In this document: positions 1 through 54,303 of the stretch, in pieces
Numbering within the stretch: the stretch's first letter is position 1
Layout: the number at the start of each line of letters is the position of its first letter
Origin: an uncultured Oscillospiraceae bacterium
GTDB taxonomy: Bacteria > Bacillota > Clostridia > Oscillospirales > Oscillospiraceae
Length of the DNA: 54,303 bases
Assembly (NCBI GenBank): GCA_947584295.1
Contig: CANPWM010000006.1
Location: forward strand, 1 to 54,303
Direction: 5' to 3'
The notes under the pieces: generated by a model
What the model was told of the DNA's origin: nothing
The model's input: the letters and a program-made list of their open reading frames with translations, nothing else
Database searches by the model: none
Position numbers and translations under genes: made by a program

Positions 1-9
1 ATGGGGTCA

Positions 10-62
10 GGCAGTGAAAAACAAGTCGTTACAAGCTTGCTTCTTCACTGCCGTGTTTTTTG
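10..62 (+). terminator. Probable intrinsic terminator at window start
   Basis: A 9-bp perfect stem (10-18 with 44-52, loop of about 25 nt) is followed by GTGTTTTTT. It would end transcription entering from a gene left of the window. The large loop makes it less certain than a compact terminator. Confidence 0.45.
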
Positions 63-295
63 AGGGAAAAACTGTGGCGTTTTACAATTTCTTGAAGAAG
101 AATGAACTCTAATATGAGGGATGCTATTCCTATTGCCATCAGCAGAGGTTTATCATCTAACCAATTCCGCCCCTCTCCACTAGGCATGTCTGTAATATCA
201 AGGAACAAAGAGCATAACGAAAGTAATAGCGAATAAGTGGAATCTGCGTTAGAATAAAGCACATACGCAAGGCTAAATGCTCAAGTATATTTCAT
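29..295 (-). pseudogene. Small membrane protein remnant with early TGA
   Basis: Reading from an ATG at 295, the frame gives MKYT, then a TGA at codon 5 (283-281), then an open frame to 29 with two hydrophobic stretches (around LLLSLCSLFL and LLMAIGIASLILEF). The codon after the stop continues smoothly into hydrophobic sequence, as expected if a Trp codon had mutated to TGA. A GTG at 262 could restart translation but has no ribosome site. I do not recognise the family. It lies in the AT-rich segment left of the tRNA fragment, so it may be cargo of an integrated element. Confidence 0.3.
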
Positions 296-757
296 TTGAC
301 CTTGAGGGAAAAGCGCACTTATGAGAAACCATAGACTTTTGGAAAACCATACCCTTTGTTCTTGGCAAGTGATAAAGTAACCTTTGCTACAGGGCATCAT
401 TCGCGAAATCAATTTTGGAACAGAACAAGAGCTTCGTGTGGACAATTCTCATAAATTAAACGTCAAATTTGGTCTCTGTGTATCTATCAAATAAACTGAG
501 TTTTCATATGATTGGCATCAAAGACAAAATGGCATAAAAAACTACGCTTATAATTGGCACACACGACCCGACTTGCACTTATATCTAATGTCGGTTTTTC
601 GGCCCCTTGCTAATCGCCAGCTAATTGGAACCACAAAAAATATCCGAAAATGACAGGAAAATACGGTAAATAACTGATAACGTGATAAGCAAAAAATCCA
701 GTAATATCAACGGTTTTCAGTGATTTACGGTGAATAACAAACATCGTTTTTGTGCTA
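296..757. other. AT-rich gene-poor stretch left of the tRNA fragment
   Basis: No convincing gene on either strand. The composition is clearly more AT-rich than the DNA right of 802. Short similar strings occur near the right edge (a GTAAATAAC-like string near 668 and TTTACGGTGAATAAC near 724), where integrase arm sites would be expected, but they are too degenerate to call. Confidence 0.35.
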
Positions 758-802
758 CTCCTAAGCGGAAGGCCACGCGTTCAAATCGCGTCAAGGGTGC
801 CA
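758..802 (+). tRNA. 3' half of tRNA-Arg(CCU), attR-type remnant
   Basis: Reading 5' to 3': anticodon loop CTCCTAA (758-764, anticodon CCT), 3' anticodon stem GCGGA (765-769), a 5-nt variable loop, a perfect 5-bp T arm (ACGCG/CGCGT) around TTCAAAT (780-786), the acceptor strand and an encoded CCA at 800-802. Sequence upstream of 758 cannot pair with the anticodon or acceptor strands, so the 5' half is missing. Mobile elements that integrate into tRNA 3' ends leave exactly this at the far junction, while the intact gene is rebuilt at the other end. This one is not a functional tRNA. Confidence 0.75.
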
Positions 803-835
803 ACGTCGCCGCAAAAGCCGCGGCGGCTCGGAAAA

Positions 836-866
836 GGGCGGGAGCTTTATGCTCCGGCCCTTTTTC
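836..866 (+). terminator. Intrinsic terminator behind the tRNA-Arg fragment
   Basis: Stem GGGC-g-GGAGC / GCTCC-g-GCCC with a TTTAT loop followed by TTTTTC. It is placed where the native terminator of the original tRNA gene would be, which supports the chromosome resuming at 758. Confidence 0.8.
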
Positions 867-981
867 TTACCCGCCGGCGTTGCTCCTCCCTATGCCGCTC
901 TTTACAGCGGGAACGCCGCCGCGTCCGCGTAAAGCCCCTTCAAAATGCCGATGACTTTGAAATTTAAGCGTGAGAAATGAT

Positions 982-1020
982 CTGCCCGGCAGCGGTTTTT
1001 TTGTTTCTACCGCTGGGCAG
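982..1020. terminator. Bidirectional hairpin between tRNA remnant and XRE operon
   Basis: CTGCC(cgg)CAGCGGT pairs with ACCGCTGGGCAG across a T-rich loop, 5 + 7 bp with a 3-nt bulge. It lies 11 bp beyond the stop of the minus-strand 58-aa gene, so it probably ends the XRE operon. The T-rich sequence on the plus side would also allow use in that direction. Confidence 0.5.
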
Positions 1021-1030
1021 ATAATTTTCT

Positions 1031-1207
1031 TTATTTTTTCTTCCTGTTTGCAATGCAATTTATTACAAACGCGATTGAATTACACATCAAACCCGCACTT
1101 AACAAAATTTGATTTTTTCCATCTTGAAAAAGACAAAGAGCCAGACAAATTAAACCGGCTAGCGCAAATACAATGCCCCAAAATAATAGAATCCTTTTTT
1201 TGTTCAT
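1031..1207 (-). CDS. 58-aa small membrane protein coupled to XRE regulator
   Basis: A 58-residue frame starting MNKKRILLFWGIVF and ending in the basic tail NRKKK. Two hydrophobic segments (about residues 5-26 and 35-52) predict a two-helix membrane protein. Its ATG (1207) directly follows the TAA of the XRE gene, with a purine-rich GGTAAGGA ribosome site inside that gene's last codons, so the two genes are translationally coupled. The XRE protein also ends in two membrane helices, and co-encoded membrane partners are common for such regulators. No family is recognised and the function is unknown. The coupling and the hairpin after its stop support it being real. Confidence 0.6.
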   Translation of the reverse strand: MNKKRILLFWGIVFALAGLICLALCLFQDGKNQILLSAGLMCNSIAFVINCIANRKKK

Positions 1208-1681
1208 TTATAAATCCTTACCGCTCCGGCATTTTGACCGTATAATAAGTATAATTCCCAGTAACATGAGAGGAAAAGAAATGCCAAGTGTGAAACCGGA
1301 AAGCATCTCTTGAATATCAGTTCCGCCAATTAACTGTGAATAGATGAGAAAAACTATTCCTGAAAGGAATACTACAATGCCAATAAGCTTTAGTTTCTTA
1401 TTTTTAAGGTCTTGCGTTTCTTTCATCATTTTCAGTATCTGCTGACTGTCGTATGTACGGATACTCCTTTCCTCTTCTTCTCCATCAAGCAATTGCGCTA
1501 ACGTAATATTCAATTCCTGACACAAGGGCTCGATAATTGAGTAATCGGGCATACACTTTCCTGTTTCCCATTTTGAAATCGTTTTATGGGAAACTCCCAG
1601 CCGTTCAGCAAGTTGTTCTTGCGTAAAATTTAGCTCTTTCCGCTTTTTGAATATAAATTTACCTATTGCGATCTGATCCAT
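1208..1681 (-). CDS. XRE-family regulator with C-terminal membrane helices
   Basis: 157 aa. Residues about 5-60 form a Cro/C1-type helix-turn-helix (IGKFIFKKRKELNFTQEQLA, then RLGVSHKTISKWETGKCMPD). A charged linker follows, then two hydrophobic segments (about 100-117 and 130-149). Firmicutes contain many HTH-plus-membrane proteins of this size, thought to be membrane-tethered regulators. The start ATG at 1681 follows a GGAGG-like site read on the minus strand. The gene is first in a two-gene unit with the 58-aa membrane protein. The regulated target is not evident; autoregulation is likely by analogy. Confidence 0.85.
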   Translation of the reverse strand: MDQIAIGKFIFKKRKELNFTQEQLAERLGVSHKTISKWETGKCMPDYSIIEPLCQELNITLAQLLDGEEEERSIRTYDSQQILKMMKETQDLKNKKLKLIGIVVFLSGIVFLIYSQLIGGTDIQEMLSGFTLGISFPLMLLGIILIIRSKCRSGKDL

Positions 1682-1842
1682 ATCTTAATTCCTCCAGAGT
1701 ATCTTTTTGTATTAAGTATACCTTTTTGCCCTGAAAACAACACCCCTTATAAGGCGAATATGGGTGGAATGAGCTTTTTATCTTGCCCTGACAGGCGATG
1801 AGATGGCGGAGACCGCCCTTTTTTGACGAATATACGATTTTT

Positions 1843-1872
1843 TTGACGAAAGCCGCCGGAATGTGGTATGAT
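1843..1872 (+). promoter_or_regulatory. Probable sigma-A promoter of WYL gene
   Basis: TTGACG (1843-1848), 18-bp spacer, TATGAT (1867-1872). A second identical TTTTGACGAA string lies 20 bp upstream (1821-1830), and a second TGTGGTATGAT copy lies near 1906-1916, so start-site choice could be regulated. Confidence 0.55.
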
Positions 1873-1882
1873 GGGGGCGATG

Positions 1883-1902
1883 GTGGGCGATCTTTCGCCC
1901 AC
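1883..1902 (+). promoter_or_regulatory. Perfect inverted repeat in WYL gene leader
   Basis: GTGGGCGA TCTT TCGCCCAC is an 8-bp perfect stem with a 4-nt loop lying between the -10 element and the WYL start codon. It could be an operator (these proteins often autoregulate) or an mRNA hairpin; there is no T-run, so it is not a terminator. Confidence 0.45.
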
Positions 1903-1946
1903 GATGTGTGGTATGATAACAGAAAAATGGGAAAAGAGGCGGCGTT

Positions 1947-2966
1947 ATGGCAAAGGCATCGGCCCAGAAGCAGAAAATACTGTATGTGTTGGAGTACTTT
2001 CAGAGGTACACCGACGAGGAACACCCGGCCTCCATCGCGGATCTGACGGACTATCTGGAGGAGCGGGATATCACTGTCCAGCGCAAGACGCTGTACGACG
2101 ATATCGAGACGCTGCGGGCCTTTGGGCTGGATATCCTCATGACCAACGAGGGGCGCAGCTACGGCTATTACCTGGCCAGCAGGGACTTTGAGCTGCCGGA
2201 GCTGAAGCTCCTGGTGGACAGCGTGCAGTCCTCCAAATTCATCACCCACAAAAAGACCGAGGCGCTGATCGGGAAGATCGAAAAGCTCACCAGCGTCCAC
2301 CGGGGCAAGCTTTTGCAACGGCAGGTCTTTGTCCGCAACAGGATCAAGACCATGAACGAGTCCATCTATTATAACGTGGACAGCATCCACTCCGGCATCT
2401 CAGAGAACAGGCAGATCCGGTTCAGGTATTTTGACTTTACCCCGGACAAAAAGCGCCATTACCGGCACGACGGCGGCTGGTATACCGTCAGCCCCTACGC
2501 GCTGACCTGGGACGACGAGAACTATTACATGGTGGCCTACGACACGTCCACCGGCGTTATCCGCCATTACCGGGTGGATAAGATGACCGATATCTCCACC
2601 GTGGACAGGCGCCGGGACGGCGAGGCGGCCTTCCGGGAGCTGGATCTGGCGGAGTACGCCAAGACGGTGTTCGGTATGTTCGCCGGGGAGCCGGTGACGG
2701 TGCTGATGCGCTTTGACAACCGGCTGGCCGGGGCGGTGCTGGACAGGCTGGGCCGGGACGTGATGATGATCCCCGACGGGGACGGCCACTTCACCGTGTC
2801 GGCAAAGGTGGTGGCCAGCACGCAGTTTTTCGCCTGGATCTTTGGCTTCGGCCCCCTGGCGGAGATCAAAGGCCCCTCCGCCGTGCTGGCCAGCATGAAG
2901 GATCAGCTCCGAAAGGTCGCCGCGCTCTATGGGGACGGCGGGGAGTCGGAACAAGTTACGATGTAA
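1947..2966 (+). CDS. WYL-domain transcriptional regulator
   Basis: 339 aa. The N-terminal 65 residues are an HTH_11-like winged helix (QKQKILYVLEYFQRYTDEEH, SIADLTDYLEERDI, RKTLYDDIETLRAFGLDI). Residues about 150-230 carry a WYL domain (RFRYFDFTPDKKRHYR, VSPYALTWDDENYYMVAYD, IRHYRVDKMTDI), and a C-terminal WCX-like extension follows. These proteins bind DNA and respond to ligands, often nucleic acids or nucleotides. A promoter and an inverted repeat lie upstream. A consensus promoter on the opposite strand points into its 3' end (2966-2994). The target is unknown; there is no defence or repair operon next to it. Confidence 0.88.
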   Translation: MAKASAQKQKILYVLEYFQRYTDEEHPASIADLTDYLEERDITVQRKTLYDDIETLRAFGLDILMTNEGRSYGYYLASRDFELPELKLLVDSVQSSKFITHKKTEALIGKIEKLTSVHRGKLLQRQVFVRNRIKTMNESIYYNVDSIHSGISENRQIRFRYFDFTPDKKRHYRHDGGWYTVSPYALTWDDENYYMVAYDTSTGVIRHYRVDKMTDISTVDRRRDGEAAFRELDLAEYAKTVFGMFAGEPVTVLMRFDNRLAGAVLDRLGRDVMMIPDGDGHFTVSAKVVASTQFFAWIFGFGPLAEIKGPSAVLASMKDQLRKVAALYGDGGESEQVTM

Positions 2967-2994
2967 TTATAATATAAAAATACATATTTGTCAA
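2966..2994 (-). promoter_or_regulatory. Consensus promoter antisense to WYL gene
   Basis: Minus strand: TTGACA (2994-2989), 17-bp spacer, TATAAT (2971-2966), a full consensus match. The -10 overlaps the last codon and stop of the WYL gene and transcription would run into it antisense. No minus-strand gene is positioned to use it. Confidence 0.6.
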
Positions 2995-3094
2995 GTATAA
3001 AAATAATTAACTTTTTGTGAACAAAAAAGTTGGCCCTGTGACGGGCCGGGGGACAGATTTTGGAGGAAATTGGCGCTGACCTGAAGGGTTGCGC

Positions 3095-3123
3095 TTGACA
3101 GGCGGGACGCAATAGAATATAAT
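3095..3123 (+). promoter_or_regulatory. Sigma-A promoter of degV
   Basis: TTGACA (3095-3100), exactly 17 bp, TATAAT (3118-3123), a full consensus, 31 bp upstream of the GTG start of the DegV gene with an AGGGGGT ribosome site between. Confidence 0.8.
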
Positions 3124-3154
3124 TTGCGTATACGCGTTATAGGGGGTACTGCCT

Positions 3155-3997
3155 GTGAAAATAAAAATAGCTGCCGACAGCACGTGCGACCTGTCCCCGG
3201 AGCTGATCGCGGAGCGGGGCATCACCGTGACGCCTCTTTCCGTCAGCGTAGCGGGGGGTATGTATAAGGACGGGACGGAGATCACGCCCGACGAGCTTTA
3301 TGAGAAGATCGCCGCCTGCGGACAGCTTGGCGCTACCTCCGCCGTGAACGTCCAGGACTATCTGGACGTATTCGGCGCGCTTTTGCGCGAGTATGACGCC
3401 ATCGTACACTTTACCATCAGCGCCCAGATGTCCTCCTGCTATCAGAACGCCTGCATTGCCGCCAGTGAGCTGGGGAACGTCTATGTGGTGGACAGCAGGA
3501 ACCTGTCCACCGGCATCGGGCATCTGGTGCTGGACGCCTGCGACATGGCCGAGGCGGGCGTGGAGGCCGGTGAGATCAAGCGGCGCCTGGACGAGAAGCG
3601 GGAGAAGCTGGACGTGAGCTTTGTGGTGGACACCCTGGACTATCTGCGCCGGGGCGGGCGGTGTACGGCGCTGACGGCGCTGGGGGCCAATCTGCTGAAG
3701 CTCCACCCCTGCATTTACGTCAAGGACGGCGCTATGGGCGTGGGCAAGAAATACCGCGGAAGGCTTGCCGCCTGCATCGAGGCGTACATCCGGGATAAGC
3801 TGGCCGACCCCTCCACCGTGGACACACGGCGGATCTTCATCACCGACTCTGGCGTGGACGAGGAGTGCCGGACCATTGCCGAGCGCACCGTCCGGGAGCT
3901 GGCGCCCTTTGAGGAAATCATCCACACCCGCGCCGGGTGCACCGTCTCCTGCCACTGCGGGCCGGGGACGCTGGGGATCCTTTTTTACAGAAAGTGA
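3155..3997 (+). CDS. DegV family fatty-acid-binding protein
   Basis: 280 aa, the usual length for DegV. It starts KIKIAADSTCDLSPELI and has the family signatures TSAVNVQDYLDVF, a central SCYQNACIAA and VVDSRNLSTGIGHLVLDA. The family binds long-chain fatty acids between two alpha/beta domains and hands them to the FakA kinase for phospholipid synthesis; no fakA is nearby. The GTG start has an AGGGGGT ribosome site. It is followed after 9 bp by a membrane protein gene, suggesting one transcript. Which fatty acid it prefers cannot be told from the sequence. Confidence 0.92.
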   Translation: MKIKIAADSTCDLSPELIAERGITVTPLSVSVAGGMYKDGTEITPDELYEKIAACGQLGATSAVNVQDYLDVFGALLREYDAIVHFTISAQMSSCYQNACIAASELGNVYVVDSRNLSTGIGHLVLDACDMAEAGVEAGEIKRRLDEKREKLDVSFVVDTLDYLRRGGRCTALTALGANLLKLHPCIYVKDGAMGVGKKYRGRLAACIEAYIRDKLADPSTVDTRRIFITDSGVDEECRTIAERTVRELAPFEEIIHTRAGCTVSCHCGPGTLGILFYRK

Positions 3998-4006
3998 GGG
4001 CTTGAG

Positions 4007-4516
4007 ATGAAGCTGATCGCCGAGAACAAATTCACCGTCACGGAGGAGCTTTTCAGGGAGGGCATGAAGCGGCTGATCGACCTGGATTACGGCCCCGCCC
4101 TGAAGAAGATCATCACCTTCCTGGCCGCCGTGTGGGCCACCGTGGCCGCCTATATTCTCTGGAAGGGCGGGACCCTGATCCCCGTCCTGATCGAGACGGT
4201 CTCCCTGATGCTGGTGATAGTCTATCTGGCGGTGTTCCTCCCCCGGGGGCGCATCAAAAAGGGCTGGAAGGCTATGAAAACCCGCTCCGACGGCGAGATG
4301 GAGCGGGTCACCCGGTTTTATGAGGATCGCATGGAGGTGCTGACCACCATAGATCCCCTGATCGTGAACTATGAGGACGTGACGAGGACGCTGGAGACGG
4401 AGCATCTGATGATCATTCAGAACACCGGGAAGCTGGGGGTCATGATCGCCCTGGACGGCTTCACCCAGGGGACGAAGGAGGACGTCCTGCGGCTTATCCA
4501 GGAGTGGAGCAAATGA
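4007..4516 (+). CDS. YcxB-like membrane protein
   Basis: 169 aa. Two transmembrane helices (about residues 29-45 and 50-68: FLAAVWATVAAYILW, IPVLIETVSLMLVIVYLAVFL) are followed by a soluble C-terminal domain with the YcxB-type pattern (VTRFYEDRMEVLT, NYEDVTRTLETEHLMIIQN, LDGFTQGTKEDVLRLI). YcxB-like proteins are small membrane proteins of unknown role. The gene lies 9 bp behind degV and ends at an inverted repeat. The TGA stop overlaps the left arm of that repeat. Confidence 0.7.
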   Translation: MKLIAENKFTVTEELFREGMKRLIDLDYGPALKKIITFLAAVWATVAAYILWKGGTLIPVLIETVSLMLVIVYLAVFLPRGRIKKGWKAMKTRSDGEMERVTRFYEDRMEVLTTIDPLIVNYEDVTRTLETEHLMIIQNTGKLGVMIALDGFTQGTKEDVLRLIQEWSK

Positions 4517-4547
4517 TACTAATATCTGATTAAATAGATATTAGTAT
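4516..4547. repeat. 12-bp perfect inverted repeat after ycxB-like gene
   Basis: ATACTAATATCT (4516-4527) and AGATATTAGTAT (4536-4547) pair perfectly around GATTAAAT. It is AT-rich without a T-run, so it is more likely an mRNA 3'-end hairpin or a protein site than a classical terminator. A real terminator follows at 4584. Confidence 0.6.
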
Positions 4548-4583
4548 AAGGCCCGGAAAAGGCCGCCATATATAGAAAAAGAG

Positions 4584-4610
4584 ACCGTTCCCTGTTCGGA
4601 ACGGTTTCTT
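4584..4610 (+). terminator. Intrinsic terminator of degV unit
   Basis: ACCGTTCC (4584-4591) pairs with GGAACGGT (4598-4605) across a 6-nt loop, followed by TTCTT. Confidence 0.75.
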
Positions 4611-4666
4611 CATAGGGGCGGCGGGCGCGGAAGGATTCGGAAAAAATTGTGACGGAGGCGAAAAAG

Positions 4667-5215
4667 ATGAACGAGCTTGATAAACTGGCGGCCGCCAGGG
4701 ACTACATCGGGAAGCTGGCCAGGGGGCGGGATCCCATCACCGGCGCTGACGTCAGCGACGACAGCGTGCTGAACAATATACATATCTGCCGGTGCCTTCT
4801 CTATGTGGAGGAGGTGCTGGGGCAGGTGGTGGAGGCCGGTGGGGTCGCCGCCAGGCGGGAGCGCAGGACGCCGTTTCACATCACCCGGGAGCAGTTGGAC
4901 CGCTATGAGTTCCCGCCGGAGCCGCTGCCGGTGACCGGGATCGCCCAGCGGATCACCGAGCTTGCCGGGGACGGCAACATGAAAAAGCTGTGTTACCGGG
5001 ACATCACGGGATTTCTCCTGGAGGCCGGGGCCCTGCGGATCGTCACGGACGCCGGGGGCAGGCAGAGCAAATGCCCCACGCCCTTTGGCGAGAGCCTGGG
5101 GATCCGGCAGGAACAGCGCCAGGGGAAGAACGGGCCCTATACCGCCATTTTGTATGACCGGGAGGCCCAGAAATTTATCCTGGACAATATGGAATCCATT
5201 CTGGCAAGACGGTGA
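4667..5215 (+). CDS. Conserved hypothetical protein, unknown function
   Basis: 182 aa from the ATG at 4667, chosen because GGAGG (4654-4658) sits 8 nt upstream; a GTG at 4649 is in frame but lies before that site. The protein is soluble. The first half is helical (DKLAAARDYIGKLARGRDPI, VLNNIHICRCLLYVEEVLGQV). The second half resembles a winged-helix fold (ITELAGDGNMKKLCYRDITGFLLEAGAL) and ends in a strand-rich segment. I have seen similar Clostridia proteins without assigned function and will not name one. It is monocistronic between terminators. Confidence 0.7.
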   Translation: MNELDKLAAARDYIGKLARGRDPITGADVSDDSVLNNIHICRCLLYVEEVLGQVVEAGGVAARRERRTPFHITREQLDRYEFPPEPLPVTGIAQRITELAGDGNMKKLCYRDITGFLLEAGALRIVTDAGGRQSKCPTPFGESLGIRQEQRQGKNGPYTAILYDREAQKFILDNMESILARR

Positions 5216-5301
5216 TTTTCCAAATCTGACCAACTGAATATTGGCGGGAGAACGGCGGATACTAATTCCTGTCGAAACAAATAGAGACAGGAGGACTTCA
5301 A

Positions 5302-5478
5302 AATGAAGGCAACCGGTATAGTCAGACGCATAGACGACCTGGGCCGGGTGGTGATCCCCAAGGAGATACGCCGCACCCTGCGTATCCGTGACGGCGACCC
5401 GTCGCTGACAGCATTGACACGGTGGGAGCGGTTTTGCCTGGCGATGATGGCCTTGGCGGAGAGGATCGGGGCGGAATA
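5302..5478 (+). pseudogene. AbrB/SpoVT-like regulator, truncated and shifted
   Basis: The first 33 residues (MKATGIVRRIDDLGRVVIPK, EIRRTLRIRDGDP) are an almost canonical AbrB/SpoVT swapped-hairpin DNA-binding domain. After GDP the frame becomes unrelated (SLTALTRWERFC...) and stops at 5478. In another frame the following DNA reads DSIDTVGAVLPGDDGLGGED, faintly like the end of a SpoVT GAF domain, so an internal deletion with a frame change is likely. A good AGGAGG ribosome site precedes the ATG, and a short inverted repeat (CCTGTC/GACAGG) covers it. The isolated DNA-binding domain could still be made. Confidence 0.6.
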
Positions 5479-5524
5479 GTACATATTCGTAAAAAATGCG
5501 AAAGGAACAGAAAACTTTCCGCCA

Positions 5525-5827
5525 TCATGGTACGGGCGGAGAATATGAACGAAGATAAAGCACGGCGGATTTGCCGTGGACACGCTCCCGAAGCTGACGG
5601 GCCACCGTCTGAAAATCCTCGCCCTTGGCACCGTCCGCTATCTCCTGCTCCGCCACGGCGAGCTTACCGTACAGCTCAAGGAGCGCGGATTGACGCTCAT
5701 ATTCCTCGGTGCTGAGTACCACGATGTCCCCGAAACCGTTACGGGAGATGAACACCGGCTTCCGGGTTTGATGGCAGAAGTCAGATATTTTATTATATGA
5801 AGCAGAGTATTGGGTAGTTCAAGACAT
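5525..5827 (-). pseudogene. Phd/YefM-type antitoxin with stop at codon 3
   Basis: From the ATG at 5827 the frame reads MS, TGA (5821-5819), then TTQYSASYNKISDFCHQTRKPV and FISRNGFGDIVVLSTEEYER, a textbook Phd/YefM antitoxin N-terminal domain, then a helical C-terminal part ending at 5525. The nonsense codon removes the normal start, and no other ATG precedes the conserved domain; a GTG at 5755 would skip it. No RelE/Doc toxin gene follows on the minus strand. This is therefore a dead antitoxin, or an orphan made at low level by readthrough. Confidence 0.6.
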
Positions 5828-5985
5828 CGAAAACGCCCTGGACACATGAAAAGGCAAGCGCAGTGAGATATGGAGCATTCCCTTCACAAAGTTCCTCCTT
5901 TATAAACAGATCTATTGAAAAAACGGCCAGATATAGAGTATAATAGAATCAACACACAGTGATTTTTATGGCAAAGGTGACAGCT

Positions 5986-7458
5986 ATGAATCTCGGCAGA
6001 GAAACCGAAACTCTTGAATTTAAGAAGTCCACCGGTGAGCTGAAGGAGGCCGTTATCTCGATTGCGGCGATTCTGAACAAGCACCAGAAGGGCGAGCTGT
6101 ATTTTGGCGTGAAGCCGGACGGAACACCCATCGGGCAGGACGTGACGGATAAGACACTGAGGGATATAAGCCAGGCTATCTCCAACCACATCGAGCCGCA
6201 GATATTTCCCGAAATTACAACGGTGACCATTGACGGGCGGGAGTGTATACTTGTCAGGTTCGAGGGGTACAACACGCCGTATTTTGCCTATGACATCGCG
6301 AGGATCCGCGTGGCAGACGAGGACAAAGCCATGTCCCAGCCGGAGGTCGTCAGGTATTTGGAACGAAAAAACGGCGAGGAGGACTCTTGGGAGAAGACTG
6401 TATCCGGTGTATTGACCGCCGATGTGCCAGAAAAGAACATTCGCAGTTACGTTGAGCGCGGCAGAGCGGCGGGACGTATCGCGTTTGAATACACCGATAA
6501 GGAATCCGCGCTGAATAAGCTGGGGCTGGTGAACGGCGGCAATCTTCTGAATGCCGGTATGGTACTGTTCAGCGAGAGCATATACGCGGAGCTTCAAATG
6601 GCGATTTTCGCCGGCACTGAGCGGCTGACCTTCCTGGACATTCAGCGGGAACGGGGTACGGTCTTTGAGCTTGTGGCGCTGGCGGAGAAATATATCACCA
6701 GCAACATCCATTAGCGCGTGAAATTTGACGGCTCCCTCCAGCGCAAGGAAATCCCGGAGATCCCCATTGACGCCATCCGCGAGGCGTTGTTCAATTCCTT
6801 CTGCCATAAGGACTACGGGGCCTGCCAGAGCAATGAGGTGGCCATATATAAGGACCGGGTCGAGATCTACAATCCGGGTACATTTCCAACCGGTTTCGCA
6901 CCTGAGGATTTTATCAGCGGCAACGAGCGGCCTGTCCGCAGAAATCCGCTGATTACCTCAATTTTATATTACTCCAAGGACGTGGAGAGCTTCGGCACGG
7001 GCCTCAAACGGATTTCCGACGCCTGCGATGAAGCCGGATGCCGCTTTGAGTTCAAGATTTTGAAATCCGGGTTTGTGGTGGTGTTCTACCGGGAGGAAGG
7101 CGTTTCTGATGTGGCCACCCCCACAGATACCCCCACAGATACCCCCACAGATACCCCCCAAGATACCCCCCAAGTTACCCCCCAAGTTACCCCCCAAGAT
7201 ACCCCCCAAGATGCCGTACAAGATACCATACAAGATACCGTACAAGATACCGTACAAGAAACAAATCAGATACAAGCAAAAATATTGGACATGTGTGTGA
7301 TACCACGAACCAGGGAAGAGCTTATGGCGGCGTGTGGATTGAAAGACAAGAAGCATTTTGTCACAGCATACTTGAAGCCACTGCTGGAAGAAGGGCAAAT
7401 TAAGATGACCGTACCTGACAAGCCCAGAAGTAAAAACCAGAGGTATATCAAGGCCTGA
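5986..7458 (+). pseudogene. AlbA/Schlafen-domain ATP-binding protein, in-frame TAG
   Basis: The first part (5986-6714) is an AlbA_2 domain (LGRETETLEFKKSTGELKEA, LYFGVKPDGTPIGQDV, GRECILVRFEGYNTPYFAYD). After a TAG at 6712-6714 the same frame continues with the second half of the family: KFDGSLQRKEIPEIPIDAIR, EALFNSFCHKDYG, a histidine-kinase-like ATPase segment (VEIYNPGTFPTG), a repeat linker, and a winged helix. Relatives usually carry Trp in the stop position, so TGG to TAG fits. ATG 5986 has an AGGTGA site. A GTG at 6718 could restart but lacks a ribosome site. Proteins of this type are often regulators or accessory genes of mobile regions. Confidence 0.75.
7117..7260 (+). repeat. 12-bp tandem repeats coding for (D)TPx linker
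   Basis: About twelve degenerate 12-bp units: three near-identical ACCCCCACAGAT copies, then ACCCCCCAAGAT/GTT copies, then ACCGTACAAGAT-type copies. They encode PTDT, PQDT/PQVT and VQDT repeats joining the ATPase segment to the winged helix. The copy number looks slippage-prone and the unit length keeps the frame. Confidence 0.85.
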
Positions 7459-7537
7459 CTCCGCTGTGCCACAGGTTTTGCGCAAAAAATCCCATGAGCG
7501 ATAACACTATGGATAATACCGCAGACAAGACAAGCCG

Positions 7538-8389
7538 GTGAGGAATGTGATCTCATTTAGAAAACCTGATAACGTGAGGGCTGAGTATATCAGGATCCCC
7601 ACGACGGGGAAAAGGCTCAAGCTGCTTATTGTGAGGCCGGAGGCGATGGACGGGAAGCGGCCTGGGGTGCTGTGGATTCACGGCGGAGGCTATGTGACGG
7701 GAATGGCGGAGATGGTGTATATGTCCCGGGCTGTCGATCTCGTGACCCGGGGCGGCGCGGTGGTGGTCGCGCCCGCCTATACCCTTTCGCTGAAAAAGCC
7801 CTATCCCGCCGCGCTGACGGAATGTCATGAGGCGCTGGTCTACATGAAAGATCACGCGGAGGCGCTGGGCATCAGAGCGGATCAGATCATGGTCGGCGGG
7901 GAGAGCGCGGGCGGGGGTCTGGCGGCGGCGCTGTGTATGTACGCCAGGGATCACGATACGGTGAGGATCGCCTTTCAGATGCCGCTCTACCCGATGCTGG
8001 ACTGCTGTGATACCGCGTCCTCCCGAGACAACCACGGGAAGGTGTGGAATACCCGGCGGAACCATCTGGCCTGGAGGCTGTATCTGCGAGGGCTGAAGGG
8101 CGGGGCCGTTCCGGCCTACGCCTCCCCGTCCAGGCGGGAGGATCACAGCGGCCTGCCGCCCTGCTACACCTTTGTGGGGGAGCTTGAGCCTTTCCGGGAC
8201 GAGACGCTTGCGTACATAGAGCGGCTCAGGGCCGCCGGAGTCCCGGCGGAGGCGGACGTATACGCGGGATTTTACCACGCCTATGACATGATGCACCCGG
8301 AAAAGGAGGACGCGAAGCTGGCCGCGGAGCGGTTTATCCGGCAGTTTCAGCTGGCGTGCGAGCGGTATAGGGCCGAGCAGAAGGGGTGA
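7538..8389 (+). CDS. Alpha/beta hydrolase, HSL-type esterase
   Basis: 283 aa. It has the hormone-sensitive-lipase family oxyanion motif HGGG (in VLWIHGGGYVTG, about residues 46-57), the nucleophile elbow GESAGG (about 121-126), an Asp/Glu region (VGELEPFRDE) and the catalytic His in AGFYHAYD near the C terminus. It probably hydrolyses short acyl esters, or de-acetylates sugars. The start is GTG 7538 or GTG 7547; a GTGAGG string precedes the latter. It stands alone, convergent with the ATPase gene, with a strong hairpin between. The substrate is not predictable. Confidence 0.88.
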   Translation: MRNVISFRKPDNVRAEYIRIPTTGKRLKLLIVRPEAMDGKRPGVLWIHGGGYVTGMAEMVYMSRAVDLVTRGGAVVVAPAYTLSLKKPYPAALTECHEALVYMKDHAEALGIRADQIMVGGESAGGGLAAALCMYARDHDTVRIAFQMPLYPMLDCCDTASSRDNHGKVWNTRRNHLAWRLYLRGLKGGAVPAYASPSRREDHSGLPPCYTFVGELEPFRDETLAYIERLRAAGVPAEADVYAGFYHAYDMMHPEKEDAKLAAERFIRQFQLACERYRAEQKG

Positions 8390-8403
8390 CGGTGGCCGCC
8401 TTT

Positions 8404-8466
8404 GCCTGCTGGCGGCAGGCAAAATATAAGTCGGAGGAACCGCGTACCTGTACGCGATTCCTCCGA
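8404..8466. terminator. Double hairpin between convergent genes
   Basis: GCCTGC/GCAGGC (8404-8420), then a longer stem TCGGAGGAA-x-CGCGTA / TACGCG-x-TTCCTCCGA (8431-8466, 9 + 6 bp, CCTG loop). It is located where the esterase (+) and the ATPase (-) transcripts meet and can serve both. Confidence 0.7.
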
Positions 8467-8496
8467 TTGTTAAGAAGCCAAAAATTGCGCTGTCCT

Positions 8497-9945
8497 TTAC
8501 TCCATTCCGCGGTATCCGTGTTTTTCCGCGTGGCCCAGGAGATACAAGAAGGCGAAGGCGGGGATACGGATCAGGTCTTTCCCCGCTTTGGTGTTGTGAA
8601 CGCCAAAGTCGTTCGCGTTTTTGGTCACCACGATAGAGGCCGCCGCCTCGCCGCACAACTGAGAGATAGCGTCGTCGTCGGCAATCGGGGCGTTTTCACG
8701 GTATTTGACCTCTATCAGAATATTCTTCGCGTTGGTGTACTCTACGACAATATCGACTTCCTTGCCCTTCCTGCCGCCCCGGTAATAGCCCACAGCGGCG
8801 GCCTGCTGGTAATAAAATGCCGCTACGTGCTTATAGATGGCGGTTTCTACGATCTTCCCCATTTCAACGGGATCGGTCAACAGCGAATCGTCCATCAAAA
8901 CGGCATTTCTGATGGCGGCGTCGGCGATATAGATTTTAGGACTCGCTTTCAGGACCTTCTTCCCCGCCATATTTACCGGCCAGCTCTGATAGATCAGATT
9001 TGCGCTCTCTAAATATTGGATATAGTTTTCTACGGTCGGCCGGGAGACACCGCTCAGCTCTTTGGCGATAGCGTCAACGGAGACGACTTCCGAGGAGACG
9101 TTGCAGAGGTATAAAAAGATCCGCTCCAATTCCGTGGCGTTTCTGATGTTGTAAAGGGACGGAAGATCCCTTTTCAGAACCTTGTCCACCACGTCCTCCC
9201 GCATGATCTGCTGGGCCATCACATCGTTGTCGGCTAATGCCAGCTCCGGGAATCCGCCGACCTGCAAATAGCGGTTGAAATGATTTTGCACCTTGGACAG
9301 CTGGAGCATGATGTTCGTGCGCTCCTGCTGGGTCTTGTAGAGCAGTGGGGTTATTTTCAGCTCCTTTGGCAGTATGGGCCGGTCAACGTCAAGAAGCTCG
9401 CAGTACTCATAAAAGGACATGGTGGGGACTTGGATCGTTGACCAGCGCCCGGCGCCGCTCTCCTGGTTGCCCTTGATCAAGGCGGGGCTTGCCGAGCCTG
9501 TCGCAACCACCTTGGTGTCCGGCTGCATATCGTAGATCGTTTTGAGCCACTTGTCCCAATCCTGTGCGTACTGGACCTCGTCAAAGAAGTAGTAGACGTC
9601 CTGCTCGGGGTAAATATTTTCGTGGTAGCACTCCAAGATGTCGTTGATCCCGCCGAGCTTCAGCATGGGGTGATCCATGGAGATAAAAATGATTTTCTGC
9701 GGGGGAACGCCTCTTTTGAGCAGTTCTTCGATCATTTGGTATTGGATCGTGGTTTTTCCCACCCGGCGCGTTCCCGTCAGGACGACGATCCGGCGGATAT
9801 CCTGCCGGGTGAGCCGCTTCATCGCCTCGTAAAACGCGAATCTTTTGTACGTTTTTGCAAGCTTCGGATTGATTGTGCCGGTCTTCCACCAAGGGTTAAA
9901 AGACGTAAGCACTTTAAGGATACCGGCTTTGTTGATGATAGCCAT
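8497..9945 (-). CDS. AAA ATPase with C-terminal DUF4143 domain
   Basis: 482 aa from the ATG at 9945, chosen because AAGGAGGG lies just upstream; 29 further codons in frame upstream overlap the promoter. Walker A is VVLTGTRRVGKTT (about residues 55-67), Walker B YYFFDEVQYAQDW, and a sensor region VVATGSASPALIKG follows. A winged-helix segment (VDAIAKELSGVSRPTVENYIQYL) precedes a DUF4143 domain with a nuclease-like core (GKEVDIVVEY, NILIEVKYRENA, D/E-x-K pattern). Such proteins are very common in anaerobes and their role is unsettled. It is monocistronic with its own consensus promoter lying in a 40-bp palindrome. Confidence 0.9.
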   Translation of the reverse strand: MAIINKAGILKVLTSFNPWWKTGTINPKLAKTYKRFAFYEAMKRLTRQDIRRIVVLTGTRRVGKTTIQYQMIEELLKRGVPPQKIIFISMDHPMLKLGGINDILECYHENIYPEQDVYYFFDEVQYAQDWDKWLKTIYDMQPDTKVVATGSASPALIKGNQESGAGRWSTIQVPTMSFYEYCELLDVDRPILPKELKITPLLYKTQQERTNIMLQLSKVQNHFNRYLQVGGFPELALADNDVMAQQIMREDVVDKVLKRDLPSLYNIRNATELERIFLYLCNVSSEVVSVDAIAKELSGVSRPTVENYIQYLESANLIYQSWPVNMAGKKVLKASPKIYIADAAIRNAVLMDDSLLTDPVEMGKIVETAIYKHVAAFYYQQAAAVGYYRGGRKGKEVDIVVEYTNAKNILIEVKYRENAPIADDDAISQLCGEAAASIVVTKNANDFGVHNTKAGKDLIRIPAFAFLYLLGHAEKHGYRGME

Positions 9946-9966
9946 CAGGATCCCTCCTTTGCAAAT

Positions 9967-9995
9967 ATTATAGCCGAAATCTTCAAAGTTGTCAA
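9967..9995 (-). promoter_or_regulatory. Consensus sigma-A promoter of AAA/DUF4143 gene
   Basis: Minus strand TTGACA (9995-9990), 17-bp spacer, TATAAT (9972-9967), then AAGGAGGG and the ATG. The -35 lies inside the edge of the palindrome at 9991-10030. Confidence 0.8.
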
Positions 9996-10030
9996 CAAAC
10001 ATTATAAGTATACTTACAATGTTTGTAGAC
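9991..10030. promoter_or_regulatory. 40-bp near-perfect palindrome over the -35
   Basis: The left arm starts GTCAACAAACATTATAAGTA and the right arm is TACTTACAATGTTTGTAGAC. Comparing arms, only the positions 4 and 14 bases from each end fail to pair. It overlaps the -35 of the ATPase promoter, as expected for a dimeric or tetrameric repressor site. There is no T-run, so it is not a terminator. Confidence 0.6.
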
Positions 10031-10049
10031 AAAGTTTGATTTTTTGCGA

Positions 10050-10073
10050 TAAAAATGGCCCCCGGGGCCCTGG
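10050..10073 (-). terminator. Weak terminator of first HTH gene
   Basis: On the minus strand a GC-only hairpin (GGCC/GGCC core within GGGCCCCGGGGGCC) is followed by ATTTTTATC. It lies about 50 bp beyond the stop of the HTH gene at 10121. Confidence 0.4.
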
Positions 10074-10120
10074 AGAGCCGGACGGGGGCGTAGTGGGAGA
10101 TTGCGTTTATGGCTTTGGGC

Positions 10121-10687
10121 TTATACTTTAGAATTCATATAGTCCCTGAGAGCCTCGTCCAGATGAATGGGCGAGAGAGCGTTGCGGGTAAAGAGTTCCG
10201 CGGCGGCCTCGGCAACGGTGTGGTCGTCGGTAAAGACCTCGGACACCGTGGGGCTGACTTCCCAGCCCCGGGGCGTCCACTCCAGCACCTTGAGCGCGTA
10301 CTGGAACGGCTTCGGCTCGATGGCCTCGTATTTCCAGGCGGCCGCCTTGGCGCTGAGTTCCTCCGAAAGCTCAAAAAGCTGGCGCATGGCCTCCAGGAGA
10401 ATCAGCGCGGCCTTCTGGAGCGCGGGGTTCAGGGTGTCTACCATGCCGCTGATGAGGTTGAAGGCGGTGTCGGTGGGCGTACTCTCCCCGGCGACCAGCT
10501 GCGAGGGGGTCATCTTCATTTTATAGGCCAGATGCTCGATGGTGTCTGCGCTCGGGTTTCCCTCCCCTTTAAGGCAGGAGAGTAAAGTGGTGTGTCCTAT
10601 GCCGAGAGCCTTCGCAAACTCCGCCTGGCTGGGGTATTCCTTGAGCTTTCTGTTCATGATGGCCGCGATGTTTCTCTGTATTTTCAT
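10121..10687 (-). CDS. HTH regulator with DUF6514-like C-terminal domain (copy 1)
   Basis: 188 aa from the ATG at 10687 (GAGGAG upstream; an upstream in-frame TTG is too close to that site). Residues about 1-60 are an XRE-type HTH (YPSQAEFAKALGIGHTTLLS, NPSADTIEHLAYKM). The C-terminal part (WTPRGWEVSPTVSEVFTDDH, AEAAAELFTRNALSPIHLDE) resembles the short DUF6514-type domain found in Oscillospiraceae. A clear paralog lies at 17432-17992 with the same order and near-identical last 30 residues. Function is unknown; DNA binding is inferred from the HTH. Confidence 0.75.
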   Translation of the reverse strand: MKIQRNIAAIMNRKLKEYPSQAEFAKALGIGHTTLLSCLKGEGNPSADTIEHLAYKMKMTPSQLVAGESTPTDTAFNLISGMVDTLNPALQKAALILLEAMRQLFELSEELSAKAAAWKYEAIEPKPFQYALKVLEWTPRGWEVSPTVSEVFTDDHTVAEAAAELFTRNALSPIHLDEALRDYMNSKV

Positions 10688-10798
10688 GGTGTTCAATCTC
10701 CTCGTTTTAAAGAATTAAAGTAAAATGGGTGCAAAACGCTCGCTTGTGACATTCCTTTGCGTGAAATCTTTTCGGACTGCCGCGACAATTGAAAATAA

Positions 10799-10821
10799 AC
10801 CGGGAGGCGCGGCCTCCCGGT
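10799..10821 (-). terminator. Terminator of the sigma-factor operon
   Basis: Perfect 10-bp stem ACCGGGAGGC/GCCTCCCGGT with a 3-nt loop. On the minus strand it is followed by TTATTTTC, about 20 bp after the stop of the secreted-protein gene. Confidence 0.85.
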
Positions 10822-10841
10822 CTATTTCATTCTGAGGGGAT

Positions 10842-11276
10842 TCATGCCCAGACAGGGTCTGTGCTAAATGGCATATTAGCCCCACCACCGTCGCGGCTGG
10901 CGTAAAAGACAAGGACGGCGTAATACTGATAACCGTGCGTCACATTGAGCCTGATGGAGTGACCATAAACGAAATCGTTGGTAGTCATCATATCCGGGTA
11001 ATTTTGGTACCAGTATGTCGCGACAAGTTCATCGGTTGCAGAATCAGGAGTCTCACCTTTCATCCTATACACGGTGACTCTATGAGCTCCGATTGTGTCC
11101 ATTGTGTTTGTCCCGACAACATGAAATTCAACGGAGATATCCCCGGCGGCCCACTTGTGGATATAGGCTCCTGCTGAGGAGATATACTTGTTGGTATGTT
11201 CCGCAGCCAACACAGGGGTGCTGAGGACGGAGACCACCATGATTATTAGGGCAAGATACGTTACACATTTCTTCAA
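10842..11276 (-). CDS. Secreted protein, DUF6147-like
   Basis: 144 aa with a clear Sec signal peptide (MKKCVTYLALIIMVVSVLST) and a likely cleavage after VLA-A near residue 25. The mature part is beta-rich (YISSAGAYIHKWAAGDISVE, GTNTMDTIGAHRVTVYRM, YYAVLVFYASRD) and resembles a family of small secreted Firmicutes proteins annotated DUF6147. It has no anchor or lipobox. It is the last gene of the sigma/anti-sigma-like operon, only 5 bp behind the DUF4367 gene, so it is probably the product controlled by that sigma factor, or a signal for it. Function unknown. Confidence 0.75.
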   Translation of the reverse strand: MKKCVTYLALIIMVVSVLSTPVLAAEHTNKYISSAGAYIHKWAAGDISVEFHVVGTNTMDTIGAHRVTVYRMKGETPDSATDELVATYWYQNYPDMMTTNDFVYGHSIRLNVTHGYQYYAVLVFYASRDGGGANMPFSTDPVWA

Positions 11277-11281
11277 GATTA

Positions 11282-12127
11282 TTAGCCTCCAATCGAATCA
11301 AGTATTTTGATTAGATCTTCGTATGAGGTCAATCCTGATAACCGACATTCAACGCTTTCCGTCGTCCATACCGCAAGGTATTTTTCATCGTTTGTCATAA
11401 TATGAAATTTGATTCCATTATGCTCGTAGAAATCGAGTGATTGATCATCAATATTGTACGATTCCTTGGGAACCCCCGACAGATATTGAATGTAGGATAA
11501 AATGTAACAGTTTTCGCTTCTTGCAAATTTACCTAATATAAGGTTGGACTCAGGGTTTTCCAAAGATGTTACTTGCGACTGCTCATATCCCTCCGGCCAA
11601 TAGGTCGGGAGATGCTTGACGTCAATGCTATATTGTTCCATAGCGTCCTTCATCCCCTGCAACTGTGGCGGGATTTCAATACCATCCTTACCTAATGCTC
11701 CTTTTGACGACAGGCCAAAGGTCTCCGCCGTCCAAGTGGCGATTCGGTCAAACAGGTCAAATCCCTTGGCATAAGCCACGGCCATGGAGGCCACCATGAG
11801 GGCGACGATCACAGCGGCGGCTACCCCCACCTTCAGGAGAATACGGAGGCTGCGGCGCTTCTTGTTCTCGGCTTTTACCCGTTTCAGGAAGTCCTCATAC
11901 GTTGGCTGGGGGTCCATGTACTCCGGGCGAGGATCTTTGCGGGCGATGGTATCCAGGTATAAGGCCAACAGATCGCCGCAAGAGGCGTTTTCGTCCATCT
12001 CGGACACAATTATTTTATACTCCTCTTTAAGATCTTCAACGGACATGGAGTCCAGCTCTTTTGCCAGCTCGTCCATATCGTGAGGATAATTTGATACGTT
12101 CTCACTGGAACCTACATTACTATCCAT
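11282..12127 (-). CDS. DUF4367-type membrane protein, putative anti-sigma
   Basis: 281 aa. The N-terminal cytoplasmic part (about 1-95, acidic and helical), one transmembrane helix (about 98-119, VGVAAAVIVALMVASMAVAY) and an extracellular C-terminal domain of DUF4367 type (LPTYWPEGYEQSQV, LDFYEHNGIKFHIMTNDEKY, EDLIKILDSI). The order sigma factor, single-pass membrane protein and secreted protein is typical of ECF regulation, so the N-terminal part is the candidate sigma-binding region. There is no zinc-binding HxxxCxxC motif, so it is not a classical ZAS anti-sigma. GGGGAAAGGGGTG precedes the ATG. Confidence 0.75.
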   Translation of the reverse strand: MDSNVGSSENVSNYPHDMDELAKELDSMSVEDLKEEYKIIVSEMDENASCGDLLALYLDTIARKDPRPEYMDPQPTYEDFLKRVKAENKKRRSLRILLKVGVAAAVIVALMVASMAVAYAKGFDLFDRIATWTAETFGLSSKGALGKDGIEIPPQLQGMKDAMEQYSIDVKHLPTYWPEGYEQSQVTSLENPESNLILGKFARSENCYILSYIQYLSGVPKESYNIDDQSLDFYEHNGIKFHIMTNDEKYLAVWTTESVECRLSGLTSYEDLIKILDSIGG

Positions 12128-12200
12128 GGACTCACCCCTTTCCCCTCTGTATAAGTATGTGTTGATAATCGTGTAATGTTATCAAGAAAAATATATTTTG

Positions 12201-12677
12201 TCATATCCCCATCAGTTCCCGGCATTTTTTGAGGAGCCTGCTGACCTTTACGCGGCAGTACTCCTCGGTTATGCCCAATCTCCTGCTCATTTCCTTGTAG
12301 TCCATCAGCCGCTCAAAACGCCAGACAAGGATCTGCTTCTCGGCATCGGAGAGCTGGCTTGGCAGAACATGCGAAAGCGGCTCGGCCTGTTCCGGCGCGA
12401 TAAGATCCCCGTATTCCTCCAGAGAACGGTTGTACTTGGTGGAATGAAGCCGACGGTGATTTTTGATACGGTAGTCCAACGCCTTGAGCAGCCACCCTTT
12501 TGGGTCTTCATGCTTTATGAGTATATCGACTTTCTCCGTCGCAGTCACAAAAATGTCGTGAACAAAATCAGCGGCGTCCGCAGGGTTTGCTCCGTAAAGG
12601 TTGGCCGCGATCTTTAAATAAATGCAGTTTTCTGAATAAAGCTGGGAGAGAAACGATTTTTTCTCAGTCTCTGTCAT
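12201..12677 (-). CDS. ECF-type RNA polymerase sigma factor
   Basis: 158 aa from the ATG at 12677 (GGAGG site), a normal ECF length; longer in-frame extension upstream has no ribosome site. Region 2: LKIAANLYGANPADAADFVH, DIFVTATEKV, WLLKALDYRIKNHRR. Region 4: LSDAEKQILVWRFERLMDYK, EMSRRLGITEEYCRVKVSRL (helix-turn-helix). It heads a three-gene minus-strand operon with the DUF4367 membrane protein and the secreted protein. A pair of TTTCGACaATTTTCGACT direct repeats precedes the start and could be a binding site or part of an autoregulated promoter. Confidence 0.88.
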   Translation of the reverse strand: MTETEKKSFLSQLYSENCIYLKIAANLYGANPADAADFVHDIFVTATEKVDILIKHEDPKGWLLKALDYRIKNHRRLHSTKYNRSLEEYGDLIAPEQAEPLSHVLPSQLSDAEKQILVWRFERLMDYKEMSRRLGITEEYCRVKVSRLLKKCRELMGI

Positions 12678-12859
12678 CGCGCCGCCTCCGCAAATAGTCG
12701 AAAATTGTCGAAATATGCGTTTCGCAAATGTTAATATATCACACCTGATGGGAAAAGGAAACAGAAAATTAAAAAAATTTTTACATTCCCCTGAAAAAAT
12801 ATAGATCCCGATCGAAATATGAGTATAACGACGCAAAAAAGCGTAGATGCCCTATGCCA

Positions 12860-13945
12860 TTACAGCTTGTTCAGCTCCCGGCGAACCTCTTCCACCAGAC
12901 GGGCGCGCTCTGTCCCGGAGGCCCGGTTGTAGCGGGGGAGGGCGGCGTCGCGGATCCGCTCGGCGGAACGTGCCCACTGCTCGAACTCCGGCTTTGTCAT
13001 CTTCTTTTTCAGGACGCGGGCGTAATATTTCTTATAGGCCCGCTGGTGGATCTGCCAGATCTCGTTCTCCTGCACCTTCTCCCGGAAGCTGGAGAGAGCA
13101 CCCACGTCCCGGCAGGTCTTTTCCGTCTCGCCGGGGGCGATATTGTTGCAGTAGGAGTAGGACACTCCCGGCGTCTGCAAGAACCACTTGCCGCAGTTGA
13201 GACACCGGCGGGGTACGTAGCCCTTTTGAATGCCCTTCATCAGCTCCACATAGACAAAATCCCGGAGACGGTCAAAGTACATCTTCTCCACCACTTCCGC
13301 GTGAACCTCGCCGGTCACCTCGTCCGTAGAAGAGCGAATGGCGTACTGTACGTTGACCTGCGGGGCGTCCACCTGATCGTCCTCCCCCAAGCTCACCCCG
13401 CTGACGAAGGCATCTACGCCGCCCCAATAGACCTGTTCCGGAAGAGAGAATTTCTTCTGGAGCTTTTTTTCTTTTCTCCGGGACTTCGCCATTTCGTCCA
13501 AGAACCAGGAGTACCGCCGCTGAATGAGCAGAAGGTCGTCCCGCGCCCAGAAATACTTGTTCAGGATCGAGCCGTCGTCATTTATTATATCGTCCGCGAT
13601 CGCGGTTTTCGCCTCGCCAACGAACATTCGATGAAATATCTCGATCTCCACAAGGTTGGGGTCCCTGATGAAAAGATTGTATAGCGGCAGACGCACAAAC
13701 TCGTCCAGCATCGGATAAAAGGCCGCCACCGTTCCCTCACGGTCACGCGCCGCGATCCTGTCCTCAAGGCGTTCCACAAGGCCGCAGTATTTACTGGTAT
13801 CCAGCTTCAGAGCGGCCAGGAGCGTTGTTCCGTACGGTATGACCTCCGGCTCATTCTCGACCCAATACCCGTCGTCGCCAAACTGGATCTTGGTGTGGGT
13901 AACAGGCCGCCGAAAGTCAAATAGATCTTTCCCTAAAACGCCCAT
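12860..13945 (-). CDS. DUF6076-like zinc-binding protein
   Basis: 361 aa from the ATG at 13945 (CGGAGGTG site). The C-terminal region has a treble-clef-like Cys cluster RRCLNCGKWFLQTPGVSYSY-C with a further Cys in EKTCRD, followed by a long basic helical segment (QIHQRAYKKYYARVLKKKMT, FEQWARSAERIRDAAL). This matches proteins annotated DUF6076, common near mobile DNA in Clostridia and of unknown function. It is divergently transcribed from the small protein at 14097, with overlapping promoters. The gene does not appear to be part of the mobilization module but abuts it. Confidence 0.75.
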   Translation of the reverse strand: MGVLGKDLFDFRRPVTHTKIQFGDDGYWVENEPEVIPYGTTLLAALKLDTSKYCGLVERLEDRIAARDREGTVAAFYPMLDEFVRLPLYNLFIRDPNLVEIEIFHRMFVGEAKTAIADDIINDDGSILNKYFWARDDLLLIQRRYSWFLDEMAKSRRKEKKLQKKFSLPEQVYWGGVDAFVSGVSLGEDDQVDAPQVNVQYAIRSSTDEVTGEVHAEVVEKMYFDRLRDFVYVELMKGIQKGYVPRRCLNCGKWFLQTPGVSYSYCNNIAPGETEKTCRDVGALSSFREKVQENEIWQIHQRAYKKYYARVLKKKMTKPEFEQWARSAERIRDAALPRYNRASGTERARLVEEVRRELNKL

Positions 13946-13995
13946 GGGACACCTCCGAAAGATAATGCAAGAAAAATAGTAGAATATTTGTTTTA

Positions 13996-14039
13996 AGTGT
14001 ATATTATCGCTTGACAAAAGTCAAGAGGGTATGTTACAC
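13996..14039. promoter_or_regulatory. Overlapping divergent promoters with palindromic core
   Basis: Plus: TTGACA (14011-14016), 17 bp, TTACAC (14034-14039), serving the small protein at 14097. Minus: TTGACT (14024-14019), 17 bp, TACACT (14001-13996), serving the DUF6076-like gene. The two -35 boxes lie within one palindrome, CTTGAC AAAA GTCAAG (14010-14025), so the polymerases compete or a repressor shuts both. Confidence 0.65.
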
Positions 14040-14096
14040 TGGAGATAGATAATCGGAGTCAAAAGTGAATTATCAATATTCGGAGGCGGGGACTGT

Positions 14097-14399
14097 TTGG
14101 AGATTGACATTCGAGACGAGCAGAAAATTGTGACGATTTGGTTGAGCAAGGACGAGCGGAATGACCCGGGCGTAAGTGATACCCTGCGGAAAATCTGCGC
14201 GGAGTATAACCCGCGCAACTACACCGTGGCCGTGTTCAAGTCCGGCGAGGACGACCTTTTTGAGCTGACCTCTGACCTCCTGATGACCAACCGGCGGAAG
14301 CTGGCGGAGCAGGAGACGGAGCGAGAGACGGAGCGAGAGACGGAGCAGGAGGCGGTGCAGGAGCGCGCAGTGGGGCCGTCAATGATCATGGGCTTTTAG
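14097..14399 (+). CDS. Small unknown protein, paralog of 18243 gene (copy 1)
   Basis: 100 aa from a TTG start at 14097; GGAGG lies 10 nt upstream, and the paralog at 18243 starts at the same residue with GTG. The shared core is MEIxIRxEQKIVxxWL, a central YxVAVFxSGxxxL and a final LLxxNRxK, about 65 residues, mixed alpha/beta and with no membrane segment. This copy has a charged tail made of ETER repeats (14313-14348) ending VGPSMIMGF. I do not recognise the family. Both copies are first genes after a divergent regulator-like gene and flank the mobilization module. Confidence 0.6.
   Translation: MEIDIRDEQKIVTIWLSKDERNDPGVSDTLRKICAEYNPRNYTVAVFKSGEDDLFELTSDLLMTNRRKLAEQETERETERETEQEAVQERAVGPSMIMGF
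14313..14348 (+). repeat. Three 12-bp tandem repeats (ETER) in small protein gene
   Basis: GAGACGGAGCGA at 14313-14324 and 14325-14336, and GAGACGGAGCAG at 14337-14348. They are in frame and encode alternating Glu/Thr/Arg. The repeat is absent from the paralog at 18243. Confidence 0.85.
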
Positions 14400-14452
14400 C
14401 TGTCATATGATAGTGAATGGATTTTAGAAACAAATTTACAAGGAGGATAAAA

Positions 14453-15526
14453 ATGAAAAACACTGAAAGATTGAAAACCGTCACCGGTGAGGAACTGATG
14501 AACGAGCCTATCCGTCCGCCCAACTTTATCGTGGACTCCCTGCTGTCCCAGGGCCTGCACATCCTGGCGGGCGCGCCGAAGGTGGGGAAGTCGTGGCTGG
14601 CACTGTGGCTGGCGGTGACGGTGGCAAAGGGGGAGCCGGTGTGGGGAATGAGTGTGAGGCAAGGCACGACGCTCTATCTCTGCCTTGAGGATTCCACGCT
14701 GCGGATACAGAATCGGCTCTTCGAGATCACCGAGGACGCTCCGGCCAACGTCCACTTCTGCACGGAGAGCCGTGTCGTTGGTGCGGGGCTGGAGGAACAG
14801 CTTGAAGTATTTCTTACCGAGCACCCGGACACGTCGCTAATCATCATCGACACGCTCCAGATGGTGCGAAACGCCAAGCGGGACAACACCTACGCCAACG
14901 ACTACTCGGATCTCTCGGCACTGAAGAAAATCGCAGACGCCCACAGTCTCGCCATCCTGCTCATTCATCATCTGCGAAAGGAGAACGCAGATGACGATGT
15001 GTTCAAACGGATTTCCGGCACCACGGCTATCAGCGGAGCGGTGGACTCCAGCTTCACACTGGTGGAGGACGGGCGCGGGAGCGGACGGGCCACGCTCTAC
15101 TGCATCGGGCGGGACATTGAGTACCGGGAGCTGTCCCTCGTCAGGAGTGAGTGCAACGTCTGGGACGTGGAGGAAACGCTCCTGCCGGTCAACAAATCCG
15201 ACAACCTCATTTCTCTGCTCTCTGCGTTCGTGAAAGCCCGCGGAAATTTTATCGGCACTCCCACGGAGCTCGTCAGCCACATCGACCCTGCCGGCACGGA
15301 GAACATCAGCACCCGGACGCTCTCCCGTAAGATCCTGCAAAGCGATGCGGCTCTAAAGAAAGCGGGCATCGAGGCCGTCTGCCGCCGGAGCAACGGCAAG
15401 CGGATCATCGAGCTCACGAGTGCCGATAGTGACGATACTCACGCCCCCGGAAACATCGGCACTATCGACCCTGTGACCGCGCACGTCGCCGCAGGTGCGC
15501 CAGCAACACTGGAGGTGGCATCGTGA
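14453..15526 (+). CDS. RepA-like AAA ATPase of mobile module
   Basis: 357 aa from the ATG at 14453, with AAGGAGG 7 nt upstream. It is a RecA/RepA hexameric helicase-type ATPase: HILAGAPKVGKSWLALWLAV (Walker A, about residues 39-50), TLYLCLEDSTLRIQNR, LIIIDTLQMVRN (Walker B, about 133-140) and LAILLIHHLRKENADD (motif III). Such proteins precede mobC and relaxase genes on many Clostridia integrative and mobilizable elements, where they are thought to act in replication or DNA processing. It is separated from mobC by an oriT-like region. No initiator or primase gene accompanies it. Confidence 0.85.
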   Translation: MKNTERLKTVTGEELMNEPIRPPNFIVDSLLSQGLHILAGAPKVGKSWLALWLAVTVAKGEPVWGMSVRQGTTLYLCLEDSTLRIQNRLFEITEDAPANVHFCTESRVVGAGLEEQLEVFLTEHPDTSLIIIDTLQMVRNAKRDNTYANDYSDLSALKKIADAHSLAILLIHHLRKENADDDVFKRISGTTAISGAVDSSFTLVEDGRGSGRATLYCIGRDIEYRELSLVRSECNVWDVEETLLPVNKSDNLISLLSAFVKARGNFIGTPTELVSHIDPAGTENISTRTLSRKILQSDAALKKAGIEAVCRRSNGKRIIELTSADSDDTHAPGNIGTIDPVTAHVAAGAPATLEVAS

Positions 15527-15599
15527 GTCGCCTCTGCGCTAAGCGCCCACACAGCGCCAACGTCGCCCGAATTAAAAAGCTACCTTTTTTCCCTTTCGG

Positions 15600-15715
15600 G
15601 TCACGGTTACGGCAGAGGAAAAACTCTCCCCTTGGGAGAGGCAAGCAGAGCGCCTGTCCGACTTTGTCGGACGGCACAAATTGCGGGCAGAAGCCCGCAC
15701 CCACTTGAGAACGGA
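15600..15715 (+). other. Candidate oriT upstream of mobC
   Basis: A 196-bp gap between the ATPase and mobC holds three compact hairpins in a row: CTCTCCC/GGGAGAG (15624-15640), GTCCGA/TCGGAC (15656-15672) and GCGGGC/GCCCGC (15683-15698). oriT regions of MOB-P elements usually lie directly upstream of mobC and contain such inverted repeats. The nic site cannot be placed from sequence alone. A short frame (15523-15708) covers the region but looks like chance. Confidence 0.5.
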
Positions 15716-15722
15716 GGAAGAA

Positions 15723-16031
15723 ATGAAAGAGAATCGAATCACCGTCAGGTTCACTGACGAGCAGATACAAGCCATCTCGGAGAAAGCGGCCTCGGCCCAA
15801 ATGACCCCCAGCGCCTACATCCGCGCGGCGGCCATGCGGCACAAGGTCGTGGTGGTGGACGGCCTCCGGGAAATGACTCACGAGGTACGCGGCATCGGAC
15901 GCAACCTCAACCAGCTCACCATCCTCGCCAACGAGGGACGGTTCACCTCGCCGGACCTCTCCAAGATGGTAGAGAAGCTGGATAAAATCTACGGTCAGCT
16001 CTACATCCTGTCCGACCAGGAGCGGCGCTGA
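15723..16031 (+). CDS. mobC: MobC-like mobilization accessory protein
   Basis: 102 aa from the ATG at 15723 (GGAGGAAGAA site). A ribbon-helix-helix start (NRITVRFTDEQIQAISEKAA, MTPSAYIRAAAMRH) is followed by the MobC segment VRGIGRNLNQLTILANEGRF. MobC proteins bind oriT and help the relaxase nick. Its stop codon overlaps the relaxase start (TGATG at 16029-16033), so the two are translationally coupled. Confidence 0.9.
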   Translation: MKENRITVRFTDEQIQAISEKAASAQMTPSAYIRAAAMRHKVVVVDGLREMTHEVRGIGRNLNQLTILANEGRFTSPDLSKMVEKLDKIYGQLYILSDQERR

Positions 16032-17347
16032 TGGCGACGGTGACGTTCATCCGCAACAAGAAGCAGTCAGCCGGTGCCCTCGGCGGTGTGAAAAGGTACG
16101 TGGAGCAGGAAAAGAAAACGCTCGACCCGTCCGGCGCTCGTCTCGTCAGCTGTCAAAATTGTACGCCGCAATTTGCGGACAAGGAATTTCTGGCGACACG
16201 GATGGTGTACCATAAGGACAGCCCGGTGTACTTCTACCACTACACCCAGTCCTTCAGCCCGGATGAAAATATCACCGGCCAACAGGCTCACGACATCGCC
16301 AAGGAGTTCGCAGCCCGTGCCTGGCCAGGTAGCGAGGTGCTGATCGCCACCCACATCGACGCCGCTCACATCCACAGCCACTTCATCGTCAACGCAGTCT
16401 GCTATGAAAGCGGCAAGATGCTGAGGCAGGGGCCGAACACTCTGAAGGGCCTCCGGCAGATCTCCGATGAGATATGCCGAGCCCACGGTCTCACCGTCCT
16501 GCCTCCGAACCCGGAGCAGAAGTCCAACGGCATGAGCGCACGCGAGTACCGCGTTGCCGAGAAGCGCAACAGTTGGAAGTACCGCCTCATCAACGCCATC
16601 GACGACTGCATGACCTACGCCGGGAGCAAGGAAGAATTCATAAAGCTCATGGGCGAGTACAGGATCACGCCAAAAGACAAGTGCGGGATCGGCGTCCGAT
16701 GGGAGGACACGCGCAAGAACATCACCTACACACTCCCCTCCGGCATGAGATGCCGGGACGACAGATTACACGAAGAAAAATATCTAAAGGAGAATATGGA
16801 ACATGAATTCGCAATCCGACAGGAGACTTTCCAACGAGGAGCTGAAAGCCCTGAACAGGCCCGGCCAAGTGGATGTGCTGACGCTCCTCAGTGGTCTGCT
16901 CCAGCGTCAGCAAAGAATAGAGAAAGCGCTCACAACGCTGATGACCGCCGAGGACGCGGAGAGGATACTAAACCAAACGGAGAATCTGAACAACCACGTC
17001 CTGTCGCTGACGGAACAGGTTGGGAAAATGCACGAGAGCTTTTCTATGAGAACCGAAAACATGGAGAGAGCTTCGAGGAAATCCGTGCGCAGCTTAACGC
17101 ATACCGCGAAAGTCTGGATCGTCCTGACGGCGCTGACCTCCCTGAACTCGACTATCTTGCTGGCGCTGTTGCAGTTGCTGCTGTGACCGCCGTTGCTCTG
17201 GAGGACAACGGCCCGATCCGCGACGCCACCACGACACACTATCACGTGGACTCCAAGGCCCTCAAGGAGACACGGAGAAAGAAAATAGCCATGGGCCACA
17301 AGCCCGACGACCACGAGGACGAACAGAACTGGACGATGACCATGTAG
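16031..17347 (+). CDS. mobA: MOB-P type relaxase
   Basis: 438 aa. The N-terminal relaxase domain has the histidine motif HIDAAHIHSHFIVNAV (about residues 108-123) and an upstream YHYTQSF segment, typical of VirD2/MobA-like relaxases that nick oriT and stay bound to the strand through a Tyr. The region SAREYRVAEKRNSWKYRLIN follows. The C-terminal 170 residues are low-complexity and polar, rich in Ala, Pro, Glu and Asp. A second gene in another frame (16803-17186) lies wholly inside this segment, which may explain its odd composition. Start ATG overlaps the mobC stop. Confidence 0.9.
   Translation: MATVTFIRNKKQSAGALGGVKRYVEQEKKTLDPSGARLVSCQNCTPQFADKEFLATRMVYHKDSPVYFYHYTQSFSPDENITGQQAHDIAKEFAARAWPGSEVLIATHIDAAHIHSHFIVNAVCYESGKMLRQGPNTLKGLRQISDEICRAHGLTVLPPNPEQKSNGMSAREYRVAEKRNSWKYRLINAIDDCMTYAGSKEEFIKLMGEYRITPKDKCGIGVRWEDTRKNITYTLPSGMRCRDDRLHEEKYLKENMEHEFAIRQETFQRGAESPEQARPSGCADAPQWSAPASAKNRESAHNADDRRGRGEDTKPNGESEQPRPVADGTGWENARELFYENRKHGESFEEIRAQLNAYRESLDRPDGADLPELDYLAGAVAVAAVTAVALEDNGPIRDATTTHYHVDSKALKETRRKKIAMGHKPDDHEDEQNWTMTM
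16803..17186 (+). CDS. Nested gene inside relaxase: helical, membrane-tailed
   Basis: 127 aa in the +1 frame relative to the relaxase. The ATG at 16803 is preceded by AAAGGAG (16786-16792, 10-nt spacing), a proper ribosome site inside the relaxase gene. The protein has polar helices with heptad-like spacing (QRQQRIEKALTTLMTAEDAE, TENLNNHVLSLTEQVGKMHE) and ends in a hydrophobic helix (VWIVLTALTSLNSTILLALL) that would anchor it in the membrane. This recalls ColE1-type plasmids, where mobB lies inside mobA in another frame. Its features (ribosome site, tail anchor, no stop for 127 codons) look more protein-like than the overlapping relaxase tail. The role in mobilization is inferred. Confidence 0.65.
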   Translation: MNSQSDRRLSNEELKALNRPGQVDVLTLLSGLLQRQQRIEKALTTLMTAEDAERILNQTENLNNHVLSLTEQVGKMHESFSMRTENMERASRKSVRSLTHTAKVWIVLTALTSLNSTILLALLQLLL

Positions 17348-17386
17348 TTAAAGGGCTATAAGCGGGGGTGTGGGCGCGTGAGAAAG

Positions 17387-17407
17387 CCCCCCGGCGGGGC
17401 CGGGGGG
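17387..17407. terminator. GC-rich hairpin between relaxase and HTH copy 2
   Basis: Perfect 8-bp stem CCCCCCGG/CCGGGGGG with a 5-nt loop. It lies between the convergent relaxase and the minus-strand HTH gene; on the minus strand it is followed by CTTTCTC. Confidence 0.55.
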
Positions 17408-17431
17408 TGGGTGCGGGTTGGTATGGGGGCG

Positions 17432-17992
17432 TTAGAGGCTGTTCATGTAGTCCTCAAGGGCGTCCTCCAAGTGGACAGGCGAGAGGGAATTGCGGGTAAA
17501 AAGCTCTGCGGCGGCTTCGGCCACGCGGTGGTCGTCGGTGAAAACCTCCGATTCCGCACAGACCACCCAGCCCTTGCCTGTCCTCTCCATGGCCTGGAGC
17601 GTGTAGGCGAAGGGGCGCGGCTCGGCGACGGCGTACTTCCAGTAGGCGCCCCTGGCGTAACATTCCTCCGAGCGCCGGAAAAGCTGGCGCAGCGCTTCCA
17701 GGTGGAACGCGCCGGTCTCCTGGAACATGGGGTGCAGGGATTCCACCATGCCGCTTATGATATCGAACGCCCTGCCGGCGGAAAAGGTTTCCCCGGACAC
17801 CAGCTCCGCCGGGGTCATCTTCATGCCCTTTGCCAACAGCTCGATGGTGTCCGCGTTTGGGTTCCCCCGCCCCGCCAGAAGGTGCTGGAGCGTTGTTTCT
17901 CCCACGCCCAATACCTGCGCGAATTCCTCCTGGCTCCCATATTCCTTGAGTTTTCTTTTCATTGTGGCTGATATATTTTTCTGGATTTCCAT
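17432..17992 (-). CDS. HTH regulator with DUF6514-like domain (copy 2)
   Basis: 186 aa from the ATG at 17992 with AAGGAGGT 8 nt upstream; 13 further upstream codons overlap that site. Paralog of the protein at 10121-10687: same XRE-type HTH (GSQEEFAQVLGVGETTLQHL, NPNADTIELLAKGMKMTPAE) and same C-terminal block (SEVFTDDHRVAEAAAELFTR, NSLSPVHLEDALEDYMNSL). The middle part diverges. It is divergent from the small protein gene at 18243, as the DUF6076-like gene is from copy 1 of that protein. Function is unknown; DNA binding is inferred. Confidence 0.75.
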   Translation of the reverse strand: MEIQKNISATMKRKLKEYGSQEEFAQVLGVGETTLQHLLAGRGNPNADTIELLAKGMKMTPAELVSGETFSAGRAFDIISGMVESLHPMFQETGAFHLEALRQLFRRSEECYARGAYWKYAVAEPRPFAYTLQAMERTGKGWVVCAESEVFTDDHRVAEAAAELFTRNSLSPVHLEDALEDYMNSL

Positions 17993-18015
17993 GTTATGCC
18001 ACCTCCTTGAGCTAA

Positions 18016-18072
18016 AGAATAAAAGTTTCAAAGTTTTTTGTAAAGTCCATCATAGCGGCTGTTCACCGCTAT
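18016..18072 (-). promoter_or_regulatory. Promoter and operator-like repeat of HTH copy 2
   Basis: Minus strand TTTACA (18044-18039), 17 bp, TATTCT (18021-18016). Just upstream lies a perfect inverted repeat ATAGCGG (18052-18058) / CCGCTAT (18066-18072), a plausible binding site for the HTH protein itself. Confidence 0.5.
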
Positions 18073-18242
18073 AACGGACATTCTTAAGAAATTGGGAGGT
18101 TTTAGGGCCTATATTGGGATTTTTGGCGCGAAAGATGAATTATTTTCTATAAAAAACGGCCCGGTTTTTGCCCGCGGATAAGGCCGCCAGGCGAATAAAG
18201 CGCCCCCGCCCATGGGAAAAATATCCTTGGGAGGGGTGCCGC

Positions 18243-18449
18243 GTGGAAATCAATATCCGGGAGGAGCAGAAAATCGTTGACGTGTGGCTGACGAGCGCCG
18301 AGGGAAAGGACATTGATTTGACCGGTCTGTATGAAAAATTCGGCTCCCGGGGCTATCTTGTGGCGGTGTTCCGTTCCGGCGGGGAGGAGCTGGCGGGGGT
18401 GACCGCCAGCCTGCTTTTATACAATCGGAAGAAATCGGCCGGGTGCTGA
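18243..18449 (+). CDS. Small unknown protein, paralog of 14097 gene (copy 2)
   Basis: 68 aa from GTG 18243, with GGGAGGGG 6 nt upstream; an in-frame TTG at 18168 lies before the ribosome site and is rejected. It matches copy 1 over its whole length (VEINIREEQKIVDVWL, YLVAVFRSGGEELAGVTASL, LLYNRKK) but lacks the ETER-repeat tail. It is soluble and of unknown function. Its presence next to an HTH gene twice in 4 kb suggests the pair works together. Confidence 0.6.
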   Translation: MEINIREEQKIVDVWLTSAEGKDIDLTGLYEKFGSRGYLVAVFRSGGEELAGVTASLLLYNRKKSAGC

Positions 18450-18495
18450 TACAGGCGCGGGATCGTCACATCTTACATCTTAAGAATAGGCGGGC

Positions 18496-18524
18496 TTGCA
18501 TTTTTCTCCCGCCGGGAGTATACT
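18496..18524 (+). promoter_or_regulatory. Probable promoter of vanZ-like gene
   Basis: TTGCAT (18496-18501), 17 bp, TATACT (18519-18524). The TTG start codon of the VanZ-like gene is about 45 bp downstream, behind GGAGG. Confidence 0.6.
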
Positions 18525-18569
18525 TTTATAGTATGTTGACACCATAACGGCGAGCTTTGGAGGCCTGAT

Positions 18570-19076
18570 TTGAAAAAACAAGAATGGACGGCGGCCCTGT
18601 GGGCAGGGGCCACGGTGATATGGATGGGGCTTTGCCTCTTCCTCTCCTGGCAGACGGGAGAGGGGACCGGGAGACTGAGCCTCGCCCTGGCAAGGTTCCT
18701 TTTGCGGGGGCTGGGGCTTGTGGGACTGCACCCGGCGGAGGCAGCCTTTCATATGCTCTTACGGAAGCTGGCCCATGTGGGCGTGTTTTTTGTCTCGGGT
18801 GTGCTTTTCTGCGGGACGGTTGAGGCCGTCTTGAGGCTGAAGCCCCTGGGCGGCTGGTTCAGGGCCGGCGCGGCGCTTCTCGTCACCGCGATGGCGCTGT
18901 TTGCCGACGTGCCGAAGGTGTGGATCCCCGGAAGGCATCTCACCTGGAGCGAGTCGTTCCTCAACGCCGCCGGGGCGCTGGCGGGGTATTTTCTCATGCT
19001 CCTGCTGGCATACGCGCTGGAAAAGAGGCGCGGGACGTCACGCGCGGAGAGGCCAAAAGAGAAAAACCGAAAATAA
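18570..19076 (+). CDS. VanZ-like membrane protein
   Basis: 168 aa from TTG 18570 (GGAGG six nt upstream). Four hydrophobic segments (about 8-26, 66-88, 97-113, 126-149). The motif RKLAHVGVFFVSGVL and the later VWIPGRHLTWSESFLNAAG fit the VanZ family (RKxxHxxxY-like first motif, GRxxxxxDxxxN-like second motif, here with Ser-Glu in place of Asp). VanZ proteins lower binding of some glycopeptide and lipopeptide antibiotics to the envelope; in most bacteria their role is unknown. The gene is monocistronic. Confidence 0.8.
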   Translation: MKKQEWTAALWAGATVIWMGLCLFLSWQTGEGTGRLSLALARFLLRGLGLVGLHPAEAAFHMLLRKLAHVGVFFVSGVLFCGTVEAVLRLKPLGGWFRAGAALLVTAMALFADVPKVWIPGRHLTWSESFLNAAGALAGYFLMLLLAYALEKRRGTSRAERPKEKNRK

Positions 19077-19120
19077 ATCACGACCCGGCGGGCCATTTTG
19101 GCTCCGAAGCGGGTCGTGAT
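19077..19120. terminator. Bidirectional terminator between vanZ-like and XRE genes
   Basis: Perfect 11-bp stem ATCACGACCCG/CGGGTCGTGAT (19077-19087, 19110-19120). T-rich sequence follows on both strands, and the two flanking genes converge on it. Confidence 0.85.
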
Positions 19121-19132
19121 ATTATTATAATG

Positions 19133-19390
19133 TTATAGCGTGTTGGAGCTGTCAGCGTACCGCTCGATAAGATCCACAAGGGCGCCGGGACTCATATCAA
19201 GGGCGTAGGCGATGCGCCAAAGTGTCTCCAACGTCGGCTTGCGCTGGCCGCGCTCGATGGCGCTTAGGTGGGTGCGGCCGATATCGGAAAGGCCGCTTAA
19301 GACCTCCTGCGTTATTCCCTTGTTCTGCCGCGCACTGGCAATGGCTTTGCCCACGAGCACAGGATCCAGCTGTGTTCCGCCCATAATCAT
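19133..19390 (-). CDS. Small XRE-family regulator next to capsule promoter
   Basis: 85 aa, essentially a single Cro/C1 HTH domain (VGKAIASARQNKGITQEVLS, RTHLSAIERGQRKPTLETLW). Two ATGs are possible, 19390 and 19384; the GAGGTG site is 4 nt from the first and 10 nt from the second, so 19384 is at least as likely. Its promoter lies back to back with the first capsule promoter (about 4 bp between the -35 boxes), which makes it a good candidate regulator of both. The target is inferred from position only. Confidence 0.85.
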   Translation of the reverse strand: MIMGGTQLDPVLVGKAIASARQNKGITQEVLSGLSDIGRTHLSAIERGQRKPTLETLWRIAYALDMSPGALVDLIERYADSSNTL

Positions 19391-19409
19391 AACACCTCAA
19401 AAATAGTGT

Positions 19410-19439
19410 ATTATATCCATCGCCGCGTTATGAACACAA
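19410..19439 (-). promoter_or_regulatory. Promoter of small XRE gene
   Basis: Minus strand TTGTGT (19439-19434), 18 bp, TATAAT (19415-19410), then the GAGGTG site and ATG. The -35 abuts the capsule promoter P1. Confidence 0.55.
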
Positions 19440-19442
19440 ATG

Positions 19443-19471
19443 TTGACAAATGTGTGAAATAGTGCTATATT
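19443..19471 (+). promoter_or_regulatory. Capsule operon promoter P1
   Basis: TTGACA (19443-19448), 17 bp, TATATT (19466-19471). The -35 is embedded in direct repeats ACAAATG (19436-19442, 19446-19452), and the 12-mer TGTTGACAAATG recurs at 19512-19523. Confidence 0.65.
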
Positions 19472-19581
19472 TACCTGGTAATTGGGGTTCTTGGCGGGAA
19501 ATACTGCAAGGTGTTGACAAATGGCTGGCAAACAGGCCAAAAATTTGATAGGTTGTATCGTTGAAAATGAAACTTTTTTTC

Positions 19582-19610
19582 TTGTAATATGCGAAAAGGT
19601 GTGCTATAAT
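19582..19610 (+). promoter_or_regulatory. Capsule operon promoter P2 and leader
   Basis: TTGTAA (19582-19587), 17 bp, TATAAT (19605-19610), about 100 bp upstream of the first capsule gene. The leader that follows can form a stem GCACGT/ACGTGC (about 19626-19671); I do not recognise a riboswitch in it. Confidence 0.65.
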
Positions 19611-19713
19611 ACAGTCGGCTTTTGGCACGTGGGAGGCGGGATCACACCGTTCGGACAGTTTGGAGACGTGCTTTTCGCGGCCCTAAATATAACGGCGATG
19701 TAGGAGAATCAGA

Positions 19714-20445
19714 ATGGATAAGCTTGAAAATCAGCAAGTCGAGGAACAGGAGATTGACCTTGTAGAAGTGTTTTACGTCCTGTGGCGAAAGGTGTGGATC
19801 CTGCTGGTCAGTCTTGCGGCCGGGGTGATCCTCAGCGGAGCGGTGACCGTTTTTTTCATAACGCCGCAATATGAGGCCTCCTCGATCATATACATACTTT
19901 CCAAGACCACCAGCATAACGTCCCTTGCCGATCTGCAGATCGGCGCGTCCCTGGCGGCTGACTTCCAGATCATCGCCACCACCCGCGAGGTGGTGGAGCC
20001 GGTCATGGAGACCCTGGGGATCGACGAGGAATATGAGAGCATCGTCAAGGACATTGACGTTACGAACCCCACCAACTCCCACATGCTGGAGATCACCGTC
20101 ACCAGGAACGACCCCGTCCAGGCGGCCAACATCGCCAATACCCTGGCCGACCAGCTCAAGATGCAGATCGCGGAGGTCATGAGTACCGACACGCCCTCCA
20201 CCGTTGAGCGGGCCGTTGTCCCCACGGAGCGCAGCAGTCCCAGTATTCTTATCAACTGCCTGGTGGGCGGGCTGGTCTTCCTGGTGGTCGCCGCCGCCGC
20301 CATTCTCATCGGCCACTTCATGGACGACACCGTTAAGGACGAGGACGACGTCAAGCGTTATCTTGGCCTTGATATCCTGGCGGCCATACCGCTTGAGCAT
20401 CTCACTGAGGAGCATATCGTCAACAAGGGGAGGCCCAAAAAATGA
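19714..20445 (+). CDS. Wzz/CpsC-like chain-length and kinase-activating protein
   Basis: 243 aa. A cytoplasmic N terminus (EIDLVEVFYVLWRKVWILLV), membrane helix about 27-49, an extracellular coiled segment with the Wzz pattern (ATTREVVEPVMETLGI, ITVTRNDPVQAANIANTLAD), second helix about 175-200, and a short cytoplasmic tail. In Gram-positives this CpsC/CapA type sets polymer length and activates the partner tyrosine kinase, found here at 23708. It overlaps the sortase gene by the ATGA tetranucleotide. First gene of the locus, behind AGGAGAA. Confidence 0.92.
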   Translation: MDKLENQQVEEQEIDLVEVFYVLWRKVWILLVSLAAGVILSGAVTVFFITPQYEASSIIYILSKTTSITSLADLQIGASLAADFQIIATTREVVEPVMETLGIDEEYESIVKDIDVTNPTNSHMLEITVTRNDPVQAANIANTLADQLKMQIAEVMSTDTPSTVERAVVPTERSSPSILINCLVGGLVFLVVAAAAILIGHFMDDTVKDEDDVKRYLGLDILAAIPLEHLTEEHIVNKGRPKK

Positions 20446-21281
20446 GCAGGGCGAGGAAAATCGTCTTTGCCTGCGCTTTGACCGTCATGCTCGCCGCGCT
20501 TGCCTTCATCGTGGTGTATGTTGTGAACCAGTATGAGGCGAACAAGATATACGATGAGCTTCGCGACAAGGTGAATATCCCGGCGGAACACGTTTCCGAC
20601 GAGACTGAACCCGCCGACACGGCGGAGCCGGGAGACACCACACAGCCCGATACCGCAGAACCGGACACCACACAGCCGGATACCACAGCGCCGGCAGGGC
20701 CGTATGTTTCGCCCCTGGACTTCGACATGATCTGCGAGACCAACCAGGATATCTACGCTTGGCTGGATATACCGGGTACAGACATTTCCTATCCGGTGGC
20801 GCAGCACCCCACGGACGACGCCTATTACCTCAATCATACCATTGAGCGGAAGAACAGGCTGCCCGGCGCCATATACACCGAAAAATGGAACAGTAAGGAT
20901 TTCAGCGATTTCCTCACCGTGGTTTACGGACATTGCATGAAAAACGGCACCATGTTCGGGAACATGAAAAAGTTCAAAAGCCAGTCCTACATGGAGGAGC
21001 ATCCTACCCTCACCTTCTACACGCCGGAGGGCGAGTACCACTACAAAATCTTCGCGGCGGTCACCTATCCCGATAAATATCTGCCCAAGGCCTTTGATTA
21101 CAGCACCGAGGCGGGGCGGCAGAAATTCATTGATTCCATACTCAAAAAAAGCGGCTATGTGAACACCGCGATAGAGGTAACGCCGGAGGATCGGTTTGTG
21201 GCGCTCAGCACCTGCGTAGGGAACGACTCATACAGACTTCTGGTTATTGGAGTGCTTGATAAGGAAATTTCAACAAAATGA
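20442..21281 (+). CDS. Class B sortase
   Basis: 279 aa. A signal-anchor helix (about 7-28), a Pro/Thr/Asp/Glu linker with DTxxPDT repeats (about 50-88), then a sortase B domain: WLDIPGTDISYPVAQH, catalytic His164 in VYGHCMKNGTMF, catalytic Cys258 in LSTCVGN and Arg265 in SYRLLVIG. Sortases join surface proteins to peptidoglycan. A matching substrate with a PPKTG signal is encoded two genes later (22327). ATGA overlaps at both ends show tight coupling with CpsC and LCP genes. A sortase inside a capsule operon is unusual. Confidence 0.92.
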   Translation: MSRARKIVFACALTVMLAALAFIVVYVVNQYEANKIYDELRDKVNIPAEHVSDETEPADTAEPGDTTQPDTAEPDTTQPDTTAPAGPYVSPLDFDMICETNQDIYAWLDIPGTDISYPVAQHPTDDAYYLNHTIERKNRLPGAIYTEKWNSKDFSDFLTVVYGHCMKNGTMFGNMKKFKSQSYMEEHPTLTFYTPEGEYHYKIFAAVTYPDKYLPKAFDYSTEAGRQKFIDSILKKSGYVNTAIEVTPEDRFVALSTCVGNDSYRLLVIGVLDKEISTK

Positions 21282-22234
21282 AAAAGGTCGTATTACTTAT
21301 ACCGGTACTGCTCCTGGCTCTGATGTGCGCCGGGTGCCAAAAGGGGCCGGGTGATTTGACGGACAGCTCCGGCTATCTGACAGACAAAACAGAGTGGGGC
21401 GGCACCATTACGTACAAGGGTACGAAATACCGCCGCCGGACAGATGTGAGGACAGTGCTGTTCCTCGGCGTGGACAACGCGTATCTGTCCGAATCCGGCG
21501 AAGACCTGGTGGGCAACAACGGGCGCTCAGACGCCATTATGCTTTTCCTGGTGGACACCAAGAACAAGACGACGGAGCTTTTGACCGTCTCCCGCGACAC
21601 CATCACCGAGGTGGATATGTATGACGGGGTGGGGAAGCTTGTCTACTCCCGGCCCATGCATATAAGCCTTCAGTATTCTTTCGGCAACAGCGCCAAACGG
21701 AGCTGCTTTCTGGCCCAGAGGACAGTTTCGGAGCTTTTATATAACGCCCGGATAGACGGGTACTTCTCCCTGACCATGGACGGCATCCCGGTCATCGTGG
21801 AGGAGCTGGGCGGCATCACCATAACGCTTCCCGAGGATTATTCAGAGATAGACAGCCGTTACACCAAGGGCGCTACCGTCACCCTGAACGGCGAAGAAGC
21901 GGAGCGGTTCGTACGCTACCGCAATACGGAAGTACTGGGCAGTAATGAGGGGCGGAACGAGCGTCAGAGTTGGTTCGTCATGGAGATGTTCCGCCAGATG
22001 AAAGAGAAGGGCGACCTTGACGGCACAGTGGAGCGGCTTCTTGATGTGGCTGAGGATTACATTGAGACAGACGTTGACGCAGAGACCTTGAAGCTCCTTG
22101 CCGGCTCCACGATAACCGAATCCTATAAGGTGCCGGGCGAGGTCCGGCAGGGACAGTATTTCCACGAGTACTATGTGGACGAGGAGGGGCTTCAGGAGCT
22201 GGTCGTTAAGCTCTTTTACAGGCCCGCTGAGTGA
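21278..22234 (+). CDS. LytR-CpsA-Psr family polymer ligase, lipoprotein-like
   Basis: 318 aa. The N terminus carries a lipoprotein signal (LLLALMCAGC, Cys20), unusual because most LCP proteins have a plain membrane helix. The LCP domain: TVLFLGVDNAYLSE, RSDAIMLFLVDTKNKTTELL, TVSRDTI, PVIVEELGGITITLPEDYSE, FVRYRNTEVLGSNEGRNERQ (conserved Asp and Arg residues of the pyrophosphate site). LCP enzymes transfer undecaprenyl-linked polymers to peptidoglycan, so this is the predicted last step of capsule attachment. Coupled to the sortase gene by ATGA. Confidence 0.92.
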   Translation: MKKVVLLIPVLLLALMCAGCQKGPGDLTDSSGYLTDKTEWGGTITYKGTKYRRRTDVRTVLFLGVDNAYLSESGEDLVGNNGRSDAIMLFLVDTKNKTTELLTVSRDTITEVDMYDGVGKLVYSRPMHISLQYSFGNSAKRSCFLAQRTVSELLYNARIDGYFSLTMDGIPVIVEELGGITITLPEDYSEIDSRYTKGATVTLNGEEAERFVRYRNTEVLGSNEGRNERQSWFVMEMFRQMKEKGDLDGTVERLLDVAEDYIETDVDAETLKLLAGSTITESYKVPGEVRQGQYFHEYYVDEEGLQELVVKLFYRPAE

Positions 22235-22260
22235 CGCTCATATCAATAGGAGTATGAGCG
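22235..22260 (+). promoter_or_regulatory. Hairpin upstream of sortase-substrate gene
   Basis: CGCTCATA (22235-22242) pairs with TATGAGCG (22253-22260) directly after the LCP stop. There is no T-run. It probably acts as an mRNA processing or stability element, matched by another hairpin after the gene. Confidence 0.5.
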
Positions 22261-22326
22261 TGAAAAGGTATTCTACAGTGTAAGAGCGCTGTTGAATAAA
22301 TTTTGCTTGGAAGGAGGTGCAACAAA

Positions 22327-22902
22327 ATGAAGAAGCTCTTAAGAATCGCAGTGATCCTTTGCCTGGCTCTGTGCCTGAGTGTTGGCGCTTTTGCCAGCAA
22401 CCAGGGTACCGGTCCGGAAGGCGGCGCTGGTATCAGCAACACCGGAGAGGCAATCCCTCTGGAGGTGTCCGCTCCTACCGTGACCCCCACTGCCGCTGAA
22501 GCCGCCGCCACTATCAAGTCCGACGACGTCAAGGCTGAGGATCTGAGTGTTGTCTGGGTCAAGGATATCACTGCGAAAATCCCCGAGGGCGGTTCTGTCA
22601 CCATCACCTTTACGGTCGCTGGTGCTACTGCTGAGGACACCGTGTACGTTCTCCACTACAATGGGTCTGTATGGGAGAGGGTCGCTACCTGCAAGGGCAA
22701 CGACGTTAAGGCTGTGTTTACCAGTCTGTCTCCTGTTGCTCTGGTTCTGGAGAAGGCCGCTGCTGCTCCCAGCAATCCGTCCAAGCCGGGAGAGAATCCC
22801 CCCAAAACGGGTGAGGGCCCCGTTCTTCTGGTCGCCGCCGCTGTTGTCCTGGTCGCAGGCACAGTCGCTGTTGTCGCCCTGAAGAAGAAAAAGGAGATGT
22901 AA
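22327..22902 (+). CDS. Sortase-anchored surface protein, PPKTG signal
   Basis: 191 aa from the ATG at 22327 (AAGGAGGT 10 nt upstream; the longer in-frame start at 22303 precedes that site). Signal peptide (residues 1-24, ALCLSVGAFA cleavage region), a beta-rich middle (GGSVTITFTVAGATAEDTVY, VLHYNGSVWERVATC), a Pro-rich spacer (APSNPSKPGENP), the motif PPKTG, a hydrophobic helix (VLLVAAAVVLVAGTVAVVAL) and a KKKKEM tail. The motif fits the (S/P)PXTG signal known for class B sortases of Clostridia. Codons end in C or T more evenly and look optimised, suggesting high expression. Role unknown; perhaps a scaffold for the glycan. Confidence 0.85.
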   Translation: MKKLLRIAVILCLALCLSVGAFASNQGTGPEGGAGISNTGEAIPLEVSAPTVTPTAAEAAATIKSDDVKAEDLSVVWVKDITAKIPEGGSVTITFTVAGATAEDTVYVLHYNGSVWERVATCKGNDVKAVFTSLSPVALVLEKAAAAPSNPSKPGENPPKTGEGPVLLVAAAVVLVAGTVAVVALKKKKEM

Positions 22903-22916
22903 CTAAACATTTCCTA

Positions 22917-22958
22917 CGTTCCGGGGGATCGTTTTCCTAGGATGCGACCCCCGGAACG
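22917..22958 (+). promoter_or_regulatory. Long hairpin after sortase-substrate gene
   Basis: Perfect 11-bp stem CGTTCCGGGGG/CCCCCGGAACG (22917-22927, 22948-22958), extended by TCG/CGA inside. No T-run follows, so it is likely a 3' stabiliser or a partial terminator within the operon. Confidence 0.6.
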
Positions 22959-22983
22959 CCCCCACCGAAAGGAGTTGAACACT

Positions 22984-23703
22984 TTGAGGCTCGCGGATAT
23001 CCACTGCCATATTCTCCCCTATGTCGATGACGGCGCGGAGCATATGGAGGAGATGGAAGAGCTGCTGGCCTCCGCCGTGGAGCAGGGCATTGAGATCATC
23101 TGCGCTACGCCCCACCTGCGGCACGGGATGTTCGAGTCCTCAGACGAAGAGATCATCAGGCAGTACCGCCGTGCCTGCGCGTATATTCAGGAAAAGGATA
23201 TCCCAATAGGGCTGTTTCTCAGCCGGGAATACTTTTGTGACGATACTTTCTTAGAACGACTACGCAAAAACCAACTGATCCCCATGGGATCGGGGAACAC
23301 TATTTTGGCTGAGTTTTCCAGCCGTTATTCGGATACGACCATTGAGAACTATTTAAAAAAGATCCTGGACGCCGGCCTGACGCCGCTTATCGCCCATGTG
23401 GAGCGGTACGGCTGCTTAGACGAGAAAAGGATCGAGAGCTTTATCCGCCTGGGTGCCATGGTTCAGATTAACGCGGGGAGCGTGCTGGGCCGGGAGGGAC
23501 ACCGGCAGAAAAAGCTGTGCTGGGAGCTTTTGAGGTACGAGCTTGTCCATGCTGTGGCCTCAGACGCCCACGACCCGCAGTATAGGCCCAATGAGCTGGG
23601 CCTGTGCGCCAATAAAATCGGACATAAGCTGGGACAGGCCTGCGTGAAAAAAGTTCTGTGGGACGGCCCGGTTAAGATATTATCACTGGACAAAGGGGAA
23701 TAA
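22984..23703 (+). CDS. CpsB/CapC-type tyrosine phosphatase
   Basis: 239 aa from TTG 22984 (AAAGGAG site); the frame is open further upstream but crosses the long hairpin. PHP-fold metal motifs: DIHCHILPYVDDGAEHMEEM (HxH), CATPHLRHGMF, AEFSSRYSDT, LIAHVERYGCL and VASDAHDPQYRP. The family dephosphorylates the C-terminal tyrosines of CpsD, using manganese. It lies just before the kinase gene as in pneumococcal capsule loci. Confidence 0.93.
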   Translation: MRLADIHCHILPYVDDGAEHMEEMEELLASAVEQGIEIICATPHLRHGMFESSDEEIIRQYRRACAYIQEKDIPIGLFLSREYFCDDTFLERLRKNQLIPMGSGNTILAEFSSRYSDTTIENYLKKILDAGLTPLIAHVERYGCLDEKRIESFIRLGAMVQINAGSVLGREGHRQKKLCWELLRYELVHAVASDAHDPQYRPNELGLCANKIGHKLGQACVKKVLWDGPVKILSLDKGE

Positions 23704-23707
23704 GGTC

Positions 23708-24418
23708 TTGGAATATGTGGAATTGAAGCTCGACGAGCTGCCCTATGAGATCAACGAGGAGATAAAGCTTCTCCGTACAAATCTGCAGTTTTGCGGAGCC
23801 GATAAGAGGGTCATATGCGTCACCAGCGCCTTGGCCAGCGAGGGCAAGAGTACCACGGTGTTGAATCTGTGCCGGTCGCTGACGGAGCAGAACAAGCGGG
23901 TGCTTCTCATTGACGCGGATCTGCGCAAGTCCGTTCTGAGGAGGAAGATCACCCTTGGAAAGTTGCGCTTTGGCCTTTCCCATCTTCTTACGGGCCAATG
24001 CACCCTTGACGATGTGACCTGCCGCACCAACGTGAAGGGGCTGACCGTGATTTTCTCCCTGGTGACGCCTCCGAATCCCTCGGAGATCCTCAGCAGCAAA
24101 CAGATGGAGGAGCTGTTGCGCGCGGCCAAGGACAGCTTTGATTATGTGATCGTGGACACCCCGCCCCTGGGCATGGTGGTGGATGCCGCGGTCATCGCCC
24201 AGCATTGCGACGGCGCTATGCTGGTGATCTCCGCCGGTGAGGTCAGCTACCGCGCGGCGCAGGACGTGGTCGGGAAGCTGAAGAACACAGGCTGTCCCGT
24301 CCTCGGCGTTATTCTCAACAAGGTGGATCGCAAAAAGAGCGGGAAGTATTACGGGCGGTACTATGGCCGGTATTACGGCAGTAAGTATTACGAGGAAGAC
24401 GAAGGGGCGAAGCGGTAA
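23708..24418 (+). CDS. CpsD/CapB-type tyrosine kinase
   Basis: 236 aa from TTG 23708. P-loop SALASEGKSTT (residues 40-50), Walker A' LLIDADLRKS, Walker B YVIVDTPPLGMVVDA, and a C-terminal Tyr cluster YYGRYYGRYYGSKYYEED. BY-kinases of this type autophosphorylate on that cluster and control polymer length with the CpsC partner (19714). The Tyr cluster is encoded by imperfect TATTACGGGCGG-type tandem repeats. Four bp separate it from the phosphatase gene. Confidence 0.94.
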   Translation: MEYVELKLDELPYEINEEIKLLRTNLQFCGADKRVICVTSALASEGKSTTVLNLCRSLTEQNKRVLLIDADLRKSVLRRKITLGKLRFGLSHLLTGQCTLDDVTCRTNVKGLTVIFSLVTPPNPSEILSSKQMEELLRAAKDSFDYVIVDTPPLGMVVDAAVIAQHCDGAMLVISAGEVSYRAAQDVVGKLKNTGCPVLGVILNKVDRKKSGKYYGRYYGRYYGSKYYEEDEGAKR

Positions 24419-24465
24419 CGCCGCCCCTCTCCCCCGCATTGAACGATATGGAAGGAAGATAAGAT

Positions 24466-25203
24466 ATGGACAGAGAACACAGCACAGCTGTCCTGGAGCT
24501 TAACACGCCAGTTGAAGAACTCAACGATCCGATACAAGCAGAAAACAAATCTGTTATTCTGGACACGCCGGTTGAGGGCAGAAAGAAAAAATATCTGTAT
24601 CTTTTCGTCAAACGTGTGTTCGATTTGGCCTGCTCCCTTATAGCGCTTATTATCCTGTCCCCTGTCTTCCTGGTCGTTGCGATTCTGATAAAGCGAGAAG
24701 ATGGTGGGCCGGTATTGCACCGCAGGATTTGCGTGGGGAAGAACGATAAGACGTACATAATGTATAAATTCCGAACCATGATGCTTGATGCGGACGATAG
24801 ATTGGACATGTTTACTCCGCAACAACGGGAGGACTACTTACATGGTGTCAAGATAAAGGATGACCCGCGCATTACGAAAATCGGGAAATTATTAAGATCC
24901 ACAAGCATTGACGAATTGCCGCAGTTGATTTCAATTTTAAAATCAGATATGAGCCTTATTGGTCCTCGACCGGTCATTGAACGTGAAGCGGCGGAGTATG
25001 GAGAGCTTCGTGAGCATCTGTTGAGTTGCAAACCTGGAATAACGGGGTATTGGCAGGTTATGGGCAGAGGTACAGTTCCTTTTCTCAGCGAGGAAGGAAA
25101 ACAGCTTCAACTTTATTATGTGGATCATCAAAGCTTCTGGCTGGATATTAAGATTCTTTTTAAAACAGTTGCGGTTGTTATTTCAAAAGTGGGCGCACGA
25201 TGA
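24466..25203 (+). CDS. Undecaprenyl-phosphate sugar-1-phosphate transferase
   Basis: 245 aa. One N-terminal re-entrant helix (FDLACSLIALIILSPVFLVV), then the PglC/WbaP catalytic core: KREDGGPVLHRRICVGKN, YKFRTMMLDAD, KIGKLLRSTSIDELPQL (catalytic Asp-Glu), MSLIGPRPVIEREAAEY, KPGITGYWQVMGRG. It starts the repeat unit by moving a sugar-1-phosphate to undecaprenyl phosphate at the membrane. The first about 40 residues are a variable polar extension. It ends in an ATGA overlap with the next gene. Confidence 0.93.
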   Translation: MDREHSTAVLELNTPVEELNDPIQAENKSVILDTPVEGRKKKYLYLFVKRVFDLACSLIALIILSPVFLVVAILIKREDGGPVLHRRICVGKNDKTYIMYKFRTMMLDADDRLDMFTPQQREDYLHGVKIKDDPRITKIGKLLRSTSIDELPQLISILKSDMSLIGPRPVIEREAAEYGELREHLLSCKPGITGYWQVMGRGTVPFLSEEGKQLQLYYVDHQSFWLDIKILFKTVAVVISKVGAR

Positions 25204-25928
25204 AAGCATTTTTACTTGCCGCCGGTTTTGGAACACGTCTTCGGCCTATCACGGACACGATTCCGAAATGTCTGGTTCCCATAAAGGGCCACCCCCTGCT
25301 TGCCTGGTGGCTCCAACTTCTCCAGAAGCACGGCGTTACGGAGGTACTGATCAACACCCACTACCTCCCGGAGCCGGTACGCAGCTTCATAAAGACGTAT
25401 AACGCCAAACAAACGGGCCTCACCGTTTTTGAAGCCTATGAACCGGAGCTTTTGGGAAGCGGCGGTACGATTCGGGCAAACCGGGATTTTGTTAAGGGAG
25501 AGAAAGACTTCCTCATCTGTTACGCCGACAACCTGACGGACGCCGATCTAACCTCCTTCCGGCGGCTTCACGAGATGCGCGGGTCGCTTCTGACGATGGC
25601 GCTGTTCCACACAAATGTCCCCGAGCAGTGCGGTATAGCGGAACTTAACGCGGAAGGCCGCATCGTTGAGTTTGTTGAAAAACCGAAACGTCCAAAGACT
25701 GATCTTGCCAACGCGGGGATGTATATTGCTGACGGGCGGATTTTTGATTACCTCGAACCAGATAAGACGCCGCTGGACTTTGGAAAAGACGTTCTCCCTA
25801 AGTTGGTCGGACAGATGTACGGCTGGAATACGGAGGGCTATCTCATAGACATCGGCACGATGGAAAACTACAAGAGAGCAAATGAGGAATGGGTTCATGA
25901 TTATAACGAAGACTCCTCTGAGAATTAG
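25200..25928 (+). CDS. hddC: D-glycero-D-manno-heptose-1-P guanylyltransferase (set 1)
   Basis: 242 aa nucleotidyltransferase: AFLLAAGFGTRLRPITDTIPK (signature, Lys), CLVPIKGHPLLAWW, GSGGTIRAN, FLICYADNLTDADL (metal Asp), VEFVEKPKRP, ANAGMYI, YLIDIGTMENYKRANEEW. By itself it could be a mannose- or glucose-1-P transferase; the HddA, GmhB and GmhA genes around it make GDP-heptose the best call. The gene overlaps the HddA gene by about 30 bp. A second guanylyltransferase is fused at 31208. Confidence 0.75.
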   Translation: MKAFLLAAGFGTRLRPITDTIPKCLVPIKGHPLLAWWLQLLQKHGVTEVLINTHYLPEPVRSFIKTYNAKQTGLTVFEAYEPELLGSGGTIRANRDFVKGEKDFLICYADNLTDADLTSFRRLHEMRGSLLTMALFHTNVPEQCGIAELNAEGRIVEFVEKPKRPKTDLANAGMYIADGRIFDYLEPDKTPLDFGKDVLPKLVGQMYGWNTEGYLIDIGTMENYKRANEEWVHDYNEDSSEN

Positions 25929-26865
25929 TTTTACAGGCGGGGGGACTGATCTCCCGGATTACTACACAAAGAACGGCGGTGCCGTTGTTAGCTGTGGCAT
26001 CAACAAGTATATCTACATTACCGTCAACAAAAAATTTGACGATAGGATCCGGGCAAGTTACTCAAAGACTGAAATCGTGGACGAGGTAAAGGATCTCCAT
26101 CATGAGCTGATTCGCGAATGTATGAAGCTTGTAGGGATCAAGGGCGGCATAGAGATAACCTCCATAGCGGACATCCCGTCAGGAACAGGCCTCGGTTCAT
26201 CCAGCACCTTTACAGTAGGGCTTTTAAACGCGCTTCATACCTATAACGGGTATAGCCCCTCCGCTGAAGAGCTGGCCCAGCAAGCGTGCGAGGTGGAGAT
26301 TAGCATATTGAAGCACCCCATCGGCAAGCAGGATCAGTACGCGGCGGCGTATGGCGGGACAAATTATTTCAAGTTCAATCAAGACGGCACTGTGGAGCGG
26401 CACAGGATCTATTTGGATGACTCTGATGCCCGCCTCATGCGCCAAAAGCTCCTATTGCTTTATACGGGCATTACCAGAGACGCCAACACGATCCTCACCG
26501 AGCAGAAACAAAATACCGCCTCCAAGTTGGAGACTTTAAACTTCATGAGGGATCAGGCCGGAGAGATGTACCGGGAGCTTACGGAGAACGGTTTTACCAA
26601 ACACTTTGGCCAGATGCTCCATGAGGGATGGCTTCGCAAGCAGCAGCTTGCCTCGACGATCAGCAGTGGCCCAATCAACGACTATTACCAGAAGGCCATT
26701 GAAGCGGGTGCCATTGGGGGCAAGCTCCTCGGTGCCGGAGGGGGCGGCTTCCTGCTCTTTTACTGCGATGAGGACAAGCAGTCTGCGGTGGAGAAAGCAA
26801 CCGGCTTGCCACGAACCTACTTCCACCCGTCGTTGCGCGGGAGCCGGGTGATCTTCTTTGCGTAA
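25897..26865 (+). CDS. hddA: D-glycero-D-manno-heptose-7-P kinase (set 1)
   Basis: 322 aa from the ATG at 25897 (GAGGAA upstream, inside hddC); an ATG at 25882 is a weaker choice. GHMP kinase: IITKTPLRISFTGGGTDLPD, ATP loop IPSGTGLGSSSTFTVGLLNA, GKQDQYAAAYGG, KLLGAGGGGFLLFY. HddA phosphorylates sedoheptulose-derived D-glycero-D-manno-heptose 7-phosphate at C1. It shares about half of its residues with the second copy at 30195. The stop overlaps the GmhB start. Confidence 0.88.
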   Translation: MIITKTPLRISFTGGGTDLPDYYTKNGGAVVSCGINKYIYITVNKKFDDRIRASYSKTEIVDEVKDLHHELIRECMKLVGIKGGIEITSIADIPSGTGLGSSSTFTVGLLNALHTYNGYSPSAEELAQQACEVEISILKHPIGKQDQYAAAYGGTNYFKFNQDGTVERHRIYLDDSDARLMRQKLLLLYTGITRDANTILTEQKQNTASKLETLNFMRDQAGEMYRELTENGFTKHFGQMLHEGWLRKQQLASTISSGPINDYYQKAIEAGAIGGKLLGAGGGGFLLFYCDEDKQSAVEKATGLPRTYFHPSLRGSRVIFFA

Positions 26866-27337
26866 AGCGATATTTCTGGATCGGGACGGCCTTATCAACC
26901 GTCAGGCCGCTCCCCACCATTACATAAGCGATCCCAAGGATTTTGAGATCCTCCCCGGCGTGCCGGAGGCAATAAAGCGCCTGAACGACGCCGGATTCCT
27001 GGTCATTGTGGTGACCAACCAGCGGGGCGTTGCCCGCGGTATGCTGACCATGGAGCAGGTGGAAACGGTTCACCGCTATCTGCAAAGCGAGCTTGGAAAG
27101 CACGGTGCCCACATTGATGCCATCTATGTCTGTCCCCATGCCGATGGAGAGTGTACCTGCCGGAAGCCGGATATAGGGCTTTTCCTGAAGGCGGAAAAGG
27201 ATTTTGATATAGATAAACGCCGTTCCTGGATGGTTGGCGACAGTGACACCGACGTGGAGGCCGGAGAGAGATACGGGGTTCGCCCTATTCTTACAAAAAG
27301 CCTTCTCCAAGCGGTAAATATGATTTTAGCGGGGTAA
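26858..27337 (+). CDS. gmhB: Heptose-1,7-bisphosphate phosphatase (set 1)
   Basis: 159 aa HAD hydrolase from TTG 26858: KAIFLDRDGLINRQ (motif I, DxD), IVVTNQRGVARG (motif II), CPHADGECTCRKPDIG (GmhB zinc loop and Lys) and WMVGDSDTDVEAG (motif III/IV). GmhB removes the 7-phosphate to give heptose-1-phosphate. It overlaps hddA by 8 bp. The fused protein at 31208 carries a second copy. Confidence 0.9.
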   Translation: MRKAIFLDRDGLINRQAAPHHYISDPKDFEILPGVPEAIKRLNDAGFLVIVVTNQRGVARGMLTMEQVETVHRYLQSELGKHGAHIDAIYVCPHADGECTCRKPDIGLFLKAEKDFDIDKRRSWMVGDSDTDVEAGERYGVRPILTKSLLQAVNMILAG

Positions 27338-27343
27338 TTCCTT

Positions 27344-28315
27344 ATGAAGATACTGATCACCGGCGGCGCAGGGTACATCGGCAGCCACACAAACCGGCTT
27401 CTGAACGAAAAGGGAATAGAAACAGTTGTATTGGACGATCTCAGCGACGGTCATAAGGAGGCCGTTGTCTGCGGAAAATTTGTTCAAGGCGATTTTGGCG
27501 ATAAGGCCCTGTTGGATAAGCTGATGGTCGAGGAGAAGTTCGACGCCGTCCTCCACTTTGCCGCGTTTGCCTCAGTCCCTGATTCGGTCAAAAGGCCGGC
27601 GCGGTATTATTGCAACAACGTGACCAATATGCAAATGCTTCTGGATGCCTGTGTGGAGTATGGAATCAAATATTTTGTTTTTTCTTCCTCGGCATCTACC
27701 TTTGGAGAACCGCAATATACGCCCATGGACGAGAGCCACCCCCAACTGCCCATCAACCCCTACGGGATGACGAAACTGATTGGCGAACATCTGCTGGCCG
27801 ATTATGAGCGAGCCTACGGCCTTCGGTACTGTGCTTTCCGATATTTCTGTGCGGCGGGAGACTCCAAGGATAGCAGCATCGGTGAGGCCCACGACCCAGA
27901 GACGCACCTGATCCCTGTGATGGTCAAAGCGGTCCTCAATGGTAAACCCTTTAACGTATTCGGTACAGATTACGACACTCGTGACGGGAGCTGCATCCGG
28001 GACTTCATCCACGTCCTCGACTTGGCGGAGGCGCACTATCTGGGGCTTAAGTATATCATGGAGAATGATTGTTCAGACTGTTTTAACCTGGGCAGCAACA
28101 CAGGCTTTACGGTTTTGGAGATGATAAAAGCTCTTGAAAAGGTGACAGGTAAGCCTGTTCCCTATAAGCTGGCGGACAGACGGGACGGTGATCCGGCGTC
28201 CCTGGTGGCATCTAACGAGAAAGCCAGACGCGTCCTCGGCTGGGAACCTGTCCATAGCGGTATTGAGGAGATTCTCACAGACGCCTGGAACTGGGAGAGA
28301 AACAGGAGATATTGA
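27344..28315 (+). CDS. galE: UDP-glucose 4-epimerase
   Basis: 323 aa extended SDR: ILITGGAGYIGSHTNRLL (NAD site), VLDDLSDGHKEAV, LHFAAFASVPDSVKRP, SSSASTFGEPQYTP, INPYGMTKLIGEHLL (catalytic Tyr-x-x-x-Lys), YFCAAGDSKDSSIGE and RDGDPASLVASNEKARRVLG. It interconverts UDP-glucose and UDP-galactose (or the N-acetyl forms). It lies between heptose genes, 6 bp behind gmhB and 1 bp ahead of gmhA. Confidence 0.92.
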   Translation: MKILITGGAGYIGSHTNRLLNEKGIETVVLDDLSDGHKEAVVCGKFVQGDFGDKALLDKLMVEEKFDAVLHFAAFASVPDSVKRPARYYCNNVTNMQMLLDACVEYGIKYFVFSSSASTFGEPQYTPMDESHPQLPINPYGMTKLIGEHLLADYERAYGLRYCAFRYFCAAGDSKDSSIGEAHDPETHLIPVMVKAVLNGKPFNVFGTDYDTRDGSCIRDFIHVLDLAEAHYLGLKYIMENDCSDCFNLGSNTGFTVLEMIKALEKVTGKPVPYKLADRRDGDPASLVASNEKARRVLGWEPVHSGIEEILTDAWNWERNRRY

Positions 28316-28316
28316 T

Positions 28317-28892
28317 ATGATTGACTTCAAAGAGAACATGCGTAAGTACATAGAGACGGAGATCGAGGTGCTGCGAAACCTTAACCTCGACGAGCTCAAC
28401 GATGCCATCAACGCCATTATGGACGCCAGAGCCCGCGGCGGTACGATCTACACCATGGGCAACGGCGGCAGTGCCGCCACGGCCAGCCACATGGTCTGCG
28501 ACTTTGCCAAGGGCGCCAGTGACGAATTGGGCGGGAAGAAATTTAAATTTGAGTGCCTTTGCGACAATACTCCGATTGTGATGGCCATAGCCAATGACAT
28601 AAGCTACGAGGACGTGTTCGCCTATCAGCTCCGCGGCAAGCTCACACCGGAGGATCTTATCATCGCCATATCCGGCAGCGGCAACTCCGGCAACGTGCTT
28701 CGCGCGGTGGAGTACGCCAAGGAGGTCGGAACGCCGGTCATCGGTATTACCGGCTACTCCGGCGGCAAGCTGCGGGCCCTCGCGGACTACCGTATGCACG
28801 TCAACATCGACGACATGCAGATCGCCGAGGATGTGCATATGATGTTTGACCACATGATGATGAGAGTGATTGGGAAAACACCGAACAGATAA
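28317..28892 (+). CDS. gmhA: Sedoheptulose-7-phosphate isomerase (set 1)
   Basis: 191 aa from the ATG at 28317 (AGGAG 8 nt upstream); the frame is open further upstream only inside galE. SIS domain: [69 protein letters not shown]. GmhA makes D-glycero-D-manno-heptose 7-phosphate, the first step of the heptose path. A second SIS protein lies at 32454, with a different middle part. Confidence 0.88.
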
Positions 28893-28948
28893 AAGTGTGT
28901 TGCATACATAACCTCTTATTGGAAAATGTTGACCGAGGAAAAAGTAGT

Positions 28949-30172
28949 ATGTGTAGAAGACTGAAAATTGCCGTAGCCGGCACCGGATATGTGGGACTAT
29001 CCATTGCCACTCTGCTCGCTCAGCACAACGAGGTTTGGGCGGTGGATATTATTCCGGAGAAGGTGGAGCTTTTAAATCACAAAAAAAGCCCCATTCAGGA
29101 TGAATATATCGAAAAATATCTGGTGGAGAAAGAACTTAATCTGACAGCCACAACGGATGCCAAGGTTGCGTACACTGGGGCCGACTTCATAGTTGTGGCG
29201 GCTCCCACGAACTATGACCCTGCAACTCAGTATTTTGACACCTCTGCCGTTGAAAATGTGATCAGCCTCGCTATGGAATACGCTCCGGACGCGATCATTG
29301 TCATAAAAAGCACGATTCCAGTGGGCTACACAGCATCAATACGGAAGAAAACCGGAAGTCGTAACATTATCTTCAGCCCGGAATTTCTCCGCGAGTCCAA
29401 GGCCCTTTACGATAATCTCTACCCCTCAAGAATCGTTGTCGGTACAGATTTGGATGACGAGCGCATTGTCAAGGCGGCACGGGATTTTGCGGGCCTTTTG
29501 CAAGAGGGCGCAATCAAAGAGAATATAGACACCCTGATTATGGGCTTCACAGAAGCCGAGGCCGTAAAGCTTTTTGCCAATACATATCTCGCCCTTCGTG
29601 TCAGCTATTTCAATGAGCTCGATACATATGCGGAAATGAAGGGCCTTGACACTAATTCAATTATAAAAGGCGTATGCCTTGACCCGCGCATCGGGGATTT
29701 TTACAACAATCCCAGCTTTGGTTACGGCGGTTATTGTTTGCCTAAGGACACAAAGCAGCTCCTGGCGAATTACAGGGATGTGCCGGAAAACCTCATAGGC
29801 GCTATTGTTGCGAGCAATCGCACGAGAAAGGATTTTATTTCGGATAGAGTTTTGAAACTGGCCAGAGAAAGCGGAAAAGACACAACCGAGGTTGTGATTG
29901 GTGTTTACCGTTTGACAATGAAATCCGGCAGCGACAATTTCCGCCAGAGCAGTATACAGGGCATTATGAAGCGGGTCAGCAAGAAAGGCGCACAAGTGAT
30001 CATTTATGAGCCGACGCTTGCAAATGGGAGCATGTTTTATGAGGGTACAGTTGTAAACGATCTGCAAGAATTTAAGCAGAGAAGTACGGTCATCCTCGCA
30101 AACAGATATAACGCATCACTGGAGGATGTATCCGAGAAAGTATATACGCGGGATATTTTCAAGAGGGACTAA
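28949..30172 (+). CDS. ugd: UDP-glucose 6-dehydrogenase-like enzyme
   Basis: 407 aa from the ATG at 28949 (GAGGAA site); the GTG at 28895 lies upstream of it. Rossmann start [20 protein letters not shown], substrate region [20 protein letters not shown], catalytic Cys in [17 protein letters not shown], and a C-terminal domain. It oxidises UDP-glucose to UDP-glucuronate, giving an acidic sugar. It separates the two heptose gene sets. The UDP-ManNAc dehydrogenase subfamily is the alternative, but the motifs fit the short Ugd class. Confidence 0.9.
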
Positions 30173-30194
30173 ATAAGCAACAGGCGGTATTTCT

Positions 30195-31211
30195 ATGATT
30201 ATCACCAAGACCCCCTTCCGTATGTCGTTTTTTGGCGGCGGGACGGATATGGAGAACTTTTTTAAGGAGAACGGTGGGGCGGTGCTGTCGACGACGATTG
30301 ACAAGTACTGTTACGTCAACGTGCGGCATTTGCCGAGATTTTTTGACTATTCCTCCGAACTGGGATACTCGAAAATCGAGCGGGTGAAGGGCGTGGAGGA
30401 TATTCAGCATCCCCTTATTCGCAACGCCATGAAGATGCTGGACATGCACGAGCTCAGGCTCTCCTATGACGCTGACCTTCCGGCCCGGTCGGGGCTTGGG
30501 ACGAGCAGCTCTTTCGCCGTAGGGATGCTCAACGCCTTTTACGCACTCAAAGGGAAGTATGTGGACAAGAAGCGTTTGGCGGATGAAGCTATCTATCTGG
30601 AGCGGGAGCTCTGCGCTGAGGCGGGGGGCTGGCAGGATCAGATCGCGGCGTCCTTTGGAGGACTTAATCGGATCAATTTCAGTAAGGACGGCTATGAGGT
30701 CCTTCCCGTTATCATCTCCCCGGAGAGAAAGCAGCAGCTCAGCGATAACCTGATGATGTTTTTCACCGGCTTTACGCGCCTTTCCTCCGAGGTCCAAAAG
30801 GCCAACGCCTCTGGCGGCGACCGAACCGCCCAGCTTCGCCAGATGCTATCGCTTGTGGACGAGGCGGAGAGGATACTGGAGGATAAAAACGCTGATTTGG
30901 ACGATTTCGGTCGCCTTTTGGACCGCACCTGGCGCTTAAAGCGACAGAGTGGCTCCGCCGTCACAAACGACGGTATTGATAGACTCTACGAGAAAGGCTT
31001 GGCCGCCGGGGCGCTGGGCGGAAAGCTCTTGGGCGCCGGTGGGGGCGGGTTTTTACTCTTCTACGTTCCACTTGAAAGGCAGGCGGCGGTCAGAGAAGCC
31101 ATGGATGACCTTTTATACGTCCCCTTTGAGTTTGAAAACGAGGGTACGCGGGTGATCTACTACGCCCCGGAGAGCTACGTGCCCATCGCGCCGCACAGGT
31201 TTGAGCGATGA
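30195..31211 (+). CDS. hddA: D-glycero-D-manno-heptose-7-P kinase (set 2)
   Basis: 338 aa GHMP kinase: IITKTPFRMSFFGGGTDMEN, LPARSGLGTSSSFAVGMLNA, GGWQDQIAASFGGLNRINFS, KLLGAGGGGFLLFY. It starts almost identically to the set 1 kinase but differs in the body and has an extra C-terminal segment (YAPESYVPIAPHRFER). It overlaps the bifunctional gene by ATGA. It may prefer a different heptose or simply be redundant. Confidence 0.88.
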   Translation: MIITKTPFRMSFFGGGTDMENFFKENGGAVLSTTIDKYCYVNVRHLPRFFDYSSELGYSKIERVKGVEDIQHPLIRNAMKMLDMHELRLSYDADLPARSGLGTSSSFAVGMLNAFYALKGKYVDKKRLADEAIYLERELCAEAGGWQDQIAASFGGLNRINFSKDGYEVLPVIISPERKQQLSDNLMMFFTGFTRLSSEVQKANASGGDRTAQLRQMLSLVDEAERILEDKNADLDDFGRLLDRTWRLKRQSGSAVTNDGIDRLYEKGLAAGALGGKLLGAGGGGFLLFYVPLERQAAVREAMDDLLYVPFEFENEGTRVIYYAPESYVPIAPHRFER

Positions 31212-32464
31212 AGACGGTCATCATGGCCGGAGGGCGAGGGACGCGGATCGCCCAGCGTTTTCCGGATACTCCAAAGCCCCTCATCCCGATCTGCGGAAAG
31301 CCGGTCCTGGAGCATGAGATAGAGTGCCTCCGGGACCAGGGCTTTACCGACATTATCCTGACCGTCAGCTACATGGCGGACCAGCTGATGGACTATTTTG
31401 GAGACGGCTCCGGGTATGGCGTACAGCTCGAATATTTCGTGGAGACGGTTCCCCTGGGCAACGCGGGAGCACTGTTCCGGCTTCGGGACAAGCTCACGGA
31501 GGACTTCCTGCTCCTCAACGCTGACTCGGTATTCCATATAGATTTCAATAGATTTGTGGCCTTCCACAAGGAGCGCAACGCGCTGGCCACGCTGTTCACC
31601 CACCCCAACGACCATCCATATGACAGCGGGCTCATTCTCACCGACAGCGACAACGCCGTGACCGGGTGGCTCACCAAAGAGGACCGGCGGCCACAGTGGT
31701 ACAAAAATTGCGTCAACGCGGGGCTCCACATCCTGTCCCCGAAGCTCCTGGAGCATATGCCGGACACGCCGAAGATCGACCTTGACCGGCAGATCTTGAA
31801 GCCCCTTGCGGGCACGGGCAGGATGTTTGCCTACCAGAGTCCGGAATATGTGAAGGACATGGGGACGCCGGAGCGGTTTGACGCCGTGAGTCGGGACTTT
31901 GAGAGCGGCAAGGTGTTTGCGAGAAACCTGAAAAACAGGCAAAAGGCCATTTTCCTTGACCGGGACGGTACCATCAACAAGTATGTAGGGTTCCTCCGCA
32001 GCATTGACGACATGAAACTCCTGCCCGGTGCGGCGGAGGCCATCAGGCAGATCAACGCCTCCGGCTATCTCGCTATCCTCGTCACCAACCAGCCGGTGAT
32101 TGCCCGTGGGGAAGTCACCGTTGAGGAGCTTGATCAAATTCACAACAAGCTGGAGACGCTTCTTGGCCGCGAGGGCGCGTACCTGGACGCCATTTACTAC
32201 TGCCCCCACCACCCGGATAAGGGCTTTGAGGGCGAGATCCCGGAGCTGAAATTTGACTGCGACTGCCGCAAACCCAAGCCGGGGATGCTGCTCCGGGCGG
32301 CGGAGGATTACAACATTGACCTTGAAAAGTCCTGGATGATAGGCGACAGTGAGCACGACAGAGGCGCCGGCGAAGCGGCGAGGTGCCGCACGAAAATCAT
32401 CTCGACGGATGGGAACCTTCTCAAAGCTGTCAATGAGATCATGGAGGATACATATGACCGATAA
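31208..32464 (+). CDS. Fused heptose-1-P guanylyltransferase / GmhB phosphatase
   Basis: 418 aa fusion. Residues about 1-230 are a nucleotidyltransferase (VIMAGGRGTRIAQRFPDTPK, LIPICGKPVLEHEI, GNAGALFRL, FLLLNADSVFHID, YQSPEYVKDMGTPERFDAV). Residues about 240-418 are a HAD phosphatase of GmhB type (AIFLDRDGTINKYVGFLRSI, LVTNQPVIARGEVTVEE, CPHHPDKGFEGE, CDCRKPKPGM, WMIGDSEHDRGAG). It would carry out the third and fourth steps of GDP-heptose synthesis in one chain, equivalent to the separate set 1 genes. The gene overlaps its neighbours on both sides. Confidence 0.88.
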   Translation: MKTVIMAGGRGTRIAQRFPDTPKPLIPICGKPVLEHEIECLRDQGFTDIILTVSYMADQLMDYFGDGSGYGVQLEYFVETVPLGNAGALFRLRDKLTEDFLLLNADSVFHIDFNRFVAFHKERNALATLFTHPNDHPYDSGLILTDSDNAVTGWLTKEDRRPQWYKNCVNAGLHILSPKLLEHMPDTPKIDLDRQILKPLAGTGRMFAYQSPEYVKDMGTPERFDAVSRDFESGKVFARNLKNRQKAIFLDRDGTINKYVGFLRSIDDMKLLPGAAEAIRQINASGYLAILVTNQPVIARGEVTVEELDQIHNKLETLLGREGAYLDAIYYCPHHPDKGFEGEIPELKFDCDCRKPKPGMLLRAAEDYNIDLEKSWMIGDSEHDRGAGEAARCRTKIISTDGNLLKAVNEIMEDTYDR

Positions 32465-33101
32465 AGTCATGGCGCAGCTTGATTTACTTGTTGAAAGATA
32501 CCCCAAATTGGCGGTTTGCAAAGAGAGCATTGCGGCGGCATATGAGATGACGGAAGCCTGTTATGCGCGCGGCGGAAAGCTCCTTATTGCCGGAAACGGG
32601 GGCAGCGCCGCAGACGCCGAGCACATAGTTGGGGAACTTATGAAGGGCTTCAAAAATCCGCGAAAGCTCCCAAAAGCAGACGCGGACAAGCTCATTACGG
32701 CAAATCCAGAGTTTGGGAAAACCCTTGCGGAAAATTTGCAGGGTGCTCTTCCGGCAATCGCTCTTGACGGCCATCCGGCGCTTTCAACGGCCTACCAGAA
32801 CGACTGCGAGCCGCTTCTATGCTTTGCCCAGCAGGTCAACGGCTACGGTGAAGCAGGCGACGTGTTCCTGGGGATTTCCACAAGCGGAAACAGTAAAAAT
32901 GTCATCTACGCTGCCGTCACCGCAAAGGCGAAAGGCATGAAGGTAATCGGCCTCACCGGGGCCAAGGATAGCAAGCTCAGTGATATGGCAGATGTGTGCA
33001 TCCGCGCGCCGGAAACAGAGACGTATATGATCCAGGAGCTCCACCTGCCCATCTACCACTGCCTGTGCCTCATGCTGGAGGAGAGATTTTTCGGAGTATG
33101 A
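32454..33101 (+). CDS. gmhA: Sedoheptulose-7-P isomerase-like SIS protein (set 2)
   Basis: 215 aa from the ATG at 32454 (GGAGGATAC site, overlapping the previous stop). SIS domain: GGKLLIAGNGGSAADAEHIV, GELMKGFKNPRKLP, GALPAIALDGHPALSTAYQN, DVFLGISTSGNSKNVIYAAV, ETYMIQELHLPIYHCLCLML. It has a longer insertion after the first motif than set 1 GmhA. It completes a second GDP-heptose gene set. Confidence 0.85.
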   Translation: MTDKVMAQLDLLVERYPKLAVCKESIAAAYEMTEACYARGGKLLIAGNGGSAADAEHIVGELMKGFKNPRKLPKADADKLITANPEFGKTLAENLQGALPAIALDGHPALSTAYQNDCEPLLCFAQQVNGYGEAGDVFLGISTSGNSKNVIYAAVTAKAKGMKVIGLTGAKDSKLSDMADVCIRAPETETYMIQELHLPIYHCLCLMLEERFFGV

Positions 33102-33937
33102 GAACGGCTGTTGTGGGCAGTTCCGGCTACATTGCCGGGTATCTGCTGAAAAGATTTGAAAATGTTTTGAAGATAGACCAGACGCCGGATGCGGATGCGT
33201 ACTTAAATCTCACAGAAGTTGAAAAGTTCGATTACTCCTCGTTGGACGGCGTTGACTATGTGATTTTCACCGCCGCGATCTCCGGGCCGGATATGTGCGC
33301 CAACGAGTTTGAGAGGTGCTGGAGCATAAATGTTGCCGGTACGGAGCGATTCATCGAAGAGGCAATACGCCACAAGTGCAGGGTGTTGTTCTTTTCCAGC
33401 GACGCAGTATTTGGGGACATTCCCGGAAAGGTCTACACAGAGCGTTCGGAGACAAGGGCCGAGACTCCGTACGGCAGAATGAAAAAGGCCGTGGAGGACC
33501 GGTTCAAGGACAAACCGAATTTCAAGGCGATACGGCTTTCATATGTGGTCTCTAAAAGGGACAGATTTGTTTCATACTGCCTCAAATGTATGGCTTCGGG
33601 TGAGACGGCGGATATCTTCCACCCGTTTTACCGAAACTGCATCACCGTCTCGGACGTTGTGAATACGGTGGACTGGCTGATTTGTCATTGGGACAGTTTC
33701 GAGCCGTGGGTACTCAACGTCGCGGGCAGCGAGCTTGTGAGCCGGGTACGGATTGCTGACGAGGTCAACAGGTCGTTTGACGACAGGCTGAAATATGTCA
33801 TCACATCTCCCGGTGAGGACTTTTACAAAAACCGTCCGAAGATAACGCAGATGAAGAGCCTGTATCTTGATAAATTCGGGATTTTAAAAAACGAACCCTT
33901 TTCAGAAAAGTTGAAAAAAGAGCTGGAGGAAAGGTAA
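33098..33937 (+). CDS. NAD(P)-dependent sugar reductase, RmlD-like SDR
   Basis: 279 aa. Short Rossmann start (RTAVVGSSGYIAGYLLKRFE), VDYVIFTAAISGPDMCANEF, FFSSDAVFGDIPG and catalytic YGRMK. The length and the RmlD-like opening suggest a 4-ketosugar reductase rather than an epimerase. It comes directly before two GDP-mannose-dehydratase-type genes, so its substrate is probably their GDP-4-keto product. It overlaps the SIS gene by ATGA and abuts the next gene. Confidence 0.7.
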   Translation: MRTAVVGSSGYIAGYLLKRFENVLKIDQTPDADAYLNLTEVEKFDYSSLDGVDYVIFTAAISGPDMCANEFERCWSINVAGTERFIEEAIRHKCRVLFFSSDAVFGDIPGKVYTERSETRAETPYGRMKKAVEDRFKDKPNFKAIRLSYVVSKRDRFVSYCLKCMASGETADIFHPFYRNCITVSDVVNTVDWLICHWDSFEPWVLNVAGSELVSRVRIADEVNRSFDDRLKYVITSPGEDFYKNRPKITQMKSLYLDKFGILKNEPFSEKLKKELEER

Positions 33938-34975
33938 ATGGCAACAAGAGCTTTAATTACCGGTGTCACCGGCATGGTGGGTTCCCACCTGGCCGATTTT
34001 CTGCTTGCCAATACCGATTGGGACGTCTACGGAGCCTGTCGCTGGAGAAGCCCCCTGGACAATGTGAGCCACCTGCTGGACAGGGCCAACAATAAGGACA
34101 GGCTCTACTTTGAGTACGCCGACCTCAACGACCAGGTGTCGCTCATAGGCCTCATCAACAAGGTAAAGCCCGACTACGTGTTCCACCTGGCAGCCCAGAG
34201 CTATCCCCTCACCAGCTTTACAGCCCCCATCGACACGCTGAACACCAACATTCTCGGTACTTGTCGTCTTATGGAGGCCCTGCGGCTTGCCATAGAGGCC
34301 GACAGTTCCTATAAACCGGTAATCCATGTGTGCGCCTCCTCCGAGGTGTTTGGAAAAATCCCCAAGGAGAAAAAGCCTGAGACAGGTATCCACGAGGAGT
34401 GCCCTTTCCACCCGGCCAGCCCCTACGCCATCTCCAAGGTGGGCACCGACCTCTTGGGTCGGTACTACGCTGAGGCGTATGGCATGACCGTCATGACCAC
34501 GAGGATGTTCACCCACACCGGTCCCCGGAGGGGAGATGTGTTCCACGAATCCACCTTCGCCAAGCAGATCGCCATGATCGAGGCGGGCCTCATTGAGCCG
34601 AAGGTGATGGTGGGCAACCTCAAATCCCTGCGTACCTACGCCGATGTGCGCGACGCGGTCAGGGCCTATTATATGTTGGTTACTGTTAATCCCATAGCCG
34701 GAGAGTATTACAACATCGGCGGGAGCTACACCTGCGAGGTAGGGGACACCTTAAATACCCTGATCTCCTACTCCACCATGAAGGACAAGATCGAGGTCGT
34801 CACGGACCCCGCCCGCCTCCGCCCCATCGACGCCGACCTCCAGGTCCCGGATTGCCGCAAGTTCAAGGCTCATACCGGCTGGGAGCCCCAGATACCCTTT
34901 GAGCAGACCATGCACGACCTGCTGGACTACTGGCGGGAGAGAGTGGGGAAAGGCGAGACGTTCTTGACGAGATAG
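33938..34975 (+). CDS. GDP-mannose (or GDP-heptose) 4,6-dehydratase family
   Basis: 345 aa extended SDR of the GMD type: ALITGVTGMVGSHLADFLLA, YGACRWRSPLDNVSHLL, FHLAAQSYPLTSFTAPIDTL, CASSEVFGKIPKEK, PASPYAISKVGTDLLGRYYA (Tyr-x-x-x-Lys), RMFTHTGPRRGDVFHES, ADLQVPDCRKFKAHTGWEPQ. GMD enzymes make GDP-4-keto-6-deoxymannose. With two GDP-heptose sets just upstream, a GDP-heptose 4,6-dehydratase (DmhA type of Yersinia and Campylobacter) is equally plausible. Confidence 0.8.
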   Translation: MATRALITGVTGMVGSHLADFLLANTDWDVYGACRWRSPLDNVSHLLDRANNKDRLYFEYADLNDQVSLIGLINKVKPDYVFHLAAQSYPLTSFTAPIDTLNTNILGTCRLMEALRLAIEADSSYKPVIHVCASSEVFGKIPKEKKPETGIHEECPFHPASPYAISKVGTDLLGRYYAEAYGMTVMTTRMFTHTGPRRGDVFHESTFAKQIAMIEAGLIEPKVMVGNLKSLRTYADVRDAVRAYYMLVTVNPIAGEYYNIGGSYTCEVGDTLNTLISYSTMKDKIEVVTDPARLRPIDADLQVPDCRKFKAHTGWEPQIPFEQTMHDLLDYWRERVGKGETFLTR

Positions 34976-34990
34976 TGCTGGGGGTATGAT

Positions 34991-35992
34991 ATGAAGAAAA
35001 CTATTCTTGTGACCGGAGCTGGCGGGATGGTCGGCTCCCATATGGTGGAACTCCTCCACGACCGGGGCGAGAATGTGATAGGTACCTACTACCGCCCGAC
35101 GACGGATATAAGCGAGCTACCGTGGGAGATCAAAATGATCGAGTGCGACGTGCGTTATTCGGAGAGCGTAGAGAAGGTTATCATGGAATACATGCCGGAG
35201 CAGATATTCCATCTTGCGGCGCAAAGCTATCCCACCGTGTCCTGGGACCGGCCCTATGAGACCATCGAGACGAACGTGAATGGCACAGTCGCGGTCTATG
35301 AGGCTGTCAAAAAGGCACGCAAGATTGTGGACAAACAGTATAATCCCATGGTGGTAGTCGCCTGCTCTAGCGCGGAATACGGAGAGAGTTTGAATTTACT
35401 GGCTGGCAGGGGCAAGGATGTATTCATAGATGAGACGACGCCGCTCCTGCCGCTGCACCCCTATGGGGTCAGCAAGGTTGGGCAGGACCTTATATCCTTT
35501 CAGTACTATATGAACGATCATATTCGCTGCATCCGGGCCCGGATATTTAACTCCACCGGCACCCGAAAGGTGAACGACGTCACATCGGACTTCACCCGCC
35601 GGGCCATTGAAGCGGAACGTGCGGGTAAATTTGAGCTGCGAGTGGGCAATCTTGAGACACGGCGGGCCATCATGGACCAGCGGGACCTGGTGTCTGCGTT
35701 GCTACTCCTGGCGGAAAAGGGAACGCCGGGGGAGGCGTATAACATCTCCTCCGAACACATCTACCAGATGCGCGATATCGTGAGTATGATCGAAGCACAG
35801 ATGGACCATACCTTTGAAATCAAAGTGGACCAGGCCCTGCTGCGGCCTACGGACGAGAGCGTCATCGCCGGGGATATCACGAAGCTGCAGCGAGATACCG
35901 GCTGGAAGCAGCAGATCCCCATGGAGCAGACGGTGGCGGATATGCTGGGGTATTGGAGAAGAAAATTGAAAGGTGATTCAGGATGCCACTAA
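34991..35992 (+). CDS. Second GDP-sugar dehydratase/reductase-type SDR
   Basis: 333 aa, related to the preceding protein: ILVTGAGGMVGSHMVELLHD, FHLAAQSYPTVSWDRPYETI, ACSSAEYGESL, LHPYGVSKVGQDLISFQYYM, RIFNSTGTRKVNDVTSDFTR, GDITKLQRDTGWKQQIPMEQ. It could be a second dehydratase acting on another GDP-sugar, or a GDP-6-deoxy-sugar 4-reductase, which shares this fold. The stop overlaps the next gene by 10 bp. Confidence 0.78.
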   Translation: MKKTILVTGAGGMVGSHMVELLHDRGENVIGTYYRPTTDISELPWEIKMIECDVRYSESVEKVIMEYMPEQIFHLAAQSYPTVSWDRPYETIETNVNGTVAVYEAVKKARKIVDKQYNPMVVVACSSAEYGESLNLLAGRGKDVFIDETTPLLPLHPYGVSKVGQDLISFQYYMNDHIRCIRARIFNSTGTRKVNDVTSDFTRRAIEAERAGKFELRVGNLETRRAIMDQRDLVSALLLLAEKGTPGEAYNISSEHIYQMRDIVSMIEAQMDHTFEIKVDQALLRPTDESVIAGDITKLQRDTGWKQQIPMEQTVADMLGYWRRKLKGDSGCH

Positions 35993-36750
35993 ACAGAATG
36001 CAGTTTATGAACATGTGGATCGATAATATAACTCGGGAAGAAGCGATTATGTACATAGAAAAATGTATAACGGAACGAAAGATTATGCATATTATCACAC
36101 CAAATGTAAATTGGATCATACGCATAGAAGAAGATCCATATTTTGGCGAGATATGCAGATGTGCGGATCTTTCTCTAACGGATGGACATCCGATGTTGTG
36201 GATTGCAAAGTGGTATGGGACGCCCATAAAGGAAAAAATAAGTGGTTCGGACTTTACTCCTACGTTGTGTCAGGTGGCCGCAGAAAAAGGGTATTCTGTC
36301 TTTCTGCTGGGCGCTGCGCCGGGTGTCGCGAAAAAGGCAGCGGAAAAATTGAAGGAGCGTTTCCCGCGTTTGCAGGTGGCCGGTACATACTCGCCTCCTT
36401 GGGGGTATGAAAATGATCCAGAAGAAATAGGCAGGATCAACAAAATGTTGTCAGAATCACATGCCGATATCCTGTTCGTTGGGATGGGCGTGCCGAAGCA
36501 GGAAATATTTGTATACGAGAACATGCAGAAATATCAGATCCCTGTTTCCATCTCGGTCGGCGCGACGATTGATTTTATCGCCGGGGAGCAAAAGCGTGCT
36601 CCTAAATGGATGACAGATCATGGCTTGGAGTGGTTCTTCCGTTTTACCCAGGAGCCAAAGAGGATGTTCAAAAGGTATTTTGTGGATGATATGAAGATAT
36701 TTAAGCTTGCTTGGAGATACAGAAAGAACGCAGAACCCAATAATAAATAG
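35983..36750 (+). CDS. WecG/TagA/CpsF family glycosyltransferase
   Basis: 255 aa GT26: HIITPNVNWIIRIEEDPYFG, CADLSLTDGHPMLWIAKWYG, ISGSDFTPTLCQVAAEKGYS, VFLLGAAPGVAKKAAEKLKE, GMGVPKQEIFVYENM, SVGATIDFIAGEQKRAPKWM. These add the second sugar (ManNAc or ManNAcA in known cases) to the undecaprenyl-linked first sugar. From here the DNA becomes markedly AT-richer. A C-terminal amphipathic tail probably contacts the membrane. Confidence 0.9.
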   Translation: MPLNRMQFMNMWIDNITREEAIMYIEKCITERKIMHIITPNVNWIIRIEEDPYFGEICRCADLSLTDGHPMLWIAKWYGTPIKEKISGSDFTPTLCQVAAEKGYSVFLLGAAPGVAKKAAEKLKERFPRLQVAGTYSPPWGYENDPEEIGRINKMLSESHADILFVGMGVPKQEIFVYENMQKYQIPVSISVGATIDFIAGEQKRAPKWMTDHGLEWFFRFTQEPKRMFKRYFVDDMKIFKLAWRYRKNAEPNNK

Positions 36751-36759
36751 GTGAAAAAT

Positions 36760-37797
36760 ATGAGTAAGATTGCCTTTAATGGCTTTTTGTTTTCGCAGAG
36801 ACAAACAGGGACAATGCGGTATACAAGAGAGATCCTGACGGAGTTGGATAAAATAGCCGCTGAGGGAGAATTTTGCCTGGTCGCTCCTGTTTACGCGGAG
36901 CATGTTCCTGAATTGAAAAACATTGAGATCATTCGGTTCGGGAAGACAAAGGGAAGTTTGTGGGAGCAGTTGGATTTTCCGCGATTTCTGAGAAAGACAG
37001 GGCTGGAACAGTTTAATTTCAATAATACATTTCCGATTTTTAAACCCGGGATGTTGATTATATACGATATTGCGTATAAGTTGCACCCGGAATTTGGTAC
37101 CTCTCTGCATGGAAAGATATCGAATATTTATCATCGGGTGGTTTTCTCAATCGCCGCCAAAAAGAAATTTCCTATTGTCACGGATTCATTTTTTTCAAAA
37201 TATCAACTGATTGATTTTTATCATATCAATCCGGGAAGGATTACGGTTATCGGTAGTGCGTGGCAGCACTTCAATAAGTTCGGGACGGACAGGAGCATAC
37301 TTGATAAATATGATCTCGAACCGGGGAGGTACTATTTCACCCTTGCCAGCCTGTCCATTATGAAAAATACGAAATGGGTGCTTGAAGTTGCGAAACGATA
37401 TCCGGGGAAAACATTTGTGCTGACTGGTGGGAAAGCCCCAGTCGACAATGAAGATTATGCTACGCTTCCCAATGTGATCTACACCGGATATATCACAGAC
37501 GAGCAGATAAAAACCCTGATGCAAAATTGTAAAGCGTTCATATATCCGTCCATATACGATGGTTTCGGACTTCCGCCGCTGGAGGCGCTCAGCCAGGGGG
37601 CAAAGGTCATTTGCTCCAATGCTGCGTGTTTGCCGGAGGTGTACAGGGGCACCGTGCACTACATCGATCCTTATGACACGGACGTCGACCTGGACGAATT
37701 GCTGTCGCAACCGGTGGAGCCGCCGGAAACTGTTCTTGATAAGTACAGCTGGGAAAAAAGCGCGAGACAGCTCTATGCTTTACTTAAAACCAGCTGA
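36760..37797 (+). CDS. GT4-type glycosyltransferase
   Basis: 345 aa from the ATG at 36760 (AGGTG site); the GTG at 36751 is part of that site. GT-B fold: N-terminal NGFLFSQRQTGTMRYTREIL, the C-terminal domain with FYTL-like core RYYFTLASLSIMKNTKWVLE, LTGGKAP and the donor motif FIYPSIYDGFGLPPLEALSQ (E-x7-E). It adds one sugar of the repeat unit on the cytoplasmic face; the linkage cannot be told. Confidence 0.9.
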   Translation: MSKIAFNGFLFSQRQTGTMRYTREILTELDKIAAEGEFCLVAPVYAEHVPELKNIEIIRFGKTKGSLWEQLDFPRFLRKTGLEQFNFNNTFPIFKPGMLIIYDIAYKLHPEFGTSLHGKISNIYHRVVFSIAAKKKFPIVTDSFFSKYQLIDFYHINPGRITVIGSAWQHFNKFGTDRSILDKYDLEPGRYYFTLASLSIMKNTKWVLEVAKRYPGKTFVLTGGKAPVDNEDYATLPNVIYTGYITDEQIKTLMQNCKAFIYPSIYDGFGLPPLEALSQGAKVICSNAACLPEVYRGTVHYIDPYDTDVDLDELLSQPVEPPETVLDKYSWEKSARQLYALLKTS

Positions 37798-37845
37798 GAT
37801 AGATTTATAGGATATTACGACATCAATACAAGTGGGTATTTTTTT

Positions 37846-39057
37846 ATGGAAAAGAAGCGTATTTACTCCATTTTGATAATATCTCCTGTGTATTATCCTT
37901 ACCATTTGGGCGGAGCAGAAATCTCTACACAAATGCTGGCTGAGGGCCTGAGCGAGACTGGCCAGTTTACTGTCGATGTATTGACTCATGGAGATAATAC
38001 CTCTGTCGAAGATAATGTCAATGGCCTTCGGGTCATGAGACATTTCTTTTTTCCATTTTCTAAACAGATTTATATGAAGGTCCATGATAAAAAAATTTCA
38101 GTTGGCATCAAAATTCTTGGGAAAATCGGAGACCTTTTTCAATTCAGAGGCCGCGAAAAGTATTATCAGAGCCTTTTTCGTTCATATGATGCTGTTATTT
38201 TATCAGGCAACGGTGTAAATCTTGGCCGAGCGGATATGTGGCGCGCAGCAAAAAAAGAGAATGTACCTTTTGTCCAAATCATTCGTGACCCGCTGCTTGT
38301 TTTCCCTCTAAGTGGAAAGCCCAGTCGTTTTACTCTTGGGGAGAAGCTGTACAGAAGGTTTAGTACACATGGGCTCCGGGACGTCCCGTATGTTGTAAGT
38401 GTGACCAATTGGATGCTTAAATTGCACAGACTACATGGGATTACGTTTCAAAGTGAAAAGGTCATCTATAATATGGTAGATGACTGCCTGTGTGGAAACA
38501 TGTCGTACGAGGGAAAAGAGGACGTTATTCTCTATGTCGGTTCGATAAGCACAGAAAAGGGCTGTCACACACTGATAAAAGCGTTTCAAAGTGTGTCGGC
38601 TCAGATTCCGTCTTATCGCTTAGTGCTAATCGGCCGGGTTTTCGATGTAGTCATACCGGACAGCGATAAAATTATTGCAGCTGGACACATGGAATTGAAT
38701 GACGTGTTCGCACAGATGCAAAAGGCAAAGCTTGTTGTTCTGCCATCGGAATGGGATGAGGCTTTTGGGCGAACCGTTGTTGAGGCGGTTTTTAACGGGA
38801 CAGTGTCGATTGGCAGTGACCGCGGGGGAATTCCAGAGGTGTTCCAATATGATCGGGAGTTTCTGTTTAGAGCTGGCGACGTGAGGGATTTGGCGGAGAA
38901 GCTTGTGAAGTTTACAAGGCTTGCTTCGACGGAATATTCGGAAAAACTCAATAAACTGCGGGTTATGTTTGAGAAGTATAAAAAAGAAAAAATTGTTTTG
39001 GCGTGGCTTGATTATTTAATGGGCTGTGTTCTTTCAAAGACAGGTCTAATTAAATAG
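37846..39057 (+). CDS. GT4-type glycosyltransferase
   Basis: 403 aa GT-B enzyme: ISPVYYPYHLGGAEISTQML, SVTNWMLKLHRLHGITFQSE, VILYVGSISTEKGCHTLIKA, RLVLIGRVFDVV, VLPSEWDEAFGRTVVEAVFN (E-x7-E donor motif) and GIPEVF. It shares the GG(A)E start of capsule GT4 enzymes. It is 48 bp after the previous gene and AT-rich. Confidence 0.9.
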   Translation: MEKKRIYSILIISPVYYPYHLGGAEISTQMLAEGLSETGQFTVDVLTHGDNTSVEDNVNGLRVMRHFFFPFSKQIYMKVHDKKISVGIKILGKIGDLFQFRGREKYYQSLFRSYDAVILSGNGVNLGRADMWRAAKKENVPFVQIIRDPLLVFPLSGKPSRFTLGEKLYRRFSTHGLRDVPYVVSVTNWMLKLHRLHGITFQSEKVIYNMVDDCLCGNMSYEGKEDVILYVGSISTEKGCHTLIKAFQSVSAQIPSYRLVLIGRVFDVVIPDSDKIIAAGHMELNDVFAQMQKAKLVVLPSEWDEAFGRTVVEAVFNGTVSIGSDRGGIPEVFQYDREFLFRAGDVRDLAEKLVKFTRLASTEYSEKLNKLRVMFEKYKKEKIVLAWLDYLMGCVLSKTGLIK

Positions 39058-39109
39058 TTTATTTTAACTATATGGATTATAGACTTGTTTCGATATGGGA
39101 GAGTATGCA

Positions 39110-40327
39110 ATGCGTGGGAGACAAATAAAAATATATCCATATAACTTACTGATACTTCTTTTTATCATTCCTGCTTATATTAGCAGCAAACCGGAGCTTC
39201 ACCTGTTGTTCCAGATTTGGGTCGTGCTTCAGATTATTGCCGTTGTGTGTTTGTTTACTCTATATGTTCTTCAAGACAAAATGAAGTGCGCGATGATCAA
39301 TGTTATCTTGCTGCTATCTCTTTTAGCGGCCATATCCGCAACGATCAACGACGGTTCGCCATTTGCCATTGGAAGTGATTTCGCGGCCAATATTGGAATC
39401 GCCCTGTATATATATCGTGGAATGAATAAAAACCAAAAGCGGTTTTTGAAAACATTAGCGATAACTTTGTGCAGTTATGTGATAATCAATCTAGTCATTG
39501 TCTTGCTTTTCCCAACTGGAATCGCTTCGGGGAGGATCGGCCAATATGTATGGTTTTTGGGTCAAAAGAATAGCCTGCTCCCATATATCGTTGATGCCTC
39601 GATTGCTTTAGTCCTATACTTCTATGCCGAATATGGGAAAAACACAGCAAAAACTTTTGCGGTAGTTCTTTTGATGTGCAGCACGGCGTTGTTTGTTAAC
39701 TCAGCTAACTTTCTTGTTATTGCGGCGTTGATGGTGCTCGGAATGTTGCTGGAGGTTACTGTAAAGAACAAAAATATCTTATTAAAGCTTCTTTCCGGAC
39801 AGAAATATTTTATTCTTGTAGTCGCTTTCTTTTTGTTCGTTATGCTCTTTAGCCAGAACAATCTGTTTATGCAATCGTTCACGAAGCTTATAGGAAGGGA
39901 TATTACATTCAGCGGCAGAACATTGGTGTGGGAAATAGCGCTTGAACAAATAAAAGCTCACCCCATAATTGGGGTGGGAACTGGCTTTACATATGTGGTA
40001 AGCAATTGGTCTAATACTATGGTACACGCCCACAGCATTTACCTTGATATCGCCGTCCGATTTGGGATACCAGCTTTAGGGCTTGTACTCATAATGATTG
40101 TAATTACCTATCGGAGAAGCAGAGCCATAAAATCACCGCTTGCCTTTTTCTATCTTACGTTATATTTAGTCGGGGCTGTTTTTGACGTTTATTCATTATA
40201 TACGCTGATTCTGCCGTGCATGTTAATCAACCAGGCAAATCCGGTGGTGATTAATTTGACACGATCGCGACAGGAGGTGAAATTCTTTGAGGGAGTGGTT
40301 TCAAAGGATAATATCATTGAGAAATAA
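39110..40327 (+). CDS. wzy: O-antigen polymerase/ligase-type membrane protein (Wzy)
   Basis: 405 aa from the ATG at 39110 (GGAGAG site); ATG 39095 is the alternative. About ten hydrophobic segments. A long hydrophilic loop holds the typical GRTLVWEIALEQIKAHPIIG, VGTGFTYV and HAHSIYLDIAVRFGIPALGL (O-antigen ligase Wzy_C-type motif with His). In a locus with Wzx, CpsC and CpsD, it is the predicted polymerase joining repeat units outside the membrane. The next gene starts 41 bp before its stop. Confidence 0.88.
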   Translation: MRGRQIKIYPYNLLILLFIIPAYISSKPELHLLFQIWVVLQIIAVVCLFTLYVLQDKMKCAMINVILLLSLLAAISATINDGSPFAIGSDFAANIGIALYIYRGMNKNQKRFLKTLAITLCSYVIINLVIVLLFPTGIASGRIGQYVWFLGQKNSLLPYIVDASIALVLYFYAEYGKNTAKTFAVVLLMCSTALFVNSANFLVIAALMVLGMLLEVTVKNKNILLKLLSGQKYFILVVAFFLFVMLFSQNNLFMQSFTKLIGRDITFSGRTLVWEIALEQIKAHPIIGVGTGFTYVVSNWSNTMVHAHSIYLDIAVRFGIPALGLVLIMIVITYRRSRAIKSPLAFFYLTLYLVGAVFDVYSLYTLILPCMLINQANPVVINLTRSRQEVKFFEGVVSKDNIIEK

Positions 40328-41168
40328 GGTGGTTAGGAGGCTAAAAGCAGAGGTCAATAATGCCCGTTTGAGCTTTATACGTCCTAAAAACGGGTTAAAC
40401 ACGGAAAAGAGGCAGGAGCAGGTCATCATATCTCTTGCCAGTTATAAAGCAAGGTATTCTATCCTCCCAAAAACACTGAAAAGTATTTTGTGGCAAACAT
40501 ATAAGCCAGACAGGATATATGTCTGGCTGGACAGTGATGTACCTAAAAATCAGCTCACGCCAGAAATGAAGGAATTTGAGAGATACGGGGTCACATTCCG
40601 CTTCACCGATGATGATTTGAAGCCACACAAAAAATATTATTATGTTATGCAGGAGTTTCCTGATGCTGTTATTATTACCTTTGATGACGATATAATTTAC
40701 GGAAGAAAAGTAGTCGAAAGACTTGTTAAAAAGCATTTTAAATATCCAGACGCTATTTGCGCTGGCCGCGTTCACAGAATCACATGGGATAAACAGGGAC
40801 ATATCAAACCGTATCGCCAATGGATCTGGGACTGCGATATGGGGAATAAACCCTGCTTTGACCTCTTCGCGACAGGATGCGCCGGCGTTTTATACCCGCC
40901 GGGTGCATTACCGGGGAAAGCTTTTTCGGCAGAGAAAATTCGCGAGCTTTGCTTGTACGCAGACGATATATGGCTGAAATTTATGGAGCTTGCCGCGAAG
41001 ATTCCTGTAGTACACGTGATGAATGTCACTATGTGCGGTATTGAAGAGTCAAATGAAACAGCACTTGGTAACGAAAATGTTATTGGGAACCGGAATGATA
41101 TATATATTTCTCAAATGATAGAGCATTACCCAAAAGAATTTGAATTTTTAAAATCGAATATACTTTGA
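40287..41168 (+). CDS. GT-A fold glycosyltransferase
   Basis: 293 aa from TTG 40287, with AGGAGGTGA just upstream inside wzy. QVIISLASYKARYSILPKTL, KSILWQTYKPDRIYVWLDSD, DAVIITFDDDIIYGRKVVER (DDD metal motif), then CAGRVHRIT, CFDLFATGCAGVLYPPGALP and LYADDIWLKFMELAAKIPVV. It resembles capsule proteins with a glycosyltransferase-2-like core. The first 40 basic residues are variable. Its 41-bp overlap with wzy implies translational coupling. Confidence 0.8.
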   Translation: MREWFQRIISLRNKVVRRLKAEVNNARLSFIRPKNGLNTEKRQEQVIISLASYKARYSILPKTLKSILWQTYKPDRIYVWLDSDVPKNQLTPEMKEFERYGVTFRFTDDDLKPHKKYYYVMQEFPDAVIITFDDDIIYGRKVVERLVKKHFKYPDAICAGRVHRITWDKQGHIKPYRQWIWDCDMGNKPCFDLFATGCAGVLYPPGALPGKAFSAEKIRELCLYADDIWLKFMELAAKIPVVHVMNVTMCGIEESNETALGNENVIGNRNDIYISQMIEHYPKEFEFLKSNIL

Positions 41169-41191
41169 TTATTAAAATGGCGGTGGCGTGA

Positions 41192-42323
41192 GTGACAACA
41201 AGACGTGAAAATAATTTTGATCTGCTCAGGATTATTAGCTGTATTGCCGTTATATTCATTCACGTGAGTACAGAATATATCAGATGGCTACCTGCAGCAT
41301 CAACGGCAAAATTACAGCAGCTTCAACAGACACGGGGTGGGTAATCTTCCTGTTTAATACATTATCGCGTTTTTCTGTACCCTGTTTCGTGATGCTCTCG
41401 GGTGCGTTTATTTTAGGGAGCCCCTATAACGGCGACAAGAAATTTTTCTATAGGAAAGCCCTTAAAAGTACGATGCTCACAACAGTGATTTTTCAGTACT
41501 ATATACTGTCTATTCTATGCTCAAGGCAGCATTTGGGAATATATATGTTCATGATGATGGTATTTTTGCAGTTTTAAAGCCTTTGTACTATACATTGACC
41601 GGCAGACCTTTTTTCCACATGTGGTATTTGTTTATGCTCTCCGGATTGTATTTTGTTACGCCATATGTAATAAGGGGAACAGAGATACTTAAATCAAAAG
41701 GGATAGATTTGTATGGCAAACCGGCTTGGGTGTTTCTTGCGTTGGCGAGCATCAGCTACTGGACAAGCTCTCATAAACTGGGATGGGATATTGGGGTACA
41801 GTTTTTATATTTGTCGTACTATATGGTTGGATATGCGATTTATCGATACTCAAAAAACCATAAAAACAATATTAGAGGGTTGGGCCTGATAGCGCTGGGG
41901 GCCGTTGTAGGGAGCGGTCAGGGGATATGTAGATATTTGACGTTTTCCAATGTCATGGATCTATCATGGACAGGTATTGATGTCTTTGCGTGCGAGGGGC
42001 TGGATCCGTTCACAGTGGTGTCATCTGTATTGATTTTTTCGGGATTTTCACTGCTAAAGATTAAAAAGAGTTTTTCAGCTCTCTCGTCATATATGTTCCT
42101 AGTTTTCCTGATTCACGCGGGCGTTTGGGATGTGATGTGCAATACAGTAATCAGAAAGCTCTCGTTTATAAGACAGAGTGTCCTGGCAATCCCATTTTGC
42201 GTAGTGATTATATTTTTTCTTTCTCTTATTGCGGCATACATATATAAATCACTTTGGAACAGATTTGATACTCGTTTTAATTTTACAGAAAAGTTCTTTA
42301 AGATATTTAAGCTTGCTGATTAA
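41192..42323 (+). pseudogene. Acyltransferase-3 family gene with two frame shifts
   Basis: The product is split over three frames: TTRRENNFDLLRIISCIAVI and FIHVSTEYIRW from GTG 41192, then WVIFLFNTLSRFSVPCFVML and SGAFILG from about 41311, then LYYTLTGRPFFHMWYLFMLS to 42323, a single 377-aa acyltransferase-3 protein (about ten helices, RxxH-like FIH motif). Adding one A to the A4 run at 41308-41311 and one T to the T5 run at 41489-41493 restores the frame throughout. As given, the gene is broken. Such enzymes O-acetylate capsule sugars. Homopolymer sequencing errors or slippage are possible explanations. Confidence 0.75.
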
Positions 42324-42401
42324 TTACATTGTTCTCAGCGCTGACGAAGGTTCATTTTACAACCTCTCAAAAAATAATAAAAAGAGAAATGGGGAGTTGA
42401 G

Positions 42402-42970
42402 TTGAACAGAGAGTTGGTTTCCACTATCAAAGCAGATTATTATAGAAATGTCGGAGAAAAAATAACAAAAAGGTCTGTGATGAGATTATTTCTGGTTCCC
42501 AACAATAACCGATGCAAATTTATGATTGTCTGGAGAATTGCGAGTGTTTATCAGTCAGGTATAAGAGGAAAATTGCTTAAGCTTATTTATAATATATATT
42601 CACGAAACTTCAATTTTGAAATACCGCTTGCCGCAACAATAGGGGAAGGTCTTCGACTTCCACATTTTGCGGGGGGGGGGTAGTATTACACCCTAATGTA
42701 ATCATAGGGAAGAATTGCGAGATAATGCAGGGCGTTACGGTAGGCAACAACATAATGAAAAGCCGGACTGATGTTGCAGAAATTGGTGACAATGTGATTT
42801 TGGGCTCCGGATGTAAAATTATAGGAGGGATTAAAATCGGAAGTAATGTTTTTGTTGGCGCGAATGCGGTAGTCACTCATGACGTTCCAGATAACTGCGT
42901 TGTTGCAGGGGTGCCTGCACGTATCATAAAGAGCGATGTTATGCCGGTTATTATTAATGATGATTATTAA
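42402..42970 (+). pseudogene. Serine-acetyltransferase-like O-acetyltransferase, off at G10
   Basis: TTG 42402 (GGGGAG site) opens MNRELVSTIKADYYRNVGEK, IWRIASVYQSGIRGKL-like helices and GLRLPHFAGGG, then TAG at 42681-42683. In another frame the product continues VVLHPNVIIGKNCEIMQGVT, then hexapeptide repeats (IGDNVILGSGCKIIGGIKIG, NVFVGANAVVTHDVP) to 42970. The break is exactly at a run of ten G (42671-42680). Eight or eleven G would join both parts into a normal left-handed beta-helix acetyltransferase of about 190 aa. It is probably a phase-variable gene captured in the off state. Confidence 0.8.
42671..42680 (+). repeat. G10 homopolymer inside acetyltransferase gene
   Basis: Ten consecutive G at the join between the helical N-terminal part and the hexapeptide domain. 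The frame is open with 8 or 11 G and closed with 9 or 10. Confidence 0.9.
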
Positions 42971-42984
42971 AGGAACAAATAAGC

Positions 42985-44430
42985 ATGTATCAAGGGAATA
43001 ATATTCTAAAGCATTTTACCATCATCGGCGGGGGTACTGTTGTTAATATGTTTGTGGGTCTTATTACCGCCCCAATAATCACGCGCCTTGTTGACCCAAA
43101 TGAGTATGGCCAATTATCAATTTTTATTCTTTATTCCAATATTGCCGTGATGGTACTTTGCTTGGGAATGGATCAATCTCTGGTAAGATACTTTTATGAA
43201 AGCTCAGATGAAGGGTTTAAACGAGCTCTCCTTATAAAATGTGTCCAGATCCCTTTACTCGTTACGCTTTCCCTTGGTGCGGTGATTTCGTTGCTGGCTC
43301 TTTCCAGAGCAGTGAGTTTTGAGTTCTCATCCGCTGTGATGGTTCTGCTGTGCCTTTTCACACTGGCGCAACTGGTTTACCGATTTAGTTTGCTCTTGGT
43401 GCGCTTGGAATATAAAAGCAAGCTGTATTCTCTCTTAAACATACTGCAAAAATTGTCCTATGTGTTACTGGCAATTGTTTTACTATTTCTAATCCAAGGG
43501 CATGATTTGGAAATTCTCTCGGTGGCAAATTTGGCTGCAGTATTCATATGCATGATGGCCAGTATATTTGCCCAAAAGGAATTTTGGAATGTAAAGAAGA
43601 ACAATAGCGCTTCTTGCTCAATCCCATTATCGGAGCTTATAAAATACGGATGGCCGTTTATTATATCAATGGGCTTGACAACCTTGTTTCAGACGATTGA
43701 CCAGATTTCTTTAAAGCTATTCAGTACTTACGCGCAGGTGGGGATATACGCATCCACCATGACCCTTGTTCATATATTTGCTATCGTTCAGTCTACTTTC
43801 AATACCCTGTGGGCTCCTATGGCGGTGGAACATTATACTAAGGATCCTGATGAGCGTAGCTTCTATCAGCGAGGAAACCAAATCATCACGGTCATTATGT
43901 TTTTTATTGGAATAACACTCATTCTATTCAAGGACATATTCGCAATCCTTCTTGGGGAAAAGTACCGAGAGGCAGCTTACATTCTGCCGTGTCTGATTTT
44001 TAATCCAATCATGTTCACGATTTCTGAGACCACAGTCAGTGGACTTGTTTTTATGAAAAAAAGCAAGCAGCAAATTCTTGTTGGGCTGATTTCGTGTATT
44101 ACTAACGCGATTGGAAATATGCTTCTGGTTCCCCGCTTTGGCGGACAAGGTGCGGCAATTTCAACGGGTTTTTCTTATATTGTCTTTTTTTCAATGCGGA
44201 CAGTTCTGTCAAACAGATACTTTAAAGTTAATTTTAAACTTGCAAGATTTTATCTTTTAACTTTAATCGTTTTCGCATATTCCTTATACAATACCTTTGT
44301 AAAATTTGGCGTTGGAGCGATATTAGGTTACTTGATATGCACTTTTTCGCTGGTCATTTTGTATTGGGAAACCGTTAAGTGGGGCGCAAATTACATTATT
44401 TGTTTATTGAAGGAATTGACATCCAGATAG
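42985..44430 (+). CDS. wzx: Wzx-type polysaccharide flippase
   Basis: 481 aa with about 12-14 hydrophobic segments across the full length (MATE/PST superfamily): HFTIIGGGTVVNMFVGLITA, PIITRLVDPNEYGQLSIFIL at the N terminus, later GWPFIISMGLTTLFQTIDQI, WAPMAVEHYTKDPDERSFY. It moves the lipid-linked repeat unit across the membrane. It is AT-rich, in the core of the locus, 14 bp after the acetyltransferase. Confidence 0.92.
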   Translation: MYQGNNILKHFTIIGGGTVVNMFVGLITAPIITRLVDPNEYGQLSIFILYSNIAVMVLCLGMDQSLVRYFYESSDEGFKRALLIKCVQIPLLVTLSLGAVISLLALSRAVSFEFSSAVMVLLCLFTLAQLVYRFSLLLVRLEYKSKLYSLLNILQKLSYVLLAIVLLFLIQGHDLEILSVANLAAVFICMMASIFAQKEFWNVKKNNSASCSIPLSELIKYGWPFIISMGLTTLFQTIDQISLKLFSTYAQVGIYASTMTLVHIFAIVQSTFNTLWAPMAVEHYTKDPDERSFYQRGNQIITVIMFFIGITLILFKDIFAILLGEKYREAAYILPCLIFNPIMFTISETTVSGLVFMKKSKQQILVGLISCITNAIGNMLLVPRFGGQGAAISTGFSYIVFFSMRTVLSNRYFKVNFKLARFYLLTLIVFAYSLYNTFVKFGVGAILGYLICTFSLVILYWETVKWGANYIICLLKELTSR

Positions 44431-44481
44431 TTCGGAAAAGCCAATCCAAAAGCATTATTTTAGTCAGGAGAGTGTTGCTGA

Positions 44482-45525
44482 ATGAAAATCGCAATGTTTG
44501 CGCCAATGTTTCTCCCGCCCGGAGGGACCTTTAACAATTATTTTGAATATTGGCAAAAATCCGCGGCTTCAAATTGTAAGATAGATTTTTTTGTTCCGAC
44601 CAATATTGATACTAGAAGATATAAAGATTATAGCAATATACATTTTATATCCATGACCGACGAGGAGTTTTGGGAAAAGATAGAGGCCGTATTAGGATTT
44701 CGCATCGCAAGAGGATATTATAAGACAGCTGAGCTCAGGCCGTTTTTTGGGATAGTGTTTAAGGATATACTGAAAGACTATGACTATTGGGGAAGCACAG
44801 AGTTTGACGTAATATATGGAGATATTTTTCACTTTGTTCAGCCATATCTCGACCAGGGAGAAAAAATAATCGGGAAGCACGATTTTTTCCGCCTGATAAA
44901 AAATACTGACGAAATGAGGGAAATGCCCTTCCGAAAAGTAACTGGCATGTCATATCCATTGACCTTGGAAAAAGCCTTTTCAACTAACTTTTGCTGGTAT
45001 TTTGGAGAATTTCGTGGCATGGGGATTCGTTATTTCCAAGCGGGGGTCCATGAAGTATCGCTGAATGATTATCTGGCGCAGGTAAAACCGGGAAACACTT
45101 TCTTTGAATGTAATTTTATGCCCGGGAAGTGGAATTTTAAGTGGAACAACGGAAAACTGATTGGCAACGATGAAAAAGGCAATGAGAAAGAATTCCTACT
45201 GGCGCATTTCCAAAAGAGAAAGCTGGAAACCAGTGAAAGCTCTTGTGACGGGAATGTTTTTTACATCATTCCAAATGAGATAACATCATTATGCGATGGA
45301 TATCAGTATTGCGAAAAATCGATACTATATAATTTAAAGTGGAAAAATAGAGTTTACAAAAATGCAATTAAAGACCAACGCTTGGTTGGGGATGAGGGGA
45401 GACGTATTTGGGAAGAGATTTATGCCTATTGTAAACAAAACGGCCTTGGAGATTTTGAGGATAATAACTCTGCTGGTCGAAGAATTAAAGATATAATCAA
45501 AAGAATGTTGATTTGGAAATTATAA
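44482..45525 (+). CDS. DUF6625-like putative glycosyltransferase
   Basis: 347 aa. KIAMFAPMFLPPGGTFNNYF at the start, then YKTAELRPFFGIVFKDILKD, YDYWGSTEFDVIYGDI (DxD-like acidic cluster) and GKHDFFRLIKNTDEMR. The KxRPFFG/DYWG-D-DxxxGDI pattern is that of proteins annotated DUF6625, found in capsule loci and thought to be GT-A-like transferases. There are no membrane segments. The donor and acceptor are unknown. Last AT-rich gene before the deoxysugar block. Confidence 0.7.
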   Translation: MKIAMFAPMFLPPGGTFNNYFEYWQKSAASNCKIDFFVPTNIDTRRYKDYSNIHFISMTDEEFWEKIEAVLGFRIARGYYKTAELRPFFGIVFKDILKDYDYWGSTEFDVIYGDIFHFVQPYLDQGEKIIGKHDFFRLIKNTDEMREMPFRKVTGMSYPLTLEKAFSTNFCWYFGEFRGMGIRYFQAGVHEVSLNDYLAQVKPGNTFFECNFMPGKWNFKWNNGKLIGNDEKGNEKEFLLAHFQKRKLETSESSCDGNVFYIIPNEITSLCDGYQYCEKSILYNLKWKNRVYKNAIKDQRLVGDEGRRIWEEIYAYCKQNGLGDFEDNNSAGRRIKDIIKRMLIWKL

Positions 45526-45567
45526 GTCGTTTGCGAAAGCTTGCAACAATCAGGAAGAGATGGTTTC

Positions 45568-46881
45568 ATGGACGGGCCTTTCAATATAAGTAATTGGTTA
45601 GAACATCTGGATAGGAAGATTCACGTCTCCATCCGACGCATTCCTTTTTCCTCCTGTACTCCCTGGTACTACGACAAATCCGTCGGCGAGATCCGTAACC
45701 CTGGAGGGAGCTTTTTCCGGGTGAAGGGGCTCCGTGTGTTGGAGGGGGAACGGGTAGTTGTGGAACAGCCAATCATTCTCCAAGATGAAATTGGTTACCT
45801 CGGTATCATCCGCAAGCGTATCAATGGCGAATTCCACTACCTGATGCAGGCGAAGATCGAGCCGGGGAACGTGAACAAGATCCAAATTTCTCCCACCATC
45901 CAGGCTACAAAATCCAACTTCACCCAGAAGCACGGCGGCAAAAAGCCGGCGTATCTGGACTATTTCATCAACGCCGAGAAATACAAGATCGTCGTGGATC
46001 AGATCCAGTCGGAGCAATCCTCCCGGTTCCAGGGCAAGCGCAACCGAAACATCGTCATCGACGTGGGCGATGAGGACGTGGAGATCCTTCCATCGCACAT
46101 GTGGATGACTATGCCGCAAATCAAAGAGCTCATGCGAGTGGACAACCTTGTGAACATGGACACCCGCACTGTGCTGTCCTGCCTGCCGCTGGAGAGCCCG
46201 GAATACTTGGAGCAGGTCACCGATGAAGCTTTGAAACGGTCAATCATTGGCCAGCAGCCAAGCAATCTCACAGAAATTTACCACTACATAAATAACTTCA
46301 AGATGTTTGACGAGACCGAACGGCGGCTCGTGCCGCTGAGGTCGCTCAAAAGCTGGGAAATGCGGGACGACGAGATTGTCTGCCGGGAGCCTTACAGCTT
46401 CAAGGTGATCTTCTGCGACATCGAGATCGAGGGCCGCGAGGTCAAGCACTGGTGTCAGCCGCTTTTCGAGGCGGCGGGAATCGCCACCTTTGGCCTCCTG
46501 ACTCGCGTAAACCAAGGCGTTCGTGAGTTTCTGGTCCGGGCCACGCCGGAGGTCGGTTGCTTCGATAAAATCGAGCTGGGCCCATCCGTCCAGCGGGAGT
46601 ACATTCACGATGAGACCAGGTACACCGCTGTGGACAAGCTGTTTGATGAACACCTGAAAACCGGCCAGGGCGTGAAGTTTGACACACTTCTCTCCGAGGA
46701 GGGTGGGCGCTTCTACCATGAGCAGAACAGGAATGTCATTGTTGAGGTCGCCCCGGACGAGCTGCCGAAGCCGCCGGAGGGGTATTTCTGGACGGACTAC
46801 AAAACCTTGGGGGCGCTTTTGAAGATCAACAACTGCCTGAACATTCAGCTTCGCAATCTCTTATCTGTATTGGAGTGGTGA
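45568..46881 (+). CDS. NDP-hexose 2,3-dehydratase
   Basis: 437 aa from the ATG at 45568 (GAAGAG upstream; the TTG at 45541 is weaker). Two homologous halves, each with a conserved block: FRVKGLRVLEGERVVVEQPI, LGIIRKRINGEFHYLMQAKI, PTIQATKSNFTQKHGGKKPA, RNRNIVIDV..., and again FGLLTRVNQGVREFLVRATP, EVGCFDKIELGPSVQREYIH, RNVIVEV. This is the EryBVI/SpnO/UrdS family, which removes the C2 hydroxyl of dTDP-4-keto-6-deoxyglucose. It is well known from actinomycete antibiotic pathways and rare in capsule loci. Two bp ahead of its usual partner reductase. Confidence 0.9.
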   Translation: MDGPFNISNWLEHLDRKIHVSIRRIPFSSCTPWYYDKSVGEIRNPGGSFFRVKGLRVLEGERVVVEQPIILQDEIGYLGIIRKRINGEFHYLMQAKIEPGNVNKIQISPTIQATKSNFTQKHGGKKPAYLDYFINAEKYKIVVDQIQSEQSSRFQGKRNRNIVIDVGDEDVEILPSHMWMTMPQIKELMRVDNLVNMDTRTVLSCLPLESPEYLEQVTDEALKRSIIGQQPSNLTEIYHYINNFKMFDETERRLVPLRSLKSWEMRDDEIVCREPYSFKVIFCDIEIEGREVKHWCQPLFEAAGIATFGLLTRVNQGVREFLVRATPEVGCFDKIELGPSVQREYIHDETRYTAVDKLFDEHLKTGQGVKFDTLLSEEGGRFYHEQNRNVIVEVAPDELPKPPEGYFWTDYKTLGALLKINNCLNIQLRNLLSVLEW

Positions 46882-46882
46882 C

Positions 46883-47890
46883 ATGGACAAGGTTAGGATC
46901 GGGGTCATCTGCCCCTCTGAAATAGCGTTTCGCCGCTTCATGCCGGCGATCCAAAAATGCGAAAGTGCCGAGTACATCGGCGTCGCCCACGCCAGCGCGG
47001 AGGAGTGGGATGGGAATGTCCCCGATGGCCTTGTGGACGCGGAGCTTGCCAAGGCGAAGAGCTTCCAGAAGGAGTACGGCGGAAAGGTCTACGACAGCTA
47101 CGAGGCGCTTCTGTCCTCATCGGACATAGACGCGGTGTATCTCCCTCTTCCCCCGGCACTGCACTATAAATGGGCGAGGAAAGCCCTTGAAAATGGCAAG
47201 CACATTTTCCTTGAAAAGCCGTCCACCACGAGCCTCGGCAACACAGAGGACTTAATAAATCTTGCAAGAGAAAAGCTCCTTGCCGTCCATGAGAACTATA
47301 TGTTCGCCTTCCACAAACAGCTTGAGGAGATAGCGGGCATCGTCAATAGCGGCGAGCTGGGGGATGTGAGGCTCTACCGCATCGCTTTTGGATTTCCAAG
47401 GCGCGCGCAGAATGACTTCCGCTACAATAAATCCCTTGGTGGCGGAGCGCTTTTGGACTGCGGAGGCTATACCTTAAAGCTGGCGACGATGCTCCTTGGT
47501 GACACGGCAAAGATCGCCACATCGCGGCTTAACTACATGGACGGCTTTGAGGTGGACATGTACGGCAGCGCCACCATGGTCAACGACCGGGGGGTGACGG
47601 CACAGCTCTCCTTCGGCATGGACAACAGCTACAAGTGTGAGCTGGAGATATGGGGGAGCAAGGGATGCCTGACCACCGGCCGTATCCTGACCGCCCCTGA
47701 AGGTTTCGAGCCCACAGCGGAGATAAAAGTAGGAAATGAGACCCAGACAGTAAAGCTTTCCGCGGACGATACATTCAAAAAGTCTATCCAAAAGTTCTGC
47801 TGGTGCGTGGCGGATGACAGGGAGCGTGTAGAGAACTACGCTGCCATCGGCCGACAGGCGGAGCTGGTAGAAAATATCAAGGAGGCGTAA
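46883..47890 (+). CDS. Gfo/Idh/MocA 3-ketoreductase of deoxysugar path
   Basis: 335 aa. Rossmann start RIGVICPSEIAFRRFMPAIQ, substrate loop VYLPLPPALHYKWARKALEN, GKHIFLEKPSTTSLGNTEDL (EKP motif), LAVHENYMFAFHKQLEEI and GGGALLDCGGYTLKLATMLL (DxGxY-like). The KijD10/SpnN/UrdT group of this family reduces the 3-keto group left by the 2,3-dehydratase. Position directly behind that dehydratase supports this role. The two genes are translationally linked. Confidence 0.85.
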   Translation: MDKVRIGVICPSEIAFRRFMPAIQKCESAEYIGVAHASAEEWDGNVPDGLVDAELAKAKSFQKEYGGKVYDSYEALLSSSDIDAVYLPLPPALHYKWARKALENGKHIFLEKPSTTSLGNTEDLINLAREKLLAVHENYMFAFHKQLEEIAGIVNSGELGDVRLYRIAFGFPRRAQNDFRYNKSLGGGALLDCGGYTLKLATMLLGDTAKIATSRLNYMDGFEVDMYGSATMVNDRGVTAQLSFGMDNSYKCELEIWGSKGCLTTGRILTAPEGFEPTAEIKVGNETQTVKLSADDTFKKSIQKFCWCVADDRERVENYAAIGRQAELVENIKEA

Positions 47891-47893
47891 ATC

Positions 47894-48466
47894 ATGGCCG
47901 GAGTTAAAATAACCGAACTCGAATTAGCTGGAGTAAAGGTCATAGAGCCTACCTATTTTGAGGATAACCGGGGGTATAGTGCGGAGGCATACAATAATCG
48001 GACTCTCCGGGAGTATGGTATCAATACAAAATTTGTGGTGGATTATATCTGCTTTAACAAAGAGGCAGGGACAATCAGGGGGATTCATTTTCAAAATAAT
48101 CCCCATCCCCAAGTGAAGCTTGTACGCGTACTTCACGGAGAGATTTTGGATTTTGTTGTCGATTTACGTAAAGACTCTCCGACCTACAAGAAATGGACGA
48201 GCATGATTGTTTCTGAAGAAAATCGAAAACAGCTTTATTTACCCAGCGGCTACGGTCATGCGTATGTGACACGGGAGCCTGGTACGGTGGTGCTCTATAA
48301 ATTCGACGATTACTATGACCGCAGGCTTGTGCGGGCGGTGCGCTGGAACGATCCGGAACTGGGATTGGATTGGAATATTAATGACCCGGTGCTTTCGGCA
48401 TCAGACAGTAGAGCGCCTTTCCTGCGTGAAAGTGATGTCAATCTTACCATGGAGGAAAACGCCTGA
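47894..48466 (+). CDS. rmlC: RmlC-type dTDP-4-ketosugar 3,5(5)-epimerase
   Basis: 190 aa cupin from the ATG at 47894 (GGAGG site). VIEPTYFEDNRGYSAEAYNN, INTKFVVDYICFNKEAGTIR, GIHFQNNPHPQVKLVRVLHG (catalytic His), EILDFVVDLRKDSPTYKKW, LYLPSGYGHAYVTREPGTVV, YKFDDYYDRRLVRAVRWNDP. It turns D- into L-configured 4-ketosugars. No RmlD is found in this block, so its product is probably not rhamnose. The stop overlaps the next start (TGATG). Confidence 0.9.
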   Translation: MAGVKITELELAGVKVIEPTYFEDNRGYSAEAYNNRTLREYGINTKFVVDYICFNKEAGTIRGIHFQNNPHPQVKLVRVLHGEILDFVVDLRKDSPTYKKWTSMIVSEENRKQLYLPSGYGHAYVTREPGTVVLYKFDDYYDRRLVRAVRWNDPELGLDWNINDPVLSASDSRAPFLRESDVNLTMEENA

Positions 48467-49461
48467 TGAAAACGGCCATCGTCACTGGTTCTGGTGGGTT
48501 CATCGGCGGAGCCATGACTACTTTTTTGCTGGACAAGGGCGTGAAGGTCTACGGGGTGGACATTTCCGAAAAGGCCCTCGCACGCCACGCAGGGCGGGAC
48601 GGCTTTACCCCGGTCATTGCGAAATTTGGAGATTACCCCAGGCTCCACGAGATGATACATGATGACGTGGACGTGTTCTATCACTTCGCATGGCAAGGCG
48701 TCTTCGGAGAAGCCTTCAAGGACTATCATCTGCAACTTTCCAATGCCGCTTATGCCGGGGACGCAATCAACGAGGCCATCAAAATAGGTTGCAAAAAGTT
48801 TGTCCTCGCTGGAACTATGAACGAGTACGAGATGGATAATTATATCAAGGCAGATTACATAGAGCCTCGGTATACGTATATATATTCTGCTGCTAAACAA
48901 ATCGCTGAGGCTGTTTGCAAGACGCTGGCGTTTAACAAGGGGATAGAGTTCGACTGCGGCAGGATAGCGATGGCTTACGGTGAGAATAATCGCTCCCTGA
49001 TGGTTCCCAATGTAGTCATGAAAAATCTGCTCACAAACACCCCCTGCAAGCTTGTGGAGGGTACGAACCTCTACGATATGATATACATTGATGACATCGT
49101 CCATGCTTTTTACGCCATAGGCGAAAGCGGTGTCAATATGAAGAGCTACTATGTGGGCCACAGGAAGATATGCACATTCAGGGAACTCATGGAGAAAATT
49201 GGGGCGATACTTAACCCCGATTGCCCACTTTTTTTCGGCCAATACCCGGACACGCCGTCCGGGGTGGACTATGCCCACATCGACCTTGATGCCCTTTACC
49301 ATGACACAGGCTTCGAGTGCGGGGCCAATTTCGAGGAGAGTATCATGAAAACGGCAAATTGGATCAAAGCTGAAATGATTCCCGAAAAATCCCAGCGGGG
49401 GGGGGTAATTTATAACCATATAATCTTCCTCTATGCCACCCGAAAGGCGGTGGCGGCATGA
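48466..49461 (+). CDS. NAD-dependent sugar epimerase/4-ketoreductase, G9 near end
   Basis: 331 aa extended SDR: AIVTGSGGFIGGAMTTFLLD, VFYHFAWQGVFGEAFKDYHL, KFVLAGTMNEYEM, catalytic YIYSAAKQIAE, VEGTNLYDMIYIDDIVHAFY. It is a candidate 4-ketoreductase for the trideoxysugar. The normal C terminus probably ends near MKTANWIKAEMIP. A run of nine G (49397-49405) then carries the frame through SQRGGVIYNHIIFLYATRKA to a TGA overlapping the next ATG. With 8 or 10 G it would stop at about 49408-49413 instead. It is paralogous to the next gene. Confidence 0.82.
   Translation: MKTAIVTGSGGFIGGAMTTFLLDKGVKVYGVDISEKALARHAGRDGFTPVIAKFGDYPRLHEMIHDDVDVFYHFAWQGVFGEAFKDYHLQLSNAAYAGDAINEAIKIGCKKFVLAGTMNEYEMDNYIKADYIEPRYTYIYSAAKQIAEAVCKTLAFNKGIEFDCGRIAMAYGENNRSLMVPNVVMKNLLTNTPCKLVEGTNLYDMIYIDDIVHAFYAIGESGVNMKSYYVGHRKICTFRELMEKIGAILNPDCPLFFGQYPDTPSGVDYAHIDLDALYHDTGFECGANFEESIMKTANWIKAEMIPEKSQRGGVIYNHIIFLYATRKAVAA
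49397..49405 (+). repeat. G9 homopolymer at 3' end of SDR gene
   Basis: Nine consecutive G in the last 70 bp of the 48466 gene. Only the nine-G state (or plus/minus three) extends translation to the start codon of the next gene; other states stop about 50 bp short of it. Confidence 0.9.
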
Positions 49462-50378
49462 GAACGGCTATTGTCACAGGGGCAGGCGGCTTCATCGGGG
49501 GAGCATTGACGGAGTTATTGCTCGACAAGGGCATTATCGTCTACGGTGTTGACATCTCCGAGAAACTACTTGCAAGGCACGCTGGAAAGGCTGGTTTCCA
49601 CCCCATTATTGCGGATTTTTCAAAATACGCTCGACTTCATGAGCTGGTCAATGATGATATAGATGTTTTCTACCACTTTGCTTGGAAAGGCTACGGAAAA
49701 GACACGCAGAACTTTGACGTGCAGATTAATAATGTAATTGGCACAGAGAAAGCATGTGAAGCCGCTGGAATAATTAGGTGCAGAAAGTTTGTTTTTGCAT
49801 GTTCAAGTTATGAGTATCAGAAGAGTTATCTCAATGGCAAGACTGGATTATGTAGCGTTTATGGCGCTGCCAAAGCAGCATCAAGATCTTTTGCAGAAGT
49901 TGTTTCTCACCGTATGGGTATGCAGTTTTGTGGTGCTGCATTTACTAATGTTTTTGGCATTGGCGATAGATCTAGCAGGTCAACCAACACAATAATCAGA
50001 AAGCTTCTTAGAGGAAAGGACATTAACGCCACCAAAGGGGATGACTTATATGACTGGTCATATATTGATGATGTCGTTGGTGGCCTTTACGCAGTTGGAG
50101 AGAAAGGTATAGATGGAAAGGAATACTATGTTGGAAGCAATCGTCTTAGGCCGTTCAAAGACATTATTACTGAAGTGAGAGATATTGTATCTCCTGGCTC
50201 AGAGATTCATTTTGGCACATTTGAGGATAATGCTTATGTAGATTATACCAATATTGACGTGTACCAGCTATACAGAGATACAGGATATTATCCACTCTCT
50301 GATTTTAAAGAGAGTATAATTAAAACAGCAAAATGGTTACAAGACAAGGAGACAGATAAATATCTGGCTGATTATTGA
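49458..50378 (+). CDS. NAD-dependent sugar epimerase/4-ketoreductase (paralog)
   Basis: 306 aa extended SDR. The N-terminal 75 residues closely follow the previous gene (VTGAGGFIGGALTELLLDKG, DISEKLLARHAGKAGFHPII, FYHFAWKGYGKDTQ). After about 49,700 both the protein and the base composition diverge, becoming AT-rich. Catalytic SVYGAAKAASRS; GDDLYDWSYIDDVVGGLYAV. Start ATG overlaps the previous stop by ATGA. It is the second candidate 4-ketoreductase or epimerase of the deoxysugar block. Confidence 0.82.
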   Translation: MRTAIVTGAGGFIGGALTELLLDKGIIVYGVDISEKLLARHAGKAGFHPIIADFSKYARLHELVNDDIDVFYHFAWKGYGKDTQNFDVQINNVIGTEKACEAAGIIRCRKFVFACSSYEYQKSYLNGKTGLCSVYGAAKAASRSFAEVVSHRMGMQFCGAAFTNVFGIGDRSSRSTNTIIRKLLRGKDINATKGDDLYDWSYIDDVVGGLYAVGEKGIDGKEYYVGSNRLRPFKDIITEVRDIVSPGSEIHFGTFEDNAYVDYTNIDVYQLYRDTGYYPLSDFKESIIKTAKWLQDKETDKYLADY

Positions 50379-50417
50379 TAGGTTGTTAGGACAAATTATA
50401 TCGGGAGGAGAAATATC

Positions 50418-51758
50418 ATGAATTGGAGTAGCAGAGAAGAGGCTAAAGAGAGTATAAAAAAGGTTATTGCGGATTATTATACTCAATTTATGAAAAAAGG
50501 AGAGTATATCCCGGGAGAACGGATACAATACGCATCGACGGTGTTTGACGAGAGAGAGCTGTGTTCAGCGGCAGACGCACTTCTTGATTTCTGGTTGGGG
50601 GCAGGTAAGCGTGCGAGTGAGTTTGAGCGGGACTTTGCAAAATGGCTGGGAGTTAGATTCTGCAGTTTGGTGAATAGTGGTTCCTCTGCAAATCTCTTGG
50701 CAGTTAAAGCTCTGACGATCCCTGAATTGGGCGACAGACGTATTATGCCAGGAGATGAAGTGATAACTGCCGCTTGCGGATTTCCAACCACAGTTACCGC
50801 TATAATTAACTGTGGGGCGGTGCCAGTTTTTCTTGATGTCACAATTCCACAGTATAATTTGGATGTGAGCCGTCTTGAGGAGGCATATACCAGCAGGACA
50901 AAAGCAGTTATGATTGCGCATACGCTGGGTAATCCATTTGATTTGTCTGCTATTAAGTCGTTCTGTGACAAGCACAATCTTTGGCTTATTGAGGATAATT
51001 GCGATGCGCTTGGTGCCGAATACACGATAGGTGGGATAACGAAGTACACAGGAACATGGGGAGATATTGGTACCAGCAGTTTTTATCCCCCTCATCATAT
51101 AACGATGGGTGAAGGTGGATGCGTTTATACCAATAATCCAATTTTGCATAACGCTATAGTTAGTTTCAGAGATTGGGGTAGAGATTGTGTGTGTCCTCCG
51201 GGACATGATAATTTCTGCGGCCATCGGTTTGATGGGCAACATGGGGAATTACCAGTCGGATATGACCATAAGTATGTGTTCAGCCGATTTGGTTTCAATC
51301 TGAAAATAACAGAAATACAAGCGGCTATTGGCTGTGAACAGTTGAAAAAGTTGCCTGATTTTATTGAGCGCCGTCGCCATAATTGGAAGTATCTGCGGAG
51401 CGCCCTCAGTCCGCTGGAGAGTAAATTTATTATGCCAGAACCGGCTGAAAACAGTACCCCATCTTGGTTTGGATTCCTCCTGACGGTTCGTGAGGGAAGC
51501 GGACTAAATAGGAACAAGATTGTTCAATATCTTGAACAGAATAATATTCAGACCAGACTGCTTTTCAGCGGCAATTATGTTCGTCAGCCTTGCTTTGACG
51601 GATTAAGAGGGTCCAATTTATATCGTGTAGTCGGCAACCTCGATAACTCAGACTGTATAACAGATAATACTTTCTGGATTGGGGTGTATCCAGGAATGAG
51701 CGACAGTATGCTTGACTATATGGTAAAGATAATTTTTGAGGCGGTACAACAGGCATAA
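50418..51758 (+). CDS. PLP/[2Fe-2S] sugar 3-dehydrase, RfbH/E1-SpnQ type
   Basis: 446 aa, the RfbH length. DegT/DnrJ fold: FCSLVNSGSSANLLAVKALT, DEVITAACGFPTTVTAIINC, EDNCDALGAEYT. The Schiff-base Lys is replaced by His in SFYPPHHITMGEGG, the hallmark of the 3-deoxygenating enzymes. Cluster cysteines are present: Cys in EDNCDA, then RDCVC and NFC (C-x61-C-x-C-x7-C, matching the E1 pattern). It removes the C3 hydroxyl with electrons from a reductase; no E3-like reductase is in the window. A GGAGGAG site precedes the ATG. AT-rich. Confidence 0.9.
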   Translation: MNWSSREEAKESIKKVIADYYTQFMKKGEYIPGERIQYASTVFDERELCSAADALLDFWLGAGKRASEFERDFAKWLGVRFCSLVNSGSSANLLAVKALTIPELGDRRIMPGDEVITAACGFPTTVTAIINCGAVPVFLDVTIPQYNLDVSRLEEAYTSRTKAVMIAHTLGNPFDLSAIKSFCDKHNLWLIEDNCDALGAEYTIGGITKYTGTWGDIGTSSFYPPHHITMGEGGCVYTNNPILHNAIVSFRDWGRDCVCPPGHDNFCGHRFDGQHGELPVGYDHKYVFSRFGFNLKITEIQAAIGCEQLKKLPDFIERRRHNWKYLRSALSPLESKFIMPEPAENSTPSWFGFLLTVREGSGLNRNKIVQYLEQNNIQTRLLFSGNYVRQPCFDGLRGSNLYRVVGNLDNSDCITDNTFWIGVYPGMSDSMLDYMVKIIFEAVQQA

Positions 51759-51800
51759 TAAAAGCCAGCGCCGCAAAAAAAGAAATCGGAGAAATGGTTC

Positions 51801-52676
51801 ATGAAAGGTATTGTTTTGGCCGGGGGCAAGGGGACGCGGCTCTACCCCAATACGATTTCCGTTTCCAAACAGCTTTTGCCTGTCTATGACAAGCCACTCA
51901 TATATTACCCGCTTTCGGTCTTGCTTCTTGCGAATATCCGGGATATCCTGGTCATTTCCACACCCCAGGACATCGGAAACTACAAAAACCTCCTGGGAGA
52001 CGGCTCGCGCCTTGGCGTGAGCATTACATACACCGTGCAGGACAAGCCCCGGGGGTTGGCGGACGCCTTTATTTTGGGCGCGGATTTCATCGGCTCCGAC
52101 AGCGTGTGCCTTGTATTGGGGGACAACGTCTTTTACGGCCAGTATTTCTCCAGTATCCTGCAAAAAGCCCAGCAGCAGGCGGAGACTCACGGCGCGGCGG
52201 TCTTCGGCTATCCCGTGAAGCACCCGGAGGCCTTCGGCGTGGTGGAGTTTGACGACAGCGGTAAGGTCATCTCCATCGAGGAAAAGCCCCAAAATCCCAA
52301 ATCCAATTACGCCGTTCCGGGACTCTACTTCTACAACAACGACGTGGTAGAGATAGCAAAGAACGTGAAGCCCTCCCCGAGAGGCGAGATCGAGATCACG
52401 TCCATCAACAACGAATACCTCCGGCGCGGCCGGCTCCAGGTGACCCTGATGGGCCGGGGAATGGTATGGTTGGACACCGGCTCCCCTAGAGGGATGCACA
52501 AGGCCAGCGCCTTTGTCCAGACGGTCCAGGATATGCAGGGCTTCTACGTCTCCTGCATTGAGGAGATCGCTTGGCGCAGGGGCTTCATCACCACGCAGCA
52601 GCTCCGGAAGCTCGGCGAGGAGCTGAGTATGACGGAGTACGGACAGTATTTACTCTCAATTTGCAAGGAGAATTGA
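51801..52676 (+). CDS. rmlA: Glucose-1-phosphate thymidylyltransferase
   Basis: 291 aa, the classical RmlA length: [129 protein letters not shown]. It makes dTDP-glucose. The gene is GC-rich like the backbone and directly followed by rmlB. Confidence 0.96.
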
Positions 52677-52678
52677 CA

Positions 52679-53698
52679 ATGACCATCATCGTCACCGGCG
52701 GAGCCGGATTCATCGGCTCCAACTTCATCTTCTATATGCTGAAGGCCAATCCGGACTGCCGCATCGTCTGCCTGGACAAGCTCACCTACGCCGGGAACCT
52801 GTCAACTCTGGCGTCCGTCATGAAGAAACCCAATTTCCGCTTCGTTAAGGCGGACATCTGTGACCGCGAGGCGGTGGACAGGCTCTTCGCGGAGGAGAAG
52901 CCCGACGTCGTTGTTAACTTCGCGGCGGAGAGCCACGTTGACCGCAGCATTGAGGATCCCGGCATCTTCCTGGAAACCAATATCCTCGGTACCCAGGTAC
53001 TGATGGACGCCTGCCGGAAATACAATGTGAAGCGATTCCACCAGGTCTCCACCGACGAGGTCTACGGCGACCTGCCTCTGGACAGGCCAGATCTGTTTTT
53101 CACGGAGACGACACCGATCCACACAAGCTCCCCGTACAGCGCCTCCAAGGCCAGCGCCGATCTTTTAGTGATGGCCTACCACCGCACCTATGGCCTGCCC
53201 GTGACCATAAGCCGCTGCTCCAATAACTACGGCCCCTACCAGTTCCCGGAGAAGCTTATCCCGCTTATGATCGCCAACGCCCTCAACGATAAGCCCCTGC
53301 CGGTCTACGGCGAGGGCCTCAATGTGCGCGACTGGCTCTACGTGGAGGATCACTGCAAAGCCATCGACCTTATTCTCCGGGGCGGCAAGATAGGGGAGGT
53401 CTACAACATCGGCGGCCACAACGAGATGCGCAACATCGACATCGTGAAGCTCATCTGCAAGGAGCTGGGCAAGCCCGAAACGCTCATTACCCACGTCACC
53501 GACCGCAAGGGCCACGATATGCGCTATGCCATCGACCCCACAAAGATCCACGCCGAGCTGGGCTGGCTCCCGGAGACGAAATTCGCCGATGGCATCGTCA
53601 AGACCATTCGCTGGTACCTGGCCAACCGCCCCTGGTGGGAGGAAATTGTCAGCGGGGAGTACCAGAATTACTACCGCAAAATGTACGAAACCCGTTAA
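52679..53698 (+). CDS. rmlB: dTDP-glucose 4,6-dehydratase
   Basis: 339 aa from the ATG at 52679 (AAGGAG 8 nt upstream, at the rmlA stop). [87 protein letters not shown] (Tyr-x-x-x-Lys), [55 protein letters not shown]. It makes dTDP-4-keto-6-deoxyglucose, the entry compound for the deoxysugar block. Last gene of the locus, followed by a terminator. Confidence 0.96.
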
Positions 53699-53703
53699 CC
53701 CCC

Positions 53704-53735
53704 GCCGCTCCGCCTCACGCCGGAGCGGCCTTTTA
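53704..53735 (+). terminator. Terminator of the capsule locus
   Basis: Perfect 9-bp stem GCCGCTCCG/CGGAGCGGC (53704-53712, 53721-53729), then CTTTTA, six bp after the rmlB stop. Confidence 0.85.
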
Positions 53736-53765
53736 CCTCTCACCACAAAAATTCCCACGAAATCC

Positions 53766-53936
53766 TTGACTTCATCGCCAACATGGAGTACCCTGTTCTT
53801 GCGGCCTGCCCGCCCCGCTATGACGCGCGGCCCCGGCAACCGCCGGAGAGCCGAATACCGATCCCACCAGCCGAGGCAGAGTTCCGCTCTGCCTTCTCTT
53901 TGTTCCCGCGAATCTTGCCACAAGGGGGCCGCCAGA
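53766..53936 (+). promoter_or_regulatory. Leader of last gene with terminator-like hairpin
   Basis: A weak promoter (TTGACT at 53766-53771, 17 bp, TACCCT at 53789-53794) could start a GC-rich leader. It holds CCGGC-AACC-GCCGG and, at 53875-53893, a perfect 7-bp hairpin GGCAGAG/CTCTGCC followed by TTCTCTTTGTT, which looks like an attenuator. I could not match it to a known riboswitch. Confidence 0.35.
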
Positions 53937-54303
53937 ATGACACAGTCAAATACCGCGGCGGAAAAGGCCGGGGAGGGTCTGCGCGGGACCGTAATCGCAA
54001 GCCTTACGGCGGCCATGGAGAGCGGGGACGTGGAACGCGCGCGGGAGGCTCTGTGGGAGGCACTGTCCGCTTTTGCGGGGGAGCAGTTCAGGACTGCCAA
54101 GGGCTTGAGCTACACGTACTTTGTCCGGGGCAACGAGCTCTTTTTTACACGCAAGGAGAAGTCCGTCACCCGCGCCAGCGTCAACATGGCCTTTGACACG
54201 GCCCTGCGGCTCCAGCGGGAGGGTACGGCCATCACCGGCCCCAAAATGCTGCGCTGCTTCGGCGCCAGCTACCTCTACCCCGTCTTTATCCGCGTCGGCG
54301 TGG
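53937..54303 (+). CDS. Unknown conserved protein, 3' end outside window
   Basis: Partial, 122 codons visible. ATG 53937 has AAGGGGG 8 nt upstream. The sequence starts with a polar stretch (MTQSNTAAEKAGEGLRGT), then helix AALWEALSAF-like, TYFVRGNELFFTRKEKSVTR and ASVNMAFDTALRLQREGTAI, ending in a strand region (GASYLYPVFIRVGV) at the window edge. There is no signal peptide or known motif. It is not part of the capsule locus, being behind its terminator. I do not recognise it. Confidence 0.65.
   Translation, partial: MTQSNTAAEKAGEGLRGTVIASLTAAMESGDVERAREALWEALSAFAGEQFRTAKGLSYTYFVRGNELFFTRKEKSVTRASVNMAFDTALRLQREGTAITGPKMLRCFGASYLYPVFIRVGV

Follow-up and report, generated by a model that had tools for sequence, protein, structure and literature searches.

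In actinomycetes, an enzyme set of the kind described here strips oxygen from C2, C3 and C6 of sugars destined for antibiotics, as in the SpnO/SpnN/SpnQ and UrdS/UrdT/UrdQ routes. Two further pathways have enzymes in common with it: the RfbF/RfbG/RfbH pathway to the CDP-3,6-dideoxyhexoses (ascarylose, paratose and abequose) and the dTDP-L-rhamnose pathway. We analysed a 54,303-nucleotide stretch of DNA (the window) from an uncultured Oscillospiraceae bacterium, for which the initial annotation had proposed a trideoxyhexose pathway built from RmlA, RmlB, a 2,3-dehydratase, a Gfo/Idh reductase, RmlC, an E1/RfbH-type enzyme and two SDRs. All eight were found as contiguous plus-strand genes at 45568–53698, together forming a dTDP-deoxysugar block:

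45568..46881, + strand: NDP-hexose 2,3-dehydratase with two PF03559 halves (EvaA family; 419 bits; Glu98 and Glu149 aligned to the EvaA catalytic Glu residues)
46883..47890, + strand: Gfo/Idh sugar 3-ketoreductase, like PDB 3rbv (200 bits; EKP Lys and Tyr196 have aligned counterparts in the PDB enzyme)
47894..48466, + strand: RmlC-type 5- (or 3,5-) epimerase (TIGR01221, 176 bits, cut-off 155.75)
48466..49461, + strand: SDR1, subclade A of the cassette SDRs, probably a 4-ketoreductase (nests among SDRs from 2,3-dehydratase cassettes; YSAAK)
49458..50378, + strand: SDR2, subclade B of the cassette SDRs, probably a 4-ketoreductase (nests among SDRs from 2,3-dehydratase cassettes; YGAAK)
50418..51758, + strand: RfbH/E1-type C3-dehydrase dependent on PMP and [2Fe-2S], of CDP-type descent (NF011936, 669 bits, cut-off 423; phylogeny; residues)
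51801..52676, + strand: RmlA, glucose-1-phosphate thymidylyltransferase (TIGR01207, 456 bits, cut-off 360.65)
52679..53698, + strand: RmlB, dTDP-glucose 4,6-dehydratase (TIGR01181, 499 bits, cut-off 365.1)

All the enzyme classes thus lie in a single block with internal gaps of at most 42 nt, and RmlA and RmlB, the suppliers of dTDP-4-keto-6-deoxyglucose, both score above their family cut-offs in the profile search. Because RfbH is the sole DegT-family protein among the eight, the block lacks a sugar aminotransferase, as had been claimed. The block closes a Wzx/Wzy capsule locus, an assignment that also held up: the locus encodes Wzz, LytR-CpsA-Psr and CpsB/CapC proteins, several glycosyltransferases (one WecG-type, two GT4 and a GT2) and the following context genes:

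24466..25203, + strand: initial bacterial sugar transferase (PF02397, 203 bits)
39095..40327, + strand: Wzy-type polymerase (PF04932)
42985..44430, + strand: Wzx-type flippase (PF01943)

The protein and PDB comparisons used EvaA, the PDB 3-ketoreductase, E1 and ColD, standing in for UrdS/T/Q and SpnO/N/Q. The two PF03559 stretches of the 2,3-dehydratase far exceed the cut-off of 25 bits, and EvaA is the sole PDB sequence that matches it at E ≤ 0.001. According to PMC8987622, E139 and E190 are the catalytic glutamates of EvaA; these align with E98 and E149 of the window enzyme, and both columns are Glu in all 74 aligned 2,3-dehydratase rows, a set that includes copies of the window gene. For the 3-ketoreductase, the best PDB match is 3rbv (‘Sugar 3-ketoreductase’), the first differently named entry falling to 84 bits; we take its EKP-motif Lys and Tyr196 to be the catalytic residues. 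Carriage of the dehydratase by phages was considered and rejected as unsupported, a search of the phage collection giving zero matches.

RfbH has a full-length frame with an active-site His226 and Cys195/257/259/267 at E1 positions, which bears out the predicted replacement of the PLP lysine by His and the four cluster cysteines; by the E1 cluster numbering, the latter are the [2Fe-2S] cluster positions. In the phylogenetic tree, the protein nests within clostridial CDP-type RfbH and outside the Streptomyces clade, which rules out an acquired Streptomyces-type C3-dehydrase gene. Grouping of the E1 homologue with CDP enzymes had been named in advance as refuting the pathway, and at the level of phylogeny this is what was found. 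Over 17 columns that separate CDP-type from Streptomyces rows, the window RfbH has the CDP state at 12 and the Streptomyces state at two (288 and 411), compared with four to six Streptomyces-state columns in five proteobacterial CDP rows and in L043. It departs from the CDP-type state by R41T, T61G and Y288F. At these three positions, A, A and F predominate in the Streptomyces enzymes, and a Rhodococcus enzyme (L130), whose gene lies next to a 2,3-dehydratase, has A, T and F and so retains Thr61. Tyr288 is invariant across 80 full-length non-Streptomyces RfbH rows, and Phe occupies the aligned position in ColD, an enzyme acting on a sugar of manno configuration at C2; Tyr to Phe at 288 is an easy change. 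The nearest RfbH (73%; L104, genome G067) shares T41, G61 and R290 with that of the window, Arg290 being present in one CDP-labelled row (L156) as well. No 2,3-dehydratase and no RfbF were found in G067, where the RfbH gene adjoins a stretch of N that probably marks a gap in the scaffold. A scan of viral contigs with RfbH gave two matches, one accompanied by RfbF and RfbG.

In other Clostridia, capsule cassettes with a 2,3-dehydratase (L003, L005–L007, L009–L014 and others) have the same frame as the window, with the 2,3-dehydratase and ketoreductase at one end, RmlA and RmlB at the other, and RmlC and SDRs inside. L003 is 89–91% identical to the window at the 2,3-dehydratase, ketoreductase, RmlA and RmlB. 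The slot before RmlA differs: it holds RfbH in the window, whereas L003, L005 and L007 have a Glf-like (UDP-galactopyranose-mutase-like) gene there. RfbH is an add-on, because none of the 33 related 2,3-dehydratase loci, some of them short stretches, carries it. The relatives' version resembles a modular cassette for a dTDP-2,6-dideoxyhexose, complete without RfbH, and the comparison suggests that 2-deoxysugar cassettes of Clostridia consist of a fixed frame plus exchangeable tailoring genes. We also considered, and rejected, a conserved glycosyltransferase partner common to the window and these 33 loci: no window glycosyltransferase had a match above 42% identity. As RfbH does not belong to the cassette in the relatives seen, its in-line use is something that we infer.

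Long intergenic gaps occur just twice in the operon, on either side of RfbH (39 and 42 nt), and the GC3 of RfbH is low, at 0.41. Together with the absence of RfbH from the related loci tested, these features could mark a recent acquisition that is non-functional or idle, the cassette making only a 2,6-dideoxyhexose. We regard this as improbable, since the gene is full-length, with the active-site His and four cluster Cys kept, and the RfbH-free cassette L003 also has a 42-nt gap.

A profile search of the whole assembly (G000; 94.8% complete, 123 contigs) found no RmlD above cut-off (best 54 bits versus 224), in agreement with the initial annotation, and neither RfbF (best 49 bits versus 300) nor RfbG (best 100 bits versus 278, the hit being the window RmlB). 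A dTDP-rhamnose product was rejected for lack of an RmlD over cut-off, and a CDP-3,6-dideoxyhexose, implied by the name of the RfbH model, was rejected as the simple answer for lack of RfbF and RfbG. With these three absent over cut-off, the only evident source of an NDP-4-keto-6-deoxyhexose for RfbH is therefore dTDP-linked. RfbF and RfbG might nevertheless be encoded in a region that escaped assembly and feed RfbH in a CDP-3,6-dideoxyhexose route, as the CDP-type phylogeny, the state of the assembly and three genomes of the order with RfbH and RfbF on separate contigs (G321, G386 and G384) would allow. We consider this improbable, however: RfbH has RfbF and/or RfbG nearby in 21 of 27 other genomes of the order and in all 12 further loci examined, while the window RfbH sits in the interior of its contig, within a dTDP operon. 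The SDRs argue against it as well. Both are extended SDRs by domain search (in the PDB, SDR1 had no match and SDR2 matched two distant epimerases), and both fall inside a 30-row clade of 2,3-dehydratase-cassette SDRs, split by a 100/100 branch from 21 SDRs of RfbF/RfbG/RfbH loci. Neither belongs to the clade found in the latter loci, so a 4-ketoreductase of this sort did not arrive with RfbH.

The main competing explanation is that the block makes two sugars: the 2,3-dehydratase branch would give a dTDP-2,6-dideoxyhexose while RfbH, acting on dTDP-4-keto-6-deoxyglucose, would give a dTDP-linked 3,6-dideoxyhexose, with one SDR for each branch. In its favour, RfbH descends from enzymes acting on C2-OH substrates, the relatives' cassette is complete for 2,6-dideoxyhexose without RfbH, the two SDRs belong to different subclades (A and B) and SDR2 (GC3 0.37) shares the low GC3 of RfbH. 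Yet both SDRs group with those of 2,3-dehydratase cassettes, and RfbH-free cassettes with at least two SDRs exist (L003, L007, L010, L011, L013 and L073). Two separate sugars would also leave T61G and Y288F unexplained, and we know of no dTDP-linked 3,6-dideoxyhexose pathway, which counts against this explanation too. We consider it rather unlikely, though a serious contender.

On balance, we lean towards recruitment of a CDP-type E1 into a dTDP-2,6-dideoxyhexose cassette, yielding a dTDP-2,3,6-trideoxyhexose, a reading drawn from sequence comparison. RmlA and RmlB would make dTDP-4-keto-6-deoxyglucose, from which the 2,3-dehydratase and Gfo/Idh ketoreductase would remove O2 to give dTDP-4-keto-2,6-dideoxyglucose. 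The recruited E1-type RfbH (PMP, [2Fe-2S]) would then remove O3, with a housekeeping ferredoxin or flavodoxin probably donating the electrons, in the manner described for SpnQ. Epimerization at C5 by RmlC and reduction at C4 by one SDR would give dTDP-2,3,6-trideoxyhexose, for use by a capsule glycosyltransferase; the second SDR may give a 2,6-dideoxyhexose in parallel. We infer that RfbH takes the 2-deoxy intermediate, and likewise the sequence of the reactions, an L configuration for the sugar and its incorporation into the capsule. The pathway first proposed therefore stands in part: every SpnO/N/Q- or UrdS/T/Q-type class is represented, the catalytic residues that were checked are intact, and RfbF and RfbG are missing from the assembly, but the CDP-type descent of RfbH and its absence from the relatives seen speak against it. 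A trideoxy-sugar capsule is the likeliest product, yet unproven because the C3 enzyme descends from a CDP-sugar pathway. The fuller scenario, in which a CDP-type E1 was independently recruited to an exchangeable slot of the clostridial dTDP-2,6-dideoxyhexose cassette and evolved convergently towards 2-deoxy substrates (T61G, Y288F), giving a gut Clostridium capsule with a neutral 2,3,6-trideoxyhexose, is plausible at this stage but tentative, and we would put it slightly short of an even chance.

If true, commensal capsules would gain a very non-polar class of sugar, one otherwise associated with actinomycete antibiotics and here placed in the capsule of a gut Clostridium. An E1 enzyme would have switched from CDP- to dTDP-linked and 2-deoxy substrates outside the actinomycetes, with three named residues as testable candidates. 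A fixed frame with exchangeable genes would also help to predict capsule chemistry from genomes. Among the matches listed in a search of open-licence literature, no title or abstract start names a neutral 2,3,6-trideoxyhexose in polysaccharides, a result that cannot show the sugar to be unreported.

Compared with the dTDP-L-rhamnose pathway, the window shares RmlA, RmlB and RmlC, but no RmlD exceeds its cut-off in the assembly. With the CDP-3,6-dideoxyhexose pathway it shares RfbH, both by family model and by phylogeny, whereas the neighbouring SDRs are of another clade and neither RfbF nor RfbG exceeds its cut-off in the assembly. The actinomycete routes have the same classes as the window: RmlA, RmlB, a doubled 2,3-dehydratase, a Gfo/Idh reductase and a His-type [2Fe-2S] C3-dehydrase. 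Contiguous RmlB, RfbH, 2,3-dehydratase and Gfo/Idh genes were found in four of the 13 Streptomyces plasmid regions examined. Unlike those routes, the window has a clostridial CDP-type C3-dehydrase, lies in a capsule locus of the Clostridia and completes its set with RmlC and two SDRs.

Domain and profile searches bore out the enzyme block described in the initial annotation: all eight gene classes are present at 45568–53698, encoded by co-directed genes. The 2,3-dehydratase contains the PF03559 domain twice and is accompanied by a Gfo/Idh reductase, RmlC, two extended SDRs, RfbH, RmlA and RmlB. Among solved structures, the dehydratase is closest in sequence to EvaA, the Gfo/Idh protein to 3rbv ('Sugar 3-ketoreductase') and RfbH to 3bcx, the E1 enzyme acting on a CDP-sugar (476 bits, vs 187 bits for the ColD-type entry 2gms). 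The histidine in place of the PLP lysine and the four cluster cysteines of RfbH, also proposed initially, were recovered on alignment with E1: His226 corresponds to E1 His220, and Cys195, 257, 259 and 267 occupy the E1 cluster positions. The catalytic residues of the dehydratase are conserved, E98 and E149 aligning with EvaA E139 and E190, which have catalytic roles according to a review (PMC8987622).

The cassette closes a Wzy-type capsule locus, with one DUF6625 gene between Wzx and the cassette. Elsewhere in the window, an acyltransferase-3 gene (41284–42323) is split over two reading frames (41284–41577 and 41517–42323), apparently either broken in the assembly or affected by a sequencing error. 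The segment 25200–35992 holds two heptose-type activation gene sets (nucleotidyltransferase, GHMP kinase, HAD phosphatase, SIS isomerase), the second with a nucleotidyltransferase–phosphatase fusion and followed by one SDR and two GDP-mannose-dehydratase-like SDRs; these genes probably serve heptose or deoxyheptose capsule sugars.

The lack of RmlD noted initially extends to the whole assembly (2.35 Mb, 94.8% complete, 123 contigs), where the best match reached 54 bits vs a cut-off of 224. Neither RfbF (best 49 bits vs 300) nor RfbG (best 100 bits vs 278, the window's own RmlB) passed its cut-off there, so RfbH stands without its usual CDP-glucose partner genes. On balance we favour an in-line pathway, in which RfbH would act on a 2,6-dideoxy intermediate to give a 2,3,6-trideoxyhexose. 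In 21 of the 27 other genomes of the order with RfbH, the retrieved stretch also contains RfbF and/or RfbG. RfbF lies on another contig in three of the remaining six (G321, G386 and G384); the other three (G067, G181 and G033) showed no RfbF, and in these the RfbH gene adjoins a run of N, is close to the end of a contig or sits on a contig of 3 kb. All 12 further RfbH loci have RfbF and/or RfbG. Such partners accompany RfbH in L082, L084–L088, L090–L092, L094, L096–L103, L105–L107, L200–L206 and L215–L219; CDP-3,6-dideoxyhexose-type loci of this kind recur in Clostridia.

In a tree of 49 RfbH sequences, the window's enzyme pairs with that of L104 (73% identity, support 100/100) inside a clostridial clade whose other members are CDP-labelled or unlabelled and include one CDP-labelled Desulfobaculum plasmid sequence. 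The 13 Streptomyces enzymes lie apart; a dehydratase or 3-ketoreductase is encoded near 10 of them. Under the refuting condition set in the initial annotation, this placement speaks against an antibiotic-type C3-dehydrase, but because the CDP genes are missing from the assembly it does not by itself decide the substrate. That RfbH still serves a CDP route whose genes the assembly lacks would fit the tree, but seems improbable.

The combination of dehydratase and RfbH is rare. Among 394 genomes of the order, 12 have the dehydratase, 28 RfbH (the window's included) and three both (G000, the window's own, G095 and G384); the figures for 381 genomes of the class are nine, 35 (again including the window's) and three (G000, G095 and G1093). 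Only in the window do the two share a contig. RfbH occurs together with RfbF and RfbG in G095 and G1093. G384 has its dehydratase on a contig of 4 kb and RfbH at the start of a 7-kb contig, so the two could be neighbours and G384 may be a second case, but it also has RfbF, on a third contig. No other RfbH above 68% identity to the window's was found in 400 genomes of the family. Production of two sugars rather than one is a possible but rather unlikely reading.

A scan of close relatives in the genome_contigs collection gave 17 loci with a related dehydratase, 10 from 'Lapin' MAGs, a name that probably points to rabbit gut. Behind the dehydratase, 12 of the loci (L003, L005–L007, L009–L014, L016 and L019) carry the ketoreductase, RmlC and one or more SDRs, and eight of these have both RmlA and RmlB within the examined stretch. 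RfbH above 120 bits was found in none of the 17, nor in any of 33 dehydratase loci after further genomes were added, several of them short (such as L076, L213 and L214) and two pairs (L005/L072, L011/L208) probably repeats. Only one of the 16 genomes of the 17 loci has RfbH (G407, on another contig, beside RfbF). A Glf-like gene (UDP-galactopyranose mutase; above 300 bits) occurs in 17 of the 33 (L003, L005/L072, L006, L007, L010, L012–L014, L019, L071, L073, L074, L077, L078, L209, L210), with PF03275 shown for L005. It often directly precedes RmlA, and in L003, L005 and L007 lies between SDR and RmlA, the slot of RfbH in the window. This gene, which we liken to Fcf2, may encode a dTDP-deoxyhexose pyranose/furanose mutase making a 2,6-dideoxyhexofuranose. 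Given its position and the absence of RfbH from all 33, the ancestral product was likely a dTDP-2,6-dideoxyhexose, with RfbH added later. In the window, the operon's only long intergenic gaps (39 and 42 nt; others −4 to 3 nt) flank RfbH, and GC3 is lower in the interior genes (RmlC 0.48, SDR1 0.62, SDR2 0.37, RfbH 0.41) than in the dehydratase, ketoreductase, RmlA and RmlB (0.71–0.83). Both would agree weakly with such an addition, but L003 has a 42-nt gap and lower interior GC3 without RfbH, and the GC3 pattern is not clear in L007 and L010. In L079 and L080, dehydratase and ketoreductase adjoin a DegT-type aminotransferase, and the stretch contains RfbF and RfbG while lacking RfbH, possibly a different amino-deoxy variant. 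L018 (Marinilabiliales), where a DegT aminotransferase and a Gfo/Idh reductase come after the 2,3-dehydratase, is a possible 2-deoxy-amino variant outside Bacillota.

A tree of 51 SDRs (each scoring 105 bits or more against one of the window's two) separates, on a 100/100 branch, 21 CDP-side sequences (19 from RfbH loci, plus those of L079 and L080, with RfbF, RfbG and the dehydratase) from 28 dehydratase-cassette sequences. Both window SDRs group with the cassette sequences, each in its own subclade, so RfbH arrived without a ketoreductase of the CDP-locus kind. At 17 columns separating 80 full-length non-Streptomyces from the 13 Streptomyces RfbH sequences, the window's enzyme has the CDP state at 12, departing at 41 (R to T), 61 (T to G), 158 (S to T), 288 (Y to F) and 411 (T to S). 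Tyr288 is invariant in the 80; Phe occurs in the 13 and in L130 (Rhodococcus). ColD aligns Phe at 288 and Thr at 61, adjoining a one-residue gap. A simple idea, suggestive only, would have Thr61 and Tyr288 touching an equatorial C2-OH and being lost where the substrate is 2-deoxy. Against it, L130 retains Thr61, L104 carries Gly61 although no dehydratase was detected in its genome, and the window's enzyme shows the Streptomyces state at only two of 17 columns vs four to six in five proteobacterial CDP sequences and L043. On the L130 plasmid (Rhodococcus sp. 2G, NZ_CP018064.1), a 2,3-dehydratase, Gfo/Idh, SDR and very divergent RfbH (Phe288 and Arg290, as in the window) cluster with glycosyltransferase and methyltransferase genes; no polyketide gene is annotated in the 15-kb stretch.

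That the block encodes no dedicated reductase does not stand in the way of the in-line pathway, since either ferredoxin or flavodoxin pairs can supply SpnQ with electrons (PMC8987622). An idle RfbH, given its intact cofactor residues, seems hardly probable. RmlC suggests an L-sugar; because two different SDRs are present, gene content does not fix the C4 configuration.

Among the open-licence papers listed in literature searches, none described a capsule sugar of the rhodinose or amicetose type, though such a report may exist. A 2026 preprint (PMC12874011) counts the 2,6-dideoxyhexose olivose as one of 18 bacterial glycan sugars; 'rhodinose' and 'amicetose' do not appear in it, and the 'trideoxy' sugars seen there are amino sugars. 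The chemistry of the cassette is itself already known from actinomycete antibiotics (PMC8987622).
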